The position numbers and the translations under genes were made by a program. Below are positions 1 through 64,000 of a DNA stretch of 64,000 bases, piece after piece (position 1 is the first letter of the stretch; every line of letters begins with the position of its first letter). Source of the stretch: an uncultured Bacteroidales bacterium (GTDB taxonomy: Bacteria; Bacteroidota; Bacteroidia; Bacteroidales; Paludibacteraceae); assembly GCA_902778935.1 (NCBI GenBank), contig CACYZT010000002.1, forward strand, positions 328,693 through 392,692, given 5' to 3'. The notes below the pieces were generated by a model, which saw nothing but the letters and a program-made list of their open reading frames with translations, was not told the origin of the DNA and made no database searches.

Positions 1-1764
1 TCCAATGGGCGTTTGCACCTACGGAATGTGTATCTGCTGTTCGTCAGTTGGTTCTTCTACTACAAGACAAGCGGTTTGTTTCTGCTCATACTGGCGTTTA
101 TCACGATAAGCGATTGGTTGATTGCGGGGCGGATAAAAGCGAGCGGCGAAGGGCGCAAGGCGAAAGCATGGCTCTGTCTGTCGGTCGTGATTGACCTCGG
201 TTTGCTGGCTTATTTCAAGTACGCCTATTTCTTCACGAATATGGTAAACGACCTGTTCGGAACGGGTTTTCGGGTGTTTGATATTTTTGCGTATGTGGGT
301 AACGGATTTGCGGGGGCAGGCCGTTTCAGCGTAGATACGATTATTCTGCCGGTAGGTATATCGTTCTATATCTTCCAGGTCATTTCCTATACTGCCGATG
401 TATTCCATAGGCGCATACAACCGGTAAAGAACATCCTTGATTTCGGATTCTATGTATCGTTCTTTCCGCAATTAGTGGCCGGTCCTATCGTGCGTGCCGA
501 GGAGTTCATTCCGCAGCTCTACAAACCATTCCGCCTGAGCCGCAGAGCGTTCGGCATAGCGGTATTTTGGATACTAAACGGATTGGCGAAGAAGATTATC
601 ATGTCCGATTATCTGGCGGTTAATCTCATCGACCGCGTGTTTGACAACCCGCTGTTGTTCTCCGGTTTTGAGAACCTGTTTGCCCTCTTTGCCTATTCGC
701 TACAGGTGTATGCCGATTTCTCGGGGTATACGGACATCGCTATCGGCGTGGCAATGCTGATGGGGTTCTATCTGCCGATGAACTTCAACAGTCCTTACAA
801 ATCGCAAAGTCCGCAGGAGTTCTGGCGTCGCTGGCATATGTCGTTAGGCCGATGGCTGAAGACCTATCTGTATATCCCGTTAGGCGGTAACCGTCAGATC
901 GGGTTCGGCACGTATTTCTGGTTAAGTCTTATAGCGTTCGTGTCCGCCGCTCTGACCGGCTGGTGGGTGTGGATATTGGTGCCCTTCGGCGTATTTATGG
1001 CGGGCGTGTTTGTCTGGAACAAATGGATGAGCCGAAAAGGGGATGCGTCTATCGAGAGCCGAAAACTGCTTTACGCGAACTTAAACTCGTTCATCACACA
1101 GGTGTTAGGCGGTTTATGGCACGGCGCCAGTTGGAACTTCATCATCTGGGGCGGTATCAACGGTATCGGTATGATTGTGGAGAAGATATGGCGTAAGATG
1201 GGTTGGCATGTCCGCTTTGCGTCCATAACCATACTGACAGCAGGTCTGTGCGTGGCGGATTATACAACCAACCTGCCGGCATGGCGTCTGTTTGCCGTTT
1301 GGGCTGCGATTATATGGGTGGGAACCGCTATACGCTATGTCTATTGGTTATGCGAAGGCTCAGACAACCGTTTCACAAAAGCGATGGGTACAGCTTGGGC
1401 GATTGTGCAGACGTTTACGTTTATTACGTTCACCCGTTTGTTTTTCCGCTCGAGTAGTAATCTCGATCCGGAGACGGCGAATGAAGTAGCGTGGGCGACG
1501 GCGAAGAATATGGTTAATCAGATTGGCGGCGCATGGAGTAACGCCATCATTCCTGATTTCCTATGGGAATACCGATGGGTGGTAGCTATGTTCGTTGCCG
1601 GTATGGTCATCCATTGGTTACCGACCAATTGGAAACGGCGTTACCGTCTGGCGTTTAGTGCCATGCCGCTATGGTTGATGGTAATAGCCGTGTGCGTGGC
1701 GATTGTAGTTATATACCAATTCGTGACGGCCGATATGCAACCGTTTATCTATTTTCAGTTCTAA
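1..1764 (+). CDS. MBOAT-family O-acyltransferase, 5' partial
   Basis: Membrane-bound O-acyltransferase of the AlgI/DltB type, which moves acyl groups (often acetyl) onto extracytoplasmic polymers. The frame is open to the window edge, and the first possible start (TTG at 13) lies inside the family's N-terminal membrane region, so the true start is upstream. The protein shows many hydrophobic segments, the family block FFPQLVAGPIVRAEEF, the block QEFWRRWHMSLGRWLKTYLY, and the catalytic-histidine block GGLWHGASWNFIIWGG at about residue 370. The substrate cannot be told. The usual SGNH/AlgJ-like partner is not next to it; coaE follows after 27 bp. Confidence 0.9.
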   Translation, partial: SNGRLHLRNVYLLFVSWFFYYKTSGLFLLILAFITISDWLIAGRIKASGEGRKAKAWLCLSVVIDLGLLAYFKYAYFFTNMVNDLFGTGFRVFDIFAYVGNGFAGAGRFSVDTIILPVGISFYIFQVISYTADVFHRRIQPVKNILDFGFYVSFFPQLVAGPIVRAEEFIPQLYKPFRLSRRAFGIAVFWILNGLAKKIIMSDYLAVNLIDRVFDNPLLFSGFENLFALFAYSLQVYADFSGYTDIAIGVAMLMGFYLPMNFNSPYKSQSPQEFWRRWHMSLGRWLKTYLYIPLGGNRQIGFGTYFWLSLIAFVSAALTGWWVWILVPFGVFMAGVFVWNKWMSRKGDASIESRKLLYANLNSFITQVLGGLWHGASWNFIIWGGINGIGMIVEKIWRKMGWHVRFASITILTAGLCVADYTTNLPAWRLFAVWAAIIWVGTAIRYVYWLCEGSDNRFTKAMGTAWAIVQTFTFITFTRLFFRSSSNLDPETANEVAWATAKNMVNQIGGAWSNAIIPDFLWEYRWVVAMFVAGMVIHWLPTNWKRRYRLAFSAMPLWLMVIAVCVAIVVIYQFVTADMQPFIYFQF

Positions 1765-1791
1765 CCGGTTTAGAACCGGAGCAAGTTATCT

Positions 1792-2433
1792 ATGCAGACA
1801 GTTGGCATCACAGGAGGGATAGGAAGCGGGAAGAGCCGGATAGCTCAAGAGCTGGCGAAGCGAGGTTTCGTTGTCTATGATTGCGACCGCGAGGCGAAGC
1901 GGATTATCGAGGAGAACGAGGATGTGCAGAAAGCCATTATTGCGTTGCTGGGAGAGGAAGCCTTTATTCATTTACCATTGGGGCAGGTACCATGTACTAT
2001 ATACAATACCGAATATGTAGCCAAGCGCGTTTTCTCGGAGCCGGAACTGTTAGAGCGTCTGAATGCCATCGTTCATCCGGCTGTTGGGGAAGATATCAAG
2101 AGGAAGATATCCGAAGGAAGAACGCTTTTGATTGAGTCGGCTATTTTGTACGAAGCGGGACTGGACCGGTTGTGCAACAGGATTATTGTGGTGGATGCGC
2201 CGGAAGATGTTCGTATCGCGCGTGTGATTGAACGCGATTATCACGGAGAAGCGACCGGCGACAATATAAACAAGGTACGCGCTCGCATGCGCACGCAAGG
2301 AGTAAAGGCGAAAGAACTAAGGGCGAAAGGAAAAGTGTTGTTGGTTAATAATGACGGAAGAAGGACTATTGAACAATTAGCGACTGAGATAGAGGAGCAG
2401 ATAACTCCCAAACAGGATAGTTCAAACAGATGA
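1792..2433 (+). CDS. coaE: Dephospho-CoA kinase
   Basis: Catalyses the last step of coenzyme A synthesis, ATP-dependent phosphorylation of dephospho-CoA at the 3'-ribose hydroxyl, in the cytoplasm. The P-loop GGIGSGKS lies at residues 8-15, followed by the family segment YDCDREAKRII. The length of 213 residues is normal. The ATG at 1792 gives the expected N-terminus. The stop overlaps the next start (ATGA at 2430-2433), so translation of the two genes is probably coupled. Confidence 0.95.
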   Translation: MQTVGITGGIGSGKSRIAQELAKRGFVVYDCDREAKRIIEENEDVQKAIIALLGEEAFIHLPLGQVPCTIYNTEYVAKRVFSEPELLERLNAIVHPAVGEDIKRKISEGRTLLIESAILYEAGLDRLCNRIIVVDAPEDVRIARVIERDYHGEATGDNINKVRARMRTQGVKAKELRAKGKVLLVNNDGRRTIEQLATEIEEQITPKQDSSNR

Positions 2434-3029
2434 TTCATAGAAGCCGATACATATTGATTTTTCTGCTTAGCGGACTAAGTATCTGTGCGTTTGGCGAGCA
2501 GCCGAAGAAGAGTATCTCGTCCACTATGCGCACATCGTTTATGCTGAACGCCTGCGTATCGAATTACAAACAGCCAGCGTTGGGTTTCACGATTGCCCGT
2601 AGCGGAGCATTCGGATACTATGCCAATTTCATGATTGGTATGAACAGCATGCACATGGGTTACTCTTACCTCGCGGATGAAGACAACCGATTGCTGGACG
2701 GCGAGTACAAAGGACAGATTCCATTCTACACAGGTAAACGCGCTTATAACCGTCTCTCTGCGACCGCCGGCGCGATGGTTCGTATGAAAATTCCGCTTTA
2801 TCTGTATGTAGGAGCCGGATACGGATACAAGACCGAGACGCGCGAATTGCTCAACAAGCAATGGGTACAAGCAGCTACGAGTTTGGGCCATAGCGCGGTG
2901 GTAGAAGGCGGTCTTTTTGCCCGCTGGGACAATGTGACTCTGCTTGCGGGTTATTCCCTTTTCATCGGTCAGCAGAACCATTTCTATCACGAAGCCAAGG
3001 TGGGTTTAGGTTATACATTTAAGAAATAA
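2430..3029 (+). CDS. Secreted barrel-like envelope protein, unknown function
   Basis: 199 residues with a Sec signal peptide (hydrophobic core LIFLLSGLSICAF, cleavage probably near residue 22). The rest alternates polar and aromatic or hydrophobic residues, with glycine-rich turns (YVGAGYGYKTE, LLAGYSLFIG) and a C-terminal strand ending in aromatic residues (KVGLGYTFKK). This pattern suits a small outer-membrane beta-barrel. No family was recognised. It overlaps coaE by four bases and precedes a lipoprotein gene, so an envelope role is likely but unproven. Confidence 0.7.
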   Translation: MIHRSRYILIFLLSGLSICAFGEQPKKSISSTMRTSFMLNACVSNYKQPALGFTIARSGAFGYYANFMIGMNSMHMGYSYLADEDNRLLDGEYKGQIPFYTGKRAYNRLSATAGAMVRMKIPLYLYVGAGYGYKTETRELLNKQWVQAATSLGHSAVVEGGLFARWDNVTLLAGYSLFIGQQNHFYHEAKVGLGYTFKK

Positions 3030-3054
3030 AACTATGCGGAAATAAAACTATGCG
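3023..3054 (+). repeat. Perfect 16-bp tandem duplication across a start codon
   Basis: GAAATAAAACTATGCG occurs at 3023-3038 and again at 3039-3054. The first copy holds the stop of the upstream gene and a decoy start (ATG CGG AAA TAA). The second holds the start of the lipoprotein gene at 3050. Confidence 0.95.
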
Positions 3055-3580
3055 CAAACAATTATACTATATCGTTCTCGTTTTGCTGGTTAGCGTTCAT
3101 CTGTCTTCCTGTAAGGAAGATCCTATTCCGACGGTAAGTTTGGAGATGCTTCCTACGGAACTGGTTGGTTTGGGTGAGACGATGCTATTTGATACGCTTC
3201 CGTACACTATTACGGAGTATATATCCGATACGATTACGCCCGATTCGATAGTGGTGGACACGCTGGTGATCGATACGTTCAGTATTGACACATTCTGGAT
3301 GGATACGATTTGTCTGTTGGGTGCTATTTCGTATGCGGGCGATGCGTTAACAGGTCCGGCTCTGCATGAGGTCGGTTTTTGCATCAACGATTATATCTGC
3401 TATCCTGTTTATGAGTCATTAGAACCGGAGACGCCGGCATTTGTCTATGATACGTTTGCGTACATCCTTCCGGTTCGTTATGACGAGAAGATGTATGTTC
3501 ATTCCTACGCCATCAACCCGTTCGGTACCGTGCGGAGTAAGACGATTCACGTGCGGATGTCGGACTTCGACGAGCGTTAA
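3050..3580 (+). CDS. Lipoprotein with pentapeptide xxxDT repeats
   Basis: 176 residues. A lipoprotein signal with lipobox LSSC places the lipidated cysteine at residue 21, followed by KED. Six consecutive pentapeptides of form xxxD[TS] occupy residues 57-86 (YISDT, ITPDS, IVVDT, LVIDT, FSIDT, FWMDT). The remainder resembles an Ig-like or fibronectin-like domain found in Bacteroidales lipoproteins (HEVGFCIND, YAINPFGTVRSK). Function unknown. It is probably cotranscribed with the upstream barrel-like gene and is followed by a terminator. Confidence 0.75.
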   Translation: MRKQLYYIVLVLLVSVHLSSCKEDPIPTVSLEMLPTELVGLGETMLFDTLPYTITEYISDTITPDSIVVDTLVIDTFSIDTFWMDTICLLGAISYAGDALTGPALHEVGFCINDYICYPVYESLEPETPAFVYDTFAYILPVRYDEKMYVHSYAINPFGTVRSKTIHVRMSDFDER

Positions 3581-3608
3581 TATGTGGAAAAATTGACGGA
3601 TTTTGCAT

Positions 3609-3636
3609 AAAAGGGGCAATAAATTGCTCCTTTTTT
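3609..3636 (+). terminator. Intrinsic terminator after the coaE/lipoprotein operon
   Basis: A 10-bp stem (AAGGGGCAAT with ATTGCTCCTT, one G-U pair) with a two-base loop is followed by a T run. Confidence 0.8.
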
Positions 3637-3645
3637 CATATATGC

Positions 3646-3676
3646 TTGCATATATGGATAATTTTTACTATCTTTG
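3646..3676 (+). promoter_or_regulatory. Bacteroidota-type promoter of dapB
   Basis: TTG at 3646-3648 and TATCTTTG at 3669-3676 are exactly 20 bp apart, matching the -33/-7 form used by the Bacteroidota primary sigma factor. The -33 element lies in TTGCATATATGG. Confidence 0.85.
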
Positions 3677-3730
3677 CACGATTTTTGTGTGTGCGTGTAA
3701 GGCGCGTACGTGTATGTAAGGAGAAAGAAT

Positions 3731-4426
3731 ATGAGAATCGCTATTATCGGATATGGAAAAATGGGGCACATGATAGAGGATGTAGCCATTGAACGCGGAC
3801 ATGAGATTGTTGCGCGGATAGATGCCGGCGATGTATTTGATTTGAGAGACGCAGATGTGGCGATTGAGTTCACTACACCTGCTACCGCCAAGGATAATAT
3901 TTTACGCGCGTGGGCGCAAGGAGTGCCGGTTATTTCCGGCTCTACGGGTTGGAAGCCGGAGGAATTGAAGATTGAAGATTTGAGATTGAAGATTGAGGGC
4001 AACAAGACCATCATCTCTAATGAGGCGGGTAAGGTGATGCTGGTATGGAGCAGTAACTATTCGGTGGGCGTGAATATCACATTTGAGTTGAATAAAATAC
4101 TGGCACAAATGATGAGCACACAGCCGCAATACACTCCGAGCATCAAAGAGATTCACCATATTCATAAGCTGGATAAACCGAGCGGAACGGCAAAGACGCT
4201 GGCGGAACAGATTCAAGATGCCGACCTATCGAAATATCGAAGTATCGAAGATATTCAGATCGAATCTATTCGCGAGGGCGAAGTGCCGGGTACGCATATT
4301 GTGACATGGGACAGCGAAGAAGATACGATTGTGCTGACGCATATTGCTAAAGGCCGCAGAGGCTTTGCGCTGGGCGCCGTTTTGGCTGCGGAGTCGTTAG
4401 CTCGACAGCAGCACGAGATTGGATAA
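3731..4426 (+). CDS. dapB: 4-hydroxy-tetrahydrodipicolinate reductase
   Basis: Reduces hydroxy-tetrahydrodipicolinate with NAD(P)H in the lysine and diaminopimelate pathway. The N-terminal nucleotide-binding motif is GYGKMG, and the family signature EIHHIHKLDKPSGTAKTLAE carries the catalytic His/Lys region. The start at 3731 is chosen because AAGGAGA sits about seven bases upstream and the next ATG (3710) would add a tail not typical of the family. At 231 residues it is slightly short at the C-terminus. An in-frame repeat tract encodes LKIEDLRLKIEG (about residues 79-90), an insertion not typical of DapB. Confidence 0.93.
   Translation: MRIAIIGYGKMGHMIEDVAIERGHEIVARIDAGDVFDLRDADVAIEFTTPATAKDNILRAWAQGVPVISGSTGWKPEELKIEDLRLKIEGNKTIISNEAGKVMLVWSSNYSVGVNITFELNKILAQMMSTQPQYTPSIKEIHHIHKLDKPSGTAKTLAEQIQDADLSKYRSIEDIQIESIREGEVPGTHIVTWDSEEDTIVLTHIAKGRRGFALGAVLAAESLARQQHEIG
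3963..3997 (+). repeat. Word-like repeat tract inside dapB
   Basis: About four near-copies of GATTGAA/GATTTGA stand in tandem and are translated in frame as alternating Leu/Lys/Ile/Glu. Confidence 0.8.
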
Positions 4427-4427
4427 A

Positions 4428-4479
4428 TCACTCGACAATCACCCGTGAATCACCCGACAATCACCCGCGAATCACCCGT
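4428..4479 (+). repeat. Word-like repeat tract between dapB and lepB
   Basis: Five near-copies of an 11-bp unit (AATCACCCGTG, AATCACCCGAC, AATCACCCGCG and variants) without spacers. Confidence 0.9.
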
Positions 4480-4530
4480 GTTTGAGTAGAAAAAGTATCG
4501 AGATAAATAAGGAAGAGTATTTGAACTATA

Positions 4531-5985
4531 ATGGAAAGTTTTCAAGACAGAATAAAGAATGTGCCGCGTGGCGGATGGATACGCGCGGGTATTTGGAGCG
4601 CGCTGTATATTGCATTCGTGATTTGGGTTGCATGGGGCGATTGGGCTTCACTGGGTTGGTTGGCGTTACTGCCGCTGATTGTGGATGCATTCACTACGAA
4701 ATATATCAACTACGGCTGGTGGAAGAAATACAGGCCAAATAACCCCTCCCCGACCCTCCCCTCAAGGGAGGGAGAGAACGAGGCAACACAAAACCCCAAG
4801 GGGAATGCGTTTCTTTATACCTTGTTTAGTTGGTTAGACGCGATTGTGTTTGCGTTAGTGGCGGTATATTTTATTAATTTGTACATTTTCCAGAACTATC
4901 AGATACCGAGTTCGAGTTTGGAGAAGAGCTTGCGTGTGGGTGATTTTCTGTATGTGAGCAAGATGGCTTATGGAGCGCGTGTGCCGCAGACGCCGTTGAG
5001 TATGCCGCTCGTGCAGCACACGATGCCGAAATGGTTAGGCGGCGGTAAGAGTTACTGCGATTGGCCTCATTGGGAATACAAGCGTCTGGCGGGTTGGACA
5101 AGTCCGCAGAAAGGCGATATCGTAGTGTTCAATTTTCCTGCCGGCGACACGGTATGTCTGAATATGCAAAATCCGGATTACTACACGCTGAAGTATTACT
5201 ACGGCGAGAATGTAGTTCGTACGCGGACAGATGTGTTTGGCGAGATAGTGACACGTCCGGTGGATAGACGGGAGAACTATGTGAAGCGCTGTGTGGGAAC
5301 ACCCGGCGATTCGTTGAAAATCGTGGATAATACGATTTGGACAAAGGACAATGGACAAAGGACGAAGGAATCAGGAGTCAGGAACCAGGACTCGAATGTT
5401 TTGGGAGAGTGGATTCGTGAGCCGGAGAGAGAGGGTGTGCAGTTGAATTACTATGTACAAACAGACGGACATGTGTTTGGCGCTAAATACTTAGAGAAGC
5501 TTGGCGTGAGTGTAGCCGACCGCGTGCAGATAGATGCACAGACCTGGCATTTCCCGTTGACAGAGGCGATGCGTGAGGAGTTGGCGAAGAATCCTCATGT
5601 GCTGAATATGTTCGTTGAGCCGGAAGAGCGCGGTGGAGAAGTGTATCCGCTGGGCCACAACGAATGGACGCGCGATAACTACGGTCCGATTTATATTCCG
5701 CGGAAGGGCGACAAAATCATGATTACGGAGGAGAACTACTGGGTATATAAGCGGATTGCGGACGCCTATGAGTTCAAACCGATGTGTATCGGCGAGGAGT
5801 ACGAGTTTTCGATGGACTACTACTGGATGATGGGCGACAACCGGCATAATTCGGCGGACAGCCGTTATTGGGGTTTTGTGCCTGAAGACCATATTGTCGG
5901 TAGGCCGGTATTCATCTGGCTCTCTATCGACAAAGACAAGCACAGTATCCGTTGGAACAGGATTGGCAGAGGAGCGAAGAGATAG
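4531..5985 (+). CDS. lepB: Signal peptidase I
   Basis: Membrane serine protease that removes Sec signal peptides. Two N-terminal hydrophobic segments (about 20-55) and a third (about 100-118) precede the catalytic block IPSSSLEKSL, with Ser129 as the likely nucleophile. The block YVKRCVGTPGD gives Lys252 as general base, and GDNRHNSADSRYWGFVP is the C-terminal signature. At 484 residues it is long, as in other Bacteroidota. Two in-frame repeat-derived inserts lie outside the catalytic blocks: NPSPTLPSREGE at about 71-82, and a tract at about 270-290. It is followed by wbqC-like and ilvE. Confidence 0.95.
   Translation: MESFQDRIKNVPRGGWIRAGIWSALYIAFVIWVAWGDWASLGWLALLPLIVDAFTTKYINYGWWKKYRPNNPSPTLPSREGENEATQNPKGNAFLYTLFSWLDAIVFALVAVYFINLYIFQNYQIPSSSLEKSLRVGDFLYVSKMAYGARVPQTPLSMPLVQHTMPKWLGGGKSYCDWPHWEYKRLAGWTSPQKGDIVVFNFPAGDTVCLNMQNPDYYTLKYYYGENVVRTRTDVFGEIVTRPVDRRENYVKRCVGTPGDSLKIVDNTIWTKDNGQRTKESGVRNQDSNVLGEWIREPEREGVQLNYYVQTDGHVFGAKYLEKLGVSVADRVQIDAQTWHFPLTEAMREELAKNPHVLNMFVEPEERGGEVYPLGHNEWTRDNYGPIYIPRKGDKIMITEENYWVYKRIADAYEFKPMCIGEEYEFSMDYYWMMGDNRHNSADSRYWGFVPEDHIVGRPVFIWLSIDKDKHSIRWNRIGRGAKR
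4744..4775 (+). repeat. CCCTCCC/GGGAGGG palindromic repeat inside lepB
   Basis: Two CCCTCCCC-type words are followed by a perfect 7-bp stem CCCTCCC-CTCAA-GGGAGGG, read in frame as NPSPTLPSREGE between two membrane segments. The same peptide recurs in unrelated Bacteroidota proteins (recalled, not checked here). Confidence 0.85.
5339..5392 (+). repeat. Word-like repeat tract inside lepB
   Basis: Near-copies of GGACAAA/GGACAAT/GGACGAA followed by AGGAATC/AGGAGTC/AGGAACC, read in frame as a polar loop (TKDNGQRTKESGVRNQD). Confidence 0.8.
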
Positions 5986-6043
5986 TGCTGTGGTTTTAGA
6001 GTAAAAGCATTTTAAAGACATAAACACAAAAAATATTGTTGAA

Positions 6044-6568
6044 TTGATACTACCGACTGCATATTTGCCGCCCTTGTCGTACATGGAAGCGCTGATGCGC
6101 GAACCGGCGACAATCGAACAGATGGAGACGTTTGAGAAACAGACGTTCCGCAACAGGGCGATTATAAGAGACGCCAAAGACGAGTTGGTGCGGCTGACGA
6201 TACCGGTGAAGAAAGTGGAGCATAAACAGCTCACGCGTGACATCGAGATCAGTTACCAGACGCGATGGCAACACCAACACTGGATTACGCTCGTAAGTGC
6301 CTACCAACACACGCCGTATTTCATGTATTTCGCGGACTACCTGAAGCCGTTCTACGAACGCGAGTACAAATGGCTGATAGACCTGAATGACGAGCTGAAC
6401 GCGACGATTGTGAGTTTGCTGAAAAAAGAAAGACCGGCTTTAGTCGAAAGTCAAAAGTCGAAAGTCGAAAGACGCACAACGGATTGGAGCGGACAGATCT
6501 GGACAGACAAACATCCGTGGCAAACGGAGATAAGTATATTTGATAGATTGTTTGATGAAAGAGATTGA
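6044..6568 (+). CDS. WbqC-like protein
   Basis: Member of the WbqC-like family, common in Bacteroidota next to lepB, with no firmly known reaction; some members sit in O-antigen loci. The N-terminus LPTAYLPPLSYMEAL and the blocks KQTFRNRAIIRDAKDELVRL and YQHTPYFMYFADYLKPFY are typical. No ATG precedes this block in frame. The TTG at 6044 is taken as start; ATT at 6035 is possible, and a stop lies at 6002. A repeat tract encodes VESQKSKVERR near residue 135. The end overlaps ilvE by 14 bases. Confidence 0.8.
   Translation: MILPTAYLPPLSYMEALMREPATIEQMETFEKQTFRNRAIIRDAKDELVRLTIPVKKVEHKQLTRDIEISYQTRWQHQHWITLVSAYQHTPYFMYFADYLKPFYEREYKWLIDLNDELNATIVSLLKKERPALVESQKSKVERRTTDWSGQIWTDKHPWQTEISIFDRLFDERD
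6442..6471 (+). repeat. Word-like repeat tract inside the wbqC-like gene
   Basis: Four near-copies of GTCGAAA/GTCAAAA, translated in frame. Confidence 0.8.
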
Positions 6569-7598
6569 TTGGAGTACATTAGGTTTTCATTATACCGAGC
6601 CGGATTATATCGTTCGGTCGGCATATCACAATGGTGTATGGGAAGAGCCGTACGCTACGAAGGACAAGTATCTGCACCTGCATGTGTCAGCCACTTGTCT
6701 GCAATACGGGCAAGAGGCATTTGAGGGGTTGAAAGCTTTTCGCGGTGTGGACGGAAAGATTCGTATCTTCCGCTGGCGCGAGAATGCGAAACGAATGGCA
6801 CGTAGTGCGGAAGGCTTGTACATGGCGCCTGTGCCGGAGGAGTTGTTAGGCAAGGCTATCCGTTTGGCGCTGGAGAAGAATATGGATTTTGTACCGCCTT
6901 ATGGAACGGGTGCAACACTTTATTTCCGTCCGTTGCTGATTGGTACGACGCCCCGTCTGGGGGTGGGACCGGGACGTGACTTCGAGTTCATCGTCATCCC
7001 TTCACCGATCGGACCGTACTATCCGGGTAAGTTCCACTGCACGTCTTTTATCGTGAACCGGCATGTGGACAGAGCCGCACCATATGGAACGGGAACCTTC
7101 AAAGTCGGCGGTAACTATGCTTCCTCGTTCCGTGCGACGGAAGCAGCACATGCGCAAGGTTACGACTGTTTGTTTTTGGACTCCAAGTACCACCGGTATA
7201 TTGACGAGTGCTCGGCAGCGAATTTCATCGGTATCCGGCGCGTCGCCGGAGACAGCCAGCCTTGCGGAGGGTACGAATACTTGACGCCGAGGAGTAGTGC
7301 TATATTGCCGAGTATCACGAATGACAGCCTGATGACGCTGGCGCGCGAGAAAGGGATGAAAGTGACGCGTCGGCATATACGTCTGGAGGAGTTAGCGGAG
7401 ATGAGTGAAGCCGCAGCGTGCGGAACGGCTTGCGTCATTTCTCCGATAGACCAAGTGCTGGACCCGGAACGCAACAAAGTCTATCGTTTCGGCACCGAAC
7501 CCGGTCCTGTGTTGACAGAATTGTATCACGCGCTGAGGGATATTCAGTTCGGACGGGCGGAAGACAGACACGGATGGACGGAGGTATTTGAGAATTGA
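6555..7598 (+). CDS. ilvE: Branched-chain amino acid aminotransferase
   Basis: PLP enzyme that interconverts valine, leucine and isoleucine with their 2-oxo acids, using glutamate/2-oxoglutarate. Fold class IV features are present: YGQEAFEGLKAFR, FRWRENAKRM, GTFKVGGNYASS (PLP-binding Lys), and LDSKYHRYIDECSAANF. The start at the ATG of 6555 gives 347 residues, normal for the long (BCAT2-like) form. An in-frame TTG at 6540 is less likely. It overlaps the wbqC-like gene and lies in the same transcription unit as dapB-lepB. Confidence 0.94.
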   Translation: MKEIDWSTLGFHYTEPDYIVRSAYHNGVWEEPYATKDKYLHLHVSATCLQYGQEAFEGLKAFRGVDGKIRIFRWRENAKRMARSAEGLYMAPVPEELLGKAIRLALEKNMDFVPPYGTGATLYFRPLLIGTTPRLGVGPGRDFEFIVIPSPIGPYYPGKFHCTSFIVNRHVDRAAPYGTGTFKVGGNYASSFRATEAAHAQGYDCLFLDSKYHRYIDECSAANFIGIRRVAGDSQPCGGYEYLTPRSSAILPSITNDSLMTLAREKGMKVTRRHIRLEELAEMSEAAACGTACVISPIDQVLDPERNKVYRFGTEPGPVLTELYHALRDIQFGRAEDRHGWTEVFEN

Positions 7599-7620
7599 GA
7601 ATTGAAAATTGAAAATTAAG
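7588..7620 (+). repeat. Word-like repeat tract after ilvE
   Basis: Near-copies of AGAATTG/AAAATTG/AAAATTA in tandem overlap the ilvE stop and extend towards the next gene. Confidence 0.85.
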
Positions 7621-7641
7621 AATTACTCAAAATTATAGTTT

Positions 7642-9168
7642 ATGTTTAAGAATCAACCCAAAGGATTGTTCGCGTTGGCTCTTGCCAACACAGGCGAGCG
7701 TTTCGGCTACTACACGATGTTAGCCGTGTTTGCGCTATTCTTGCGCGCTAATTTCGGATTGTCGGCAGATGCCGCGAGCCGTATTTACGCCGGTTTTCTG
7801 GCATTCGTATATTTCTTGCCGCTCATCGGCGGTTGGATAGCAGACAAGATCGGTTACGGCAAGTGCGTAACGATAGGTATCTTTGTGATGTTCCTTGGTT
7901 ATGTCTGTCTGGCGTTGCCGTTAGGCGGTAACGGTTTTGCGATGGGTGTGATGCTGTTTGCGTTATTGCTCATTTCGTTCGGAACAGGTCTGTTCAAGGG
8001 CAACCTGCAAGTGATGGTAGGAAATCTGTATGACGATCCGCAGTATGCCGACCGTCGTGACGCTGCCTTCTCGTTATTCTACATGGCGATTAATATCGGT
8101 GCTATGTTCGCTCCGACCGCTGCTGTGAAAATCATGGCATGGGCACAAGAGAGCTTAGGTTACAGCGTGAATGACAGTTATCACTTCGCTTTCATGGTTG
8201 CGTGCGCTTCGCTGATATTGAGTATCGCTATTTACTACGCTTGCCGTCCGTGGTTCAAGCATGTGGAGTACTCGGTTAAACAAGTAGCGACACAGAAGAA
8301 CGAGGCGGTGGAGGAGTTGACGCCGGAACAGACGAAGAAACGTATCGTGGCGCTGTGCCTGGTGTTCACGGTTGTGCTGTTCTTCTGGATGGCGTTCCAT
8401 CAGAACGGTCTGACGCTTACTTTCTTCGCGGATGAGTTCGTGAACCCGATTGTGAGCGGCGCTCAGACGATGGCATTCGATATCTGGAATCTTGTGCTTG
8501 TAGCTATACTGGTGTACGCGTTGTTCGGTTTGTTCGGCGATGGTTCGCGTCAAGCCAAAACGGCGTGGGGTTTAGTTGGTCTGGTATCGGTAGGTGCGCT
8601 GATTTACAAGTTCCTCAGCCATCCGGCCGACCTGCATATCGCAGCTCCTATTTTCCAACAGTTCAACCCGTTCTATGTAGTGGCATTGACGCCGGTTAGT
8701 ATGGCTATCTTCGGTGCGCTCGCCAAACGCGGTAAAGAGCCGAGTGCTCCGCGTAAGATTGCGTACGGAATGTTAGTTGCAGCTGGCGCGTACGTGCTGA
8801 TGGCCGTTTGCTCGATTGGTTTGCTGACGCCGGCGCAACAGGAGTTGGCGCGAGTAAGCGGAGACGCCACATTCGTGAACGCGAACGTGCTCATTTATAC
8901 CTATCTGATTTTGACCTTCGGTGAGTTGCTTCTCAGCCCGATGGGTATCTCGTTCGTCAGCAAAGTGGCTCCTCCGAAATACAAAGGTCTGATGATGGGC
9001 GGTTGGTTCGTAGCTACGGCTATTGGAAACTACCTCGTTCGTATCGGTGGCAAACTATGGGGCGACATACCTTTGTGGATTGTATGGAGCGTATTCATCG
9101 GCGTTTGCCTCGTAGCGGCTATCTTTATGTTCTCCATTATGAAGAAACTGGAGGAAGCAACAAAATAA
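7642..9168 (+). CDS. POT-family proton-coupled peptide transporter
   Basis: Inner-membrane importer of di- and tripeptides driven by the proton gradient (PTR2/POT, Dtp type). The signature ANTGERFGYYTM at residues 15-26 is the ExxERFxYY proton-coupling motif. SFGTGLFKGNLQVMVGNLY and FSLFYMAINIGAMFAP match the family PTR2 signatures. At 508 residues with about 14 hydrophobic segments it is normal. It may serve uptake of products from the secreted proteases encoded later in the window, but that link is inference. Confidence 0.93.
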   Translation: MFKNQPKGLFALALANTGERFGYYTMLAVFALFLRANFGLSADAASRIYAGFLAFVYFLPLIGGWIADKIGYGKCVTIGIFVMFLGYVCLALPLGGNGFAMGVMLFALLLISFGTGLFKGNLQVMVGNLYDDPQYADRRDAAFSLFYMAINIGAMFAPTAAVKIMAWAQESLGYSVNDSYHFAFMVACASLILSIAIYYACRPWFKHVEYSVKQVATQKNEAVEELTPEQTKKRIVALCLVFTVVLFFWMAFHQNGLTLTFFADEFVNPIVSGAQTMAFDIWNLVLVAILVYALFGLFGDGSRQAKTAWGLVGLVSVGALIYKFLSHPADLHIAAPIFQQFNPFYVVALTPVSMAIFGALAKRGKEPSAPRKIAYGMLVAAGAYVLMAVCSIGLLTPAQQELARVSGDATFVNANVLIYTYLILTFGELLLSPMGISFVSKVAPPKYKGLMMGGWFVATAIGNYLVRIGGKLWGDIPLWIVWSVFIGVCLVAAIFMFSIMKKLEEATK

Positions 9169-9172
9169 GATT

Positions 9173-9703
9173 ATGGAAGAAGTAATTAAATATTTTGAGG
9201 GTCTTGAGGAACGTATCGCCACTCTGGAAGCAGAGTTGGCGAGCCTCGAGTCCGAGTTAGAAGAGCTCAAGAACCGTCCTCTGCCTGAGCCGCAGGTGGT
9301 GGAGAAGATCGTGGAGAAACCGGTGGAAGTCATCAAAGAGGTGATTGTAGAGAAACCGGTAGAAGTGAAGGTTCCGGAAACTCCAGAGAGTCCGGAAACT
9401 CCGGAAGTTCCAGAGATTCAAGAGGTTCCAGAAGTTCAAGAGGAGGCGGTTGACCATAAGGCAGCGATTTACGGCAAAGCTGTGGATGATATCCGTCAGG
9501 CTATCTCGCTGGGCGACCGTTTTTTGTACCAGCGTGAGTTGTTCGGCCAGAACGCGGAACTGATGCAACGTACCCTAACGGAACTCAATGCGCTGCATTC
9601 GTTCGACGAAGCTGTGACATATATCTCCGCCCATTTCCATTGGGATACGGAGAGCAACACCTACCAGCAGTTCCTCGTAACACTTCACAGACGCTTTGGA
9701 TAA
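9173..9703 (+). CDS. Coiled-coil protein with conserved C-terminal helical module
   Basis: 176 residues, no signal peptide. Residues about 1-35 form a coiled coil (LEERIATLEAELASLESELEEL). A Pro/Glu/Val-rich linker follows (about 42-95) with repeats EKPVEV and PETPE/PEVPE. The C-terminal domain (DIRQAISLGDRFLYQRELF, then LNALHSFDEAVTYI) is a conserved module known from Bacteroidota proteins of unknown function. It starts four bases after the POT gene and abuts rsmI. Cytoplasmic by inference; role unknown. Confidence 0.75.
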   Translation: MEEVIKYFEGLEERIATLEAELASLESELEELKNRPLPEPQVVEKIVEKPVEVIKEVIVEKPVEVKVPETPESPETPEVPEIQEVPEVQEEAVDHKAAIYGKAVDDIRQAISLGDRFLYQRELFGQNAELMQRTLTELNALHSFDEAVTYISAHFHWDTESNTYQQFLVTLHRRFG

Positions 9704-10369
9704 ATGCTGTATATCGTTCCGACACCAGTAGGCAATTTGCAGGACATGACGTTCCGCGCGATAGAGACGCTGAAGTCCGTGGATTTGATTCTTGCAGAAG
9801 ACACCCGCACGAGCGGTGTGTTGCTGCAGCATTTTGACATCCACACGCCGCTCAAGAGCCATCATAAGTTCAACGAGCATGAGACGAGTGCGGACATCGT
9901 GGAGCGACTGAAAGCAGGTGCAAACATCGCCTTGATAAGCGATGCAGGCACTCCGGCAATCAGCGACCCCGGGTTCTTCCTCGTCAGAGCCGCAGCGGAG
10001 GCAGAAATAGAGATTCAATGTCTGCCGGGCGCAACGGCGTTTGTACCTGCGCTGGTGGATAGCGGTCTGCCGAACAACCATTTCTATTTCGAAGGCTTCC
10101 TGCCGCAGAAGAAAGGTCGTCAGACGCGTCTGCAATACTTGGCGCAACTGGACCAGACGTTCATCGTCTACGAATCGCCTTTCCGATTGGTGAAGACGCT
10201 TGAGCAACTGGCTGCCGTTTGCGGCGAAGAACGCAAAGCGAGCGTGACGCGGGAGATCAGCAAAGTGCATGAAGAGACCCTACGCGGGACACTCGCGGAA
10301 CTGAGAAACCATTTTCAACAAACGCCGCCAAAAGGCGAGATTGTAATTTGTGTAGCAGGCAATGAGTGA
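9704..10369 (+). CDS. rsmI: 16S rRNA (cytidine-1402 2'-O) methyltransferase
   Basis: Tetrapyrrole-methylase-fold enzyme that methylates the ribose of C1402 in 16S rRNA using SAM. The N-terminus LYIVPTPVGNLQDMTFRAI, the AEDTRTSG block, ISDAGTPAISDPGF and LPGATAFVPALVDSG are all family signatures. The length of 221 residues is typical. It starts directly after the preceding stop codon and overlaps the next gene by eight bases. Confidence 0.95.
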   Translation: MLYIVPTPVGNLQDMTFRAIETLKSVDLILAEDTRTSGVLLQHFDIHTPLKSHHKFNEHETSADIVERLKAGANIALISDAGTPAISDPGFFLVRAAAEAEIEIQCLPGATAFVPALVDSGLPNNHFYFEGFLPQKKGRQTRLQYLAQLDQTFIVYESPFRLVKTLEQLAAVCGEERKASVTREISKVHEETLRGTLAELRNHFQQTPPKGEIVICVAGNE

Positions 10370-11822
10370 GATGAAATCCTTGGCGAAGGACACCGCCATC
10401 TATGGTTTGAGCAGCATAATAGGTAAGTTCCTGAACTACCTGTTGGTGCCGCTATATACGTACGTGCTGGCTCGCACGGATGACTACGGCATCGTGACAA
10501 ACCTGTACGCATGGACGGCGTTGCTGCTGGTTATCCTCACGTACGGCATGGAGACGGGTTTCTTCCGTTTCGCCAACCGCGAGGACTACGATGCCAAGAG
10601 CGTCTATAAGACGGCTTATATCACGCTCTTCAGCACAAGCGCGTTGTTTGCGCTACTGGTGGTTCTATTTCAAAAGCCGATAGCCACCGCAATGGGCTAT
10701 GCCGGCCATTCGGAGTTCATTGCTATGATGGCTGTGACGGTTGCGATTGACGCGTTTGCCTGTATCCCGTTTGCGTACCTGCGTTACCAGAAACGACCGA
10801 TGGTGTTTGCGGCACTCAAGCTGCTGTTTGTGGTTCTCAATATCGCTTTTAACCTACTCTTCCTGGTTGTGCTGGGCAAGAATGATGTATTCTACGTCTT
10901 CTTGAGCAATATCCTTGCGACGAGCATCCAGACGCTGTGTCTGTTACCTTGCTGTTTGCCGAAAGGCGGACGATTTGACGTACAGACGCTCAAAGAGATG
11001 TTACGCTATTCGCTGCCTCTGTTAGTGCTTGGCGTAGCAGGTATCATGAACCAGACGCTGGACCGCATCCTCTTCCCGTATCTCTATACCGGCGCGGACG
11101 CGCAAGCGCAACTTGGTATCTATGGTGCGTGTTTCAAAGTGGCGATGGTAATGATGATGTTTACGCAGGCTTTCCGCTATGCGTACGAGCCTTTCGTGTT
11201 CGCCAAGCATAAAGACCGCAACTCGGTGGAGGCGTACGCCGACGCAATGAAGTACTATATCATCTTCTCGTATCTGATTTTATTAGGCGTCATCTTCTAT
11301 CTCGACATCTTCCGTTACATCGTTTCCAGCGCATATTGGGACGGTTTGAAGATTGTGCCGGTTGTGCTGTGGACGTACGTGTTCCAGGGCATCTATTTCA
11401 ACCTCAGTTTCTGGTACAAGCTGACGGACGAGACCAAATGGGGAGCGTATTTCTCGCTGATTGGTCTGGTTATCACGCTTGTGCTGCAGATAGTGGGCGT
11501 GCCGCGTATCGGCTATTGGGCAAGTTGCGGAAGTAGTCTGGTATGCTATTTCACCATTATGCTGCTATCCTATTTCATCGGTCAGAAGAAAGCGCCCATC
11601 CCATACGACCTGAAGAGCATCGGCGGCTATACAGCTCTGACGCTCGGGTTGCTGGGTGTCTATTACGCCTTCCGGCTTTATTATGTACAGAACATGTGGG
11701 CGCTGATGGGTATCGGAACAGTACTGATTGGCATCTATCTATTAATATTAACCCGTAAAGATTTTCCTATTCAAAATGTTTTCAGGAATCGTAGAAACCA
11801 TGGCTCAGGTCGTGAAGATTGA
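10362..11822 (+). CDS. Polysaccharide flippase (MATE/MVF superfamily), copy 1
   Basis: Multi-pass membrane protein of the oligosaccharide flippase/Wzx type, expected to turn lipid-linked glycans across the inner membrane. It has about 14 hydrophobic segments. The N-terminus DTAIYGLSSIIGKFLNYLLVPLYT is typical of Bacteroidota members. ATG at 10362 is used; 10371 is an alternative. It overlaps rsmI by eight bases and ribE by 47. A second, divergent flippase lies at 14313. The glycan carried is unknown; glycosyltransferases lie far downstream. Confidence 0.88.
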   Translation: MSEMKSLAKDTAIYGLSSIIGKFLNYLLVPLYTYVLARTDDYGIVTNLYAWTALLLVILTYGMETGFFRFANREDYDAKSVYKTAYITLFSTSALFALLVVLFQKPIATAMGYAGHSEFIAMMAVTVAIDAFACIPFAYLRYQKRPMVFAALKLLFVVLNIAFNLLFLVVLGKNDVFYVFLSNILATSIQTLCLLPCCLPKGGRFDVQTLKEMLRYSLPLLVLGVAGIMNQTLDRILFPYLYTGADAQAQLGIYGACFKVAMVMMMFTQAFRYAYEPFVFAKHKDRNSVEAYADAMKYYIIFSYLILLGVIFYLDIFRYIVSSAYWDGLKIVPVVLWTYVFQGIYFNLSFWYKLTDETKWGAYFSLIGLVITLVLQIVGVPRIGYWASCGSSLVCYFTIMLLSYFIGQKKAPIPYDLKSIGGYTALTLGLLGVYYAFRLYYVQNMWALMGIGTVLIGIYLLILTRKDFPIQNVFRNRRNHGSGRED

Positions 11823-12396
11823 GACTGAGCAAACGAATAAACATTTCACGCTTCGCAATCCATTTGGCGAACCGCTGACGATCGACCAGTCGATAGCGCA
11901 TAACGGCGTCTGTCTGACCGTGGTGAAGATAGAGGGTGATCTCTATACCGTCACTGCCATGCAGGAGACGCTGCGTCTGACCAACCTCGATGTGCTCAAA
12001 GAGGGCGATTGGGTAAATGTGGAGCGCTCCATGCTCATGGGCGGACGTTTGGACGGACATATTGTGCAAGGCCATGTGGACCAGAAAGCCCGTTGTATTG
12101 AGGCCAAAGAGACCGACGGCAGTTGGTACTACCGCTTCGAGTATGACACGACACCGGAGATGATAGAGCGAGGCTATTTCTGCGTGGACAAGGGTTCTGT
12201 CACCATCAACGGCGTCAGCCTCACGGTCTGCGAACCCGACATAAAGGGAAACAAAGGATACGTTTCCGTTTGCATCATCCCATACACAGAGGAGAACACT
12301 AATTTCAAATATATTGAAGTCGGCACGATTGTCAATATCGAGTTTGACATCCTGGGCAAGTACATAGCAGCCTATGCCAAGTACCTTACAAAATAA
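11776..12396 (+). CDS. ribE: Riboflavin synthase, alpha subunit
   Basis: Dismutates two 6,7-dimethyl-8-ribityllumazines to riboflavin. The canonical N-terminus MFSGIVE fixes the start. Two lumazine-binding repeats are visible: SIAHNGVCLTV near residue 40 and KGSVTINGVSLTV near residue 137, with GHIVQGHVD between them. The length of 206 residues is normal. No FMN riboswitch is seen, since the gene starts inside the flippase gene. Confidence 0.94.
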   Translation: MFSGIVETMAQVVKIETEQTNKHFTLRNPFGEPLTIDQSIAHNGVCLTVVKIEGDLYTVTAMQETLRLTNLDVLKEGDWVNVERSMLMGGRLDGHIVQGHVDQKARCIEAKETDGSWYYRFEYDTTPEMIERGYFCVDKGSVTINGVSLTVCEPDIKGNKGYVSVCIIPYTEENTNFKYIEVGTIVNIEFDILGKYIAAYAKYLTK

Positions 12397-12402
12397 GTCC
12401 AA

Positions 12403-12439
12403 AAGCATAACATAAGCATAACATAAGCATAACACAAGT
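12403..12439 (+). repeat. Word-like repeat tract between ribE and FKBP
   Basis: Three to four copies of the 11-bp word CATAACATAAG/CATAACACAAG in tandem. Confidence 0.9.
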
Positions 12440-12455
12440 ATTACGTTATTATAAC

Positions 12456-12968
12456 ATGAAAGAAAGTTTATCGTATCAATTAGGAACGTCCGTAGCTCAA
12501 TATCTGATGCAATACGGACAGAAGGAACTCAATTATGAGGAGTTCAAAGCCGGCATCGACTTTGTGATGAACATGTCGGCGAAAGCCAAAGAGGAAGGCG
12601 AGAAATTCCTTGCCGAGAATGCCAAGCGTGAAGGCGTGAAGACGACTGCCAGCGGGCTTCAATACGAAGTGCTGGAGGCTACCATCGGTCAGAAACCGAA
12701 GGCAACCGACACCGTCAAGGTTCACTATGAAGGTACGCTCATCGATGGCACGGTCTTCGACAGCAGTTACAAACGCGGCGAGTCTATCTCGTTCCCGCTC
12801 AACGGCGTCATCAAAGGTTGGACGGAAGGTCTGCAGCTGATGTCAGTAGGTTCGAAGTACAAATTCTTCATCCCGTATCAGTTAGCGTACGGCGAGACAG
12901 GCGCAGGTGGTTCCATTCCTCCGTACGCTGCACTCATTTTCACCGTAGAACTTTTAGGAATTCAATAA
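12456..12968 (+). CDS. FKBP-type peptidyl-prolyl isomerase, cytoplasmic form
   Basis: 170 residues. An N-terminal helical part (1-60) carries the FKBP_N-like dimerisation motif ending [18 protein letters not shown], followed by a complete FKBP domain ([52 protein letters not shown]). There is no signal peptide, so a cytoplasmic folding role is likely. The C-terminal 125 residues closely match those of the next gene, indicating duplication; the N-terminal part matches one of the two helical units there. Confidence 0.9.
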
Positions 12969-12996
12969 ATCCAAATGTATATTATATGAAGGTTCG

Positions 12997-13035
12997 TGCA
13001 AATCGAGTGTAAGCTTGCTTACGCAACTCGATGCA
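12997..13035. repeat. Two-tier inverted repeat between the FKBP genes
   Basis: Arms TGCA-A-ATCGAGT and ACTCGAT(G)CA pair on the outside. GTAAGC/GCTTAC pair inside with a TT loop and a three-base bulge. No T run follows, so it may be a repetitive element or attenuator rather than a classical terminator. Confidence 0.75.
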
Positions 13036-13068
13036 GCCGAAGCTCCAGAATTTTAATTTATTAAAATT

Positions 13069-14310
13069 ATGAAAAAATTAAGTATTTTCATGCTTGCCGC
13101 GATGGCTATGATTTCCTGCGGCAACAGTTACAAAGCGCAAGACGCAGTGATGACCAACGCTACTGATTCCGTTAACCACGCACTCGGTGTGCTCAATGGT
13201 CTGCAAATCAAGATGTATTACCTGGCAAAGGACAGTAGCGACGAGGCAGTGGCTGAGTTCATCGATGCTCTCGAAGAGGCTTATCTGGGCAAAGAGGAGC
13301 AGTTAAGCGAGATCGCACAAGCCGGCCGTCAGTTTGGTTCGTCGGTTAAGGGCTTTGAGAAAAAAGGTCTGGCAGACAACGAAAAATGGCCGCTCAACGA
13401 GAAGATTTTCTTCCAGGGATTCGTAAACGCATTGTGCGAAGACACGACCGTGCTGAAAGCTGACGATGCAGAGACTTTCCTCATGGAGAGCTATCAGAGC
13501 CAGAAAGAGGAGCAAGGCAAAACGGTTACTGCCAAGTGCCCGAAGAAAGCCAAAACGATTACACTGGCTTCCAACCTCGACTCGCTCAACTACGCTTTCG
13601 GTTTCATGAACGGCTCGCAGGTTAAGAGTTACCTCCTTGCGAACGACTCCACCGGTGATGACTTTGACGAGTTCATCGACAACGTCAACAAAGCGCTCAA
13701 ACAGAACGTTCACAACCCGCAGATGGTTTCGATCGGTAAGAATATCGGTAAGGCTATTCGCGAGCAAGAGCCTGTTGGTCTGCTTGGTATCGAAGGCTTG
13801 GAGACCAATTACGACCTGATCAAACAAGGATTCATCAATGGTCTGTACAACTACACCGAGCAGTTTGACATGCAATCAGCGAACACTTACGTTGAGGAAA
13901 CAATCAACAATATCAAGTACGGCAACACCAAGGAAGAAGGTGAGAAATTTCTGCAGGAGAACGCTCTGCGCGATGAGGTAAAGACGACAGAGTCCGGTTT
14001 GCAGTACGAAGTATTGGTTCAAGGTAAGGGTAAGAAACCGACCGCAGAGCAAACCGTAAAAGTTCACTACGAGGGTACGCTCATCGATGGTACGGTATTC
14101 GACAGCAGTTACCAACGCGGCGAGCCGATTGAGTTCCCGCTCAACGGCGTTATCAAAGGTTGGACGGAAGGTCTGCAACTGATGCCTGTTGGTTCGAAAT
14201 ACAAACTCTACATCCCATACGAGTTAGGTTATGGCGAGCGTGGCGCAGGCCAATCGATTCCTCCGTACGCAACCCTTATCTTCACGGTTGAACTGCTGGA
14301 GATTAAGTAA
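13069..14310 (+). CDS. FKBP-type peptidyl-prolyl isomerase lipoprotein with duplicated N-domain
   Basis: 413 residues. The lipobox MISC places the lipidated cysteine at residue 17. Two similar helical units follow ([20 protein letters not shown] near 38-57 and [20 protein letters not shown] near 178-197), each like the FKBP_N dimerisation region. A C-terminal FKBP domain spans about residues 300-413 ([30 protein letters not shown]). Expected to assist folding of envelope proteins from a membrane anchor. The leader just upstream of the start is very A/T-rich. Confidence 0.9.
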
Positions 14311-14312
14311 TC

Positions 14313-15809
14313 ATGGGCGTCATCGCTAAGCAATCGATACGTGGTACGATAGTTACCTATTTAGGCATCGCCGTAGGCGTTGTCACCACGTTCTTCGTGT
14401 TAACCCGTTTCCTCACGACCGAGGAAATCGGGTTGACGCGAGTGCTTATCGATGCAGCGGTGCTGTTTATCGGTCTTGCCCAACTGGGTACGAACACCAG
14501 CATCATCCGTTTCTATCCGTATTTCCAGGACGACAAGAACGACCACGGTTTCTTCTTTTGGGCGTTGGTGGTTCCGTTCGTCGGGTTCTGTATTTTTGCC
14601 GTCATCTATTGGGCATGCCGCGTTCCGCTGGGTGCATGGTTCGGAGACAAGTCGCCGCTTTTCGTTGAGTACTATTATTTCGTACTCCCGTTGGCGTTCT
14701 TCATGTTGTACCAGACGATATTTGAGACGACGTGCAATGTGCTGATGAATATCGTGCTGCCTCGTGCGGTACGTGAACTGATTATCCGAATCGGTCTGCT
14801 GATTATCTATCTGCTGTACGCTTTCCGTTGGCTATCGATGGACGGACTCGTCATCGCTATTTGTCTTAACTATGCCGTTGCAGCCCTCATCAACCTATGT
14901 TACTTTTTCTCGCTCAAGCATATCCGTTTGCGTCCTGATTGGCAGTTCCTGCGGGAGAACAAACCGCTCGTTCGCCGATACCTGCTCTACACCGGTTTTC
15001 TCTTCCTATCCGCCATCACTTCGGTCCTGGCACCTACCCTCTCTTCGTTTTTCGTGACCGCCAAGATGGGATTGGACAGCACGGGTGTCTTTGCCATCGC
15101 CACGTACATGGCTGTTCTGGTATCTATTCCGAACCGCTCAGTAGCAGCCATAGCTTCGCCTCAGATGGCACGGGCTATCAAAGAGCAGAACCACGAAGAG
15201 TGCTCGTATCTCACGCAACAAGTGACGCGTAACATGTTGCTCATCTGCGGATTCATCCTCCTTGCCATCTGGATTAACATTGACCTCATTTTCCATATTC
15301 TGCCGAATGGCGCTACATTTGCCGTGGCGAAAAATGTAGTGCTCATCCTGGGCGTCAGCCAATTGATTTCGGCTACGTTCGCTATTTGCTTTACCGCGCT
15401 TAACTACTCGCGGTTCTATGCCTTCAGCCTCTTGCTGTCGCTTATACTGACCGCCAGCGCGCTATGGCTCAATAATTATCTTGTGCCGCTTTTCGGTATT
15501 GACGGAGCAGCACTCAGTAACCTGTTCTCGTACGGGTTGTACTACCTGTTGGTTCTGCTGACCGTACTGCCGTTGTGCCGTATTCGTGTGGTGGACAAAC
15601 GATGGTGGCTGATATTGGCACTTTTGGCACTTCTGTTTGCGCTCAACTGGCTTTGGCAGACTTACCTGCCGGCAAAGAACATCTGGTTCGACAGCATTGC
15701 CCGCAGTATAGTCTTCCTCGGCCTCGGAGCTCTCATCGCCTACAAAGCGGAACTCTCTCCTGAAATAAACAATCAAATAGTACATCGTAAATCGTCCAAT
15801 CGTCAATAG
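14313..15809 (+). CDS. Polysaccharide flippase (MATE/MVF superfamily), copy 2
   Basis: 498 residues with about 14 hydrophobic segments. The N-terminus KQSIRGTIVTYLGIAVGVVTTFFVLTR is typical of Bacteroidota lipopolysaccharide/polysaccharide flippases. It begins right after the FKBP stop and ends two bases before truA. The last residues (NNQIVHRKSSNRQ) are encoded by a word-like repeat tract, so the native C-terminus may have been extended by the repeat. It differs from the copy at 10362 and may carry a different glycan. Confidence 0.88.
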   Translation: MGVIAKQSIRGTIVTYLGIAVGVVTTFFVLTRFLTTEEIGLTRVLIDAAVLFIGLAQLGTNTSIIRFYPYFQDDKNDHGFFFWALVVPFVGFCIFAVIYWACRVPLGAWFGDKSPLFVEYYYFVLPLAFFMLYQTIFETTCNVLMNIVLPRAVRELIIRIGLLIIYLLYAFRWLSMDGLVIAICLNYAVAALINLCYFFSLKHIRLRPDWQFLRENKPLVRRYLLYTGFLFLSAITSVLAPTLSSFFVTAKMGLDSTGVFAIATYMAVLVSIPNRSVAAIASPQMARAIKEQNHEECSYLTQQVTRNMLLICGFILLAIWINIDLIFHILPNGATFAVAKNVVLILGVSQLISATFAICFTALNYSRFYAFSLLLSLILTASALWLNNYLVPLFGIDGAALSNLFSYGLYYLLVLLTVLPLCRIRVVDKRWWLILALLALLFALNWLWQTYLPAKNIWFDSIARSIVFLGLGALIAYKAELSPEINNQIVHRKSSNRQ

Positions 15810-15811
15810 CA
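15769..15811 (+). repeat. Word-like repeat tract at the flippase/truA junction
   Basis: Near-copies of AATCGTC/AAATCGTCC/CATCGTA form the end of the flippase frame and the spacer to truA. Confidence 0.6.
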
Positions 15812-16555
15812 ATGCGTTATTTCATCACCTTTGCATATCGCGGCACGGATTTCCACGGTTCGCAGACACAACCGAACGGGAACACGGTTCAAGCAGAAAT
15901 GGAAGCAGCTTTCGCTACTATTCTGCGAGAACCCGTATCGCTGACTTTCGCCGGCAGAACCGATGCGGGCGTGCATGCCGATATGATGGTGGCGCATTTC
16001 GATTGGTATCAACCTTTGCCCGCTAATTTAGCAGGGCGACTGAATAACTTACTACCCGCCTCCATTGCCGTCCGCGATATCCGACAGGTGATAGACGTTG
16101 CCCATGCGCGCTTCGATGCTCTGGCACGTACGTACCGATATCGTATCACGATGCGCAAAGATCCGTTCCTCTGTTTCAACCATACACGGGTGGCGGAGGG
16201 CCTTGACTTCGATGCGATGAATGAAGCGGCATTGTATCTGTTAGGCAGACAGGACTTTGCTTCTTTCTGCCGCGCACATACTGATGCCAAGACCACTATC
16301 TGCAACGTGAAAGAGGCGTACTGGACGCAAGAGAACGAGACGGAGGCTACATTTGTCATTACTGCCGACCGCTTCCTGCGCAATATGGTTCGTGCAATAG
16401 TGGGAACGTTGTTTGAAGTAGGACGCGGCAAGATGATGCCCGAAGAGATGGAAAGCATTCTCGCAGCCCGTAACCGCTGTAGCGCCGGCCATTCATCACC
16501 GGCGGAAGGACTATCATTAGTAGAAATCATTTATCCTAATAATATATACGTATGA
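15812..16555 (+). CDS. truA: tRNA pseudouridine(38-40) synthase
   Basis: Isomerises uridines 38-40 in the tRNA anticodon arm. The catalytic aspartate is in FAGRTDAGVHA (about residues 48-58). The N-terminus FITFAYRGTDFHGSQTQPNGNTVQ and the block RFLRNMVRAIVGTLFEVG are family signatures. The length of 247 residues is normal. It overlaps the next gene by four bases (ATGA at 16552). Confidence 0.95.
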   Translation: MRYFITFAYRGTDFHGSQTQPNGNTVQAEMEAAFATILREPVSLTFAGRTDAGVHADMMVAHFDWYQPLPANLAGRLNNLLPASIAVRDIRQVIDVAHARFDALARTYRYRITMRKDPFLCFNHTRVAEGLDFDAMNEAALYLLGRQDFASFCRAHTDAKTTICNVKEAYWTQENETEATFVITADRFLRNMVRAIVGTLFEVGRGKMMPEEMESILAARNRCSAGHSSPAEGLSLVEIIYPNNIYV

Positions 16556-18096
16556 AAAAAATCACTCTTTTGCTGCTGGCTGCAGCACTGATGGGCGCCT
16601 GTACAGCGACCGAGTATCAAACAACCACGCAACGCGAGATTAACGCGCTGACCAAGTCCGCATCGTTCCAGATGCCGAAAGTACCTGTTCCTTCGTTCCC
16701 GTCCGGCACATACAACGTGCTTGATTACGGAGCAGACAAAACGGGTGTAGCACTCTCCACCGAGGCTATCCAAGGCGCTATAGACGCTTGTACCAATGCC
16801 GGCGGTGGAACGGTTATCATCCCTGAAGGAATCTATTTCACAGGCCCGCTGACCTTGAAATCCAATGTGCGTCTATATACGGAGAAGAACTGCTTCGTAG
16901 TCTTCTCGCACGATTTGGACTTATATGAGATATACGACGAGTGGTTCGAGGGTATTCCGACAAAACGCTGCACGAGTCCGCTCAACGCACGCGATGCAGA
17001 AAATATCGCTATCACCGGACATGGTACATTCAACGGCAACGGTGACTGGTGGCGTCCGCTCAAGAAGAGCAAGATGGCTCCGGGACAATGGAAGAAACAT
17101 CTCAAAGAGAAAGGCGGCATTGTGGTGAACGATATCTGGTATCCGGATAGTGCCTCGTTGCTTGCGCAGAGTTACTGCCTGGACCAGAACGTGCCTGTTA
17201 TTACCGATGACAGCCTGTGGCAAGTAGTGAAATCATTCCTTCGTCCGGTAATGTTGCATTTCGTAGGCTGCAAGAATATTTTGCTTGAAGGCGTAACCTT
17301 TGAGAACAGCCCGGCGTGGAATCTCCACCCGATGTGCTGCGAGAATATGATATTGAACAACCTCTATGTCCGCAACCCATGGTACAGCCAGAACGGCGAC
17401 GGAGTGGACGTAGAGAGCTGCAAGAACGTCGTTATAGCTCATTGCTCGTTTGACGTAGGCGACGATGCTATCTGCATGAAGTCCGGCAAAGACAAACCAG
17501 GTCGCGACAGAGGCATCCCGACAGAGAACGTAGTGGTCGATGACTGCGTCGTTTATCACGGTCACGGCGGTTTCGTTTGCGGCAGTGAGATGTCCGGTGG
17601 CATCAAGAATGTGGAAGTTCGCAACAACCTCTATATCGGTACAGACGTAGGTCTGCGCTTCAAGAGTACACGCGGTCGCGGCGGTGTGGTAGAGAATATC
17701 TACATCAACGGCGTGAACATGGTCAATATTCCGAATGAAGGCTTGCTGTTTGACCTCTTCTACGGCGGTAAAGGAGCAGGCGAAGAGAGCGAAGAGGAAC
17801 TCGCAGCTCGTATGAACGCAGAGGCGCCGGCGGTAAGCGAAGAGACGCCGGCATTCAAGAATATCGTCATTGAGAACGTCAAAGGCGCCAACCTCAAACG
17901 CGCTATCTATTTCAACGGCCTGCCGGAGATGAAGATTCAAAACGTGACATTGCGCAACATCCAGATGAGCGCTACCGAAGGAGCCCTTTTCCGTCAGACG
18001 AACGGCCTTGTCATCGACAATGTGGACATCAAAGCCGAGAAAGGCGAAGCGTTCTCGCTCGCTCCGACCGTAGAGAATGTCACGATCAATAAATAA
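16552..18096 (+). CDS. Glycoside hydrolase family 28 (polygalacturonase-type) lipoprotein
   Basis: 514 residues. The lipobox MGAC puts the lipidated cysteine at residue 17. The mature part begins with the pectate-lyase-like block YNVLDYGADKTGVALSTEAIQGAIDAC. Family GH28 active-site groups are present in order: NGDGVD (about 282-287), GDDAI (about 303-307), GHGG (about 337-340) and RFKSTRG (about 369-375). They form the right-handed beta-helix catalytic site that hydrolyses galacturonan or rhamnogalacturonan bonds. Location is periplasm or outer membrane. The DUF4861 neighbour supports a pectin-use role. Confidence 0.92.
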   Translation: MKKITLLLLAAALMGACTATEYQTTTQREINALTKSASFQMPKVPVPSFPSGTYNVLDYGADKTGVALSTEAIQGAIDACTNAGGGTVIIPEGIYFTGPLTLKSNVRLYTEKNCFVVFSHDLDLYEIYDEWFEGIPTKRCTSPLNARDAENIAITGHGTFNGNGDWWRPLKKSKMAPGQWKKHLKEKGGIVVNDIWYPDSASLLAQSYCLDQNVPVITDDSLWQVVKSFLRPVMLHFVGCKNILLEGVTFENSPAWNLHPMCCENMILNNLYVRNPWYSQNGDGVDVESCKNVVIAHCSFDVGDDAICMKSGKDKPGRDRGIPTENVVVDDCVVYHGHGGFVCGSEMSGGIKNVEVRNNLYIGTDVGLRFKSTRGRGGVVENIYINGVNMVNIPNEGLLFDLFYGGKGAGEESEEELAARMNAEAPAVSEETPAFKNIVIENVKGANLKRAIYFNGLPEMKIQNVTLRNIQMSATEGALFRQTNGLVIDNVDIKAEKGEAFSLAPTVENVTINK

Positions 18097-19180
18097 ACAG
18101 GTTTGTATCCCGTCAGCTAAAGCGGTCTGTATTCTGTCAGCCGCTTTAGCGGCGGTCTTACTCACGGGTTGCGCCCCGCGGGTAGCTACCTCTTTCTGGC
18201 GGATCGGTACTCCGGCTGATTCAACCAGAGAGGGTTATACCGTCATTCACGCCGAAGGCAAAACGCGGCACTGCTACCCTATTACAGAATGGTCAGATAT
18301 GCCTGAGGTGGATACCTATCATCAGCTCCATCACCATGGTGTAGCCGTTGAGTCTGAACTCATGGCGTACCGCATTTATTTCGACAAGAAACAGACCATC
18401 GATCCTTACTGCAAACGCAAGCCTCAGCTGGAACTCGCGCAGAGTCATTGGTATCCGAACGACAGCTTGCTGGCAGCGGGTTACGGCGATGATATTCTCC
18501 GCGTGAGTGGCACGGTAGGCGTTGGTTCCGTGAAATATTGGAACGGCAAGAAGATGGTTCATATTGAGCCGGTGGCAGAGAGAAGTCAGCGGATTGTGCA
18601 ATCCAAAAGGGACCAAGCTACGATAGAAGTGGCTGTCAAAGGATGGCAAATAGAGGACAAAATGGTCAATATGGTCACGCAATATACGATGCTTGCCGGC
18701 CATAGAGATTTGCGTTGCGATGTTTCTGTAAGCGAACCCGTAGAAGGTCTCTGCACCGGCGTGCAGACTATTCCGGCCAAAGGAGGAAAAGACACTATAA
18801 CCATTGTTTTGCCTAATGGGATTCTTCTCGCATCTTGGGGCACGGATTGGCCTGTAAACGACTCAGCCAAGTATGCCAAAGAGACTGTTGGTTTAGGTGT
18901 GTTCATCCCGAAAGCGTTTGCCGGAGAATGTGTCCATGACAAGCAGAATAACATGTGCTTGCTACATCTTACAGCGAAGACATCTTACAGCAAAGCGGTC
19001 TTACAGTCCGAAGGACGGTCCTACAGTCCAAAGGACGGTCTTACAGCGAAGCGGTCAGAAATGTGCCGCGCACATTTCTATCTCACTTGCTGTGGAGCGA
19101 CCAAAGAAAACCACCCCGTGGCAACAAGTGCCGAGGAGTGGTTTGCATATCTCCGCCGCTGGGCTTCCCGATTGAAATAA
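18077..19180 (+). CDS. DUF4861-type lipoprotein carrying repeat insertions
   Basis: 367 residues. The signal peptide has lipobox LTGC (Cys32). The mature part resembles DUF4861 proteins of pectin-utilisation loci (AYRIYFDKKQTID, LAAGYGDDILRVSGTVGVGSVKYWNGKK, TQYTMLAGHRDLRCDVSV, GLCTGVQTIPAKGG), with a C-terminal SAEEWFAYLRRW. It overlaps GH28 by 20 bases. Two stretches derive from a structured DNA repeat: the hydrophobic core of the signal peptide (about 11-29) and an insert near residues 300-328 (SKAVLQSEGRSYSPKDG). Reading frame is kept throughout. The activity is unknown. Confidence 0.75.
   Translation: MSRSINKQVCIPSAKAVCILSAALAAVLLTGCAPRVATSFWRIGTPADSTREGYTVIHAEGKTRHCYPITEWSDMPEVDTYHQLHHHGVAVESELMAYRIYFDKKQTIDPYCKRKPQLELAQSHWYPNDSLLAAGYGDDILRVSGTVGVGSVKYWNGKKMVHIEPVAERSQRIVQSKRDQATIEVAVKGWQIEDKMVNMVTQYTMLAGHRDLRCDVSVSEPVEGLCTGVQTIPAKGGKDTITIVLPNGILLASWGTDWPVNDSAKYAKETVGLGVFIPKAFAGECVHDKQNNMCLLHLTAKTSYSKAVLQSEGRSYSPKDGLTAKRSEMCRAHFYLTCCGATKENHPVATSAEEWFAYLRRWASRLK
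18105..18165 (+). repeat. YTACA-stem-GGTC repeat units within a signal peptide
   Basis: Two units: GTCAGC-taaa-GCGGTC at about 18112-18127 and GTCAGCCGC-ttta-GCGGCGGTC at about 18136-18157. The second is a perfect hairpin. They encode the hydrophobic core of the lipoprotein signal. Confidence 0.7.
18966..19062 (+). repeat. YTACA-stem-GGTC repeat cluster inside the DUF4861-type gene
   Basis: Four tandem units: TTACAGC-aaa-GCGGTC, TTACAGTCC-gaa-GGACGGTC, CTACAGTCC-aaa-GGACGGTC, TTACAGC-gaa-GCGGTC. The flanks stay constant while both stem arms change together. A partial unit precedes them. Confidence 0.9.
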
Positions 19181-19306
19181 TCAGAAGACGGGTGACTTAT
19201 GAGGCATTCCATATGGAGGCGGACTACCCGGAGCCAACTGCATCAAGTCGTTGGACTGTAAGATGATTATCTCTGTTAAGGGGCGTATATATTCTTTCTT
19301 CATCTC

Positions 19307-22300
19307 TTATCGAATCAGTTTACCATTTACGTCATACATTGCGCCATCCGGTGTGATGACATAAATCGTATTATCAATGAGCACTTTGCGAACAGAGTGA
19401 TTGTCCTCGTCGATATTGTCAACGCCTTCTGCGATTTCCGGAGCATTATGCAACTTGAGTATCAAGCCGAAATCATTCTTAACACCAGCATTCAGAACTA
19501 TCTCTGCCGGACTGGAAGTCAAATTCCAGATGACTTTACCATAATAGGTTAAGAATAACTCTGCATCTTCCGGTGCTTGCTCTACAACCAATGTATAAGT
19601 AGCCTGCTTAGGAGCATATATATTCAAAGGACAGCTCGCCTCACCATATACAAGCGGCATTTCTACATCGCACAAATTATAATTACTCTTACTCTTTCTC
19701 GTCCACATCTGTGCGACATTAGCTTCCGTCGGATTACCCATCTTCATTAGGTCATGACCAATTACGTAAGAAGATTTAGCATCTTCGCTTGCGGAGAAGA
19801 ACAAGACATCCTCATTTTCCTCCGAACCATCCATACGCAAAGCTATGCGGAACTCTTCGGTTTCCTCTACATCGCGTTTGGGGGCATAGTAAATAGGATG
19901 CTCATTGGATGCTTCCGAAGCAGTCCATGAAATGCTACTTACGTTCTCAGGCACCTGGATAAAGAATGCCGTTCCGACAGCAAAGGTGTAGTTTTCAATA
20001 CTATCAATAGCGACATAATTATTGCCCTTATGACTGAAGATTTGTGCCTTATACCCAGTATTCAAATGTCCATGACTTAACATACCATTACCGATACCAT
20101 TCCAGCCGCGTAATTCCTCCACATCACCTTCAGAGCATTGCGTCTGCTGCGAATAGCCATTTTTCCGCGAACCTTCTTTATTCCATACAAAGCGGAACTT
20201 ATTCTGATCAAGGTCTGCCCGATAATTTAATGTAATGCTATATAGTTTGCCCGGCTTCAGAACGTCAACATTCGACATTTTATGCCATCCGTTTCCTCCA
20301 TGGGCTCGATTGTACTCATCTGCTTCATAGATAATGAAGTCTGTTCCGTTAAGCATTAAACGATCTTCTATACTTTCTATACGATATATGCCATTTAGAA
20401 CATTAACATTAAACGGCACGGTAAAGTTATACCATCCATAACTAATTTTACCACTAGGATCAAACGAGATGTCAAAATAAGTGTTACCGTTTATATTCAT
20501 CAAATCGCTCTCGTCTAAAATTTGACCGGAAGTTCCTCCTTGCTGGCCTTTTACATTATCTTTTTCCGTGCTTCCCAATTTTGATTCTATAGAGATGTTG
20601 TTGACTTTCAGTTCTCCATTGAGTATTATCTTACCGCCGTTCTCAACATATAAGTTACCTGCTGTTTCCTTAAGCGAATAAGAGTCAACACTTAGAGTTG
20701 CTCCACTCTTAACTGTTACAGTCACACCAGGATTGATAGTCAAACTTCTTGCCGATATATTTGAATTTGAAACCACATCCATATTGTGCTTAACAACTAC
20801 ATCTTTATAATCATCATACCAATCATTATCCCAGTTAGGAACAAGGTCTGAGGAAGTGCCTTGTTTTCCCGTAAACTTGCATATATTCGGGTCCTCAAGC
20901 AAAGGATAAACCGTTCCTTCTACATCAACCAAATAGCATTTTCCGTATCCAGAAGCTGGTAATTCCCCTATTGTCTTAGTCAAGCGAGCCAATAAGTCGC
21001 CAGCAGTATTCAAAGGCGGGAACGCACGTCCCTTAGCATCATATACTTTCACCGTTCCATCATTGAATGTACCACCATCAATGATGGTATGGCGCGGCAT
21101 ACCAAGAATAGAAGCACCGGTAATTGTACCATCCTTAATTGCGACAGAGCCTGTAGTTTTATCTGCTCCGCTCATGTTTGCGATAGCCATATTGACATTA
21201 TGACCGCTTATGGTCATGGCTGCATTATGCAACTCTACTTGTGAGCCTTTAATCTCCACACTACCATTAGCACTACCTAAATCAATAGATGGTTTGTTGG
21301 AAGAAGGTATAATAGCTAATTTACCCAAGCCTTCTGCAATAACAAGTTTGGATGCATTAGAAGAAAGCTGAATAGCAGCATTGGAATTAGCAATGAACTT
21401 ATTGTTCAGTCCGTTGATAATAAGTTTTGCCACATAGGGATTTGCATTGCTCGAACTATTAACTTCAAGAACAGCATCCTTCGCCATTATTTCACTATTA
21501 TGCAGATAGAGTTCCGTTTGCTCGCCTACATTACCATTCAACTGAATAGCAGGTACAGAGGTTTTCAAACTTGCCGGTTTATAGCCCATAAAGGCAATTT
21601 TCTTCTTATCTGCTACTGAGATATTCAGCGTTGTAGTAGCAGCATCAAACGTACGCGTATGCACGTACCTATTATTATCTTTCGCATATACGAAGCACGG
21701 CGTGTGAACATTGCCTTCTGCTAAATTGATGGCAGGCAGCAAACCCGACCAGCTTGAGGTCGAATCTCTCTTATCAACCGCTGATGCACTAACTCCGTAT
21801 ATATATAAGGTGTCAAAACGCGGAGTTCCGGCATTGAAACAAGTCGAGAAATTGTAGGTTGTTATTCCGCGATAAGGAGAATTCTCCGATGCAGGCTGTT
21901 CAGTACCGGTTCTGAAAATAAGGGTACTTGAATTAGCGGATGTTAACTCAGGTGTGGCAGACTGTACCAAAACACTCTCCATAACTACGTTCCCAACCTT
22001 GAAATTCAAAACACCGCTTTTACCGACATCCGTACAACGAACGCGCACCTCATAGCTTCCCATTTCGTCAATACCTACGGATTTCGTATGAATATCCACA
22101 TAGAAAGCATCATTAGTAGATTCAACTTCAATAGCTTCAGGTGAATCACAGGAACCAATCGAAGAGTAATTCAATGTTACTATTTGAGGCTCCTGCAACG
22201 GACGTTCATCCGCATCACCAAAGGTTAAAGAAGATTTATCCGCTTCAAGATATCTTTTCCTGGTAATTTGCAAGTTTTGTACAAATCCTGTAAAGTTTCC

Positions 22301-25300
22301 CGTATATGTAATCCGAACATAACGGGTACTCGAGTTCAGATTTCTTTGGATATGAGTACCTTCTGTACCTCCGGAAGGACTTTCGAAGCCTTCTCCTACC
22401 TGTGAGAAATGAACACCATCAGCACTTTCCTCTAAGGTCCAATTACGTAACGTCGCGTCATAGTTTCCAGTTGCACCAGTTACATTACCAACCGACCGCA
22501 AATGTTGAGAATAAACATCAAATTTAATATCGTCAGGAACACCTGTGAAAGAAAGTACGACTGATTTAGTAGAATAACTAAAATTTTCGAAATTGAATCC
22601 AGACAAACCATCTTTCCAAGAACCCAATGCTATACCTTTACGTTGTGTATAATAAACCGTGTATAGTTTTCCAACGTACTGACCGCTCCCTTGGTTGTTT
22701 GTTCCACACCATTCAACGCTACTCTCGCTTTTCGTTGTCATATCTTTGAGAATATCGTTGTTCATCTCTGTCAATGGCAAACAAACATTCCCACGCGGAG
22801 AGAGAGTTATTGTTATAGTCTGAGGCTCAACTGCGTTGTAGTTCTCAGTTCCGTCTTGAGAAACGGTAATTGTCAGTCCTGTTACAGGTTCGGCATCTTT
22901 ATCCAAATTTCCCGTTGTGAGCACATATACACCATTAACACATGTTACAGTTAACAGTCCGTTATTATCATTGGATATTGCTATATTCAGCCCCACTTCT
23001 TTGTTAGTAGATGTAACAAAATTGGTATAGGTAGTATTAGCGCGGAGGCTTTCAGTAATATTCCATATCAACACCGGATCTCTCTGGCTGAGTGTAGTAG
23101 CGGTAACAGGAACAAGTATACTTTCGCGCAAATTATTGCTAACCTCTATATTGCCATCGTGCTTACCATCCGCGTCTGCCAAATATTTGACATACACCGT
23201 GAACTCTCCCATGATATCGCCACCGGTACGTTTGGTTTCATTTGTGCTATACACTACCAACTCCGAGAAAGAAGAATTATCTAATGAAACTCGATAATGC
23301 TCAGGAGCCGTTACTGTTGTCTGATAACCCGCGTTTGCATGTTTCACTACAAATGATTGGGAAGACGGCTCCACGTTCAACTGATTTCTATCACCGAAAT
23401 CCAAAGACTCGGTTGCAGTCTTGAAATGCTGAAGTTCTGTAATTGTTAAGTCCTTGACATATCCAGCAAAGTTACCGGAATAGCACAAACGGATGTATCG
23501 TGTAGTCGAAGACAAAGGCACAGCGAAAGAAGCATAACTCTCTCCTTCGTGCTCAGAGTGCCATATTTCATCCGACCAAGCACTTCCATTTGAGCTCTCT
23601 TTTACGTACCAATACTCTCCTGTAGCAGCATTGTTATTGGTAGCGATATCAAATGTTACTTTCTCCGGTATACCTTCGAAAGCGACATCTATATACTTGT
23701 CTTCCCAATCGTACGCAGGAGAGCCTATAACTATGTCTGTTCTGCTTCCACCTAACCGGATTCCATTATCTGTATAGGATACATCGCCCTGTGTTGCTCC
23801 CTTTACTGCATTATATACATCTGAACTATTAACGGTCAACGTTACATGGTTATTTTTCTTAACCGGGGTAATGACATAGTCCTGCGATTTAGCACTATAT
23901 TTATAATTTTCTTTTTGCTTAACGGTGATGGTTGCTGATTTATTTACGTTATAAATAATAAGTGTATCTATAGTACCTTTTACAGCAACTGCCGATGCCG
24001 GATTCTTAGAATCGAAACTATACTCGTTCGGGCTACTCGTTGAGAATATATCATAAATCTTTGAATTATAGTAATAGGGAGTACCTTTCGTTGTTTCTTC
24101 ATCATTCCAGTGGAATACAGGCTCATGCTTGCTGACCGTAATTTCTATGGCCTTATTCGCACTTGAATACATATATGTCTCTTTTTGATAGAAGGTGATA
24201 GTAGCCGTACCGGCATTCTTACCATATACTTTGTTGTCGGAAAAAGTCAAAATAGAACCCTGAGTGTCACTGCCTTCTACATTTCCTGTCGGTGTATTAT
24301 TCGTAAATACATAATAGAAATTATCGGCATCCTTTGCAGATGGTGTAGTTGCACTAGTATTATTGTATGTACACGACAAGTTTTGGTCCACTTTCATTGA
24401 AGTTCCACAAGAGAAGGACGGCTCCTTTTTTGCAACTTTCACCACAAAACTTACTTCTTTATATTGATGTGTAGTTGTCGACTTATTTATAAATTTGATA
24501 GTTGCCTTGCCCGCATTAAGTGCCAGAATAGCACCCGTCGAAGGATCGTACGAAATAACATTCGTTCCGTTATTCACAGAAGTACTCAACTCGTGAGTAA
24601 TAGTATAATAGAAATCGGCAGTATTTGAAGAAGACGGTGTTGCAGAACTCGTATTTGTAAATGTAAAATCAGCCCTATACGAATCACCTACCTTTTTATC
24701 CACAGACGCAGTTCCGGTAATCTGCGGAGCAAATCTCTCTCCAAAGATAGCATAGTATTGAATAGTTGCAGGACTTTCACTATTCTTGCTCGAACTTGTT
24801 AAATCATACGTTATGGATGTAGCGGTATTAAAAATATTAGCTTCTGTATTGTCCGTTGACCAGCCTTTGAATACATATCCGGTTTTAGGAGCGGCACGAA
24901 AATATGCAGTCTTTGTCATAGAAGCCGTATTATAGTGCGTTCCATAACAATTAGTTGTTGACTCAGACGTTGTTGCTGACGATTTGTTCGTTTCTGTAAA
25001 AGTCACATATGCATTTCCATATGTCGGATTATTCGTCGTTGCTGTTGCCTTGAAATAAAATATAGGTTTGGCTTTAAATATAGCATAGCGCGTTATTGTA
25101 GCTGGCTTGCTGGACTTGTTATTTCCATTTTTTGTCTTTGCCGTTATTTCCTGAGTAATGTTTAAATTGGAGGAAATTACATTTCCTGTACCAGCAGCAT
25201 TGTCATACCAGCCATAAAATTCATATGCATCATTAGATTGACTAGCTTGGAAAGCCATAGTGAAAGTCCAAGAAGAGTTCCACCAATTACCTCCTGAACC

Positions 25301-25501
25301 CGAATTATTTGTAGTAGTTGTACTCCATCCTGTAAAAGAAGAGTTATTGTACGACACACGCACACTACCGGCATTAGAAGGTGAAACAACTCCTACAGCC
25401 TTACCATACAACTGACCCCACACTTCAGTGGTAAAGCCACCAAAGACAAGGAGGAAGAGGAGCGTAAAGAGGGTAAATATTTTATTTTTAATAATTTGCA
25501 T
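19307..25501 (-). CDS. Giant secreted surface protein with InlB-like, Ig-like and beta-helix regions
   Basis: 2064 residues with a Sec signal (LFTLLFLLVFGGFTTEVWGQ, cleavage near residue 29). Residues about 30-260 contain InlB/Listeria-Bacteroides-type repeats (YEFYGWYDNAAGTG, YVFKGWSTDN). About 260-560 hold Ig-like repeats with recurring KATIKF/TATITFYQKE/SATITVKQKE strands. Two similar discoidin-like domains follow (LSSTTRYIRLCYSGNFAGYVKDLTI and LNSSTRYVRITYTGNFTGFVQNLQI), each ahead of a DFGD/TFGD-type domain. About 1290-1620 is Asn/Ser-rich and suggests a beta-helix. The last residues, NTIYVITPDGAMYDVNGKLIR, match the C-terminal signature of the window's other secreted proteins. Probably an adhesin or matrix protein. 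It is richer in A/T and Asn/Thr/Ser than its neighbours. Confidence 0.85.
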   Translation of the reverse strand: MQIIKNKIFTLFTLLFLLVFGGFTTEVWGQLYGKAVGVVSPSNAGSVRVSYNNSSFTGWSTTTTNNSGSGGNWWNSSWTFTMAFQASQSNDAYEFYGWYDNAAGTGNVISSNLNITQEITAKTKNGNNKSSKPATITRYAIFKAKPIFYFKATATTNNPTYGNAYVTFTETNKSSATTSESTTNCYGTHYNTASMTKTAYFRAAPKTGYVFKGWSTDNTEANIFNTATSITYDLTSSSKNSESPATIQYYAIFGERFAPQITGTASVDKKVGDSYRADFTFTNTSSATPSSSNTADFYYTITHELSTSVNNGTNVISYDPSTGAILALNAGKATIKFINKSTTTHQYKEVSFVVKVAKKEPSFSCGTSMKVDQNLSCTYNNTSATTPSAKDADNFYYVFTNNTPTGNVEGSDTQGSILTFSDNKVYGKNAGTATITFYQKETYMYSSANKAIEITVSKHEPVFHWNDEETTKGTPYYYNSKIYDIFSTSSPNEYSFDSKNPASAVAVKGTIDTLIIYNVNKSATITVKQKENYKYSAKSQDYVITPVKKNNHVTLTVNSSDVYNAVKGATQGDVSYTDNGIRLGGSRTDIVIGSPAYDWEDKYIDVAFEGIPEKVTFDIATNNNAATGEYWYVKESSNGSAWSDEIWHSEHEGESYASFAVPLSSTTRYIRLCYSGNFAGYVKDLTITELQHFKTATESLDFGDRNQLNVEPSSQSFVVKHANAGYQTTVTAPEHYRVSLDNSSFSELVVYSTNETKRTGGDIMGEFTVYVKYLADADGKHDGNIEVSNNLRESILVPVTATTLSQRDPVLIWNITESLRANTTYTNFVTSTNKEVGLNIAISNDNNGLLTVTCVNGVYVLTTGNLDKDAEPVTGLTITVSQDGTENYNAVEPQTITITLSPRGNVCLPLTEMNNDILKDMTTKSESSVEWCGTNNQGSGQYVGKLYTVYYTQRKGIALGSWKDGLSGFNFENFSYSTKSVVLSFTGVPDDIKFDVYSQHLRSVGNVTGATGNYDATLRNWTLEESADGVHFSQVGEGFESPSGGTEGTHIQRNLNSSTRYVRITYTGNFTGFVQNLQITRKRYLEADKSSLTFGDADERPLQEPQIVTLNYSSIGSCDSPEAIEVESTNDAFYVDIHTKSVGIDEMGSYEVRVRCTDVGKSGVLNFKVGNVVMESVLVQSATPELTSANSSTLIFRTGTEQPASENSPYRGITTYNFSTCFNAGTPRFDTLYIYGVSASAVDKRDSTSSWSGLLPAINLAEGNVHTPCFVYAKDNNRYVHTRTFDAATTTLNISVADKKKIAFMGYKPASLKTSVPAIQLNGNVGEQTELYLHNSEIMAKDAVLEVNSSSNANPYVAKLIINGLNNKFIANSNAAIQLSSNASKLVIAEGLGKLAIIPSSNKPSIDLGSANGSVEIKGSQVELHNAAMTISGHNVNMAIANMSGADKTTGSVAIKDGTITGASILGMPRHTIIDGGTFNDGTVKVYDAKGRAFPPLNTAGDLLARLTKTIGELPASGYGKCYLVDVEGTVYPLLEDPNICKFTGKQGTSSDLVPNWDNDWYDDYKDVVVKHNMDVVSNSNISARSLTINPGVTVTVKSGATLSVDSYSLKETAGNLYVENGGKIILNGELKVNNISIESKLGSTEKDNVKGQQGGTSGQILDESDLMNINGNTYFDISFDPSGKISYGWYNFTVPFNVNVLNGIYRIESIEDRLMLNGTDFIIYEADEYNRAHGGNGWHKMSNVDVLKPGKLYSITLNYRADLDQNKFRFVWNKEGSRKNGYSQQTQCSEGDVEELRGWNGIGNGMLSHGHLNTGYKAQIFSHKGNNYVAIDSIENYTFAVGTAFFIQVPENVSSISWTASEASNEHPIYYAPKRDVEETEEFRIALRMDGSEENEDVLFFSASEDAKSSYVIGHDLMKMGNPTEANVAQMWTRKSKSNYNLCDVEMPLVYGEASCPLNIYAPKQATYTLVVEQAPEDAELFLTYYGKVIWNLTSSPAEIVLNAGVKNDFGLILKLHNAPEIAEGVDNIDEDNHSVRKVLIDNTIYVITPDGAMYDVNGKLIR

Positions 25502-25619
25502 TGTTTTTGCTGTACCTTATAAACTAACTAACACCTGTTTTGCTAAGTTGAGTTGGCAAAATGTACGATTATTAAGATTGTTCACACATTTTGTATGGCT
25601 CTACCTGCGAAATCGGGTG

Positions 25620-25650
25620 CAAAATTAATATTTTTCTTCGAAACATGCAA
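25620..25650 (-). promoter_or_regulatory. Bacteroidota-type promoter of the giant protein gene
   Basis: Read on the minus strand: TTG (25650-25648), exactly 20 bp, then TAATTTTG (25627-25620), followed by CACCC. The -33 element lies in ATTTGCATG. Confidence 0.85.
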
Positions 25651-25742
25651 ATAATTAGGGCTCGTACGCATACGAATAGTAACAAAATATAGCCTTTTCT
25701 TAAGAAAAAGCATGTTTAGGACACAAAAAAACGAAAAGTGTA

Positions 25743-25790
25743 GTCGGTAGAGTATCGAAAGAGTATCGGTTTTGGTTCGGTTATGAGTCG
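25743..25790 (+). repeat. Word-like repeat tract downstream of the PqqD-like gene
   Basis: Near-copies of AGAGTATCG(AA/GT), GTTCGGTT and GAGTCGG stand in a row. Confidence 0.55.
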
Positions 25791-25804
25791 GCGGGAGTCT
25801 TACT

Positions 25805-26089
25805 TTACTCTTCCAGCACGCCGGCGTCGCGCCACTCGGAGACGGTTTGGGAGACGTCAGTCATGGCTTTATCGGGGGCGACGTCGTACTCGTCGCACAG
25901 GGCTTTGCAGAGGGCTGAGACATCAAAAGAGCCTTTTTCGCGGGATAAGCGCTCTGCCTGTTGCCAGAGAAAGGCTGCGGTCTCGTTGAAGGTAATCATC
26001 TTATTGAAATTGATGAGTTCCATTGTTTCGCCAACGAGTATGTATTCGATGCCTAATTTGCGTAATTTGAAGCCTTCTATTGTTTTCAT
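25805..26089 (-). CDS. PqqD-like (RiPP recognition element) protein
   Basis: 94 residues from the ATG at 26089; an in-frame TTG two codons earlier is less likely. The pattern FKLRKLGIEYILVGETME, then INFNKMITFNETAAFLWQQ, then SALCKALCDEYDVAPDKAMTDVSQTVSEWRDAGVLEE is the PqqD fold: a short beta sheet followed by a winged-helix-like trio. PqqD domains bind leader peptides of ribosomally made, modified peptides. No radical SAM or other modifying enzyme lies next to it. It is the last gene of the C10-protease operon, 44 bp after the S26-like gene. Cytoplasmic. Confidence 0.8.
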   Translation of the reverse strand: MKTIEGFKLRKLGIEYILVGETMELINFNKMITFNETAAFLWQQAERLSREKGSFDVSALCKALCDEYDVAPDKAMTDVSQTVSEWRDAGVLEE

Positions 26090-26133
26090 TTTCAAAAAAA
26101 AGTACTAAATCAACAAGCAGTATTTATCATTTT

Positions 26134-26580
26134 TTATTTACTAACCAAGAGATGTCGATAGAGTTTGAGGAGGTGTTGACGGGCGGGTTTGAGTAAACGC
26201 CACAAATAGCCGTGTGTCAGGAGTTTAGGACGACCGGAAGGCGATTCAATTCGTCGCACAAAGCCATAGATATTGGAACGACGGCAATACTCTTCACCGG
26301 TTAGATTACCGTCTCCTTGGAGACGAAAAAGACCGTCTCGGGTGACGCCTATTATCCGATGCAAAACATAGACAGAATTGTTCGACTTTTCGGTTTTCGC
26401 CAGTACTATTTGTCCTATTTGGGGGGCTTGCCGGTTTGCAAAAGGTGCTACTATGACGGAGTCACGGTCGCCTTCAATGAACGGTCGCATACTGACGCCG
26501 GAAGGGGTAAAGCGCACTTCTTTTCCTTCGCTCAAGAGGCGTGCCATTTCTGGAATCAATATATCGTTCTCAATCTTCAT
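26134..26580 (-). CDS. S24/S26-type peptidase with Sec11-like Ser/His site
   Basis: 148 residues. The start at 26580 is chosen because its ATG overlaps the upstream stop in TAATG. The block TPSGVSMRPFIEGD gives Ser30 as nucleophile. VYVLHRIIGV places His74 where bacterial signal peptidase I has lysine, as in archaeal and eukaryotic Sec11 (S26B) enzymes. FRLQGDGN gives Asp90, in the place of the usual GDNN. No membrane segment is visible, unlike true signal peptidases, so the protein appears soluble. The substrate is unknown. The PqqD-like neighbour suggests peptide maturation, by inference. Confidence 0.78.
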   Translation of the reverse strand: MKIENDILIPEMARLLSEGKEVRFTPSGVSMRPFIEGDRDSVIVAPFANRQAPQIGQIVLAKTEKSNNSVYVLHRIIGVTRDGLFRLQGDGNLTGEEYCRRSNIYGFVRRIESPSGRPKLLTHGYLWRLLKPARQHLLKLYRHLLVSK

Positions 26581-27131
26581 TAAGGCGTGTAAACGAAGCA
26601 ATTACAGTCCTCCGGCTCGGTAACAAAACGAAGTTCGGTAATATAAATCCGAGAACTGGGCGAAGTGCTATTATACAACTTTACATAGTAATCACCTTTA
26701 GGGAAAGTAGCTCCGCAGGTCTTCTTACCTTGGGTAAACAAAATAGCATCGCCCCAAGTAGAGCCATCTGTTGACAGCTTAAGTTTAATATCCGTAGTCA
26801 GCAGACCCGAAGATGACACATTAATCATCTTTATCTCTTTCAAATTGGCAATACGGGTTGTCGTTACAGAATCCATCCTTGATCCGAGATTAAGCGCAAA
26901 CTCACCCACACTTGGCGAAAAGAACTTGGCGTTGTTACTTCCTTTACAGGTATAAACAATGCCGTCATCAACCGTTCCGACAGCGTTTGCTACGCCTAAA
27001 CGCGCAGAAAAGGCAATCTTACTCTCCGATACCAACGAAGTAAAATTATGCACTATCGTGTCATTCTCGGCCATGCATGGAGCAGAGCCGAGAATGAGTA
27101 AGAGAGCTAATAATCGAAAAAACTGTTTCAT
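26580..27131 (-). CDS. Small secreted companion of the C10 proteases
   Basis: 183 residues with a Sec signal (LLALLLILGSAPCMAE, cleavage after about residue 21). The mature part is rich in beta strands and resembles the jelly-roll-like region near the C-terminus of the upstream protease (a TGG/GSR-type strand, then IKMINVSSSG, DIKLKLSTDGSTWGD, GDYYVKLYN, IYITELRF). It ends in EPEDCNCFVYTP and lacks the shared C-terminal export signature. It overlaps the protease gene by four bases (ATGA at 27131-27128). Candidates: inhibitor or chaperone of the proteases, or a target of the S26/PqqD pair. None is proven. Confidence 0.7.
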   Translation of the reverse strand: MKQFFRLLALLLILGSAPCMAENDTIVHNFTSLVSESKIAFSARLGVANAVGTVDDGIVYTCKGSNNAKFFSPSVGEFALNLGSRMDSVTTTRIANLKEIKMINVSSSGLLTTDIKLKLSTDGSTWGDAILFTQGKKTCGATFPKGDYYVKLYNSTSPSSRIYITELRFVTEPEDCNCFVYTP

Positions 27132-29221
27132 AAATGGATTCTATTTCCGGTTATTGAATAGTAGACACCTTCCCGTACAATAATGAGTTGCCCGTTGCGG
27201 ATTAACTTGAGCGACACCGGCTTAACATCCAGAGGTTCAATACTTTGCTCCTGACAGTCATACTCCGTGGTATAGTCGCTATAGATGATGCTCTGTCCAT
27301 TCCAAAGGATAGAAACGGAGTTCATATAAAGCGCACTACTCCTTGAGCGAAGACCGATGAAGGTATAGTCGCCGTTGATGGTCAGTTCGGTAGAGGTGCC
27401 TTTCTTAATCGAGCCGAGCAAGTCACCTTTCGCACTCGCGTCGTACAGGTCGGAAGCCGATGTATAAGCCGTGTTTTTGCCATAGACATCAACAACACGT
27501 TCGTTGACGGTATTGGCGCTCCAGTCGATGGTGATTTTCTTTGCCTTACCGCCGGTCGAAGTCGTAACGATACCGGAATTGCTATTCGCCGAACGCATCT
27601 GAATAGCCTCATGTCCGCCGGCTGTGTTACCGGCATAGACAGCGATGGACGAAACGGTCAAGCCGTGCCATTCTTCATAATTACTGGACATTACGCCCGT
27701 TACGTCACGATTGAGCACATCGGTCACGTCGCCATAGCCGGACCTCGTGATAGTAGCGAAGAGGGCATAACAGGTATCTGCACCGAGTTCCGTCATCGCT
27801 GTAACGAGTTCAGGAATAGAATCCGCGCTATAGTAGTCAGCCTGCGTACACCAGCCGATGAACTTTCTATCCTGGCATGTCTGCGGTTCGCTGCCCGGAA
27901 GGACATAGTTACCGTAACAACAATCGGTGGTAGCGAACACTTCGTCGTTGACCATCCAAGTGACCACCACCGTGTCCAGCGGTGCTGCGGGTTGAATACC
28001 TACAATCACACAATGTTCGTAGTTATAATCGCCGTTACCGCCACCCGAACCGGGCTCCGTAGGCGAAAGGGCGTCAAGCTCATAGTAACCGTTGCAGGAA
28101 CCGCTCCAACCCCAGTTGAAATGGAAATAGTCGTTCGTGTCATAACCATCGCAGATGAAGCTATGGCCGTAGCATGTTTCGTAATCCTCCGGGTCGTCGC
28201 AACCGATACCATCGTACATGATCGGTCGCTCTGCATCCAGTTCCTCCTTGAGCATCGCAATCCATTCATCTTTGGTCCACGAGCGCATACCATCCGACTC
28301 AGAGCCATCGCGGGCATAACCTTTGATGGTCGAAGCATCATAGCCGAAGAACTCAGGCAGCGCAGTCTCCGAGCACATGTAGCCATGTTTCGAGTACATG
28401 CCATTCCAATCGATGGTATAGGCACCACTACCGCCTTCCGAGTAGGTGCCGTACTGCATATCAACCGCCACGCCGCAGTGGTACATCAGCGTAGCGACAG
28501 CAGTCTTCTGCGCCGAGGTAGAACTACCCAAATAGCTGTTTGTCATGTTCTCCCAATCGTAGGTCGTAGCCCCGAAATCAACGGTATATTTGGTGGTGCC
28601 GACATAGACGGAATGGGAACCGACACCTTGCTTGGGCCACTCCCAGTATTTCATAACCTGCGCCATGGACGTAGCCACACAGCCGACGTAGGTATTCTTG
28701 CCGCCTTTTTTCGGGCAGAGGTTCCAATAGGGGTTGTCCTGGTCCCAGGTAGTCTGGATAAGGGGTGACACAACGGGCGTAGCCGTCAAGCGATGGGCAC
28801 CCGAACGGAGACGTCTCCATTCGCTTTTCACTTCCTCGGTAGCCGCTGTGTTCTGCGCTGCATGGGCGATCTGCTTGTTATAACCGCGCAACCAATGCTG
28901 CAGGTTAACCGGCATGTCATCGGTATTGAAAGAACCCGTCTCGGAGTACGCGAGGACAGGACGCACCACATCGTCCGCCGCAATCATCACCCATCCTTCG
29001 CCGTTCGCGTTCTCATAGATGTAGAAATTGTTCTCCGAAGCGTTGCCGCTCGCCTTTAGCACCATTCCCTTAGCGGGCACTTTGAGGGCACCGGGCGTAG
29101 CGGTAGCCACATTCATAAAATTACTTGCCACCAAAGCGGCATCCTCTTCACTCACGCGTTCAGCCCAAGTCAAGTTTACTGCGACGATACACGCAGCAAC
29201 AGTCATCAAAATCTTTTTCAT
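27128..29221 (-). CDS. C10 family (streptopain-type) cysteine protease, copy 1
   Basis: 697 residues. Signal peptide 1-20 (cleavage after TWA). A Spi-like propeptide spans about 21-145 (FYIYENANGEGWVMIAADD). The catalytic domain is about 150-415: Cys181 in TYVGCVATSMAQVMKYWEWP, His353 in YGHSFICDGYD, and the tryptophan block FNWGWSGSCNGYY. An InlB-like repeat (about 430-500, FIGWCTQADYYSADS), a jelly-roll-like domain and the shared C-terminal signature (NGQLIIVREGVYYSITGNRI) follow. Six bases separate it from copy 2. Expected to be secreted as a zymogen, probably by T9SS, and to digest extracellular protein. Confidence 0.93.
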   Translation of the reverse strand: MKKILMTVAACIVAVNLTWAERVSEEDAALVASNFMNVATATPGALKVPAKGMVLKASGNASENNFYIYENANGEGWVMIAADDVVRPVLAYSETGSFNTDDMPVNLQHWLRGYNKQIAHAAQNTAATEEVKSEWRRLRSGAHRLTATPVVSPLIQTTWDQDNPYWNLCPKKGGKNTYVGCVATSMAQVMKYWEWPKQGVGSHSVYVGTTKYTVDFGATTYDWENMTNSYLGSSTSAQKTAVATLMYHCGVAVDMQYGTYSEGGSGAYTIDWNGMYSKHGYMCSETALPEFFGYDASTIKGYARDGSESDGMRSWTKDEWIAMLKEELDAERPIMYDGIGCDDPEDYETCYGHSFICDGYDTNDYFHFNWGWSGSCNGYYELDALSPTEPGSGGGNGDYNYEHCVIVGIQPAAPLDTVVVTWMVNDEVFATTDCCYGNYVLPGSEPQTCQDRKFIGWCTQADYYSADSIPELVTAMTELGADTCYALFATITRSGYGDVTDVLNRDVTGVMSSNYEEWHGLTVSSIAVYAGNTAGGHEAIQMRSANSNSGIVTTSTGGKAKKITIDWSANTVNERVVDVYGKNTAYTSASDLYDASAKGDLLGSIKKGTSTELTINGDYTFIGLRSRSSALYMNSVSILWNGQSIIYSDYTTEYDCQEQSIEPLDVKPVSLKLIRNGQLIIVREGVYYSITGNRIHL

Positions 29222-29227
29222 AATATG

Positions 29228-32200
29228 TTATTGTATTCTTTCTCCGGTTATGGTATAAACCGCCTCTCCGCGGATAATCACTAACTGTCCGTTTCGCAAC
29301 AATTTCTGTGCCATAGGCACAATGGCCGTATTCTCTATCTCCGTTGTACTGCTGCAGCCCTCGGAGGAGTAATAGGCGGTACTATTTGTTCCTTGCTTAT
29401 ACAACTTAATGGTCGTCGTTGAAGACGGTTTCGCAGCAAACTCATATGTAGTCGATTTGCCGGAATAGATGAAATAGACCATGTACTGCCCCGCATAATC
29501 GCTGGCCTCGAACGACCAGTTGTCATTCGTGACGCTCACATTGAACCAATAGACCTCGTCCCGCAGGCCCACATCGTAGTACGAACCCGACTTATACAAA
29601 TAAGCATATTTGTCCACCGCCGCATTGTAGAACGAAATGGTATTGTCCAAACGGGTAAGCTGCCAAATAATAGCTGCACCCGGATTCGTAATCGCATTGT
29701 TAGACGGAGAAACGGACTGCGTGCTCAGATAATAGTTGTTGTAAACCGTGTTTTTGAGCGCATAAGCACCATCGCCGGCAACGACATAATTACCGTCGGT
29801 CAGCTCATTGAGCAGGCTTATCTTCTCGTATTTGTTACTCAATCCGCTTTCTTCCGTCCGGCTGTAGATCGCATAGTACGTAGTGTCGCGAGTAGCTTTA
29901 AAATCGGTCGTCCAGGTATGCGCCGTAGTGTTATCCTCCGGCAAGGTAGCGCCCCACCAACCGACGAACGTATAGCCGTCGCAGGCCTCAGGGTCTGACG
30001 GAACTTCAGGCTGCGAATTTTTCAGCACGCTCTGCGTCTCGCCTACCTGCACACCTTTGTCAAAGAAACGGATGGTATAATATACCGGTTCCGGCGGTTC
30101 CGGAGTCGTGCAAGTCGTAGAATAATCGCTATAGGAAGAACCTCCATTGGATTTGCGATATAATTGCGGGAGAAGCATAGCCGCTGTTACATCAGATGTA
30201 TAGGTAGTGAATCGAGGATTCGTTTTATTGTACAAGAATCGCCCATAACTATCGGTACCATTTTGGATGGTAGCATCTCCGTCGGAAATACTGATACTCC
30301 ATGTGGTTGTTCCGCCGTCCCATGCCAATTTCTTAACGGCAGTTGCTCCCAGCAACCCATTATTCGCCGTGCTCAATGTCCATGCGCCCGAAGTACCTCC
30401 TAAGGTGAACTCAAGCGTACCGACACCAAGCGAACTAATCTGGCTGTTGCTAAAGGTCGAAGAAACGGCTCCTAATATCTGGCTACTAAGGGCACCGGCA
30501 GTGACCTCATTAGCCGCATTGGCAATAACAAGCACATCGCCAGCCTTGAGAGTAGCAGCATTGGTTACCAAGTTCCATGTTGCTATTCCGCCTTCTCCCG
30601 GCGTAGCGTAAACGGCATAATAGGTATCGACGGTATAGGTGTCGCCGTCTTCTGCAAAGGTCGGCGCGACTGTTGCACTCTCGTAATTCTCGGTAGCGGT
30701 CCAACCGACAAACTCCTTGTCCACACAAGCGACAGGCTCGTTCTCCGGCAACCGGATTATATTGCTAAACGCCAAATTGGTCTCGAACACTTCTCCGTTT
30801 GACATCCAAGTGACCGATTTGCCGCCGTACACAAAAATTAGCACATCGCCCGTTACGCTCGCAATGCTAAAGGCACCTGTTGATGCGTCATAAGTGAAAT
30901 CCGTTCCGTAAACGAGAGTTTCATCTCCCATTTCAACATCCCAGCAAGAGGCATCAGCGAGCGTATAGCCCTCGTCCGGCAGAATCGTCAGTTCCAATGC
31001 TACGCCGCTCATAGCCAGCGTTCCGCTCAGGTCATCCGGCGTACAATTTTCGCCCAACAGCGCATATAGATAGCGGCTTTTCGTCCACACGGCAGTAATC
31101 GTCAAGTCATTGTTCTCATCGCCGGAAATAGCGGAAGCATTGATGGTCAGCGTCTGATGGTCCGCGCTGAGCGTGTAATCCGTGTTCAGCGTCAGCGTTG
31201 CAGAACCCAACTGAACCGTCAGACTCGTGAAGTCATAGGTCTCATCCGTCGGAGTAATCGTTGCTGCAAAATCCTCGCCGTTCTTGGCGTAGTTCGTACA
31301 ACTAATCGTACAACCCGTAGCATTCTTAACGACCTCATGACCTGTCTCAGGCGGCTGAATACCGATAATGATATCCTGGGAATCATTATAACTACCATTG
31401 CCCGCTCCGGAACCACCGATACCGGGAACCAGATTGTCAACATCATAATATCCGTCGCAATAACCCGACCAGCCAAAATTGAAATGGTATTTGCGTGTGG
31501 GCGTCGTATTGTCATAGCCATCGCATATAAAACTATGACCACCCTCGTCGTCTGCACCGGCGTACATAACCGGTCGAGCCGCATCAAGTTCGGTTTTGAG
31601 GTAATTATGCCAATCGGCATCCGAAACTTGGCTATAACCATAACCGCCTTCGCGATTATAGCCCTTGATAGTGGATGAATTATATCCAAAATTCTGATAA
31701 AGGGCATTCAAAGCGCATTTTGCAGTTGTTAGAGACGCATTCGGTCTAATCGTGTATGCGCCACTACCGCCTGCAGATGAAATATTATAGTCCATTGCCA
31801 CAGCCACACCGCAATGGTACATCAGCGTAGCAATGGCATTCTTTTGAGCCGTAGTCGGAGTCGGTACTCCTGAAGTAGTCCAGTTACTACTTCCTTCCGG
31901 GAAATAGCCGTTGTAAATTAGCAGCATATTATCCCAATCGTATGTAGTATTAGCAAAATCAGCAGAGCAAGAAAGACCAAGCGACTCTGTGGAATAGGAA
32001 TGAGAACCTGTGCCTTGTTTCGGCCATTTCCAATAGTACATCACCTGCGCCATCGCAGTAGCCACACAACCGACTAATGTATGGTTGCTTCCGCTCATTG
32101 GACATAAGTTCCAATAGGGATCATCTTGATCCCATTTGGTTTGGATGAGCGGAGAAACAACCGGGGTCGCATTTCTGGGGGACAGCCCTCTGCGAAGTCG

Positions 32201-32614
32201 TCTCCATTCGCGCCCGACTTCTTCAGTTGCCTGCACATTATTTTCCTCCGCCTGCTTAATCTGCCGGCTATATCTACCCAGCCAGCTCTTGACATTAGCA
32301 GGCATGTTGTCCGTGCGGAAGTAACCCTCGTTGGAGTACGCCAAAATCGGTCGCACCACATCGTTTGCCGCCACCATTACCCATCCTTCGCCATTCGCAT
32401 TCTCATAGATATAATACTGCGGCTCCTCTGCCTGTGTCGCAGCTGCAGCCTTTAGCACCATTCGTTTCGCCGGAGCACGATGAACACCCGAAGCCGGCTG
32501 AGCTACGTTCATAAAATTGTTCGCAACAACCGCCGCATCTTCTACACTCACGCGCTCCGCCCACATATTCAGCGCCATGACGCACGCGAAACCAATAATC
32601 AAAACCTTTTTCAT
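29228..32614 (-). CDS. C10 family (streptopain-type) cysteine protease, copy 2
   Basis: 1128 residues. Signal peptide about 1-18, Spi-like propeptide to about 150, catalytic Cys183 (VGCVATAMAQVMYYWKWP), His360 (GGHSFICDGYD) and block FNFGWSGYCDGYY. Beyond the catalytic domain come a beta-rich repeat region, an InlB-like module (EFVGWTATENYESA), a jelly-roll-like region near 690-830, another InlB-like module (YTFVGWWGATLPEDN) and a lectin-like region with YEKISLLNELTDGNYVV. It ends with NGQLVIIRGEAVYTITGERIQ. It is the first gene of the operon, under the promoter at 32657-32687, and a paralogue of the following gene. Confidence 0.93.
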   Translation of the reverse strand: MKKVLIIGFACVMALNMWAERVSVEDAAVVANNFMNVAQPASGVHRAPAKRMVLKAAAATQAEEPQYYIYENANGEGWVMVAANDVVRPILAYSNEGYFRTDNMPANVKSWLGRYSRQIKQAEENNVQATEEVGREWRRLRRGLSPRNATPVVSPLIQTKWDQDDPYWNLCPMSGSNHTLVGCVATAMAQVMYYWKWPKQGTGSHSYSTESLGLSCSADFANTTYDWDNMLLIYNGYFPEGSSNWTTSGVPTPTTAQKNAIATLMYHCGVAVAMDYNISSAGGSGAYTIRPNASLTTAKCALNALYQNFGYNSSTIKGYNREGGYGYSQVSDADWHNYLKTELDAARPVMYAGADDEGGHSFICDGYDNTTPTRKYHFNFGWSGYCDGYYDVDNLVPGIGGSGAGNGSYNDSQDIIIGIQPPETGHEVVKNATGCTISCTNYAKNGEDFAATITPTDETYDFTSLTVQLGSATLTLNTDYTLSADHQTLTINASAISGDENNDLTITAVWTKSRYLYALLGENCTPDDLSGTLAMSGVALELTILPDEGYTLADASCWDVEMGDETLVYGTDFTYDASTGAFSIASVTGDVLIFVYGGKSVTWMSNGEVFETNLAFSNIIRLPENEPVACVDKEFVGWTATENYESATVAPTFAEDGDTYTVDTYYAVYATPGEGGIATWNLVTNAATLKAGDVLVIANAANEVTAGALSSQILGAVSSTFSNSQISSLGVGTLEFTLGGTSGAWTLSTANNGLLGATAVKKLAWDGGTTTWSISISDGDATIQNGTDSYGRFLYNKTNPRFTTYTSDVTAAMLLPQLYRKSNGGSSYSDYSTTCTTPEPPEPVYYTIRFFDKGVQVGETQSVLKNSQPEVPSDPEACDGYTFVGWWGATLPEDNTTAHTWTTDFKATRDTTYYAIYSRTEESGLSNKYEKISLLNELTDGNYVVAGDGAYALKNTVYNNYYLSTQSVSPSNNAITNPGAAIIWQLTRLDNTISFYNAAVDKYAYLYKSGSYYDVGLRDEVYWFNVSVTNDNWSFEASDYAGQYMVYFIYSGKSTTYEFAAKPSSTTTIKLYKQGTNSTAYYSSEGCSSTTEIENTAIVPMAQKLLRNGQLVIIRGEAVYTITGERIQ

Positions 32615-32656
32615 CTAATATCGGATATTTATATGTCCTATTTTTCAAATAGCCTG

Positions 32657-32687
32657 CAAAGTTACAACATTTTTCTCAAATACACAA
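32657..32687 (-). promoter_or_regulatory. Bacteroidota-type promoter of the C10 protease operon
   Basis: Read on the minus strand: TTG (32687-32685), 20 bp, then TAACTTTG (32664-32657). It leaves a leader of about 35 bases. Confidence 0.85.
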
Positions 32688-32784
32688 GGATTTGTCCATA
32701 AAAAACGAATTTATTTTCATTTTGCAGCGGGAAACCTCTATTATTCGCGCGATAGTGAAAACAAGCACAATCGTTGAGGCAACA

Positions 32785-32812
32785 AAGGGTAAAGTAAGAG
32801 GCAAGTAAGGGT
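32785..32812 (+). repeat. Word-like repeat tract in the divergent region
   Basis: Near-copies of AGGGTAAA/AAGTAAGAGGC/AAGTAAGGGTAAAA. Confidence 0.6.
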
Positions 32813-32934
32813 AAAACCGTATCCCACCCTACCCTATATATACTATGTATATATCCCGTGATTTTGAATATATAGGCCTAATTGTGTAAAAATTGACACT
32901 TTTTGCGAAAAATTCGATTTTTCTCCTTTTTTAT

Positions 32935-32965
32935 TTGCGTATGTGCGCGAAAAACAGTATATTTG
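32935..32965 (+). promoter_or_regulatory. Bacteroidota-type promoter of the 976-residue surface protein
   Basis: TTG at 32935-32937, 20 bp, TATATTTG at 32958-32965, then CACCC. The block TTTGCGTATGTGCGCGAAAA is repeated near 36127. Confidence 0.85.
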
Positions 32966-33040
32966 CACCCGATTTGCAAAGTATAATTAGCAAAAGCTAT
33001 TATAAAACCCAAAATTTTCGTTTAACTAAAACACAAAAAC

Positions 33041-35971
33041 ATGAAAAAATTATTTACTTTTGCAGCTGCCTTATTGGCTTCGTTGACAATGATGGCGCAG
33101 AGCTACACTACGCTCTTCTCGACGGATTTCAGCGATGCAAGTTGGGCAGGACACGACACCATTTGTAAGGGTGCCACAGCGGAAGAAACCATCAATGGTA
33201 TTTTCTTCAGAAGCGCGAACAACTCAAAGTATTACACCATCGCTGATGGCGCTTTGACGTTCTGCGACAACAACTCCGGTAACGCTTATTTTATGGCTAT
33301 TCCTGTTCAAAACGTAAACGACTCTGTTATCGTTACCATCGGAACTGTTGACAACAGTCAACGCGTTAACTATTTGTTCCGCGAGACGAATGTTATCAGC
33401 ACCAGTAGTGTCAGTATGACTTCTACCGCTGCCAGCATCAACACCAACAAATCGATTACTATCAAGTATGCAATGAAGACGGATAGTACCGTAGCATTGG
33501 TAATGTTGGGTCGTCAAGGTTCCGGACAAAAGACGGTTATCAAATCCATCACTGTATCCACACTGAGCGGCGGTGAACCTCCGGTTCCTTCTACCGATTC
33601 CGTTGCTGCTGCAACTATTTCCGGTGCAGACTCATGCTACGTAGGCAAATCTGTTACGCTGACTTGTACCGCAGAGCACGCTACCACGTATCAATGGTAC
33701 AACACCGATGGTATTATTGAAGGTGCAACGGCAAAAACATACGTATTTACTCCGGCAGCAGAAGGCATTTACGGTTTCTACTGCATGGCTTCCAACCAAT
33801 ACAACACGAACCCTGTTCGTTCGAACTCTCTTATCGTTACTGCAACCATCAAACCTGCTGCTGTTCCATGTGCAAATATTATTCCTGCTTCTTCCGGAAC
33901 AGTTCCTACAGAAGTAGGTGCCGAAATAGATTTGGATTTAATGTCCGATGGTGGTAAGTTGATTGTTGCAGGTATGAAAACCCCGGGTGAGAGTTTTGTT
34001 TACAGCCAATATGGTCTTGGTTTCATGAAAGGTGGTGCTGATTCCATCCGCGTTGAATTCAACAATTATATTGCCGAAGGTTCCGTTATCAAACTTGTGA
34101 TAGTTTCCAATGGAACCGGCGATCGCGGTCTTAAACTTCAGACACTTGCCAAAAGCGTGCTTTTGAATGCCTCCTGGAATGCTGCTGCAGCTGCCGAAGT
34201 AAAAGAATTCGAGTACGAAGTTCCGGCTGGTAGCGCACTTATCGGCACAAATAAGATCCTGCTCCAACGCAACAACTCCGTATATCTGCAGAGCGTTTCT
34301 ATGGCAGACTGCGGCGATCCTGTTCCGGGAACTGGAACTGACTACACTCCGATTCTGAATGTAAACAAGTCTTCTGTTGATTTGGATGTAACTGCTGCTG
34401 TTGCAGAACCGACGGCTTCGGTAGTTTACACCGGTAAGCATCTTGTTCCTGGCGAGTATGCACTGACCGTTCCTGATTTGGCAGGTCTGACCGTTAATCC
34501 GGTTGCAGTAACTGTTGGCGCTGATAGTCTTCTTAACGCAACTATTAATCTTTCTTTCACCAGTGATGTTGAAATAGCTGCAGCTAGTTCCTCTATTAGC
34601 CTTACGATTGGCGACCTTACCAAGAGCGTAACTATCAACTATTCGGCAACATTGGCGAAAGCGTATATGAGTTCTCTGAATATTGAGCAATTTGTTCTTG
34701 ATAATGGCAAATCGGGTGACATCGCTTCCGCTCTGACCGCTGCACATATCGATTTCGCGAACATCAACGACCTCGATTCGCTCAATGACCTTGAGAACAA
34801 GGCCAACCGCAACTACGCTTATCTTGGTTTGAAATTGAAGACCAGCGGTGCTTTCATTGCAGGTTGGATACACACAGGCGATACAATTAATGTGAAATTC
34901 GGTGCTGTTGGTGGCGACATCAAAGTGCGCATCAATGGTGCAGAGCAGACCTTTGCAAAGGCTGACTTAGAAAACAATGTACTCGGCCGTCGTGCAGCTA
35001 CTGAAGAGTACCTCGAGCTTATCACTACTTCAGGAAGCACCGTTGTTCTCAAGCAAATTATAATCAACGAGAATACCGCAGAAGTAGAACTCCCTGCTCC
35101 GAGCGCATATCTTATTACCTGTGCAGAGGCAGAACACGGTTCTGTAACAGTAAATTGGGAGGACAAGAAATATCGTACTCCGGTTGGCGCAACCGTTACC
35201 GTTACTCCGACTCCGGCAGAGGGATACCATGTAGCTTCCGTAACTGCCGGTGATGCTGTTCTTGTTCCGGTAGAGGGTGTTTATTCCTTCGTAATGATTG
35301 CTCAAGATATCACCGTTAGCGCTACTTTCGCAGCGGACGAGCCTGTCGTACCGACGCTCTATGCTGTTACGTGTGATGGTGATACCGAGAACGGAGCTGT
35401 GGGCATTGAAGGTGGTTTGTTGAACTTCGAGGCAGGCGTTGAGATTACCCTCACAAATATACCTGAAGAAGGTTACGAACTCGATGAGTACATCGTTTAC
35501 AAGACCGGCGAACCGACTACGCTTGTTACCGTAACAGATGGCAAGTTCATCATGCCGGCTTATGACGTAACCGTTTCTGCTACATTCAAACTCATCCCTG
35601 TTGTCGAGATGTTCACCGTTACTCTCGGCACATACGAGCACGGAAACGTAGCATTCATCGAGCCGAACGAGGGCAACAAGTACGAGGCTGGCGCAGAAGT
35701 ACGTCTGAGCGTTACTCCGGCTGAGGGTTACGAACTCGAGGCTATCAGTCTGGAAGGCATCGACTTGGCTATCCCGGTTGTTGACGGCGTTGCTTCGTTC
35801 AACATGCCGGCTCAGAATGTAACCGTACTGGCTACCTTCATACTGTCAAGCGGCCAAGGCTTCGACAATATCGACGCTTCCATGAAGGCTACCAAGCGCA
35901 TCATCAACGGCAAGCTGTTCATCGAGAAGAACGGCAAGCTCTACGATGCACAGGGCGCAATGGTTAAGTAA
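33041..35971 (+). CDS. Secreted surface protein with Ig-like and divergent InlB repeats
   Basis: 976 residues with a Sec signal (FAAALLASLTMMAQ, cleavage near residue 19). Order: an N-terminal jelly-roll-like domain (20-180); an Ig-like domain (about 190-270, CYVGKSVTLTCTAEHATTYQWYN); further beta domains; a region starting YMSSLNIEQFVLDNG (about 545-690); then three divergent InlB-type repeats (about 700-940), each with EHG/ENG...PAEGY...VSATF features. It ends with KRIINGKLFIEKNGKLYDAQGAMVK, the shared export signature. No catalytic domain is recognised. Its Ig-like and SLNIEQ regions match the 912-residue protein at 37804, so the two are paralogues. Confidence 0.85.
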   Translation: MKKLFTFAAALLASLTMMAQSYTTLFSTDFSDASWAGHDTICKGATAEETINGIFFRSANNSKYYTIADGALTFCDNNSGNAYFMAIPVQNVNDSVIVTIGTVDNSQRVNYLFRETNVISTSSVSMTSTAASINTNKSITIKYAMKTDSTVALVMLGRQGSGQKTVIKSITVSTLSGGEPPVPSTDSVAAATISGADSCYVGKSVTLTCTAEHATTYQWYNTDGIIEGATAKTYVFTPAAEGIYGFYCMASNQYNTNPVRSNSLIVTATIKPAAVPCANIIPASSGTVPTEVGAEIDLDLMSDGGKLIVAGMKTPGESFVYSQYGLGFMKGGADSIRVEFNNYIAEGSVIKLVIVSNGTGDRGLKLQTLAKSVLLNASWNAAAAAEVKEFEYEVPAGSALIGTNKILLQRNNSVYLQSVSMADCGDPVPGTGTDYTPILNVNKSSVDLDVTAAVAEPTASVVYTGKHLVPGEYALTVPDLAGLTVNPVAVTVGADSLLNATINLSFTSDVEIAAASSSISLTIGDLTKSVTINYSATLAKAYMSSLNIEQFVLDNGKSGDIASALTAAHIDFANINDLDSLNDLENKANRNYAYLGLKLKTSGAFIAGWIHTGDTINVKFGAVGGDIKVRINGAEQTFAKADLENNVLGRRAATEEYLELITTSGSTVVLKQIIINENTAEVELPAPSAYLITCAEAEHGSVTVNWEDKKYRTPVGATVTVTPTPAEGYHVASVTAGDAVLVPVEGVYSFVMIAQDITVSATFAADEPVVPTLYAVTCDGDTENGAVGIEGGLLNFEAGVEITLTNIPEEGYELDEYIVYKTGEPTTLVTVTDGKFIMPAYDVTVSATFKLIPVVEMFTVTLGTYEHGNVAFIEPNEGNKYEAGAEVRLSVTPAEGYELEAISLEGIDLAIPVVDGVASFNMPAQNVTVLATFILSSGQGFDNIDASMKATKRIINGKLFIEKNGKLYDAQGAMVK

Positions 35972-35982
35972 CAAGACCTCTC

Positions 35983-36054
35983 TCGACTCATTCTCGGCTC
36001 ATTCTCGGCTCATTCTCGAGTCAATACCGAGTCAATACCGAGTCAATACCGAGA
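35983..36054 (+). repeat. Word-like repeat tract after the surface protein gene
   Basis: Three copies of CTCATTCTCGG and three or more of GTCAATACCGA stand in tandem, joined by the hybrid CTCGAGTCAA. The two words are near reverse complements in part (CTCGG/CCGAG). Confidence 0.9.
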
Positions 36055-36063
36055 GATAAATTT

Positions 36064-36097
36064 CAACAGCTCGCCTCCGCGGGCTGTTGATTTTTTG
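36064..36097 (+). terminator. Intrinsic terminator of the 976-residue surface protein gene
   Basis: CAACAGC pairs with GCTGTTG around a G/C-rich loop, followed by ATTTTTTG. Confidence 0.85.
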
Positions 36098-36126
36098 TAC
36101 AAAATGCATTTTTTCTCCTTATTTAT

Positions 36127-36157
36127 TTGCGTATGTGCGCGAAAAGTAGTATCTTCG
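36127..36157 (+). promoter_or_regulatory. Degenerate copy of the surface-protein promoter
   Basis: TTG at 36127-36129, 20 bp, then TATCTTCG: one base off TANNTTTG. The preceding block is nearly identical to that at 32921-32957, so this is a duplicated promoter that has decayed or drives an unseen short RNA. Confidence 0.6.
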
Positions 36158-36276
36158 ACCTTCTTCCCCAAAGGGGGCCCCTTCGAAGCTATGTTCGCAC
36201 TTTCGTGCAAACAACAATCTTTTTAGCACAAAACTACGCTTGTGCAAGCACAGACGATATTTTTTTGCTAAAAACC

Positions 36277-36307
36277 TTGTACATTTGAAAATTTTGTTGT
36301 ATCTTTG
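36277..36307 (+). promoter_or_regulatory. Promoter of the RelE/ParE-type toxin-antitoxin pair
   Basis: TTG at 36277-36279, 20 bp, TATCTTTG at 36300-36307. Confidence 0.85.
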
Positions 36308-36334
36308 CACCGAAATTCGAAAAAGGAGGTAATT

Positions 36335-36586
36335 ATGTGCATTTTGGAAAGAAATACAAGAAGTATTACTGTTAGAATGTCACCCAAACGCTGGGAGAGA
36401 CTAATGGTATTAGAACGCCAGGCTAAAGAATTAGAAAAGATTGCACGCGCAGCAGCTATGCCAGCCGTGCAAATAGATCCGGATTTTAAGAGTAAACCAA
36501 CATACACTGTTGACGAATTTATAGATACATTAGCCAAAGACCTTGGCCAACATTATGGTGTAGACGATATTCGTAATGTAAGATGA
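36335..36586 (+). CDS. Putative antitoxin of a RelE/ParE-type pair
   Basis: 83 residues. The ATG at 36335 follows a strong Shine-Dalgarno sequence (AAAGGAGGT), unusual for this phylum, and supports this start over an upstream one. The N-terminal part (RSITVRMSPKRWERLMVLERQAKEL) suggests a short DNA-binding or dimerisation unit leading into a helix. The C-terminal half (KPTYTVDEFIDTLAKDLGQHYG) may wrap the toxin. The family was not recognised; the call rests on size and on the four-base overlap with the toxin gene. Confidence 0.7.
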   Translation: MCILERNTRSITVRMSPKRWERLMVLERQAKELEKIARAAAMPAVQIDPDFKSKPTYTVDEFIDTLAKDLGQHYGVDDIRNVR

Positions 36587-36885
36587 AAACGTACGACATT
36601 CGGTTTACGGAACAAGGTATGCAGGATGAAAAGATACTTTTCTATCACATATGCGAAAAAGTGCATGCCCCTTTGACAGCCCAAAGATATATATCCGGCC
36701 TAAGAAAAGCCATTCTCCAGTTGGAATACTCCGCAGGAGTTCATCCCATAGACGAAGATTTGTCCAAAGTGTTGGGATTAAAAGTTTACCGTATTTATTA
36801 TAAACAAGTGGCTATTATCTACACCATAGAAGAAAATTTAGTATATATACATCACATTATTCCTCAAAAGATGGTGATTTTCTAA
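36583..36885 (+). CDS. RelE/ParE-family toxin
   Basis: 100 residues. The pattern YDIRFTEQGMQDEKILFYHI, a central helix pair (TAQRYISGLRKAILQLE), then LKVYRIYYKQVAIIYTIEENLVYIHHII is the RelE/ParE fold: a C-terminal sheet with basic/aromatic residues. RelE-type members cleave mRNA on the ribosome and ParE-type members inhibit gyrase; which applies here is unclear. The ATG overlaps the antitoxin stop (ATGA). Confidence 0.85.
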   Translation: MKTYDIRFTEQGMQDEKILFYHICEKVHAPLTAQRYISGLRKAILQLEYSAGVHPIDEDLSKVLGLKVYRIYYKQVAIIYTIEENLVYIHHIIPQKMVIF

Positions 36886-36979
36886 ATCTTTCTCTCCTAA
36901 CATCCTCCTGCCAAGATTGTAGAAAAATAGCGACAAATTAACGAAAAAGGGTAAAAAATCAACTTTTTACCTTTTTTTC

Positions 36980-37010
36980 TTGCATATATGCAAAATTAGT
37001 TGTACCTTTG
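36980..37010 (+). promoter_or_regulatory. Promoter of the MntA-HepT pair
   Basis: TTG at 36980-36982, 20 bp, TACCTTTG at 37003-37010. The -33 element lies in the palindrome TGCATATATGCA. Confidence 0.85.
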
Positions 37011-37039
37011 CACAGATTTTGCAAAACAGACATAGCAAA

Positions 37040-37342
37040 ATGAGTACTGAAATCACCAATATGATACCAAAGATGAAGCGCTTTTTCGCCACTCAACCGG
37101 TTAAGAGAGCTTATTTATTTGGGTCCTTTTCGCGCGGAGAAGAAATGCCGGATAGCGATGTGGACATATTGGTTGATTTGGATAAAACCAAGCCTGTAGG
37201 TTTGTTCCAATATGTGAATATGAAGCTTGATTTGCAAGACCTGCTGAACCGAGAGGTGGACTTGGTAGAGAACGGAGAATTGCTGCCTTTCGCACAAGAA
37301 TCCGCCGACAGAGACAAACTGCTGATTTATGAGAGAGCATAA
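37040..37342 (+). CDS. mntA: MntA-like minimal nucleotidyltransferase (antitoxin)
   Basis: 100 residues from the ATG at 37040; the frame upstream overlaps the promoter. The catalytic motif GS-X10-DxD is complete: Gly28-Ser29 (FGSFSRGEEMPDSDVD), Asp40 and Asp42. In characterised MntA-HepT modules this enzyme adenylylates the partner HEPN toxin on a tyrosine and so silences it. It overlaps the toxin gene by 14 bases. Confidence 0.88.
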   Translation: MSTEITNMIPKMKRFFATQPVKRAYLFGSFSRGEEMPDSDVDILVDLDKTKPVGLFQYVNMKLDLQDLLNREVDLVENGELLPFAQESADRDKLLIYERA

Positions 37343-37679
37343 GCGCGACAAGGAACGGCTGGAGCACATCTTGGATGCGATAAAAGTCATCGAGAACGGG
37401 CTTGCAACATACTCCAAGGAGGAACTGTTAGATACTCCGTTGTTCTACTATGGATTAGTCAAGCAGGTAGAAATCATTGGAGAGGCAGCAAACTTGTTAA
37501 CAATAGAGTTCCGCGAATCGCACAGCGAAGTTGACTGGCGTCCTATTGTAAACATGCGCAATGTACTGGTACATGACTACATTCATATCAGCAAGGACAT
37601 TTTGTGGGTAACCTTAACGCAGGACATTCCTGAGTTAAAGAAGCACATTGAGCGGTATTATGACAAAATGAATTCTTGA
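37329..37679 (+). CDS. hepT: HepT-like HEPN ribonuclease toxin
   Basis: 116 residues, all-helical, DUF86/HepT family. The motif RX4HXY is complete in RNVLVHDY (Arg77, His82, Tyr84). Arg/His form the RNase site, and the Tyr is the residue modified by MntA in known systems. The block LVKQVEIIGEAANLLTIEFRE is typical. It sits in tandem with mntA under one promoter. Confidence 0.9.
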   Translation: MREHKRDKERLEHILDAIKVIENGLATYSKEELLDTPLFYYGLVKQVEIIGEAANLLTIEFRESHSEVDWRPIVNMRNVLVHDYIHISKDILWVTLTQDIPELKKHIERYYDKMNS

Positions 37680-37708
37680 CTATCAGGACATTTGCCACAG
37701 CAATAAGC

Positions 37709-37728
37709 ATTCCGAAGCGTCGGAATGA
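37709..37728 (+). terminator. Hairpin after hepT
   Basis: CATTCCGA-AGCG-TCGGAATG is a perfect 8-bp stem with a 4-base loop. There is no immediate T run, so termination is only probable. Confidence 0.5.
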
Positions 37729-37803
37729 CACTATAGAAAAACAACTTTTTACAACTTTTTATTAATAAACTTTTTTATTTAACTTATTAAAATTTATTGT
37801 ATT

Positions 37804-40542
37804 ATGCGAAAACTTTTTACATTAACTTTGGCCTTATTGGCCTCCTTTAGCCTGTGGGCAGCGTTGCCGACATTACCAACGAGCACACTTACAATTCCTA
37901 ATTTCCCAGCATCAGGATGGAAGGGGATAATGCTTCCTAGTGTTATCGACACGACTGACAATTGGTACATTGTTAGTCCATATGAGATTTATCAAAGTGC
38001 CTTTTCGTGGTCTAACACCGCTGGAGGAGGATCTTCAGATGGAACTTGGGCTGCTACTGGGATTTTCCCTGCAAACACCAGGTATACAACAACAGATTCG
38101 AAAGGAAAGTTTAAATTTGCCACATTAAAAGAGTTTGATAGCAAAAAGCATTATTATGGCTATCGAGTAACTAATTGCGAAGCTGTTGCTTTAATTGGTG
38201 CTTCTGGCTCCAATAAAAAGCGCACCATTTATCTTGCGGCTTACGAGATAACTAATAGTACATTACCAGACTCTGCTAATGCAACAAAAACAGCTTCTTT
38301 TGAATCTTCTAACTTAACTCAAATTATGATTGAAGATTTGGATGCGACAAAAGAGTATTATATTTACGTTACTCAAAAGGGTACTGGTTCTGGAGGTTCA
38401 AGCGAAGGCAATAGTAACTTCTATTCAATTGCATTTAAGTCCGCACCTTCATGCGAAGATTCAGAATCCACAATTAAAGGAGATACCACTCTATATGTAA
38501 ACAATGGTTACAACATTGGCTTTAATTCGATTAACACGAATGGCTGCACTATTGATGTAAAGAAAAACGGTGCAGCTGCAGTTGATGATGTTGATTATTC
38601 AAAAACAAATATCAACAACTATACTTTCCTAAAAGCAGGTGAATTTGTTATCACAATTAGTCAAGCAAAAGATGCTAACAATCACTGTGCCGTTGAAGAA
38701 AGCGTTACTGTAACTGTTTTAGATGCTACTCCTGTTGCTGCTGTAACTGTAGCAGGTGAAACAAACGCATATGTAGGCGCAGAACTTACTTACACTGCAA
38801 CTGCCGCAAATGCAACTGCTTATGAATGGTATTTGGATGATGTAAAGCAAGGAAGCGACTCTGCTAAATTTATTTACACCGCTGTTAAGGGAAGCCACAC
38901 TATCGTCTGCAAAGCGCGTAACGAGTTCAATGTTGATCCATACCCCGAATGGATTGCTTCTGTAGCGAAAGAAGTTACCATTACTAACCCGAGTGGCACA
39001 CTGATTACGTATACTCTTACAGGAGGTACTGTAAATAACGCAAATATACCCGTTGGAGCAAATAATATTGTAGGTGGTACAGCAAATGCTCAAACAGAAG
39101 CTGCTCAAAAAGGTCCAGAGGGCGACAAAGGCTACAAACTTGGAAGTGCTGGCCATTTTATCCAACTAACATTAGCAAGCGGTTCTTTCCTTGCTGGAGA
39201 CACCGTATGTGTATACGCAGTACCAGAAGATAAAGATGTATTATCCACACTGACAATATCAAGTGATAAAGATAAAACTGACGTTATTGGCTCTGCAACT
39301 GGTTTAACAAATGAGACCTCCAAACCAGCCAAGATTGTACTTACAAAAGGTGCAACTGATGTGTATTTATCTCGTCCTACTAAAGGAGACCAAAACCCTG
39401 TAGTAAAATATATGTCGGTTATCCGTCCGAAAGAGATTAAATCAGTAACTGAGAATTTGTCAAATGTTAAGATTGACGGAGAGGCTATTTCATCTGATAA
39501 CTTGACAACATTGTTGGCCGATGAGAGCCTTGATATCGCAGAAAGTTATCTTAATGCTCCGGAAGTAAAGTTCTACAAAAACATCCGAACTACCTATGAA
39601 GATGACACCTACTCTGATAAGCTTGACTCTATCGTTGTAACTTCTACAACAGAAGCCGGAAAATGGCAGGCACAAGCGACCATCAACGAAGTAGAATATA
39701 CTATCACAATGGCTAAGACTCCGTCGTATTCTGTAACCTACAAACTCGGTTCTAGGACTCTTGGCTCGGAATTGGTCATCGCAAATGGCAATCCTGCCGA
39801 TTATGAGGATTATCAAACTATAGATAATAATGGTTTGTCCACATTCGTGAACTGGTATAGTAGATCTGACTTGTCTGGCGATGCTGTAACCATGGCAAGT
39901 GCTACTATAACTAAAGACACAACGTTTTATGCAAAATTCAACATCAAATATGCTTCTTCTATCAACATGGAGCAGTGGATTTTGGATAACGGTGCAGGCA
40001 AAGGTTCAAGCACGAAAACCGATGCATTGATTGCCGAGATGAATAGCCGCAATTATTCAACCAATATTGCATGGTCGAATGACTCTAAAGAAGAAATAGA
40101 ACTTGACTCTCTTGATGATGGCAAAACTAGCCGAAACGAGCCTTACCTTGGACTCAAGGTTAAAAAGTCGGGTAAGTTAATTAACTTCCGCTTGAAAGAA
40201 GGTGAGTATGTTAAGGTAAAATTCGGTCAAGTAAATACAACCCCGAAAGTTGCAATTAACGGAGGTGACTATACGGCTATGACTATTACTGACGATGTAT
40301 ATACCTACAACGCCACTGGCGAAGATTTGGTAAGCATCTATATCGATGTTGCTAAACAAGCGGTAGTTTACAAACAAATCATGATTAATGAGGAGATTCA
40401 GGATGTAACACTTCCTGACACTCCTACCGCTATCGACAACACCGCTGATGAAATCAAGGCTGTGAAGTTCATTGAGAACGGACAGTTGTTCATCCGCCGT
40501 GGTGAGAAGGTTTATACCATCACCGGCGAAGAGGTTAAGTAA
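37804..40542 (+). CDS. Secreted surface protein, paralogue of the 976-residue protein
   Basis: 912 residues with a Sec signal (LTLALLASFSLWA, cleavage near residue 19). An N-terminal domain of about 200 residues is followed by beta domains and an Ig-like unit (about 305-395, AYVGAELTYTATAANATAYEWY) that matches the 976-residue protein. An InlB-like unit has KDTTFYAKF. The region SSINMEQWILDNG...LGLKVKKSG aligns with SSLNIEQFVLDNG...LGLKLKTSG in the paralogue. It ends in KFIENGQLFIRRGEKVYTITGEEVK, the shared export signature. Codons are richer in A/T than in its paralogue. No -33/-7 promoter was found upstream; a very A/T-rich leader precedes the start. Confidence 0.83.
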   Translation: MRKLFTLTLALLASFSLWAALPTLPTSTLTIPNFPASGWKGIMLPSVIDTTDNWYIVSPYEIYQSAFSWSNTAGGGSSDGTWAATGIFPANTRYTTTDSKGKFKFATLKEFDSKKHYYGYRVTNCEAVALIGASGSNKKRTIYLAAYEITNSTLPDSANATKTASFESSNLTQIMIEDLDATKEYYIYVTQKGTGSGGSSEGNSNFYSIAFKSAPSCEDSESTIKGDTTLYVNNGYNIGFNSINTNGCTIDVKKNGAAAVDDVDYSKTNINNYTFLKAGEFVITISQAKDANNHCAVEESVTVTVLDATPVAAVTVAGETNAYVGAELTYTATAANATAYEWYLDDVKQGSDSAKFIYTAVKGSHTIVCKARNEFNVDPYPEWIASVAKEVTITNPSGTLITYTLTGGTVNNANIPVGANNIVGGTANAQTEAAQKGPEGDKGYKLGSAGHFIQLTLASGSFLAGDTVCVYAVPEDKDVLSTLTISSDKDKTDVIGSATGLTNETSKPAKIVLTKGATDVYLSRPTKGDQNPVVKYMSVIRPKEIKSVTENLSNVKIDGEAISSDNLTTLLADESLDIAESYLNAPEVKFYKNIRTTYEDDTYSDKLDSIVVTSTTEAGKWQAQATINEVEYTITMAKTPSYSVTYKLGSRTLGSELVIANGNPADYEDYQTIDNNGLSTFVNWYSRSDLSGDAVTMASATITKDTTFYAKFNIKYASSINMEQWILDNGAGKGSSTKTDALIAEMNSRNYSTNIAWSNDSKEEIELDSLDDGKTSRNEPYLGLKVKKSGKLINFRLKEGEYVKVKFGQVNTTPKVAINGGDYTAMTITDDVYTYNATGEDLVSIYIDVAKQAVVYKQIMINEEIQDVTLPDTPTAIDNTADEIKAVKFIENGQLFIRRGEKVYTITGEEVK

Positions 40543-40589
40543 TCGTGCCGCAAGGTAAGAAATAACAAAACTTTTTACTTTAACTTCAA

Positions 40590-40618
40590 CCAAGGGCAGC
40601 TCAAAAGGCTGCCTTTGG
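40590..40618 (+). terminator. Hairpin after the 912-residue surface protein gene
   Basis: CCAAGGGCAGC pairs with GCTGCCTTTGG (one mismatch region) around TCAAAAG. No clear T run follows. Confidence 0.6.
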
Positions 40619-40796
40619 TGCGTTATGCCCCGCACTGATGATATATATGTAAATAAAACAAAATAAACACTGCTGAATTATTTTAGTACTGCGTACAACG
40701 AGGCTTATTTAGCTAATATGTTCTCACAAGTAAACTTGCAGCCCATAATATCCAAACAACCCTCATCTCTAACGAGATTAAAATAATTCATCAGCC

Positions 40797-41058
40797 ATAA
40801 ACCAAGATAAAATTATATATAGCGCTTAGCGCTGACCGCTTACGCTGTAGGACCACTACGTTGTAAGACCGGCTACGCCTGTAGGATATGAGAGAGAAAA
40901 TTTTTATTTATGTTTATTGCCGACAGTGGTTGTTATCTCGTAGAGATGTAGGTTAGGATGATTGAGCGGCTTGGAAGCTCGCTTACGAAGACGGACAAGC
41001 ATACGAAGATACACAGCCCAAAGGGCAACAACCAATGGAGGGGTTTATCTTGGTTTAT
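40797..41058. mobile_element. Candidate MITE-like element
   Basis: ATAAACCAAGATAAA (40797-40811) and its perfect reverse complement TTTATCTTGGTTTAT (41044-41058) bound 262 bp without a gene. No target-site duplication is evident, so mobility is inference. Confidence 0.4.
40838..40893 (-). repeat. YTACA-stem-GGTC repeat cluster between genes
   Basis: Minus-strand units: CCTACAGGC-gta-GCCGGTC, TTACAAC-gta-GTGGTC, CTACAGC-gtaa-GCGGTC. They have the same frame as the clusters at 18105 and 18966, with different stems. Confidence 0.85.
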
Positions 41059-41121
41059 TTACTTTCTATAGTGCGTTTGGGGTGCAAAATAAAGAAAAAT
41101 TGCATTTTTTTGCAAAAATAT

Positions 41122-41152
41122 TTGGTTTGTAACTAAAAAATAGTTACCTTTG
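41122..41152 (+). promoter_or_regulatory. Promoter of hicAB
   Basis: TTG at 41122-41124, 20 bp, TACCTTTG at 41145-41152. An inverted pair GTAACTA/TAGTTAC within the spacer could be an operator for the antitoxin. Confidence 0.8.
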
Positions 41153-41167
41153 CACAAAATTTGTTAT

Positions 41168-41425
41168 ATGAGTTCAAAAGACAAACTAATTACACGCTTT
41201 TTAGCCCTGCCGTCTGACTTTACTTTCGACGAGCTGGAGCGCTTGCTTAATTTGCTTGGCTACACCAAATCGAACAAAGGAAAAACATCCGGTTCGCGAG
41301 TGGTGTTCAAAGATAAAAACGGGCATCCAATAATGCTTCACAAGCCTCATCCGGGAAATATTGTAAAACATTATGCGTTGCGACAAGTATTAGAAGAATT
41401 ACAATCAAAAGGATATATAAAATAA
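41168..41425 (+). CDS. hicA: HicA-family toxin
   Basis: 85 residues from the ATG at 41168; an upstream in-frame start at 41150 overlaps the promoter. A dsRNA-binding-like fold: DFTFDELERLLNLLGYTKSNKGKTSGSRVVFKD, then MLHKPHPGNIVKHYALRQVLEEL. HicA toxins cleave mRNA. The His normally placed in the GSH motif is replaced by GSR here, while the HKPHP motif is kept. Six bases separate it from hicB. Confidence 0.85.
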   Translation: MSSKDKLITRFLALPSDFTFDELERLLNLLGYTKSNKGKTSGSRVVFKDKNGHPIMLHKPHPGNIVKHYALRQVLEELQSKGYIK

Positions 41426-41431
41426 ACGACT

Positions 41432-41770
41432 ATGAATACTATCAGTTACAAGGGATACCTCGGTACAGTGAATTTTTCCGAGAAAGATGCTTGCTTCTAC
41501 GGCAAAATAGAAGGCATTGACGGCTTGGTCAATTTTGAGGGAGAAAGTGTTCAGGAATTAACCGAAGCCTTTCATGAGGCGGTGGATGACTACGTAGCCT
41601 ATTGTCACGCCGAAGGCATCGAGCCTCACAAGAGTTATTCGGGACAACTGAACATCCGTATCAAGCCCGAGACGCACAGCCGTATTGCCGCCTTGGCTAA
41701 ACAAGCCGGCGAGTCAATTAACGCATTTATCAGTCAAGCACTCGACTCACGAGTTGCAGCGATGTTATAA
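41432..41770 (+). CDS. hicB: HicB-family antitoxin
   Basis: 112 residues. The N-terminal partial RNase-H-like fold (YLGTVNFSEKDACFYGKIEGIDGLVNFEGESVQELTEAFHEAVDDYV) is the HicB signature. The C-terminal ribbon-helix-helix (LNIRIKPETHSRIAALAKQAGESINAFISQAL) should bind the operator. Expected to neutralise HicA and repress the operon. A terminator follows. Confidence 0.9.
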   Translation: MNTISYKGYLGTVNFSEKDACFYGKIEGIDGLVNFEGESVQELTEAFHEAVDDYVAYCHAEGIEPHKSYSGQLNIRIKPETHSRIAALAKQAGESINAFISQALDSRVAAML

Positions 41771-41784
41771 ACAAAGCGTTTGTC

Positions 41785-41812
41785 AAAAGAGTGCCGCGGC
41801 ACTCTTTTTTTT
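41785..41812 (+). terminator. Intrinsic terminator of hicAB
   Basis: AAAAGAGTGCC-GC-GGCACTCTTTT stem with a run of T on the 3' side. Confidence 0.9.
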
Positions 41813-41817
41813 GCTCT

Positions 41818-41862
41818 ATTGACAAGCACTTGATAAGCATTCGATAAGCACTTGATACCGAT
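41818..41862 (+). repeat. Word-like repeat tract upstream of mlaE
   Basis: Three to four near-copies of AAGCACTTGAT/AAGCATTCGAT. Confidence 0.85.
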
Positions 41863-41898
41863 TTAAGTGCGTAAAAAAGCAAAAAACAGCCCCAAAAT

Positions 41899-41929
41899 TT
41901 GCATATATGCAAAAAAAGCAGTACCTTTG
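41899..41929 (+). promoter_or_regulatory. Promoter of the mlaE operon
   Basis: TTG at 41899-41901, 20 bp, TACCTTTG at 41922-41929. The -33 element lies in TTTGCATATATGCAAA. Confidence 0.85.
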
Positions 41930-41952
41930 TGCCCTGAATAATTTGGAGTAGT

Positions 41953-42690
41953 ATGCATTTGTTACAACATACAGGAGAATATTTCCTGCTCATGGGCAGA
42001 GTTTTGCGGTTGCCGGACAGGCAACGGATGTTCTGGCGGCAGTACAGCAAAGAGTTAGAGAAACAGGGCTTGCAGTCACTGCCGATAGTGCTGTTGATTT
42101 CGGTTTTCATCGGTGCCATCCTCACCATCCAGGCGAAGACGAACACCGAGAACCCGTTGTTGCCAACCTATATAACCGGTCTGCTAACTCGCGACACGCT
42201 GTTGTTGGAGTTCTCCAGTACTATCTTGTGTCTGATATTGGCAGGTAAAGTAGGTTCGAACATCGCCTCGGAGATTGGTACGATGCGTATCACGGAGCAG
42301 ATTGACGCCATGGAGATAATGGGCGTGAACAGCGCTAATTATCTTATCTTGCCGAAAATCGTCGCCTTCATGAGTATGATGCCCTTCCTGTTTATTATCT
42401 CGACTGCCGCAGGACTGATTGGCGGTTACGGCGTAGGTGCGTTCACAGACATCATTACTATTCATGATTACCTGCTCGGCGTGCAGTACGCGTTCAACCC
42501 CTATTTTGTATGGTACGCCATCATCAAAGCGCTGGTGTTCGCCTTTGTGATAACGAGCATGGCGAGTTACTACGGCTATTACGCCCGAGGCGGAGCCCTC
42601 GATGTCGGACGAGCTTCGACCAACGCGGTGGTCAATAGCAATATTATGATTTTGTTTCTTGATTTGATATTGAGTAAATTGCTGCTATGA
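41953..42690 (+). CDS. mlaE: MlaE-family ABC transporter permease
   Basis: 245 residues with about five to six hydrophobic segments. Family blocks include LLISVFIGAILTIQ, EFSSTILCLILAGKVGSNIASEIGTMRITEQIDAMEIMGVNSANYLILPK and YYGYYARGGALDVGRASTNAVV. Permease of a phospholipid-trafficking ABC system that maintains outer-membrane lipid asymmetry. The stop overlaps mlaF (ATGA at 42687-42690). No MCE-domain (MlaD) gene lies beside it here. Confidence 0.92.
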   Translation: MHLLQHTGEYFLLMGRVLRLPDRQRMFWRQYSKELEKQGLQSLPIVLLISVFIGAILTIQAKTNTENPLLPTYITGLLTRDTLLLEFSSTILCLILAGKVGSNIASEIGTMRITEQIDAMEIMGVNSANYLILPKIVAFMSMMPFLFIISTAAGLIGGYGVGAFTDIITIHDYLLGVQYAFNPYFVWYAIIKALVFAFVITSMASYYGYYARGGALDVGRASTNAVVNSNIMILFLDLILSKLLL

Positions 42691-43463
42691 TACAGGTTCA
42701 AGATATTGTTAAGTCTTTCGATGGGAACATCGTCCTTAACCATGTCTCCACGGAGATGCGGGACGGAGAGGTGAACATGATCATCGGTCAGTCGGGTTCG
42801 GGTAAGACCGTGCTGATGAAATCGCTTATCGGCCTTCATCCGCTGGATAGCGGAAAGATTCTCTATGACGGGCGCGACCTGGCGGAGATGCGCAGCAATG
42901 ATATCCGTTTGCTGCACCGCGAAGTAGGAATGCTGTTCCAGGGTAGCGCGCTGTTTGACTCCATGACCGTCATGGAGAACGTGCTGTTCCCGATGGAGAT
43001 GTTCTCCACCAAGAGTCGCGCAGAGATGAAAGAGCGTGCAGAGTTCTGTCTGCGCCGTGTGGAGATGCCCGAACGCGTATGGAACCTCATGCCGAGTGAG
43101 ATCTCCGGCGGGCAGCAGAAACGTGTGGCTATCGCCCGTGCGATTGTGCTGGAACCGAAATACCTGTTCTGCGACGAACCGAACTCAGGTCTGGACCCCA
43201 AGACCAGTCTCGTCATCGACGCACTGATACAAGACATCACACGGGAGTACAACATCTGCACGATTGTCAATAGCCACGACATGAACTCTATCATGGAAAT
43301 AGGCGATAACATCGTATTCCTCAAGAACGGCAAGAAAGAATGGCAGGGTTCGCGGCACGAAATCATGACCAGCGACAACGAAGCGCTGAACGACTTCGTG
43401 TTCGCATCAGAACTGTTCAAGAGAATAAAGACCGCTGCGCTGACAGAAGAAAGACAAAAATGA
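42687..43463 (+). CDS. mlaF: MlaF-family ABC transporter ATPase
   Basis: 258 residues. Walker A GQSGSGKT, Q-loop region GMLFQGSALFDSMTV, signature SGGQQKR, Walker B YLFCDEP and H-loop NSHD are all present. The phrase FQGSALFDSMTVMENV is typical of MlaF. Partner of the preceding permease. It overlaps the following secreted-protein gene by four bases. Confidence 0.93.
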   Translation: MIQVQDIVKSFDGNIVLNHVSTEMRDGEVNMIIGQSGSGKTVLMKSLIGLHPLDSGKILYDGRDLAEMRSNDIRLLHREVGMLFQGSALFDSMTVMENVLFPMEMFSTKSRAEMKERAEFCLRRVEMPERVWNLMPSEISGGQQKRVAIARAIVLEPKYLFCDEPNSGLDPKTSLVIDALIQDITREYNICTIVNSHDMNSIMEIGDNIVFLKNGKKEWQGSRHEIMTSDNEALNDFVFASELFKRIKTAALTEERQK

Positions 43464-43801
43464 AAAAGATAATAACCATACTATTTGCCGCCATACTGGC
43501 AATGGGTTTGCAGGCTCAAGCACCGGCGAGAGTGCCTGCTTATCAGGGTTTGATAGAACGCGTGCAGCCGAACGGTGACACCCTGCGGACTTACCTGCGC
43601 GGCGATGAGCGTTCGCACTATATGATGACCGAAGACGGATGGCAGATTAGCGAAGACGCGAAAGGATGGCTCCGATACACCAAGCGAAACCGCAAAGGCG
43701 AGTTGGTTACCGGTTGCCGCAAAGCGCACAACGCCGAAAACCGCAGCCAATGCGAGAAAAGATGGCTGAAGAGACACGGAGTGATGATGGTTCAGGGTTA
43801 A
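43460..43801 (+). CDS. Orphan M6-protease prodomain-like secreted protein
   Basis: 113 residues from the ATG at 43460, which overlaps the mlaF stop; a longer upstream frame is antisense to nothing but overlaps mlaF and lacks sense. Sec signal ILFAAILAMGLQAQ. The mature part (VQPNGDTLRTYLRGDERSHYMMTEDGWQISED) resembles the N-terminal propeptide of M6 metalloproteases and is similar in order to the start of the next protein ([26 protein letters not shown]). There is no catalytic domain. It may be a free-standing inhibitor or chaperone of the M6 protease, or a truncated paralogue. Confidence 0.72.
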   Translation: MKKIITILFAAILAMGLQAQAPARVPAYQGLIERVQPNGDTLRTYLRGDERSHYMMTEDGWQISEDAKGWLRYTKRNRKGELVTGCRKAHNAENRSQCEKRWLKRHGVMMVQG

Positions 43802-43837
43802 TGGTTAATGGTTAACGGTTAACGGTTTATGGTTAAA
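43796..43837 (+). repeat. Word-like repeat tract before the M6 protease gene
   Basis: Five near-copies of GGTTAAT/GGTTAAC/GGTTTAT in tandem, beginning at the stop of the preceding gene. Confidence 0.9.
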
Positions 43838-43854
43838 GATGAAAGGATGACAAT

Positions 43855-45402
43855 ATGAGAAAGATTTTAGGAATAGTGATTGTATGTGCTGTCGCAGTGA
43901 GTGCGATGGCAATGCCGGCACGCCGTGGGGGCGTAGTCCGCACAGCAGAGGACGGAACCGAGAAAATCGTGTTCCTTAACGGCGATGAGACATTCCATTA
44001 CCTTACCGACCAAGAAGGTAACTGGTTAGACGAGGCAACCCTTATGCCGATGAGCGAAGAGACAAAGACCGGTACGGAGAAACAGGGCATGGCACGTATG
44101 CAAGCCCGCCGCTCGGCTATGAAGCAACCCGGACAAAAACTGTTAAGTCCCCGCGGTGCCATTATTTTAGTTAGTTTTCAGGATAAGGCTTTCAAGAGTT
44201 CGAATGCAGACATGACCGAATGGGCGATGGGCGAGAACTATACATACAACGGTGCTACCGGTTCGGTACGTCAGTATTTCCTTGACCAGAGTTGGGGACA
44301 ATACGACATGCAGATTGATGTGTTCGGACCTGTTTTAGTCAGCAATAACGCCTCTTATTACGGCGAGAACGACCGTCAGGGTAATGACAAACATGTAGCG
44401 GATTTGATTGTAGAAGCATGCCGATTGGCGCACGACAGTCTTGGTGCTGATTTCAGTCAATATGACTTCGACGGCGACGACTATGTCGATTGGGTAGTCA
44501 TCCTCTATGCCGGTTACGGCGAAGCGGATGGAGGTTCTTCCTCTACTATTTGGCCACACCAATATGACTTGCATTATTACAATAAGCAATTCCCGCTGGA
44601 CGGGGATACCATTGACCACTACTGCTGTCTGAACGAAATAGACTTCGATACCAAAGCCCGTTGCGGCATCGGTACGTTCTGCCACGAGTTCAGTCATGTC
44701 TTAGGTTTGCCGGATTTCTATTCGACCAACTACTCCACCCATCGCACCTTATTCGACTGGGATGTGATGGATTATGGCGGTTATAACAATAACGGCAACA
44801 CTCCTCCGGACTATTCGGCGTACGAGCGTTGGTTCATGGGTTGGATGACGCCTACATTGCTCAACTCGGCTTGCACCGTTTCTCTACCGCCGTTGTGCGA
44901 CTCTCATTCAGCATGCCTGCTTACCGAAGACGGCTCGAACGTAACGGATATCCTCGACCCCAATCCGAATATTTTCTATCTCTTGGAGAACCGCAAGAAA
45001 GAAGGATGGGACGCACCCCTCGCTGGCGAAGGACTGATGGTTACCAGAGTGAAGTACAACGCCGGACGATGGGAGTACAACACGGTTAACAATAATGCCA
45101 ACGACATGGGTATTGACATCATCGAGGCCAAACCGAACACCAAAAACCGTAAGAGTTTCGACACCGACCTCTACCCTGCCGGTTCCGGTCAATTCACTCA
45201 AATAACGAACTATCAAGTAACCCATATTCAACTGGACAACCATATCATCACTTTTGACCTCAACGGCGGTGGACAACATATCACGCTCGACCTGGACAGC
45301 ATCATCGTGGACGACAAACCTGCCACCAAGGAATTCGTCAACGGCACCATTGTCATCAAACGGTATGGCAAGAGTTACGACATCACCGGTAAATTGTTAT
45401 GA
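43855..45402 (+). CDS. M6-family secreted zinc metalloprotease
   Basis: 515 residues. Signal peptide about 1-19, propeptide to about 95, catalytic domain about 100-330. The zinc site is [11 protein letters not shown] (His277, Glu278, His281, Asp287), the HExxHxxGxxD form of M6/immune-inhibitor-A-like enzymes. A calcium-binding-like [10 protein letters not shown] lies near 204-213. The C-terminus, [24 protein letters not shown], is the shared export signature. Likely secreted, perhaps by T9SS. It overlaps xth by four bases. Confidence 0.9.
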
Positions 45403-46160
45403 AAATAATCAGCTATAATCTCAATGGAATCCGCTCCGCTATCGGCAAAGGTCTGCTCGATTGGTTAGCAACGGAAAATCCCGATGTCTTCTGCATTCAG
45501 GAGAGCAAGGCGCAACCCGAACAAATCGACGTCATGGCGATGAGTGAATTAGGTTATCACAGTTATATCCACTCGGCAGAGAAGAAAGGCTACTCGGGCG
45601 TTTGTATATTCTCCAAACGCGAACCGGACAAAGTGGTGGTAGGAATGGGTATACCCAAATACGACCGCGAGGGACGTGTGCTGCGTGCCGATTTTGGCGA
45701 CATTACCATCGTGGATGCGTATATACCCAGCGGCACAACAGGGGACGTACGGCAGGACTTCAAGATGGAGTTTCTGGAGGATTTTCTCCCATGGGTGACG
45801 GAACTACGCAAAGAGCGTCCGAACGTTGTTGTATGCGGCGATTATAACATCTGCCACAAGCCCATTGATATCAACCATCCCGAACGACAGATTGGTGTGT
45901 CAGGATTTCTGCCCGAAGAGCGCGAATGGATGGACCGATGGGAAGCAAGCGGAATGGTGGACTCGTTCCGCGTGTTTGACCAGAGTGCCGAGCGGTACAG
46001 CTGGTGGAGTTGGCGTGCCGGCGCAAGAGCACGTAACGTAGGCTGGCGCATCGACTACCTGTGGGTTAGCGAGAGTCTGAGAAACCGACTCCGGGACGGA
46101 AAGATATTAACAGAGGCCGTTCATTCGGACCATTGCCCCGTAGCATTATGGATAAATTAA
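45399..46160 (+). CDS. xth: Exodeoxyribonuclease III
   Basis: 253 residues of the EEP fold. Motifs: [21 protein letters not shown] (metal-binding Glu), [33 protein letters not shown] and [11 protein letters not shown]. It cleaves at apurinic sites and removes 3' nucleotides in base-excision repair. Overlaps flank both ends. Confidence 0.94.
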
Positions 46161-46891
46161 GAACAGAACATTTGGTAAAACGATACGGGAAACGAACCGT
46201 TGTCGATAACGTGTCGATTGAGCTGGAGCAAGGCGAGATAGTAGGTCTGCTTGGTCCTAACGGAGCCGGCAAGACCACCACTTTCTATATGACCACCGGT
46301 CTGGTGGCTGCCAACAACGGAAAGATTTTTCTCAATGACCAGGATATCACCAACTTCCCGATGTACAAACGGGCGAAGATGGGTATCGGTTACCTGCCGC
46401 AAGAAGCGAGTGTATTCCGCAAAATGACCGTAGAGGACAATATCCGTTCGGTACTCGAACTGACGGATTTCTCCAAAGAATACCAAGCCGAGAAATTGGA
46501 GCAGCTCATTAAGGAATTCAATCTGGCGCACGTTCGCAAGAACTTAGGCGACCGCCTGAGCGGCGGCGAGCGCAGACGTACAGAGATTGCACGGTGCTTG
46601 GCTATCGAGCCGAAATTCGTTATGCTGGACGAGCCCTTCGCGGGAGTCGATCCGATTGCCGTACAGGAGATTCAAGACGTCGTTTGGCGGCTGAAGGACA
46701 AGAATATCGGCATTCTCATTACTGACCATAATGTCGATGAGACGCTGATGATTACCGACCGCGCGTACCTGCTATTCGAAGGCAGGATTCTTTTCCACGG
46801 CACGCCGGAAGAGTTGGCTGCCAACCCTGTGGTGCGGCAGAACTATTTAGGTCGTGACTTTGAGTTAAAGCGCAAGACGAGAGTGGATTAA
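46148..46891 (+). CDS. lptB: LPS export ABC transporter ATPase
   Basis: 247 residues. Walker A GPNGAGKT, family block [21 protein letters not shown], signature LSGGERRR, Walker [21 protein letters not shown] and H-loop ITDHNV match LptB, which powers LPS extraction by LptFG. The start at the ATG of 46148 gives [16 protein letters not shown]; an upstream in-frame start lies deeper in xth. It overlaps xth by 13 bases. Confidence 0.95.
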
Positions 46892-46892
46892 A

Positions 46893-46915
46893 GGCAAATG
46901 GCGAACGGGCGAAAG
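46893..46915 (+). repeat. Word-like repeat at the kelch gene start
   Basis: Near-copies of GGCAAAT/GGCGAAC/GGGCGAAAGG span the start codon. Confidence 0.4.
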
Positions 46916-47875
46916 GTTATAGGATGGTTGTTAGCTGTCGTTTTGACGGCTTGCACAAATGTGCCTGAAGTGAAGATAGCGGTACATGAATGTGCCTCTA
47001 TGCCCAAAGGCAGAGCGAGTGCGTGTGCCTGCACGCTGGACGGCAAAGCATACATCTTCGCCGGACGAGAAGCCGGCAATGTCTATAAAGCAGATCTATG
47101 GGAATATAACCCTCAGACGGACCAATGGACAAGCCTTGGTAACGCTCCTATGAAAAAGCGTGTGAACGCCACCATCGCTGCCACGAACGGAAAGATTTAT
47201 GCCGGTTTGGGTTACGCCGGTTTAGGAGCGTACCGCGACAGCACGTATCTGCAGGACTGGTGGGAATACACGCCGGCAACAAACGAATGGCGCCGTTTGG
47301 CGGACTATCCTTCGCGTAACACCGTTGCCGCTTGTTCGGTCGCTTTAGACGGATATATCTATGCTATCTATGGTTTCGGTTGGGGCTGGACGCGCGATAT
47401 TTGGCGGTACAGCATAGCAGACAACAAATGGGAGATGCTTCCCGACAATGCCCACCGCGCGGAGGCCGTAGGCGGTGGTCGAGGAGCGATGCTGAACGGC
47501 GTTTACTATTTCGGAACAGGTTATCGCACGAATAATGAGAAACAATGGTTCGCAGCGGACATCTCTGCGGACCGATGGACACGCTGCGCGTCCATTCCCG
47601 GCAAAGGAAGAGAAGTGTGCGCTTGCGCAGCCGGCAAAGAATATGTGTATCTGTTCGGCGGTCGTCATTTCGCAGGAGACATGACCGGCGGTGAGATTTT
47701 CGACACCTATATGCGCTATTCGCCGTCCAAAGACCAATGGGAATGGTGCGGCACGATGCCTTTCGGACGGGCGGAGAACTTGATTGCATTCTCTATTGAT
47801 GGGAAAGTATATTTCGGTTTAGGCGAGAACGAGAAAGCCGAGCCGAACGCAAAACTGTATTGTATTGAAGAGTAA
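46898..47875 (+). CDS. Kelch-repeat lipoprotein
   Basis: 325 residues. Lipobox LTAC gives Cys19. At least five kelch blades are visible (GKAYIFAGREAG, GKIYAGLGYAGLG, GYIYAIYGFGWG, GVYYFGTGY, EYVYLFGGRHFAG), each with a following W-[ET] strand. A beta-propeller of this kind in Bacteroidales envelope loci may bind or act on sugars, as NanM does with sialic acid, but the function here is not known. It overlaps the Wzi-like gene by 11 bases. Confidence 0.85.
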   Translation: MANGRKVIGWLLAVVLTACTNVPEVKIAVHECASMPKGRASACACTLDGKAYIFAGREAGNVYKADLWEYNPQTDQWTSLGNAPMKKRVNATIAATNGKIYAGLGYAGLGAYRDSTYLQDWWEYTPATNEWRRLADYPSRNTVAACSVALDGYIYAIYGFGWGWTRDIWRYSIADNKWEMLPDNAHRAEAVGGGRGAMLNGVYYFGTGYRTNNEKQWFAADISADRWTRCASIPGKGREVCACAAGKEYVYLFGGRHFAGDMTGGEIFDTYMRYSPSKDQWEWCGTMPFGRAENLIAFSIDGKVYFGLGENEKAEPNAKLYCIEE

Positions 47876-49301
47876 GTTTGTTCATATTATTCTACTGCTA
47901 TTCGTTGCGATACAAGCACAGGCGTGGGACTGGTGGCCGCTTCCTATGGCGGAACCGGACACCCATCGCGACACGCTGTTCTATGTAGGCGGCGTTAGTG
48001 CGCTAAGTTCATCGGGTACGCAAGCTCCTTCGCTGCTGTGGCATAATTCGGACGGCGAGATTTCCGACTTACCGCACAGCGGAAACATCAGTCTGGGCAT
48101 CATCAAACCCGCTACCCGTCCGAACCGATGGTTCGACTATGATTTCGGCGTAGTGCTGAGCGGACGCATCGCCGGCAGTCACCTGTCCGCTGAACCGAGA
48201 ACGATACAAGGAACGGGTTATTTCAGCCGTCTCTACGCTCATGTACGCTTGTATGTAGTGGACATCACTGCCGGCATTCAGCCGATGACTTTTGATGCCG
48301 GAGATAGCGAGCTGACGAGCGGAGGTTTGCTCTTTTCCCGCAATGCCCACCCTATCCCGCGTGTGACGATTGGTCTGGACCATTGGACGCCTATTCCGGG
48401 TTTGTTCGGTTATCTGTCGCTCCGCGGAGGCTTGACTCATGCGTGGGCGGACGACAACTCGCCGGTAGTAAAAGGAACGCTCATCCATTATAAACATCTG
48501 GGCCTCAAAGCCGGAGGTAAGTTACCGGTGAATATCAGTTATGAGTTTCATCACGTAGCGCAGTGGGGCGGATACTCGACGGTCTATGGCGATTTAGGCA
48601 ACAACTGGCAGGCATTCTGGAATGCGGTGATGGTTCGTTCCGGCGGTTCGATGGCCAATGACCAGATCAATGCGCAAGGTAATCATATCGGTTTTCAGCA
48701 GTTAGCGCTGGATGTGAAAGGCGAAGGATGGAAAGTGAGTGCGTACTGGCAGACGATGAGCGAAGACGGTCCTATATGGTTTCTATGGAATTCGATGGAT
48801 GCGAAAGACGGCTTATGGGGAATCAGCGCCACGCAGAACAAATGGCCGTTCATCAGCGGCGTGACCTATGAGATTTTGCACACGACGGACCAGCACGGAC
48901 CGTTCCACGACCGTGACGGTCTCATCTACGGCGGAGCGGACGGATACTACGGGAATAGTATCTATAGGCAGGGCTGGAGTTATTTCGGTCGGGTAATCGG
49001 TTCTCCATTATTGCAAATCGGCACGAATAACCGCGTGATGGCTCATCACGTAGGCATCAAAGGCGATATTTTCGGTTTCCGTTACCGCGCAATGGTTAAC
49101 CATGCAGACAATTACGGAACCTATAGTACGCCGAAACGAACGCATAATACGGCCTTTTTGCTGGAAGTAAAGAAAGTGGTGCCGCAAGCATGGAACTTAG
49201 AGTTCGGCATATCGTTAGCCGGCGATTTCGGAGACCAGTACGGTAACTGTTTCGGCGCGATGGTGACCATTCGTAAACAAGGAATTATTACATCATGGTA
49301 A
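47865..49301 (+). CDS. Wzi-like capsule assembly outer-membrane protein
   Basis: 478 residues. The start is TTG at 47865 (no ATG in frame before the signal peptide), overlapping the kelch stop. Signal FVHIILLLFVAIQAQA. The mature part is a long alternating barrel pattern with family phrases (GYFSRLYAHVRLYVVDITAGIQP, LLFSRNAHPIPRVTIGLDHWTPIP). Wzi is an 18-stranded barrel lectin that anchors group-1 capsule. The context fits surface-glycan assembly. Confidence 0.85.
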   Translation: MKSKFVHIILLLFVAIQAQAWDWWPLPMAEPDTHRDTLFYVGGVSALSSSGTQAPSLLWHNSDGEISDLPHSGNISLGIIKPATRPNRWFDYDFGVVLSGRIAGSHLSAEPRTIQGTGYFSRLYAHVRLYVVDITAGIQPMTFDAGDSELTSGGLLFSRNAHPIPRVTIGLDHWTPIPGLFGYLSLRGGLTHAWADDNSPVVKGTLIHYKHLGLKAGGKLPVNISYEFHHVAQWGGYSTVYGDLGNNWQAFWNAVMVRSGGSMANDQINAQGNHIGFQQLALDVKGEGWKVSAYWQTMSEDGPIWFLWNSMDAKDGLWGISATQNKWPFISGVTYEILHTTDQHGPFHDRDGLIYGGADGYYGNSIYRQGWSYFGRVIGSPLLQIGTNNRVMAHHVGIKGDIFGFRYRAMVNHADNYGTYSTPKRTHNTAFLLEVKKVVPQAWNLEFGISLAGDFGDQYGNCFGAMVTIRKQGIITSW

Positions 49302-49921
49302 ATATGAATTTTGTAGCTCAGTGTAATCGTATTTTTACGCAATGCGTGGCGGATTATCACCGCACGGACGATGTGGATGCACCTATTTGCAATCCTTACG
49401 CAGAAGGTACGATTGAATATGACTTGTATCTCAAGAACTGGATTGACACCGTTCAATGGCATTTGGAGGATATTATCCGCGACCCGCAAATCGAACCAAA
49501 AGAGGCATTGGTTATCAAGCGTCGCATAGACAAGAGTAATCAGGACCGCACGGACTTGGTGGAGCGGATTGACAGTTATTTTCTGACGCTTTACCAAGGT
49601 GTTCAGCCGAAAGCCAACGCACGTATCAACACCGAGAGTCCGGCGTGGGCGGTGGACAGACTGAGCATTTTGCATGTCAAGATATGGCACATGAACGAAC
49701 AGGTGGAGCGCAAGGATGTGAGCGAAGAGCAGCACAACAAGTGCGTGGCAAAATTAGCTGTGCTCAACGAGCAGTTAAGCGATTTGACCACCTCTATCGG
49801 ACAGCTGTTAGACGACTATGCAAGCGGCGAGCGGATTATGAAGGTCTATCGCCAAATGAAGATGTACAACGATCCGTCGCTTAATCCTGTGCTTTATGGG
49901 AAGAAAGGATTAGGGGATTAG
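49295..49921 (+). CDS. DUF4254 protein
   Basis: 208 residues, no signal, mostly helical. Family blocks: NPYAEGTIEYDLYLKNWIDTVQWHLEDIIRDP, KRRIDKSNQDRTDLVERID and SPAWAVDRLSILHVKIWHM. DUF4254 genes are usual neighbours of LPS glycosyltransferases in Bacteroidota; the reaction is unknown. It overlaps the preceding stop; ATG at 49304 is an alternative start. Confidence 0.85.
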   Translation: MVNMNFVAQCNRIFTQCVADYHRTDDVDAPICNPYAEGTIEYDLYLKNWIDTVQWHLEDIIRDPQIEPKEALVIKRRIDKSNQDRTDLVERIDSYFLTLYQGVQPKANARINTESPAWAVDRLSILHVKIWHMNEQVERKDVSEEQHNKCVAKLAVLNEQLSDLTTSIGQLLDDYASGERIMKVYRQMKMYNDPSLNPVLYGKKGLGD

Positions 49922-49936
49922 AGGTTAGAGGTTTGA
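49907..49936 (+). repeat. Word-like repeat at the DUF4254/GT9 junction
   Basis: GGATTAG, GGGATTAG, AGGTTAG, AGGTTTG near-copies span the stop and the TTG start of the next gene. Confidence 0.75.
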
Positions 49937-50877
49937 AACGATTACTGATCATACGATTTTCAGCACTGGGCGACGTAGCCATGTTAGTGCCCGTAGTGCG
50001 AGAGGCAGCAGAGCAACTTCCGGAGACGGAGATTACGGTGCTCTCGCAGCAACGTATGTCAGATTTGTTTCGCTCCATGCCTGCGAACGTTCGGTTCTAC
50101 GGTGTCGATTGGCAGCAACAGTCGTTGCGAGAGGTTGTGAAGGATTTGGGTTCTTTCGACTATGTAGCCGATGTGCATGGCGTTTGGCGGTCATGGTACA
50201 TCGACCTGCGTATGTGGCTACGAGGCGCAAGAGTGAGAACGATTTGGAAAGGACGTTTTGCCAAATGGTTGCTTACCCACGGGTTGCTTCACCGACCGCT
50301 GAAACACAGTTCGGAACGATACTCCGACGTAATCCACATAAGCAAACAATATCGGAAAAAGGTCGGTTTAACTACGAAACAACCCTTACCGAGTGTCCAA
50401 AAAAGCGGTATAGGCATTGCGCCCTTTGCAGCACATAAAGGTAAGTTGTATCCTTTGGCGCGAATGGAACGCGTAGTGGCTATGCTGAGTGAACGAGGGG
50501 AGAAGATTGTGCTGTTCGGCAGTAAGGATGAGCGTGAGGCATTGGATAAGTGGGCAGCGAAATACCCTAATGTGGTGTGCATAGCCGGACAAAAGAGTTT
50601 GGCGGAGGAGTTGGATATGATACGCGGACTAAGGGTGATGGTGAGCATGGATAGCGCGAATATGCATTTAGCTTCGCTGGTCGGAACACGGGTTGTTTCT
50701 ATATGGGGTGCCACACACCCGCATGCCGGTTTCTTAGGTGTCGGGCAGAGCGAGAGCGACTGCGTACAAAGAGACTTGAAATGCCGTCCATGCTCCGTGT
50801 ATGGCAATAAACAATGCAAGTATGGCGATTACCGCTGTCTGGATATAGAGCCGGAAGAGATTGTAGCGAGAATATGA
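49933..50877 (+). CDS. Glycosyltransferase family 9 (heptosyltransferase-like)
   Basis: 314 residues, GT-B fold. N-terminus LLIIRFSALGDVAMLVPVV, C-terminal donor-site blocks GIAPFAAHKGKLYP, VSMDSANMHLASLVGTRVVSIWGATHPHAGF, and a cysteine-rich tail (CRPCSVYGNKQCKYGDYRCL) common in Bacteroidota members. It adds heptose or a related sugar to the LPS core. The start is TTG at 49933, formed within a repeat tract. ATGA overlap with the next gene. Confidence 0.92.
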   Translation: MKRLLIIRFSALGDVAMLVPVVREAAEQLPETEITVLSQQRMSDLFRSMPANVRFYGVDWQQQSLREVVKDLGSFDYVADVHGVWRSWYIDLRMWLRGARVRTIWKGRFAKWLLTHGLLHRPLKHSSERYSDVIHISKQYRKKVGLTTKQPLPSVQKSGIGIAPFAAHKGKLYPLARMERVVAMLSERGEKIVLFGSKDEREALDKWAAKYPNVVCIAGQKSLAEELDMIRGLRVMVSMDSANMHLASLVGTRVVSIWGATHPHAGFLGVGQSESDCVQRDLKCRPCSVYGNKQCKYGDYRCLDIEPEEIVARI

Positions 50878-52406
50878 GGATTGTTATCCATCCGAAATAT
50901 GAGTTTCTGCGCGCATGGTTGGAGCAGTTACCGGCGACGTTTGAGCAACAAGGCGAAGTGATTTACGAGGAACGTAATCAGATTCGAAGGATTGTTGCAG
51001 AGGGCGTTGCGGTGGTTGCCAAGCGGTTTCATACACCAAGCCTTATTAACCGGATTGCTTATACCCTATTTCGTAAGCCGAAGACTGTACGGGCATACGA
51101 GAACGCTGCAGAACTAATCCAACGAGGTTTTGCCACGCCGGAACCTATCGCCTATATCCTTTGCGGGAACGGGTTGTTGAAAGAGTCCTATCTGGTCACA
51201 TTGCAGAGTTCGCTTACGCACACTTTCTATGATTTCCGTGACGGGAAGATAGCCGGCAAAGAGGATTTGATTGAGGCTTTTGCGCTATATGCCGCTTCGC
51301 TGCACAACAAGGGCGTGCTGCATAAGGATTTCTCACCGGGGAATATCCTATACGGGCAAAGAGAAGGCAAATGGCAATTTGAGTTGGTGGACATCAATCG
51401 TATGCGGTTCGGGTCTATTTCACCGAAAGAAGGGTGTTACAATCTTTGCCGGTTGTGGGGAAAGAGTGATTTCTTTGAAACACTGTGTCCTGTATATGCC
51501 AAGGCAAGAGGCATCGATGAGGGGCAGTGCCTGACATGGATACAAGCGGGTCGTAAACGATTTTGGACACACCACGCGCATGAGCATTTCGTTACTGATG
51601 ACACTTTCTCTGTCGGGATTATCATCTCTGCTTACAATCAACCGAAATGGTTGGAAAAGGTACTCTGGGGTTTGATGGTACAAACGCACCCTGCGGATGA
51701 GATTATTGTGGCAGATGACGGTTCAGACGAGCGGACAGCGGCGCTGGTAAAACGCTATGCAGACAAGTTGCCGCTACGACATGTATGGCAGGAAGATAGG
51801 GGTTTTCGCAAGACGGAGATTTTGAACAAAGCGGTATTGGAAGCGAAAAGCGAGTATCTGATTTTCATGGACCAGGACGTAGTGCCCCGTCAAGACTTTA
51901 TTAGTCAGCACTACCGTCATGCAGCAAAAGGACGTTTTATCTCCGGCGGAGCAGTCATGTTACCTAAAGCGCTGAGCGAAGTACTGACAAAAGAAGATAT
52001 TCAATCGGGCAAAGCATTTGATATAACGTGGCTGACGCAACATGGGATGGCTTGGAACTGGAAGATGAGCAAACTATGGCGCAATGCGTTCGTATGCCGA
52101 CTGATGAACCGACTCACCCCGACTAAGGCTTCATGGAACGGAGGCAATGCTTCTACATGGCGTGAGTATATCATTCGTGCTAACGGATTTGACACGCGTA
52201 TGCGTTACGGGGCAGAAGACAGAGAGTTCGGTCAACGACTGGAGAACGCAGGAATACGCGGTATTCAGTTACGTTACGGCACGCCGTTACTGCACTTATA
52301 TCACGAGCGGCCTTACCGCAACGAAGAAGAGTGGAACAAGAACCAAGCTATTTGGCGCGAGACGAGACAAGAGAAACTAACGAAGACATCGTACGGCATC
52401 CAATGA
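50874..52406 (+). CDS. LPS core kinase fused to a family 2 glycosyltransferase
   Basis: 510 residues from the ATG at 50874. Residues about 1-255 are a Kdo/WaaP-type kinase: VVAKRF (ATP-binding Lys), LHNKGVLHKDFSPGNILY (catalytic loop HxD...N) and LVDINRMRFG in the DFG position. Residues about 265-510 are a GT2 domain: GIIISAYNQPKWLEKVL, IIVADDGSDERT, FMDQDVVPR, WNGGNASTWREYIIRANGFDTRMRYGAEDREFGQRL. The two activities would act on the same core oligosaccharide. ATGA overlaps join both neighbours. Confidence 0.88.
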   Translation: MRIVIHPKYEFLRAWLEQLPATFEQQGEVIYEERNQIRRIVAEGVAVVAKRFHTPSLINRIAYTLFRKPKTVRAYENAAELIQRGFATPEPIAYILCGNGLLKESYLVTLQSSLTHTFYDFRDGKIAGKEDLIEAFALYAASLHNKGVLHKDFSPGNILYGQREGKWQFELVDINRMRFGSISPKEGCYNLCRLWGKSDFFETLCPVYAKARGIDEGQCLTWIQAGRKRFWTHHAHEHFVTDDTFSVGIIISAYNQPKWLEKVLWGLMVQTHPADEIIVADDGSDERTAALVKRYADKLPLRHVWQEDRGFRKTEILNKAVLEAKSEYLIFMDQDVVPRQDFISQHYRHAAKGRFISGGAVMLPKALSEVLTKEDIQSGKAFDITWLTQHGMAWNWKMSKLWRNAFVCRLMNRLTPTKASWNGGNASTWREYIIRANGFDTRMRYGAEDREFGQRLENAGIRGIQLRYGTPLLHLYHERPYRNEEEWNKNQAIWRETRQEKLTKTSYGIQ

Positions 52407-53176
52407 AAGCAACACTCATCATATCAGTCTATAAAGACACGCGCGCGTTGAGAGCCGTGTTAGACAGCCTCAAACGGCAAACGGAGCAGGACATCGAGCT
52501 TATCATTTCCGAAGACGGCGAAGATGCGCAGATGGCTACGCTGATGGATTCGTATGATTTCCCATGGCCTACGCAACACCTGACGCAACCCGATGAGGGT
52601 TGGCGCAAAGAGCGTGCGTTAAACCGCGCCGTCATGGCGGCGAAGAATGATTGGTTGATTTTCATCGACGGCGATTGTGTCCTTCATCCGCGGTTCATCG
52701 AATATCACGTGAAGTATGCGCAACGCGGAGTGATATTAGCCGGAAAGCGCGTAAAGTTAAATCCTGCGTTGAGCGAACGATGCATGCAAGGCGAGCGCTT
52801 ATGCTTGTTCCCATACTTATTCCGGCGTCGCGGCTGCCGCTATGTAGAAGAAGCGTTCTATTGCGGACTGGCAAAGCAGTTCAGACGACCGGTCAAACAT
52901 CTGTTGGGAAGCAACATGTCGATGAGCCGCAGCGATCTGATGGCCATCAACGGATTTGACGAGAACTATACCTTGCCGGCAACGGGAGAAGACTATGACA
53001 TCGAATGGCGTATGCAGGCGAACGGATGTACGATGGTCAGTCTGCGCAATTTAGCAGTGCAGTACCATTTGCACCACAAGGAAAACTGGCAAGACCATGT
53101 GCAGAACATGATTTACTGCCGTGAGCAACAAGCGAAGAAGGAATATATCTGCAAGAATGGAATTCGGAAGATTTAA
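52403..53176 (+). CDS. Family 2 glycosyltransferase
   Basis: 257 residues from the ATG at 52403 (ATGA overlap). GT-A blocks: TLIISVYKDTRALRAVLDSL, ELIISEDGED, LIFIDGDCVLHPRFIEYH, LLGSNMSMSRSDLMAINGFDENY, GEDYDIEWRM. Its C-terminal half parallels the GT2 domain of the fused kinase protein, so the two probably arose by duplication. Presumed LPS core sugar transfer. Confidence 0.9.
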   Translation: MKATLIISVYKDTRALRAVLDSLKRQTEQDIELIISEDGEDAQMATLMDSYDFPWPTQHLTQPDEGWRKERALNRAVMAAKNDWLIFIDGDCVLHPRFIEYHVKYAQRGVILAGKRVKLNPALSERCMQGERLCLFPYLFRRRGCRYVEEAFYCGLAKQFRRPVKHLLGSNMSMSRSDLMAINGFDENYTLPATGEDYDIEWRMQANGCTMVSLRNLAVQYHLHHKENWQDHVQNMIYCREQQAKKEYICKNGIRKI

Positions 53177-54014
53177 CCATATTATCGGAGTGGTCGTTTG
53201 GTTTCGTCCGGGCAAGAAAGAGGTGGATGCGCTCAACCTATACAGGAACGACTTACCGCAAGTCATCATCGTCGATAACAGCGAGACGAGCAACGAGACC
53301 TTGGTGGCTTCGTTGACGAACGTACGCTATATACCGCTTTGCGAGAACAGAGGTATCGCAGCGGCACTGAATATAGGCTGTCAGGAGGCACTGAACATGG
53401 GCGCAGAATGGGTACTGACGATGGACCAGGATTCGCAATGGAACCAGCACTCACTACAGCAGTACATCGATGAAGCGGGACAGTACAACCTATTTGAAAA
53501 AGTAGGTATTTTTGCGCCGTTCCACGACTGCGACGGTCATCCACAGACGCATAAACGGCCGGGACGATTCCAGCTATTACGTATTATCATGTGCTCGGGC
53601 AACTTGCTTCGATTGCAGGCATGGCAAGAAGCGGGTGGATTTCGTGAGGACTTTTTCATCGACAGCGTGGACGACGAGATATGCTGCCATTTACGCCAAT
53701 TAGGTTGGCTCATCGTACGTACGAATGATATACTGCTGACGCACCATTTAGGTAACGGCGTACAGATTGTCAAAATCATCCGTCATCCCTATACATCGCA
53801 CGCTGCATGGCGGTACTACTATATCGCCCGTAATATGCGATGGATGAAGCAGATGTATCCGGAGATGGCACCATACTACAAGAAATATCTGCGCAAAGAG
53901 CTCAAACGTCTGGTTCTCTACGACTGGGACGACAAGCGCAACAAAATCAAGAATTATCTGCGGGGACTTCGCGACGGACGGATTTCTCCCAAGCAAACAA
54001 CATCAAGGCGATGA
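53157..54014 (+). CDS. Family 2 glycosyltransferase (rhamnosyltransferase-like)
   Basis: 285 residues from the ATG at 53157. Blocks: GVVVWFRPGKKEVDAL, VIIVDNSETSN, NRGIAAALNIGCQEAL, WVLTMDQDSQW, SGNLLRLQAWQEAGGFREDFFIDSVDDEICCHLRQLG, GVQIVKIIRHPYTSHAAWRYYYIARN. This resembles RfbF/rhamnosyltransferase-type GT2. It overlaps the previous gene by 20 bases and the convergent O-antigen-ligase-like gene by 68. Confidence 0.9.
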   Translation: MEFGRFNHIIGVVVWFRPGKKEVDALNLYRNDLPQVIIVDNSETSNETLVASLTNVRYIPLCENRGIAAALNIGCQEALNMGAEWVLTMDQDSQWNQHSLQQYIDEAGQYNLFEKVGIFAPFHDCDGHPQTHKRPGRFQLLRIIMCSGNLLRLQAWQEAGGFREDFFIDSVDDEICCHLRQLGWLIVRTNDILLTHHLGNGVQIVKIIRHPYTSHAAWRYYYIARNMRWMKQMYPEMAPYYKKYLRKELKRLVLYDWDDKRNKIKNYLRGLRDGRISPKQTTSRR

Positions 54015-55137
54015 ACTGCGGGTGTAGATGAGGTCCGACGGGTTCGGTCATGCACTGCAGGAACAGCGCAAGCAGGAACATCCAAAGGAAAAGACGGTTA
54101 TCGCCCACCGGTAATCGTGCTGCGAGCACAAAGAGCGCGAGCAAAAGAACCACTCCTATTATTCCCACCGACAACCAATACATGAGAAATGCATTGTGCG
54201 GATGATGCGTCATCATGGTCTTTCCCTGCTCGGCAAACTTAGGGATATTATAGATGATCGGTTGTATGAAGCCGGCGCACATCGCGGAGTCGGAATAGGC
54301 CTGCTCAACGTACTGCTCGCTGAGCGTGGACAGACCATAGCCGCATATCGGTTTCTGCTCCGCCATGCGTACCGAATAGTCCCAGACGGCAAACCGCGGT
54401 TCGTACACGAAGTCATAATAGGTCATCTTACCACGTTGCATCATCACCACGGCAGACAAAACCACCAAGAGGACAGCACATAGCCAACCGGCAATCTTAC
54501 TATAGCGATAGAGATAATAGGTCACACAGACACTGATGATAATAAGGGAAGTAAACATACCTATTCTGCCTTCCGGCAAAAAGAACTCGACACCCCAGGA
54601 TAGTATCATCGCGAGTATCATCAACCCTTTCTGCCACCATCGCGGTAAGGAAGAAAGCGTAGCAAAGCCGAAGAGGAGTGTCGCATTGACATACAGATTG
54701 ACCACCATGTGCGAATTGATGTAAATGCCGCAGAGCGTTTGCACCAACATGACCAACGAGGTTGCCAGCATTGTACAGGTTACGTGCCACAACCGCAACT
54801 TGGGCGTGGAGCCCACGATGCCTACCATTCCCACGAACGCGAACCAGTGATGGCAGTTCATCTGCGTGCGGTAATAATCCGTCGGCGGAGTAGCATCAAA
54901 CAACTGTCGCAATGGAATCATCGCCCAAAGGGCTATCATCACCACGTACATCCATTTATCGGTATTCCACTTCCACACTTTCCATTGTTGATTGAAAAGG
55001 ATATTAAGGAAATAGCCGGTCAGCATCACGATGCAGGCTATGCGCTGGTATCCCGTCCAACCATAGGGAATAGAACTGATAACCATCAAGAATCCGATGA
55101 TGGAAATCCATTGAAATATTTCGTTTAATCGTTTCAT
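53947..55137 (-). CDS. O-antigen ligase-like membrane protein
   Basis: 396 residues, about 10-12 hydrophobic segments. The large periplasmic loop (about 240-320) ends in TMMTHHPHNAFLMYWLSVGIIG, the histidine-containing segment typical of WaaL/PglL-type Wzy_C ligases. Such enzymes transfer lipid-linked glycans to lipid A-core or to protein. The ATG overlaps the stop of the upstream outer-membrane gene. The last 68 bases overlap the convergent GT2 gene. Confidence 0.85.
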   Translation of the reverse strand: MKRLNEIFQWISIIGFLMVISSIPYGWTGYQRIACIVMLTGYFLNILFNQQWKVWKWNTDKWMYVVMIALWAMIPLRQLFDATPPTDYYRTQMNCHHWFAFVGMVGIVGSTPKLRLWHVTCTMLATSLVMLVQTLCGIYINSHMVVNLYVNATLLFGFATLSSLPRWWQKGLMILAMILSWGVEFFLPEGRIGMFTSLIIISVCVTYYLYRYSKIAGWLCAVLLVVLSAVVMMQRGKMTYYDFVYEPRFAVWDYSVRMAEQKPICGYGLSTLSEQYVEQAYSDSAMCAGFIQPIIYNIPKFAEQGKTMMTHHPHNAFLMYWLSVGIIGVVLLLALFVLAARLPVGDNRLFLWMFLLALFLQCMTEPVGPHLHPQFIALMLFAWEKSVRREVPADNS

Positions 55138-57557
55138 TCGTTATGTGATTGAAGTCCAACAGACAGGGTTAACAATAGGCCGCGCGGGGTGCAGAGACTG
55201 AGTGGATAGCGGTGACCGAGCACATCTGTTCCGGTGGTACCGTCGTACATGAAGCAGTACTCATTCAGCTCGGTTGCAAAGTCCCAGATATTATAGCAAA
55301 CGGCTTGCACGGAGAAGGGAACACCGCGAATGAGTCCACGGTATTTGAGACGCAGGTCGAAGTTAAAGAACGAGTCCGTACGTTTTCCGAAATTACCGTC
55401 CACCACATTGATGCCTCGGCTGTGTCCATTCCAGATAATCGCCTGCGAATGACCTTCGCCATCCGTGTCTATCATTGTGCGATAGGAAGTGAACGGCGTA
55501 CCATCGCGGAACTTACCGCTGAGACTAAGTTGCCAGTTCTCGGTGATATTCACGCCCAATTGCAAGCGGGCAATGTAGGCGCGGTCCTGGTTAAGGCGTC
55601 CAAGCGAACGAATGCCGTCATTCGTTTCTCCTTTATTGGTCTCCACCAGTGGCATATTGGGGCTTGCCTGCGACTCCGAAAGGACGTTAATATCCTCCGT
55701 TTGCACGCCGTTACCCAAGGTTGAAGGACCGGATAGGCACTCGCTCTGCCAGCTGAAGGAAACGAACACTTTCTTACCGTGGTACGCATACTTGACCACA
55801 TTGGAGGCGAAGACGGGCGAGTTGAACACACCCGTACCGGTAGGTGCAGCAGGCACCACGTCGTAATAACGCTCTTGCGGCTGCATGCGCCACACTTCTC
55901 CGACGGCTTCGTAACTGCCGGCACACTCGTCTGCCAAACGCACCGACCATGTGTTATAGTATTTCTTGAAACTTGATAGGATGCTTATCTCATGCCGTCC
56001 GATGGTAAAGACTATCGGCACATCGACTGCCACGTACTGTGGTTGCCAAAGTCCTTTGCCGAGCCGGTGGTAACGCCCGCCGGTGGTGGTCAGCAGGGTG
56101 TTGGTACCCGCATAATACACTTCTCCGCTCATATAATCATCACTCAGGAACCGAAGCTGCTCGTAGGTATAAGGGATACGATAGTTGGCGACAATGATGT
56201 CGGCTCTAAACCAGCGCGTGGGCTCGAAATGGATGTCCAGTTTCGCCTCCCATGAGGGTGTCACGAGAGACTTGCCGCGTACTAACATACCGTCCAGCGT
56301 AGCTGCTATCGAACCGCTCAACCTCATCCACGGCAACACCGGATAGTCCGCTTCGAGCGAGAGCGTATTCTCTAACATCCCTGCGCTGAACGACCGTGCC
56401 GACCAACTATAGTCATACAAAGGTATCGCCGCCATGTGATGTCCCTGGAAATAAGCGGAGTTCGTCCATTCGTTCTGCGAGGGGTTAAAATGCAGGAACG
56501 AGTTATAGCTGTCCAGATGAACTTTCAGCCAAGGAAGGATCGCATAGCGATAATCGACCGCCCAGTTCAGTTCATGCGTTTGTCCGTCCGGATACCAGGG
56601 TTCGAAGGCTTCTCCGTCCACGTCCAGCACATTGCGCGAGAACTGCAAGTCACGATGCCGGTCACGCCGCAGAGCATAAGTCAGACCTGTCGTGAACTCT
56701 CCGTTCCTGCCGAAATCTTTATTACCATATACGGAGAAAGAATGGTTGATTTGTCGCGCCGCCTCGTTCTCATTATAACCGAATTCGCTATACCCGTCAG
56801 CCCGAAAACCCGCTCGGAGAATATAGTGCAACGCATCAAAAACTGCGTTGGTTGCAACAGGTAGTTGACCGTCCAGTTGCACTTGATAATAGTCGGCATC
56901 GTAGGTGCCGCAGATACCATTGTAGTCGTATCTCAACTGCCGGCGCACGCCATAACCGGCATGAATATGCTGCGTATAAATACGCCCTTCGGCAGGAATG
57001 CCGTAGGTCACATCTGCATGTCCGGCACCAACGACATGCTTGCGCGAATTTAGCGGCACATCATTATAGAGCCGCTTGATGGCTGAGTTGCCTTCCTGCA
57101 GCTCCTGCAGCCACTTGGCGGTAATACTATATCCGCCCACATTACCTCCTTGCCCCGACACGCTCACCTGCCACGGGCGCAGGCTGTCTGCCGTCCAATA
57201 TACCGCACCGCGGTTATAGTCTATCGCCATGGAGTGAACAAACATATCCGGCGTATAGAGCGCGTCACCGGCATCGGTGCGGCTGTCCACGCGGAAGTTA
57301 TTGAGGTAGTATTTATTCCAACGATAGGAGTTTCCGTTAATGGAGAATATCAGCGGTTCTGGCGTTGCCCATTCGCCTGTCGTCTCCACCTGATAGACCG
57401 ACACATCGCTGTTGTTGTCCAGATAGTGACGCAGTTCGCCCCATTGGTACCACTCGCGGAACCACTCACTCTTTATCGAGTCCATGCCCCTATTCGTCAC
57501 CGCCAAGAGCGGCCACGGGAGGCAAAAGACCAATATGGCGAGTAGAGAGCGTTTCAC
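55134..57557 (-). CDS. Large outer-membrane barrel, TonB-dependent-receptor-like
   Basis: 807 residues from a GTG at 57557. Signal LLAILVFCLPWPLLA. The N-terminal 150 residues resemble a plug (YYLNNFRVDSRTDAGDALYTPD, GQGGNVGG), followed by many long amphipathic strands with aromatic girdles and a C-terminal strand. No carboxypeptidase-like domain and no clear TonB box are seen. Its place between a glycan ligase and another barrel suggests a glycan-related transport or assembly role, by inference. Confidence 0.65.
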   Translation of the reverse strand: MKRSLLAILVFCLPWPLLAVTNRGMDSIKSEWFREWYQWGELRHYLDNNSDVSVYQVETTGEWATPEPLIFSINGNSYRWNKYYLNNFRVDSRTDAGDALYTPDMFVHSMAIDYNRGAVYWTADSLRPWQVSVSGQGGNVGGYSITAKWLQELQEGNSAIKRLYNDVPLNSRKHVVGAGHADVTYGIPAEGRIYTQHIHAGYGVRRQLRYDYNGICGTYDADYYQVQLDGQLPVATNAVFDALHYILRAGFRADGYSEFGYNENEAARQINHSFSVYGNKDFGRNGEFTTGLTYALRRDRHRDLQFSRNVLDVDGEAFEPWYPDGQTHELNWAVDYRYAILPWLKVHLDSYNSFLHFNPSQNEWTNSAYFQGHHMAAIPLYDYSWSARSFSAGMLENTLSLEADYPVLPWMRLSGSIAATLDGMLVRGKSLVTPSWEAKLDIHFEPTRWFRADIIVANYRIPYTYEQLRFLSDDYMSGEVYYAGTNTLLTTTGGRYHRLGKGLWQPQYVAVDVPIVFTIGRHEISILSSFKKYYNTWSVRLADECAGSYEAVGEVWRMQPQERYYDVVPAAPTGTGVFNSPVFASNVVKYAYHGKKVFVSFSWQSECLSGPSTLGNGVQTEDINVLSESQASPNMPLVETNKGETNDGIRSLGRLNQDRAYIARLQLGVNITENWQLSLSGKFRDGTPFTSYRTMIDTDGEGHSQAIIWNGHSRGINVVDGNFGKRTDSFFNFDLRLKYRGLIRGVPFSVQAVCYNIWDFATELNEYCFMYDGTTGTDVLGHRYPLSLCTPRGLLLTLSVGLQSHNE

Positions 57558-58408
57558 GGACGGGATTTGAGGATAGGAAGACGATAGGCAAGGCCAACCC
57601 TAATCTGATGGAAGGGATAATCCTTAATGCCGTACTGGTATTGGGCGAAGGGTTCGAAGCCCTTGATATGTCCGGCAGCCCGCACTTTGATGGACATCGG
57701 AGCATCTCCGTAACGCTCCCAGCCGACGTATCCGCCCCACTCTGCCTGAAGGGAAAAATACTCATGGTTCAGCTGCGCCTGCAGGCCATACATGACCGCA
57801 TCGTTCTGCCGCGCCTCGGTCGTTTGCCAGCAGAGGAAACCTACCGAACCGGCAAAGCGCAAGTTGATGCTTCGGATAGGTATTGTCTGTCCTATCGCGA
57901 GGTCGAAGAAATAGCCCGGGCTGTCGAAATGGCGTTTGAGTTGGAACTGCTCACCGCTGGCGGTCTTGACACCTACGCGCACCGTCATCTGCGGGATATA
58001 GCGGGCTTTCTCGGTCTTGAGCCAATCGTTATGCAACACTTGGATATTCGTTGCAATATACACATCGCCTGCCCCGCTTCCTATACCGTCCGCCTGGCTG
58101 TACCACTCGTACACCGGCATCCAAAGCGCGATGGTCGCCCAGCGCGTGAACAGAGGGACACTCACACGCGCGAAGAGGTCTGCCGTCTTGTCGCCGTTAA
58201 AACCAAAATAACCGTCACCCGCCAGTTCCAGCTTCAGCTGTTCGTCCACGCGTCCGTCCGACATATCGGGTATCGGCAGCGCGTTCGGACCGAAGAAAGC
58301 GGGTGCTACACCGGTAGGCGTGAAAGCGAACGAGGGACAAAAGACCGCTGTGACCAACGACCAAAGACAGAAGGCAACGAGATATTTACGCACGGAAGGT
58401 AAAGACAT
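57554..58408 (-). CDS. Outer-membrane barrel protein, unknown function
   Basis: 284 residues. Signal FCLWSLVTAVFCPSFA. The mature part has repeated amphipathic strands (QMTVRVGVKTASGEQFQ, LRFAGSVGFLCWQ, MYGLQAQLNHEYFSLQAEWGGYV) and a C-terminal strand QIRVGLAYRLPIL. No family was recognised. It is translationally coupled to the 807-residue barrel (overlap of four) and overlaps GtrA by 23. Confidence 0.65.
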   Translation of the reverse strand: MSLPSVRKYLVAFCLWSLVTAVFCPSFAFTPTGVAPAFFGPNALPIPDMSDGRVDEQLKLELAGDGYFGFNGDKTADLFARVSVPLFTRWATIALWMPVYEWYSQADGIGSGAGDVYIATNIQVLHNDWLKTEKARYIPQMTVRVGVKTASGEQFQLKRHFDSPGYFFDLAIGQTIPIRSINLRFAGSVGFLCWQTTEARQNDAVMYGLQAQLNHEYFSLQAEWGGYVGWERYGDAPMSIKVRAAGHIKGFEPFAQYQYGIKDYPFHQIRVGLAYRLPILKSRP

Positions 58409-58766
58409 AATTCATCGAGAAATTCCAGAGGGTTACACATCCTACGGCAATCAGTTTGCTCAGATAGAAATGAAGATGGAGCCGTTCGTGCAGCAGATAG
58501 ACGATGAGGTTATTGAGCGCCAGTCCGATTGTGGCTATCACAACGAAGGACAGATATTCCCGTACCACGGCTTCGCTCTCGCTCTCAAACGTCCAGAGAC
58601 GATTCCAGACATAGTTATTCGTGGCAGCGAGGACGAACCCAAGCGAGTTACTGAGATATTTGTTCCACCGCAGTTTCTCCTTGCAGAGCCATGTAACGCC
58701 GAAATCAACTATCATTCCGCTGCAGCCGACGATGCCGAAGCGAATGAAACGCATCAATATGGTCAT
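58386..58766 (-). CDS. GtrA-family membrane protein
   Basis: 126 residues with four hydrophobic segments. FGIVGCSGMIVDFGVTWLC, NNYVWNRLWTFES and LWNFSMNYVFTF are family phrases. GtrA proteins help move polyprenyl-linked sugars or act with a lipid-linked sugar transferase. The ATG at 58766 is used; a GTG at 58781 would overlap the GT39 stop. Its place just after GT39 fits a shared pathway. Confidence 0.85.
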   Translation of the reverse strand: MTILMRFIRFGIVGCSGMIVDFGVTWLCKEKLRWNKYLSNSLGFVLAATNNYVWNRLWTFESESEAVVREYLSFVVIATIGLALNNLIVYLLHERLHLHFYLSKLIAVGCVTLWNFSMNYVFTFRA

Positions 58767-58773
58767 CCAAGTG

Positions 58774-60078
58774 CTATTCACGCAAGTCCTCCTCTGTCAA
58801 ATGGTCCGTTAAATATACCTGTCCTTTACGCCGTACGCAAGCCGGTTTTCCTAACAGTTCTCGCTCCAGATGCAAAAGGTCATATTGTGTATAGCGGTCA
58901 CCGGCATTGCGCACCAGCACCGCCCGGTCATCATAGAAGAACCGGTACAGGGACGGGGCCTGGAACGAGCCATCGAAGACCACAGGCTTGCCCTGCGCCT
59001 CTGCATGGATGGTTTCGAGGGTTTGCTGTTTGTGTGCCAAGCCCGTTCTCGCAGGAAGGACATTCGCCATGAGCACGACGCGCGCAATGAGGACGAGTCC
59101 TACACACACGCCTAAGGCTATCTTCAGGCCTTTGCGCTCCATAAGCGGTTCGTCCATTAAAAGAATGATAGCCGGAATGGCGGTCACGATGGTCCAATGC
59201 GGCTCCACATGCCCGCGGAAGGACATCAGCAGGAAGAAGAGCTGTGTGCCGATGAGCGTCACGCCCAACGAACGTTTGAACGCATCGTCGGTCCGTAACT
59301 GCTTCGCACCCGCCCAGAGCATCAATGCCCATACGAAGGGATTGAACACCGCCCATTGGTTCGGGATGAACTCCAAGGTATAGAGCGGTTGGTACGCCGT
59401 GGCACGGGAGACCAGATGATAGGTGAACGAAGGGAAGTTATTGGTATATTGCCACCATAGGTGAGGCATCATCAGCACGGCTGCTATACCGACTGCCGTC
59501 CAAGCTTTGCCACTCTTGAGCAAACGCCAGTTACCGAGCAGCGCAAAGGCTATGACGAGCACACCGATATATTTGCTATACAACATTCCCGCCATGCTCA
59601 CGCCTAACAACAGAACTGTTGACCATTGGCTGTTGGCTATTAGTTTTTGGTACGCATAATAGAACAGTGCGGCGAAGAAAAGGAGCGGTGCGTCCGGCGT
59701 AGTCATGAAGCCGTAGGCACAGAACATCGGAATGGAAGCCGAGAGCAAAATGAATTTTGCTATTTGAGATTTGGGATTTGAGATTTGAGAATTGGGAATG
59801 GTCTTCCAAATCACATAGACAGTCGCGACATGCATTAAAACGGTAACAAGCCTGACACTCAGGTTTTTGAGTATCAAGCTTGTAGCAGGTATGAGGGTTG
59901 CGCTCAAGGCGGTCATCAGTCCCACCATAGGCGGGTGGTCGAAATAGCCCCAATCGAGGAACTGTCCGTAGAGCCGGTAATAGGCTTCGTCAGCGTGTAT
60001 CTCGCAAAACATAGCGCACAGCAAATCCAGCAATCCCCATCCGAGGAGCCACCATCCTATGCCATTCCTTTTGCCCAT
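58774..60078 (-). CDS. Family 39-type (PMT) membrane glycosyltransferase
   Basis: 434 residues, about ten or more hydrophobic segments. The N-terminal acidic motif HADEAYYRLYGQFLDWGYFDHPPMVGLM is the signature of ArnT/PMT_2-like enzymes that use polyprenyl-phosphate sugars. LLFFAALFYYAYQKL and LGNWRLLKSGKAW are typical. Two word-like repeat tracts are read in frame as PNSQISNPKSQIAKF (near 103-117) and LIANSQWSTV (near 145-154). First gene of the operon that runs to the O-antigen-ligase-like gene, 30 bp after dnaJ. Confidence 0.88.
   Translation of the reverse strand: MGKRNGIGWWLLGWGLLDLLCAMFCEIHADEAYYRLYGQFLDWGYFDHPPMVGLMTALSATLIPATSLILKNLSVRLVTVLMHVATVYVIWKTIPNSQISNPKSQIAKFILLSASIPMFCAYGFMTTPDAPLLFFAALFYYAYQKLIANSQWSTVLLLGVSMAGMLYSKYIGVLVIAFALLGNWRLLKSGKAWTAVGIAAVLMMPHLWWQYTNNFPSFTYHLVSRATAYQPLYTLEFIPNQWAVFNPFVWALMLWAGAKQLRTDDAFKRSLGVTLIGTQLFFLLMSFRGHVEPHWTIVTAIPAIILLMDEPLMERKGLKIALGVCVGLVLIARVVLMANVLPARTGLAHKQQTLETIHAEAQGKPVVFDGSFQAPSLYRFFYDDRAVLVRNAGDRYTQYDLLHLERELLGKPACVRRKGQVYLTDHLTEEDLRE
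59613..59650 (-). repeat. Word-like repeat tract inside GT39 (second)
   Basis: On the minus strand, TAGCCAACAGCCAATGGTCAACAG-type words in frame. Near-copies of (T)AGCCAAC/AGCCAAT. Confidence 0.6.
59758..59802 (-). repeat. Word-like repeat tract inside GT39 (first)
   Basis: Five near-copies of TCTCAAA/TCCCAAA/TCTCAAATCCC in tandem on the minus strand, read in frame as NSQISNPKSQI. Confidence 0.85.
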
Positions 60079-60108
60079 CGTCCTTGCTTTAGCTTTTCGC
60101 CATTCGCC

Positions 60109-61278
60109 TTATATACCGAACAGGTTCTTAAAGAAGTTCTTTTTGTCGGCCGAGCCCGGAGCTATATTCGGGCTGTTCTGGAGTTGCTCGATGAGTGCGC
60201 GTTCCTCTTTGTTCAGTTTCTCGGGGATATACACGCCTACGTTGATGAGCAGGTCTCCGGTGCCGTAGTTACGTCCGTACTGGTCGATGCGCGGCAGACC
60301 TTTGCCTCTCATGCGCAGCACCTTACCGGGTTGCGTACCCGGTGTGACGGTTATCTTCACATCGCCGGTGAGCGTAGGAATCTGCACTTGACCGCCGAGG
60401 ACCGCCGTAGGCATATCGAGCAGGAGGTTATAGATCAGGTCGCTGTCCTGACGGATGAAATCCTTGTGCTCTTCCTCTTCGATGAGGACGAGCAGGTCTC
60501 CGTTGACGCCACCTCGCGGAGCTGCGTTACCCTTACCGGGCACGGTAAGTTGCATACCTCCGGCTACGCCGGCAGGGATGGTGATAGTGATGATCTCGTC
60601 GTCACGGACGATACCTTCGCCACCGCATTTCGGGCATTGGTTTTTGATGATGCGTCCTTCGCCGTGACAGGTGTCGCACTCTGCCTGCACTTGCATCATA
60701 CCGAAGATGCCACGTTGCTGCCGGATGACGCGTCCGGAGCCCTTACAGGTCGGACAGGTCTCGGTGGAGCCATCTTTGCTGCCAGAGCCGTTGCAGTCCT
60801 TACACTGAACGAGTTTGCGCACTTTGATTTTCTTCTCGCATCCTTTGGCTATCTCTTCGAGCGTCAGACGCACTTTGACGCGCATGTCGGAACCTCTGCG
60901 AACGCGCGGACCGCGACTTCTGCCGCCTCGTCCGCCCATGAACATCTCGCCGATGTCGCCCAGGTCGAAACCTGCGCCTTCGAAGATGTCGCCGAAATGC
61001 GAGAAGATATCTTCCATGGACATACCTCCGCCGGAGAAGCCACCCATACCGTTCATGCCTGCATGGCCGAACTGGTCGTACCGCTGTCTTTTCTGCGGGT
61101 CGGACAGCACCTCGTAGGCTTCAGCTGCTTCCTTGAATTTCTCTTCGGCTTCCTTGTCGCCCGGGTTCTTATCCGGGTGGTATTGTATCGCTTTCTTGCG
61201 GTACGCTTTTTTTATTTCTTCCGCGCTGGCGGTCTTTTCTACGCCAAGCACTTCATAGTAATCTCTTTTCTCTGCCAT
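60109..61278 (-). CDS. dnaJ: Chaperone DnaJ
   Basis: 389 residues, type I. J domain 1-70 with HPDKNPGD; Gly/Phe-rich linker ([19 protein letters not shown]); four zinc-finger repeats [33 protein letters not shown]-terminal substrate domain. Co-chaperone of DnaK. It lies four bases after grpE; dnaK is not in the window. Confidence 0.96.
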
Positions 61279-61282
61279 AAAG

Positions 61283-61816
61283 TTATTCTCCCACTACTAC
61301 TTTGGCGAAACGGATGACCTTTTCGCCGAGTTTATATCCTTTCTGCGTACAATCGATGACTTTGCCTTTTTGTTCCTCGCCGGCAGCGAAAGTAGTCACT
61401 GCTTCGTGTTCGTCGGTGTTGAAGTCCGCACCTTCGGTCTCGATAGGATGCACATCGTTCTTGTCGAGGAAAGAGAGGAACTTCTGCTGGATGAGGCGTA
61501 TTCCTTGGCGCACAGCGTCAATATCGTCGGTCTTATCCATAGCTTCAACGGCTCGCTCGAAATCATCGATGAGCGGTAACATCTCCTTGAAGATACGTTC
61601 GCCGGCAGTGTCCATCAGCTCGAGTTTCTCCTTGTTGGTACGGCGACGGAAGTTATCAAACTCCGCCATCATACGCAGGTTCTTGTCCTCGAGTTCAGCG
61701 ATTTTCTCTTCGAGTTCGGTTTTCGCTTGCTCCAGTTCTGCCACTTTGGCTTCCAGCTCTTGCAAGCCTTCGTTCTTCACTTCGTTTTTCTGTTCTTTTT
61801 TATCTTTCTTACTCAT
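61283..61816 (-). CDS. grpE: Nucleotide exchange factor GrpE
   Basis: 177 residues from the ATG at 61816; an ATG two codons upstream is also possible. Acidic/basic N-terminal coiled coil (about 15-60, [20 protein letters not shown]), then the family block [18 protein letters not shown], and a C-terminal beta domain ([20 protein letters not shown]...[18 protein letters not shown]). It releases ADP from DnaK. Operon with dnaJ. Confidence 0.95.
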
Positions 61817-61888
61817 AATCATACATAATTATCCGTTTTGGCAACGTCAAATACCGTGCCAAGGGTTCGTTCTCTGCCAAAATGGCAG

Positions 61889-62905
61889 TTAAAACATCGT
61901 TTGCTGTCCGTCAGCCGAGACCGGTGTCTTGCCGAGGTGGCGGTATGCGAGTTCGGTAGCTTCTCGTCCGCGTGGCGTGCGCTTGATAAACCCTTCTTTA
62001 ATCAGATAGGGTTCGTACACATCTTCTATCGTGCCGGCATCTTCGCCCATGGCAGTAGCGATAGTATTGAGGCCCACAGGTCCTCCGCGGAACTTATCGA
62101 TGATGGTTGTCAGCAGTTTGTTGTCTATCTGGTCGAGACCGAAGGTGTCGATATTGAGTGCCTCGAGCGCATATTGCGCCATCTCGAGGTCTATCCGTCC
62201 GTCGCCTTTGACCTGGGCGAAATCGCGAACGCGTCGTAGCAGCGCGTTGGCTATACGGGGCGTTCCACGGCTGCGACGGGCAATCTCGCACGCTGCCTCT
62301 TCGTTAATCTCCACGTTCAGTAGCCGTGCCGACCGCTTGACGATACCCGCAAGGATGTCCGCATCGTAGTACTCGAGATGGCAGTTGATGCCGAAACGCG
62401 CACGGAGCGGAGAGGTCAGCAGGCCCGAACGGGTCGTTGCTCCGATGAGCGTGAAAGGATTGAGGTCTATCTGGATGGTACGAGCCGACGGCCCTTTGTC
62501 AATCATGATGTCAATGCGGTAGTCCTCCATCGCCGAATAGAGGTACTCCTCCACGATGGGGCTGAGACGGTGTATCTCATCGATGAACAGCACATCGTTC
62601 GGTTCGAGGCTCGTGAGCAGCCCTGCCAGGTCACCGGGTTTGTCCAGCACCGGACCGCTGGTTACCTTGAATCCCACGCCAAGCTCATTGGCGATGATAT
62701 TACTCAGGGTCGTCTTCCCCAAGCCCGGAGGGCCGAAGAGCAAGACATGGTCCAGACTCTCGTGACGAAGCTTCGCTGCTTCTACGAATATCTTCAGATT
62801 GGATGTCACCTTACTCTGCCCTGCGAAGTCGGCAAAGCACAAAGGACGCAGCGCACTGTCCTGCTCCTTCTCGTTCATCTGTTGTCGTATATCAAAATCT
62901 GCCAT
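61889..62905 (-). CDS. ruvB: Holliday junction branch-migration ATPase RuvB
   Basis: 338 residues. Blocks: [26 protein letters not shown], Walker [10 protein letters not shown], Walker [10 protein letters not shown], sensor [22 protein letters not shown] and the C-terminal winged helix [24 protein letters not shown]. Hexameric motor that works with RuvA/RuvC in recombination. Upstream of grpE by about 70 bp, so possibly the same transcript. Confidence 0.96.
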
Positions 62906-62919
62906 AAGGCAATTATATT

Positions 62920-62952
62920 TTACAATTTACAATTTACAATTTACAATTTAAC
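62920..62952 (-). repeat. Word-like repeat tract between gldA and ruvB
   Basis: Four copies of the 7-bp word ACAATTT (plus strand), overlapping the gldA stop codon. Confidence 0.9.
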
Positions 62953-63622
62953 GGTTTAAGGTCGAAGACCTAAATAATGTCTCGAGGTCTTTGACCTCAT
63001 CCACCATTTTGTCGGCTTTTATCTGTCCGTGGTCGAGGATGACGACTCGGTCGCACATCTCGCGCACTTCCTGCATGATATGGGTAGAGAGGATGATGCT
63101 TGGCTTTTGGCTATTCGCTGTTAGCTGTTGGTTCGCTAAGCCGCGTATAAGGGCTCGTATCTCCACGAGCTGATTGGGGTCAAGTCCTGTTGTCGGTTCG
63201 TCGAGTATCAGTAATTGCGGGTCGCCAATCAGCGCTTGCGCCAAGCCTACGCGCTGGCGGTATCCCTTGCTCAGTTCGCGTATATGCTTGTGGCGCTCGG
63301 GTGTGAGGCCGACGCGTTCGATGAGGTCGGAGACCGTTTTACTGACAGATGTCAGCCCCGCCATGAACTGCAGGTATTCGGTCACATACATCTCTTCGTA
63401 CAGCGGGTTGTTCTCCGGCAGATACCCGATACGAGGGGGCACGGTTACCGAACCGCTATCGGCACGCCATAGTCCGACAAGTATCTTCATCAGTGTGGAC
63501 TTGCCGGCACCGTTGGGTCCGAGCAGTCCGAGCACTTGTCCTTCGGGAATGGTCAGCGTCACATCCTTGAGCACCTGCTGCGCACCGAAGGATTTGCTTA
63601 TATTTTCAATTTTTATGCTCAT
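62948..63622 (-). CDS. gldA: GldA-like ABC transporter ATPase, short form
   Basis: 224 residues from the ATG at 63622; an ATG at 63628 is also possible. Walker A GPNGAGKS, the GldA-like RIGYLPENNPLYEEMYVTEYLQFMAGL, signature LSKGYRQRVGLAQALIGDPQLLILDEPTTGLDPNQLVEIR and STHIMQEVREMCDRVVIL. GldA needs GldFG for gliding in Flavobacterium, but close homologues occur in non-gliders. Here the usual C-terminal extension of about 70 residues is missing. An insert ANQQLTANSQKP is encoded by a repeat tract. The promoter lies so close that the leader is only about 14 bases. Confidence 0.82.
   Translation of the reverse strand: MSIKIENISKSFGAQQVLKDVTLTIPEGQVLGLLGPNGAGKSTLMKILVGLWRADSGSVTVPPRIGYLPENNPLYEEMYVTEYLQFMAGLTSVSKTVSDLIERVGLTPERHKHIRELSKGYRQRVGLAQALIGDPQLLILDEPTTGLDPNQLVEIRALIRGLANQQLTANSQKPSIILSTHIMQEVREMCDRVVILDHGQIKADKMVDEVKDLETLFRSSTLNR
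63101..63134 (-). repeat. Word-like repeat tract inside gldA
   Basis: Near-copies of AACCAACAGCT/AACAGCGAATAGCCAAAAGCC on the minus strand, read in frame as NQQLTANSQKP between conserved ATPase blocks. Confidence 0.65.
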
Positions 63623-63642
63623 CTTCATCAACTTTGCGGGTG

Positions 63643-63673
63643 CAAATTTACTGCTTTTTTTTGAGATATGCAA
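63643..63673 (-). promoter_or_regulatory. Promoter of gldA
   Basis: On the minus strand: TTG (63673-63671), 20 bp, TAAATTTG (63650-63643), then CACCC. The -33 element lies in ATTTGCATATCTC. Confidence 0.85.
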
Positions 63674-63683
63674 ATAAAAACAG

Positions 63684-63711
63684 AAAAAGCGCAATTTTCG
63701 TGCGCTTTTTC
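63684..63711 (-). terminator. Terminator downstream of the window-edge gene
   Basis: AAAAAGCGC pairs with GCGCTTTTT around a 9-base loop. It is symmetric, so it can act on both strands, and it separates the upstream minus gene from the gldA promoter. Confidence 0.85.
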
Positions 63712-63732
63712 CTTTACTACAGGCGGAGACGG

Positions 63733-64000
63733 TTAGTCTTGCGACTCATCATATTCGCGTCCGCAGACGAGCCAGAGGTAGGCGTTCATGGTCTTCTTGC
63801 CGTTGGCGAGGTCGCGTTGTGCGAGGAAGTCGATCTGGTCCTGGGTGACCTTGGTCAAGTCTTCCTTACGTGCCGCTACCATCGCACGGACGGCTTGGAA
63901 ACGCTGACGGATGGATACCTCTTTCGGTTTGAGCGGAGACGTGCGTTTGTAGCGGTCTGCGTCAAACGAATACACGCGCTGGCAGTTCTCGTTGGAGCTG
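63733..64000 (-). CDS. Partial protein of unknown function (3' end of gene)
   Basis: The frame stays open to the window edge, so the GTG at 63975 need not be the start. The visible C-terminal part is charged and helical (KPKEVSIRQRFQAVRAMVAARKEDLTKVTQDQIDFLAQRD) and ends in NGKKTMNAYLWLVCGREYDESQD. No family was recognised and no signal can be judged. Confidence 0.6.
   Translation of the reverse strand, partial: SSNENCQRVYSFDADRYKRTSPLKPKEVSIRQRFQAVRAMVAARKEDLTKVTQDQIDFLAQRDLANGKKTMNAYLWLVCGREYDESQD

Follow-up and report, generated by a model that had tools for sequence, protein, structure and literature searches.

The window, i.e. the whole 64,000-nt stretch of DNA analysed here, belongs to an uncultured Bacteroidales bacterium (Paludibacteraceae) and contains short hairpin units in two clusters and at a few other positions (Table 1). 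In the gene of a DUF4861 protein, four intact abutting units form an in-frame array (18985-19056), and a second cluster lies on the minus strand. The initial annotation, made from the letters of the sequence, placed the units of the first cluster at 18966-19062 and those of the minus-strand cluster a few bases off (40838-40893, against 40834-40884 as read here). The inner arms that it described do pair, except that those given as TCC/GGA are one pair short, the long arms being GTCC/GGAC because the G after CA pairs with the C before GGTC. The minus-strand cluster is flanked on both sides by dispersed repeats of ~165-170 bp (40649-40814 and 40893-41062), the best genomic copies of which are 90-95% identical; the repeat at 40649-40814, like an imperfect palindrome, also finds copies at one and the same place on either strand.

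Table 1. Hairpin units and associated features in the 64,000-nt window
Feature	Position	Strand	Basis
Host gene of the array, DUF4861 protein, 367 aa	18077..19180	+	Pfam PF16153, E 3.4e-57
Unit CGTCA-GC taaa GC-GGTC, close to DUF4861 gene start, CC (not TC) before it	18111..18127 (contig C2 346803-346819)	+	sequence
Unit TGTCA-GCCGC ttta GCGGC-GGTC, also near DUF4861 gene start	18135..18157	+	sequence
Degenerate first unit TTACAGCGAAGACATC, ending CATC rather than GGTC	18969..18984	+	sequence
Intact unit TTACA-GC aaa GC-GGTC	18985..19000	+	pattern match and sequence
Intact unit TTACA-GTCC gaa GGAC-GGTC	19001..19020	+	pattern match and sequence
Intact unit CTACA-GTCC aaa GGAC-GGTC	19021..19040	+	pattern match and sequence
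Intact unit TTACA-GC gaa GC-GGTC	19041..19056	+	pattern match and sequence
Terminal hairpin abutting last GGTC; 10-bp arms, loop CGC; extends into conserved host codons	19057..19079	+	sequence
Unit CTACA-GGC gta GCC-GGTC	40867..40884	-	sequence
Unit TTACA-AC gta GT-GGTC	40851..40866	-	sequence
Unit CTACA-GC gtaa GC-GGTC	40834..40850	-	sequence
Terminal hairpin AGCGC taa GCGCT, 3' of last GGTC	40821..40833	-	sequence
Lone unit TGTCA-GC gca GC-GGTC, antisense within an ORF	43430..43445	-	orientation count and sequence
Lone unit TGTCA-GT aaa AC-GGTC, could be chance	63332..63347	-	sequence

The general form of the unit is NNN-CA-[stem, loop, stem]-GGTC, involving a 3-nt head, the dinucleotide CA, a stem of 2-6 bp (rarely longer), a loop that is mostly GNA or GNNA, and a terminal GGTC, with units following one another head to tail and the first unit of an array nearly always preceded by TC. 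The repeat family proposed in the initial annotation is real and larger than claimed, since the tandem junction pattern CGGTCYNNCAGN{5,14}CGGTC has 133 matches in the genome against 0 for the reversed control. Its proposed flanks, YTACA and GGTC, are partly right: GGTC and CA are constant, but YTACA is too narrow and describes a single head class, TGTCA being as common in this genome (28 TGT, 23 TTA and 12 CTA heads among 81 units). The pattern YTACAGN{5,12}CGGTC gives 70 genome matches, compared with 17 when reversed, and the looser YTACAN{4,14}GGTC on its own shows no enrichment in this genome (244 versus 264). The commonest insert between the flanks has 7 nt, corresponding to a 2-bp stem (45/97 units of this genome; 174/278 units from other genomes, which had been found using a 7-nt pattern), and stems of at least 5 bp are few in the unit list.

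Covariation of the stems was assessed on units defined by their flanks only, with 3' partners dealt at random among units of equal length (500 or 1000 deals). For the 11-nt inserts of this genome, pair 2 is paired in 12 of 13 units compared with a dealt mean of 5.9, and for the 9-nt inserts of other genomes in 27 of 29 compared with 12.2, values reached in 0 of 1000 deals in both cases. Inner pairs beat nearly all deals wherever the column varies, near-invariant pairs being uninformative. Paired arm changes thus exceed chance, as the initial annotation had predicted.

The loops follow a rule of their own. In a census of 281 units from this and other genomes of the genus, from which scan-pattern matches were left out and in which loop classes required a stem of at least two Watson-Crick pairs, there were 181 triloops and 50 tetraloops. 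GNA accounts for 134/181 triloops and its opposite-strand equivalent TNC for 2/181; GNNA accounts for 37/50 tetraloops (15 GNRA versus 22 GNYA) and TNNC for none. The loop-closing pair is C-G in 151/181 triloops. Contig C2 of this genome alone gives GNA in 13/20 triloops and GNNA in 7/8 tetraloops, and a partly overlapping sample gives 52/69 and 13/17. The loops are therefore strand-specific and without the GNRA preference typical of RNA, which points to single-strand DNA. According to PMC4686876, DNA mini-hairpins are extraordinarily stable when a GNA or GNNA loop is combined with two or more G-C pairs (Tm 78 C for GCGAAGC), and PMC8373063 cites Nakano et al. for a selection of stable tetraloops that yielded, among others, d(cGNNAg). 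Most of the units, not all, have this combination of loop and stem.

Of the four intact units in the first cluster, a generic DNA energy model predicted a mini-hairpin only for the last (with outer AC/GT pairs); it predicted none in the second cluster, and the folding z-score was -3.24 for the first stretch (terminal hairpin included) and -0.29 for the second, modelled results that would weigh against an explanation by hairpin arrays. The covariance models of Rfam 15 had no match in 18000-19400 or 40500-41300 up to E 1. GC skew along contig C2 is weak, too weak to tell a lagging-strand bias of the units.

Homologous arrays allow the constraint to be read in place. In 16 comparisons covering 44 units (mean flank identity 85.9%), for which only one side was required to be intact, changed sites amount to 3/198 in stems (one broken pair), 1/88 in CA, 2/88 at loop ends and 8/176 in GGTC, versus 32/132 in heads and 13/54 in the loop middle; these comparisons are not independent, since ten of them set loci of a single five-member RadA group against each other, with one such pair counted twice. 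A further 312 comparisons of less than 70% identity were left out of the set, indicating that turnover or lack of the array is common. Recounted by locus pair (9 pairs), the RadA group has 0/122 changes in stems, 0/58 in CA, 2/58 at loop ends and 8/116 in GGTC, against 27/87 in heads and 10/37 in the loop middle. Outside RadA (8 comparisons, counting two arrays of L234 and L279 in both directions) the figures are 5/114, 1/44, 0/44 and 2/88, against 6/66 and 5/30, and head plus loop middle differ from stem, CA and loop ends at Fisher p 0.006. RadA thus shows a strong contrast and the other arrays a modest one, the tenfold size of the overall contrast being carried by the RadA group.

Where both sides are intact (14 array pairs, 37 units, the last two pairs possibly lacking unit-by-unit homology), 79 stem pairs are the same, five have changed on both sides and still pair, three show one-sided changes to or from wobble and none is broken, intactness being here a condition of selection. 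Clear double changes are seen between L237 and L268 (GTCC/GGAC to GCCC/GGGC, and AC/GT to GC/GC). Selection on the protein does not explain this conservation of stems, because successive 16-nt units are read in different frames. The claim that a hairpin shape rather than a sequence is selected or copied is upheld by the covarying stems, the GNA and GNNA loops and the lower rate of change of stems compared with heads and loop middles.

Many of the arrays occupy variable loops of conserved proteins, and the initial annotation's suggestion that they can sit within a coding region without breaking the frame, confirmed in the DUF4861 loop, is seen again in RsgA and RadA. DUF4861 matches occur in 41/91 genomes of the genus, the present one included, and the hypervariable loop that holds the array is located between NNLCLL and HFYLT. 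Among 30 orthologous loci, 16 were readable: besides the present genome, G068, G085 and G077 bear arrays of the same kind with other units, the loop in G002, G081 and G033 has a GGGAGGG hairpin, and further loci have short tandem repeats. The insert measures 114 nt in the present genome and, at its shortest, 21 and 27 nt in others. Orthologues thus have either another sequence or units of the same kind with other stems, and not a shared peptide devoid of the repeat signature. In RsgA (20/30 loci read), G000 and G085 carry four-unit arrays, G058 and G063 a single degenerate unit, and G043 and G044 related units with longer spacing.

For RadA, identified from the Pfam domains of the L035 protein, all 30 loci were read, with arrays in seven (G000, G045, G031, G074, G002, G090 and G043) and other sequence in 23. 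The unit lengths are 16,16,17,18 in five species, 16,16,17 in G000 and 16,17,18 in G031, and the fourth unit has GGC..GCC arms in G045, G074, G090, G043 and G031 and GCC..GGC arms in G002. The RadA arrays look inherited. Other hosts recognised by Pfam are Dus, radical SAM, metallo-beta-lactamase fold, O-methyltransferase, cytochrome c assembly, SpoU methylase and 5'-nucleotidase proteins; one of ten host proteins scanned had no Pfam match. In relatives, the RadA, RsgA and DUF4861 loops (L175-L204, L374-L403, L428-L457) hold other species-specific short repeats, of the AGTCGAAAGAC type, the AAAGTACAAAGGACAAGG type and as CCCTTCCCTTAAGGGAGGGG hairpins, as though insertions landed in these loops quite generally.

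The heads behave differently from the hairpins. Head agreement between arrays of one genome is 0.262, compared with a permuted mean of 0.153 and maximum of 0.197 (28 genomes, 124 arrays; 0/500 permutations reach it), and agreement of stems and of loops is not above permutation (474/500 and 321/500 reach it). With the present genome left out, the values are 0.274 versus 0.119 for heads (0/500), and stems (52/500) and loops (41/500) come nearer the edge. From one species to another, the heads of the RadA arrays change together and the hairpins stay: TTA,TGT,TGT,TGT in G090, TTA,TTA,TTA,TTT in G002 and CTT,CTT,TTT,TTT in G043. A separate head sample from six genomes is small (29 units, of which G085 and G090 supply 24). 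Judged from these sequences, genome-specific heads may be a sign of a trans-acting factor.

Among 91 sampled genomes of the genus, the present one included, 75 have at least one junction (range 0 to 133; 39 genomes with at least 10), although genomes with one or two junctions may reflect chance, the reversed control giving up to two per genome and 13 over all 91. In 59 genomes from other families of the order, 11 have one junction match and none has more; one of these 59 scores 20 in the reversed control. A stricter pattern applied to a phylum sample (n=296) gave 31 matches in the present genome and a single match in one of the 295 others. A scan of species genomes returned at least 115 stretches; among 80 loci listed, 74 bear titles naming Paludibacteraceae, Bacteroidales or Bacteroidia and are MAGs, often of rumen or gut origin.

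The other six loci belong to Saprospiraceae (3), Flavobacterium sp., Flavobacteriales and Lentisphaera marina, and their genomes contain 9-16 junctions each with a control of 0 or 1; therefore the family reaches another phylum. Near-identical units are found outside the group in L224, L230, L275, L223, L273 and L284 (Lentisphaera marina, Flavobacteria, Saprospiraceae). Carriage by phage was not seen, no stretch of viral_contigs having the three-unit pattern. The feature is real, widespread within one genus, and constrained as a nucleic-acid hairpin.

At their 5' junction, arrays have C at -1 in 118/121 and T at -2 in 115/121 cases, bases that the search did not demand, some of the 121 junctions being ends of degenerate units. 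According to PMC8266576, TnpA_REP of E. coli and of Stenotrophomonas maltophilia cleaves at C|T, in E. coli on either side of the REP. The TC|Y junction is present in nearly all arrays and would be a candidate cleavage site next to the hairpin. A terminal hairpin with an arm of at least 5 bp directly follows the last GGTC in 12/121 arrays, compared with 1.6% of random positions and 0.9% of positions downstream. Such hairpins are present at 19057-19079 and in L010, L034, L040 and L256; several genic ones reach into host codons, and they could arise by template switching. Sequence related to the 19057-19079 hairpin follows the arrays of G068 and G085. An origin as an inverted copy of the host flank was considered and set aside: it is suggestive in DUF4861, RsgA and Dus, but comparison of L245 with L040 shows that one left arm in Dus is largely shared host sequence, and no more than the 12/121 arrays have such a hairpin.

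A candidate enzyme is encoded by a divergent gene family of the genus whose proteins combine an HUH motif, a tyrosine region and an additional C-terminal domain of ~190 aa (GTVxVSAAISEGEKQI...KPSGVYFEACA). Its likeness to RAYTs rests on alignment A1, below-cut-off matches to NF047646 and weak PDB matches to IS200-type transposases (best E 8e-4), and four of its proteins scanned had no Pfam match beyond Y1_Tnp. Members include L107, L114, L116, L155 and L174. The family is present in 52/80 genomes of the genus (1-8 matches each, fragments included), with two copies in the present one. A match occurs in 31/34 genomes with at least 10 junctions versus 21/46 with fewer (Fisher p 1.7e-5, kinship ignored) and in 16/16 with at least 40, and as a rank correlation the relation with junction number is weak (Spearman 0.31, kinship likewise ignored). 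Eleven of the 52 genomes bearing the gene hold 0 or 1 junction. Neither A1 nor NF047646 gives a match in two array-bearing genomes, G003, which has 24 junctions at 96% completeness, and G035, which has 18 at 73%, and NF047646 gives none in the Flavobacterium MAG G151, a genome with 9 junctions. The link is only a correlation.

These genes were considered as a source of the units that is itself flanked by them, an idea abandoned when no locus proved to be flanked: the junction motif was absent around all 30 PF01797 loci, 24 further loci gave one with a single loose unit match, and among 19 more loci the matches listed include one array, 283 nt downstream and apparently inside the next gene. Complementarity between guide and cut site of the IS200/REP type likewise gave no simple fit with NNCA or GACC. 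Some of the RAYT-like genes carry other tandem hairpin repeats, in frame inside the ORF (L166, L168, L169) or beside it (L130, L137, L150), by eye apparently one repeat family per gene.

We consider it about an even bet (probability roughly 0.5) that the units are REP-like arrays of single-strand DNA mini-hairpins and are read by a protein acting in trans, which may be an HUH enzyme of the RAYT-like kind. The protein probably recognises the units by shape. In single-stranded DNA, each unit would fold into a stable d(cGNAg)-type mini-hairpin, and the protein would read this hairpin together with CA, GGTC and the genome-specific head. It would cut and join at TC|Y, so that a new unit could land after any TC; the TC ending the previous unit would also be a landing site, which would generate head-to-tail arrays. 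The best candidate for this enzyme, and the weakest step of the proposal, would be the HUH protein of the TnpA_REP/RAYT kind with its extra C-terminal domain. No fresh transposition was seen among the compared arrays. The explanation is weakened because none of the RAYT-like genes examined is flanked and because G003 and G035 have arrays and no such gene.

A rather unlikely alternative is that the arrays serve the host as binding sites for a nucleoid, repair or replication protein, having been spread by old recombination and kept by selection with no current transposition. Constraint in place across species, clearest in RadA, would fit such sites, as would the RadA unit lengths of 16,16,17,18 shared by five species, which go beyond what dead insertions should retain, and the genome-specific heads, which suggest a co-evolving binder. 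Yet 16/91 genomes of the genus have no junction, including G027, G032 and G048 at 97-98% completeness, the locations are arbitrary protein loops, the array is absent from 23/30 RadA loci, and constraint is weaker outside RadA. A purely mutational origin, in which slippage multiplies the units and polymerase template switching within the hairpin uses one arm to repair the other, producing covariation with neither selection nor an enzyme, seems distinctly unlikely. It would account for tandem growth, stem repair and the terminal hairpins (12/121), which fit template switching, but would leave unexplained the conserved CA, GGTC and loop G and A, the TC junction, the dispersal to unrelated loci and the heads shared genome-wide.

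Action of the hairpins in mRNA, on stability, processing or termination, is suggested by the orientation of genic multi-unit arrays (79 sense versus 11 antisense) and is nonetheless improbable. Genic single units, chance matches among them, are 22 sense and 21 antisense, and intergenic multi-unit arrays have no sense bias (upstream gene 21 same and 18 opposite; downstream gene 13 same and 23 opposite). Antisense stop codons, by removing longer arrays, can account for the genic bias; moreover, GNYA loops are no rarer than GNRA loops, and neither of the two window stretches compared with Rfam has a match. That the feature is just a repetitive peptide, passed down by descent in a protein loop that tolerates it, is very improbable: the loops are indeed hypervariable, and other species have different tandem repeats there, but successive 16-nt units conserve the same nucleotides in different frames, and many arrays are intergenic.

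Returning to single-strand mini-hairpins read in trans, a wider and more tentative proposal, which we consider less likely than not, is that the units represent a previously undescribed class of DNA element, mobile or functional, recognised as a single-strand mini-hairpin. Such a class would comprise natural d(cGNAg)/d(cGNNAg) hairpins with exchangeable stems, a head code changing genome-wide with the trans factor, and re-coded protein loops. If the mini-hairpin reading is right, genomic repeats would be tied to the biophysical rule of ultrastable GNA DNA mini-hairpins, a natural system would keep structure while leaving stem sequence free, and the genome-wide change of head code could be used to find the reading protein. 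Hairpin arrays code loops of conserved proteins, namely RadA, RsgA, Dus and others.

Among known systems, REPs and REPtrons, as described in PMC3733652, share with the present family short dispersed palindromes, a constant unpaired tag, variable paired stems, clustering and patchy occurrence among species, as well as many dispersed copies, some of them intragenic and leaving the reading frame open. By contrast, the REP tags given there are GTAG or CGTC, whereas here they are GGTC (GACC on the opposite strand) and CA; REP stems have 5-13 bp (GTAG) or 8-9 bp (CGTC) as opposed to 2-6 bp; and REPs occur mainly as HH dimers, compared with head-to-tail units on the same strand. A RAYT gene flanked by the repeat, which defines the REPtron, was absent among the loci examined here, and the CGTC class is likewise described as having no transposase. 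Thus, the family works like a REP system in several respects, yet belongs to neither the REPs nor the REPtrons. Rickettsia palindromic elements (RPE) are also palindromic repeats inside ORFs, RPE-4 and RPE-6 being CGTC repeats (PMC3733652), whereas the units here are mostly of 16-20 nt, in tandem and with another tag.

A literature search covering titles and the opening lines of abstracts found no description of the element. PMC6006769 reports atypical secondary structures beside TnpA_Y1 genes of subclass 2.6 in Bacteroidetes, and subclass 2.4 genes with in-frame REPs. Compared by description only, these structures resemble the present units in phylum, non-GTAG tag, weak secondary structure and copies elsewhere in the genome, but the units do not flank the HUH genes examined here; an earlier record of the motif may exist among the subclass 2.6 structures. 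The closest physical counterparts are the d(GCGAAGC)-type mini-hairpins of Hirao and co-workers (via PMC4686876), which have the same loop rule and at least two G-C pairs, and which are treated there as oligonucleotides and parts of designed aptamers, whereas here they form a dispersed genomic family.
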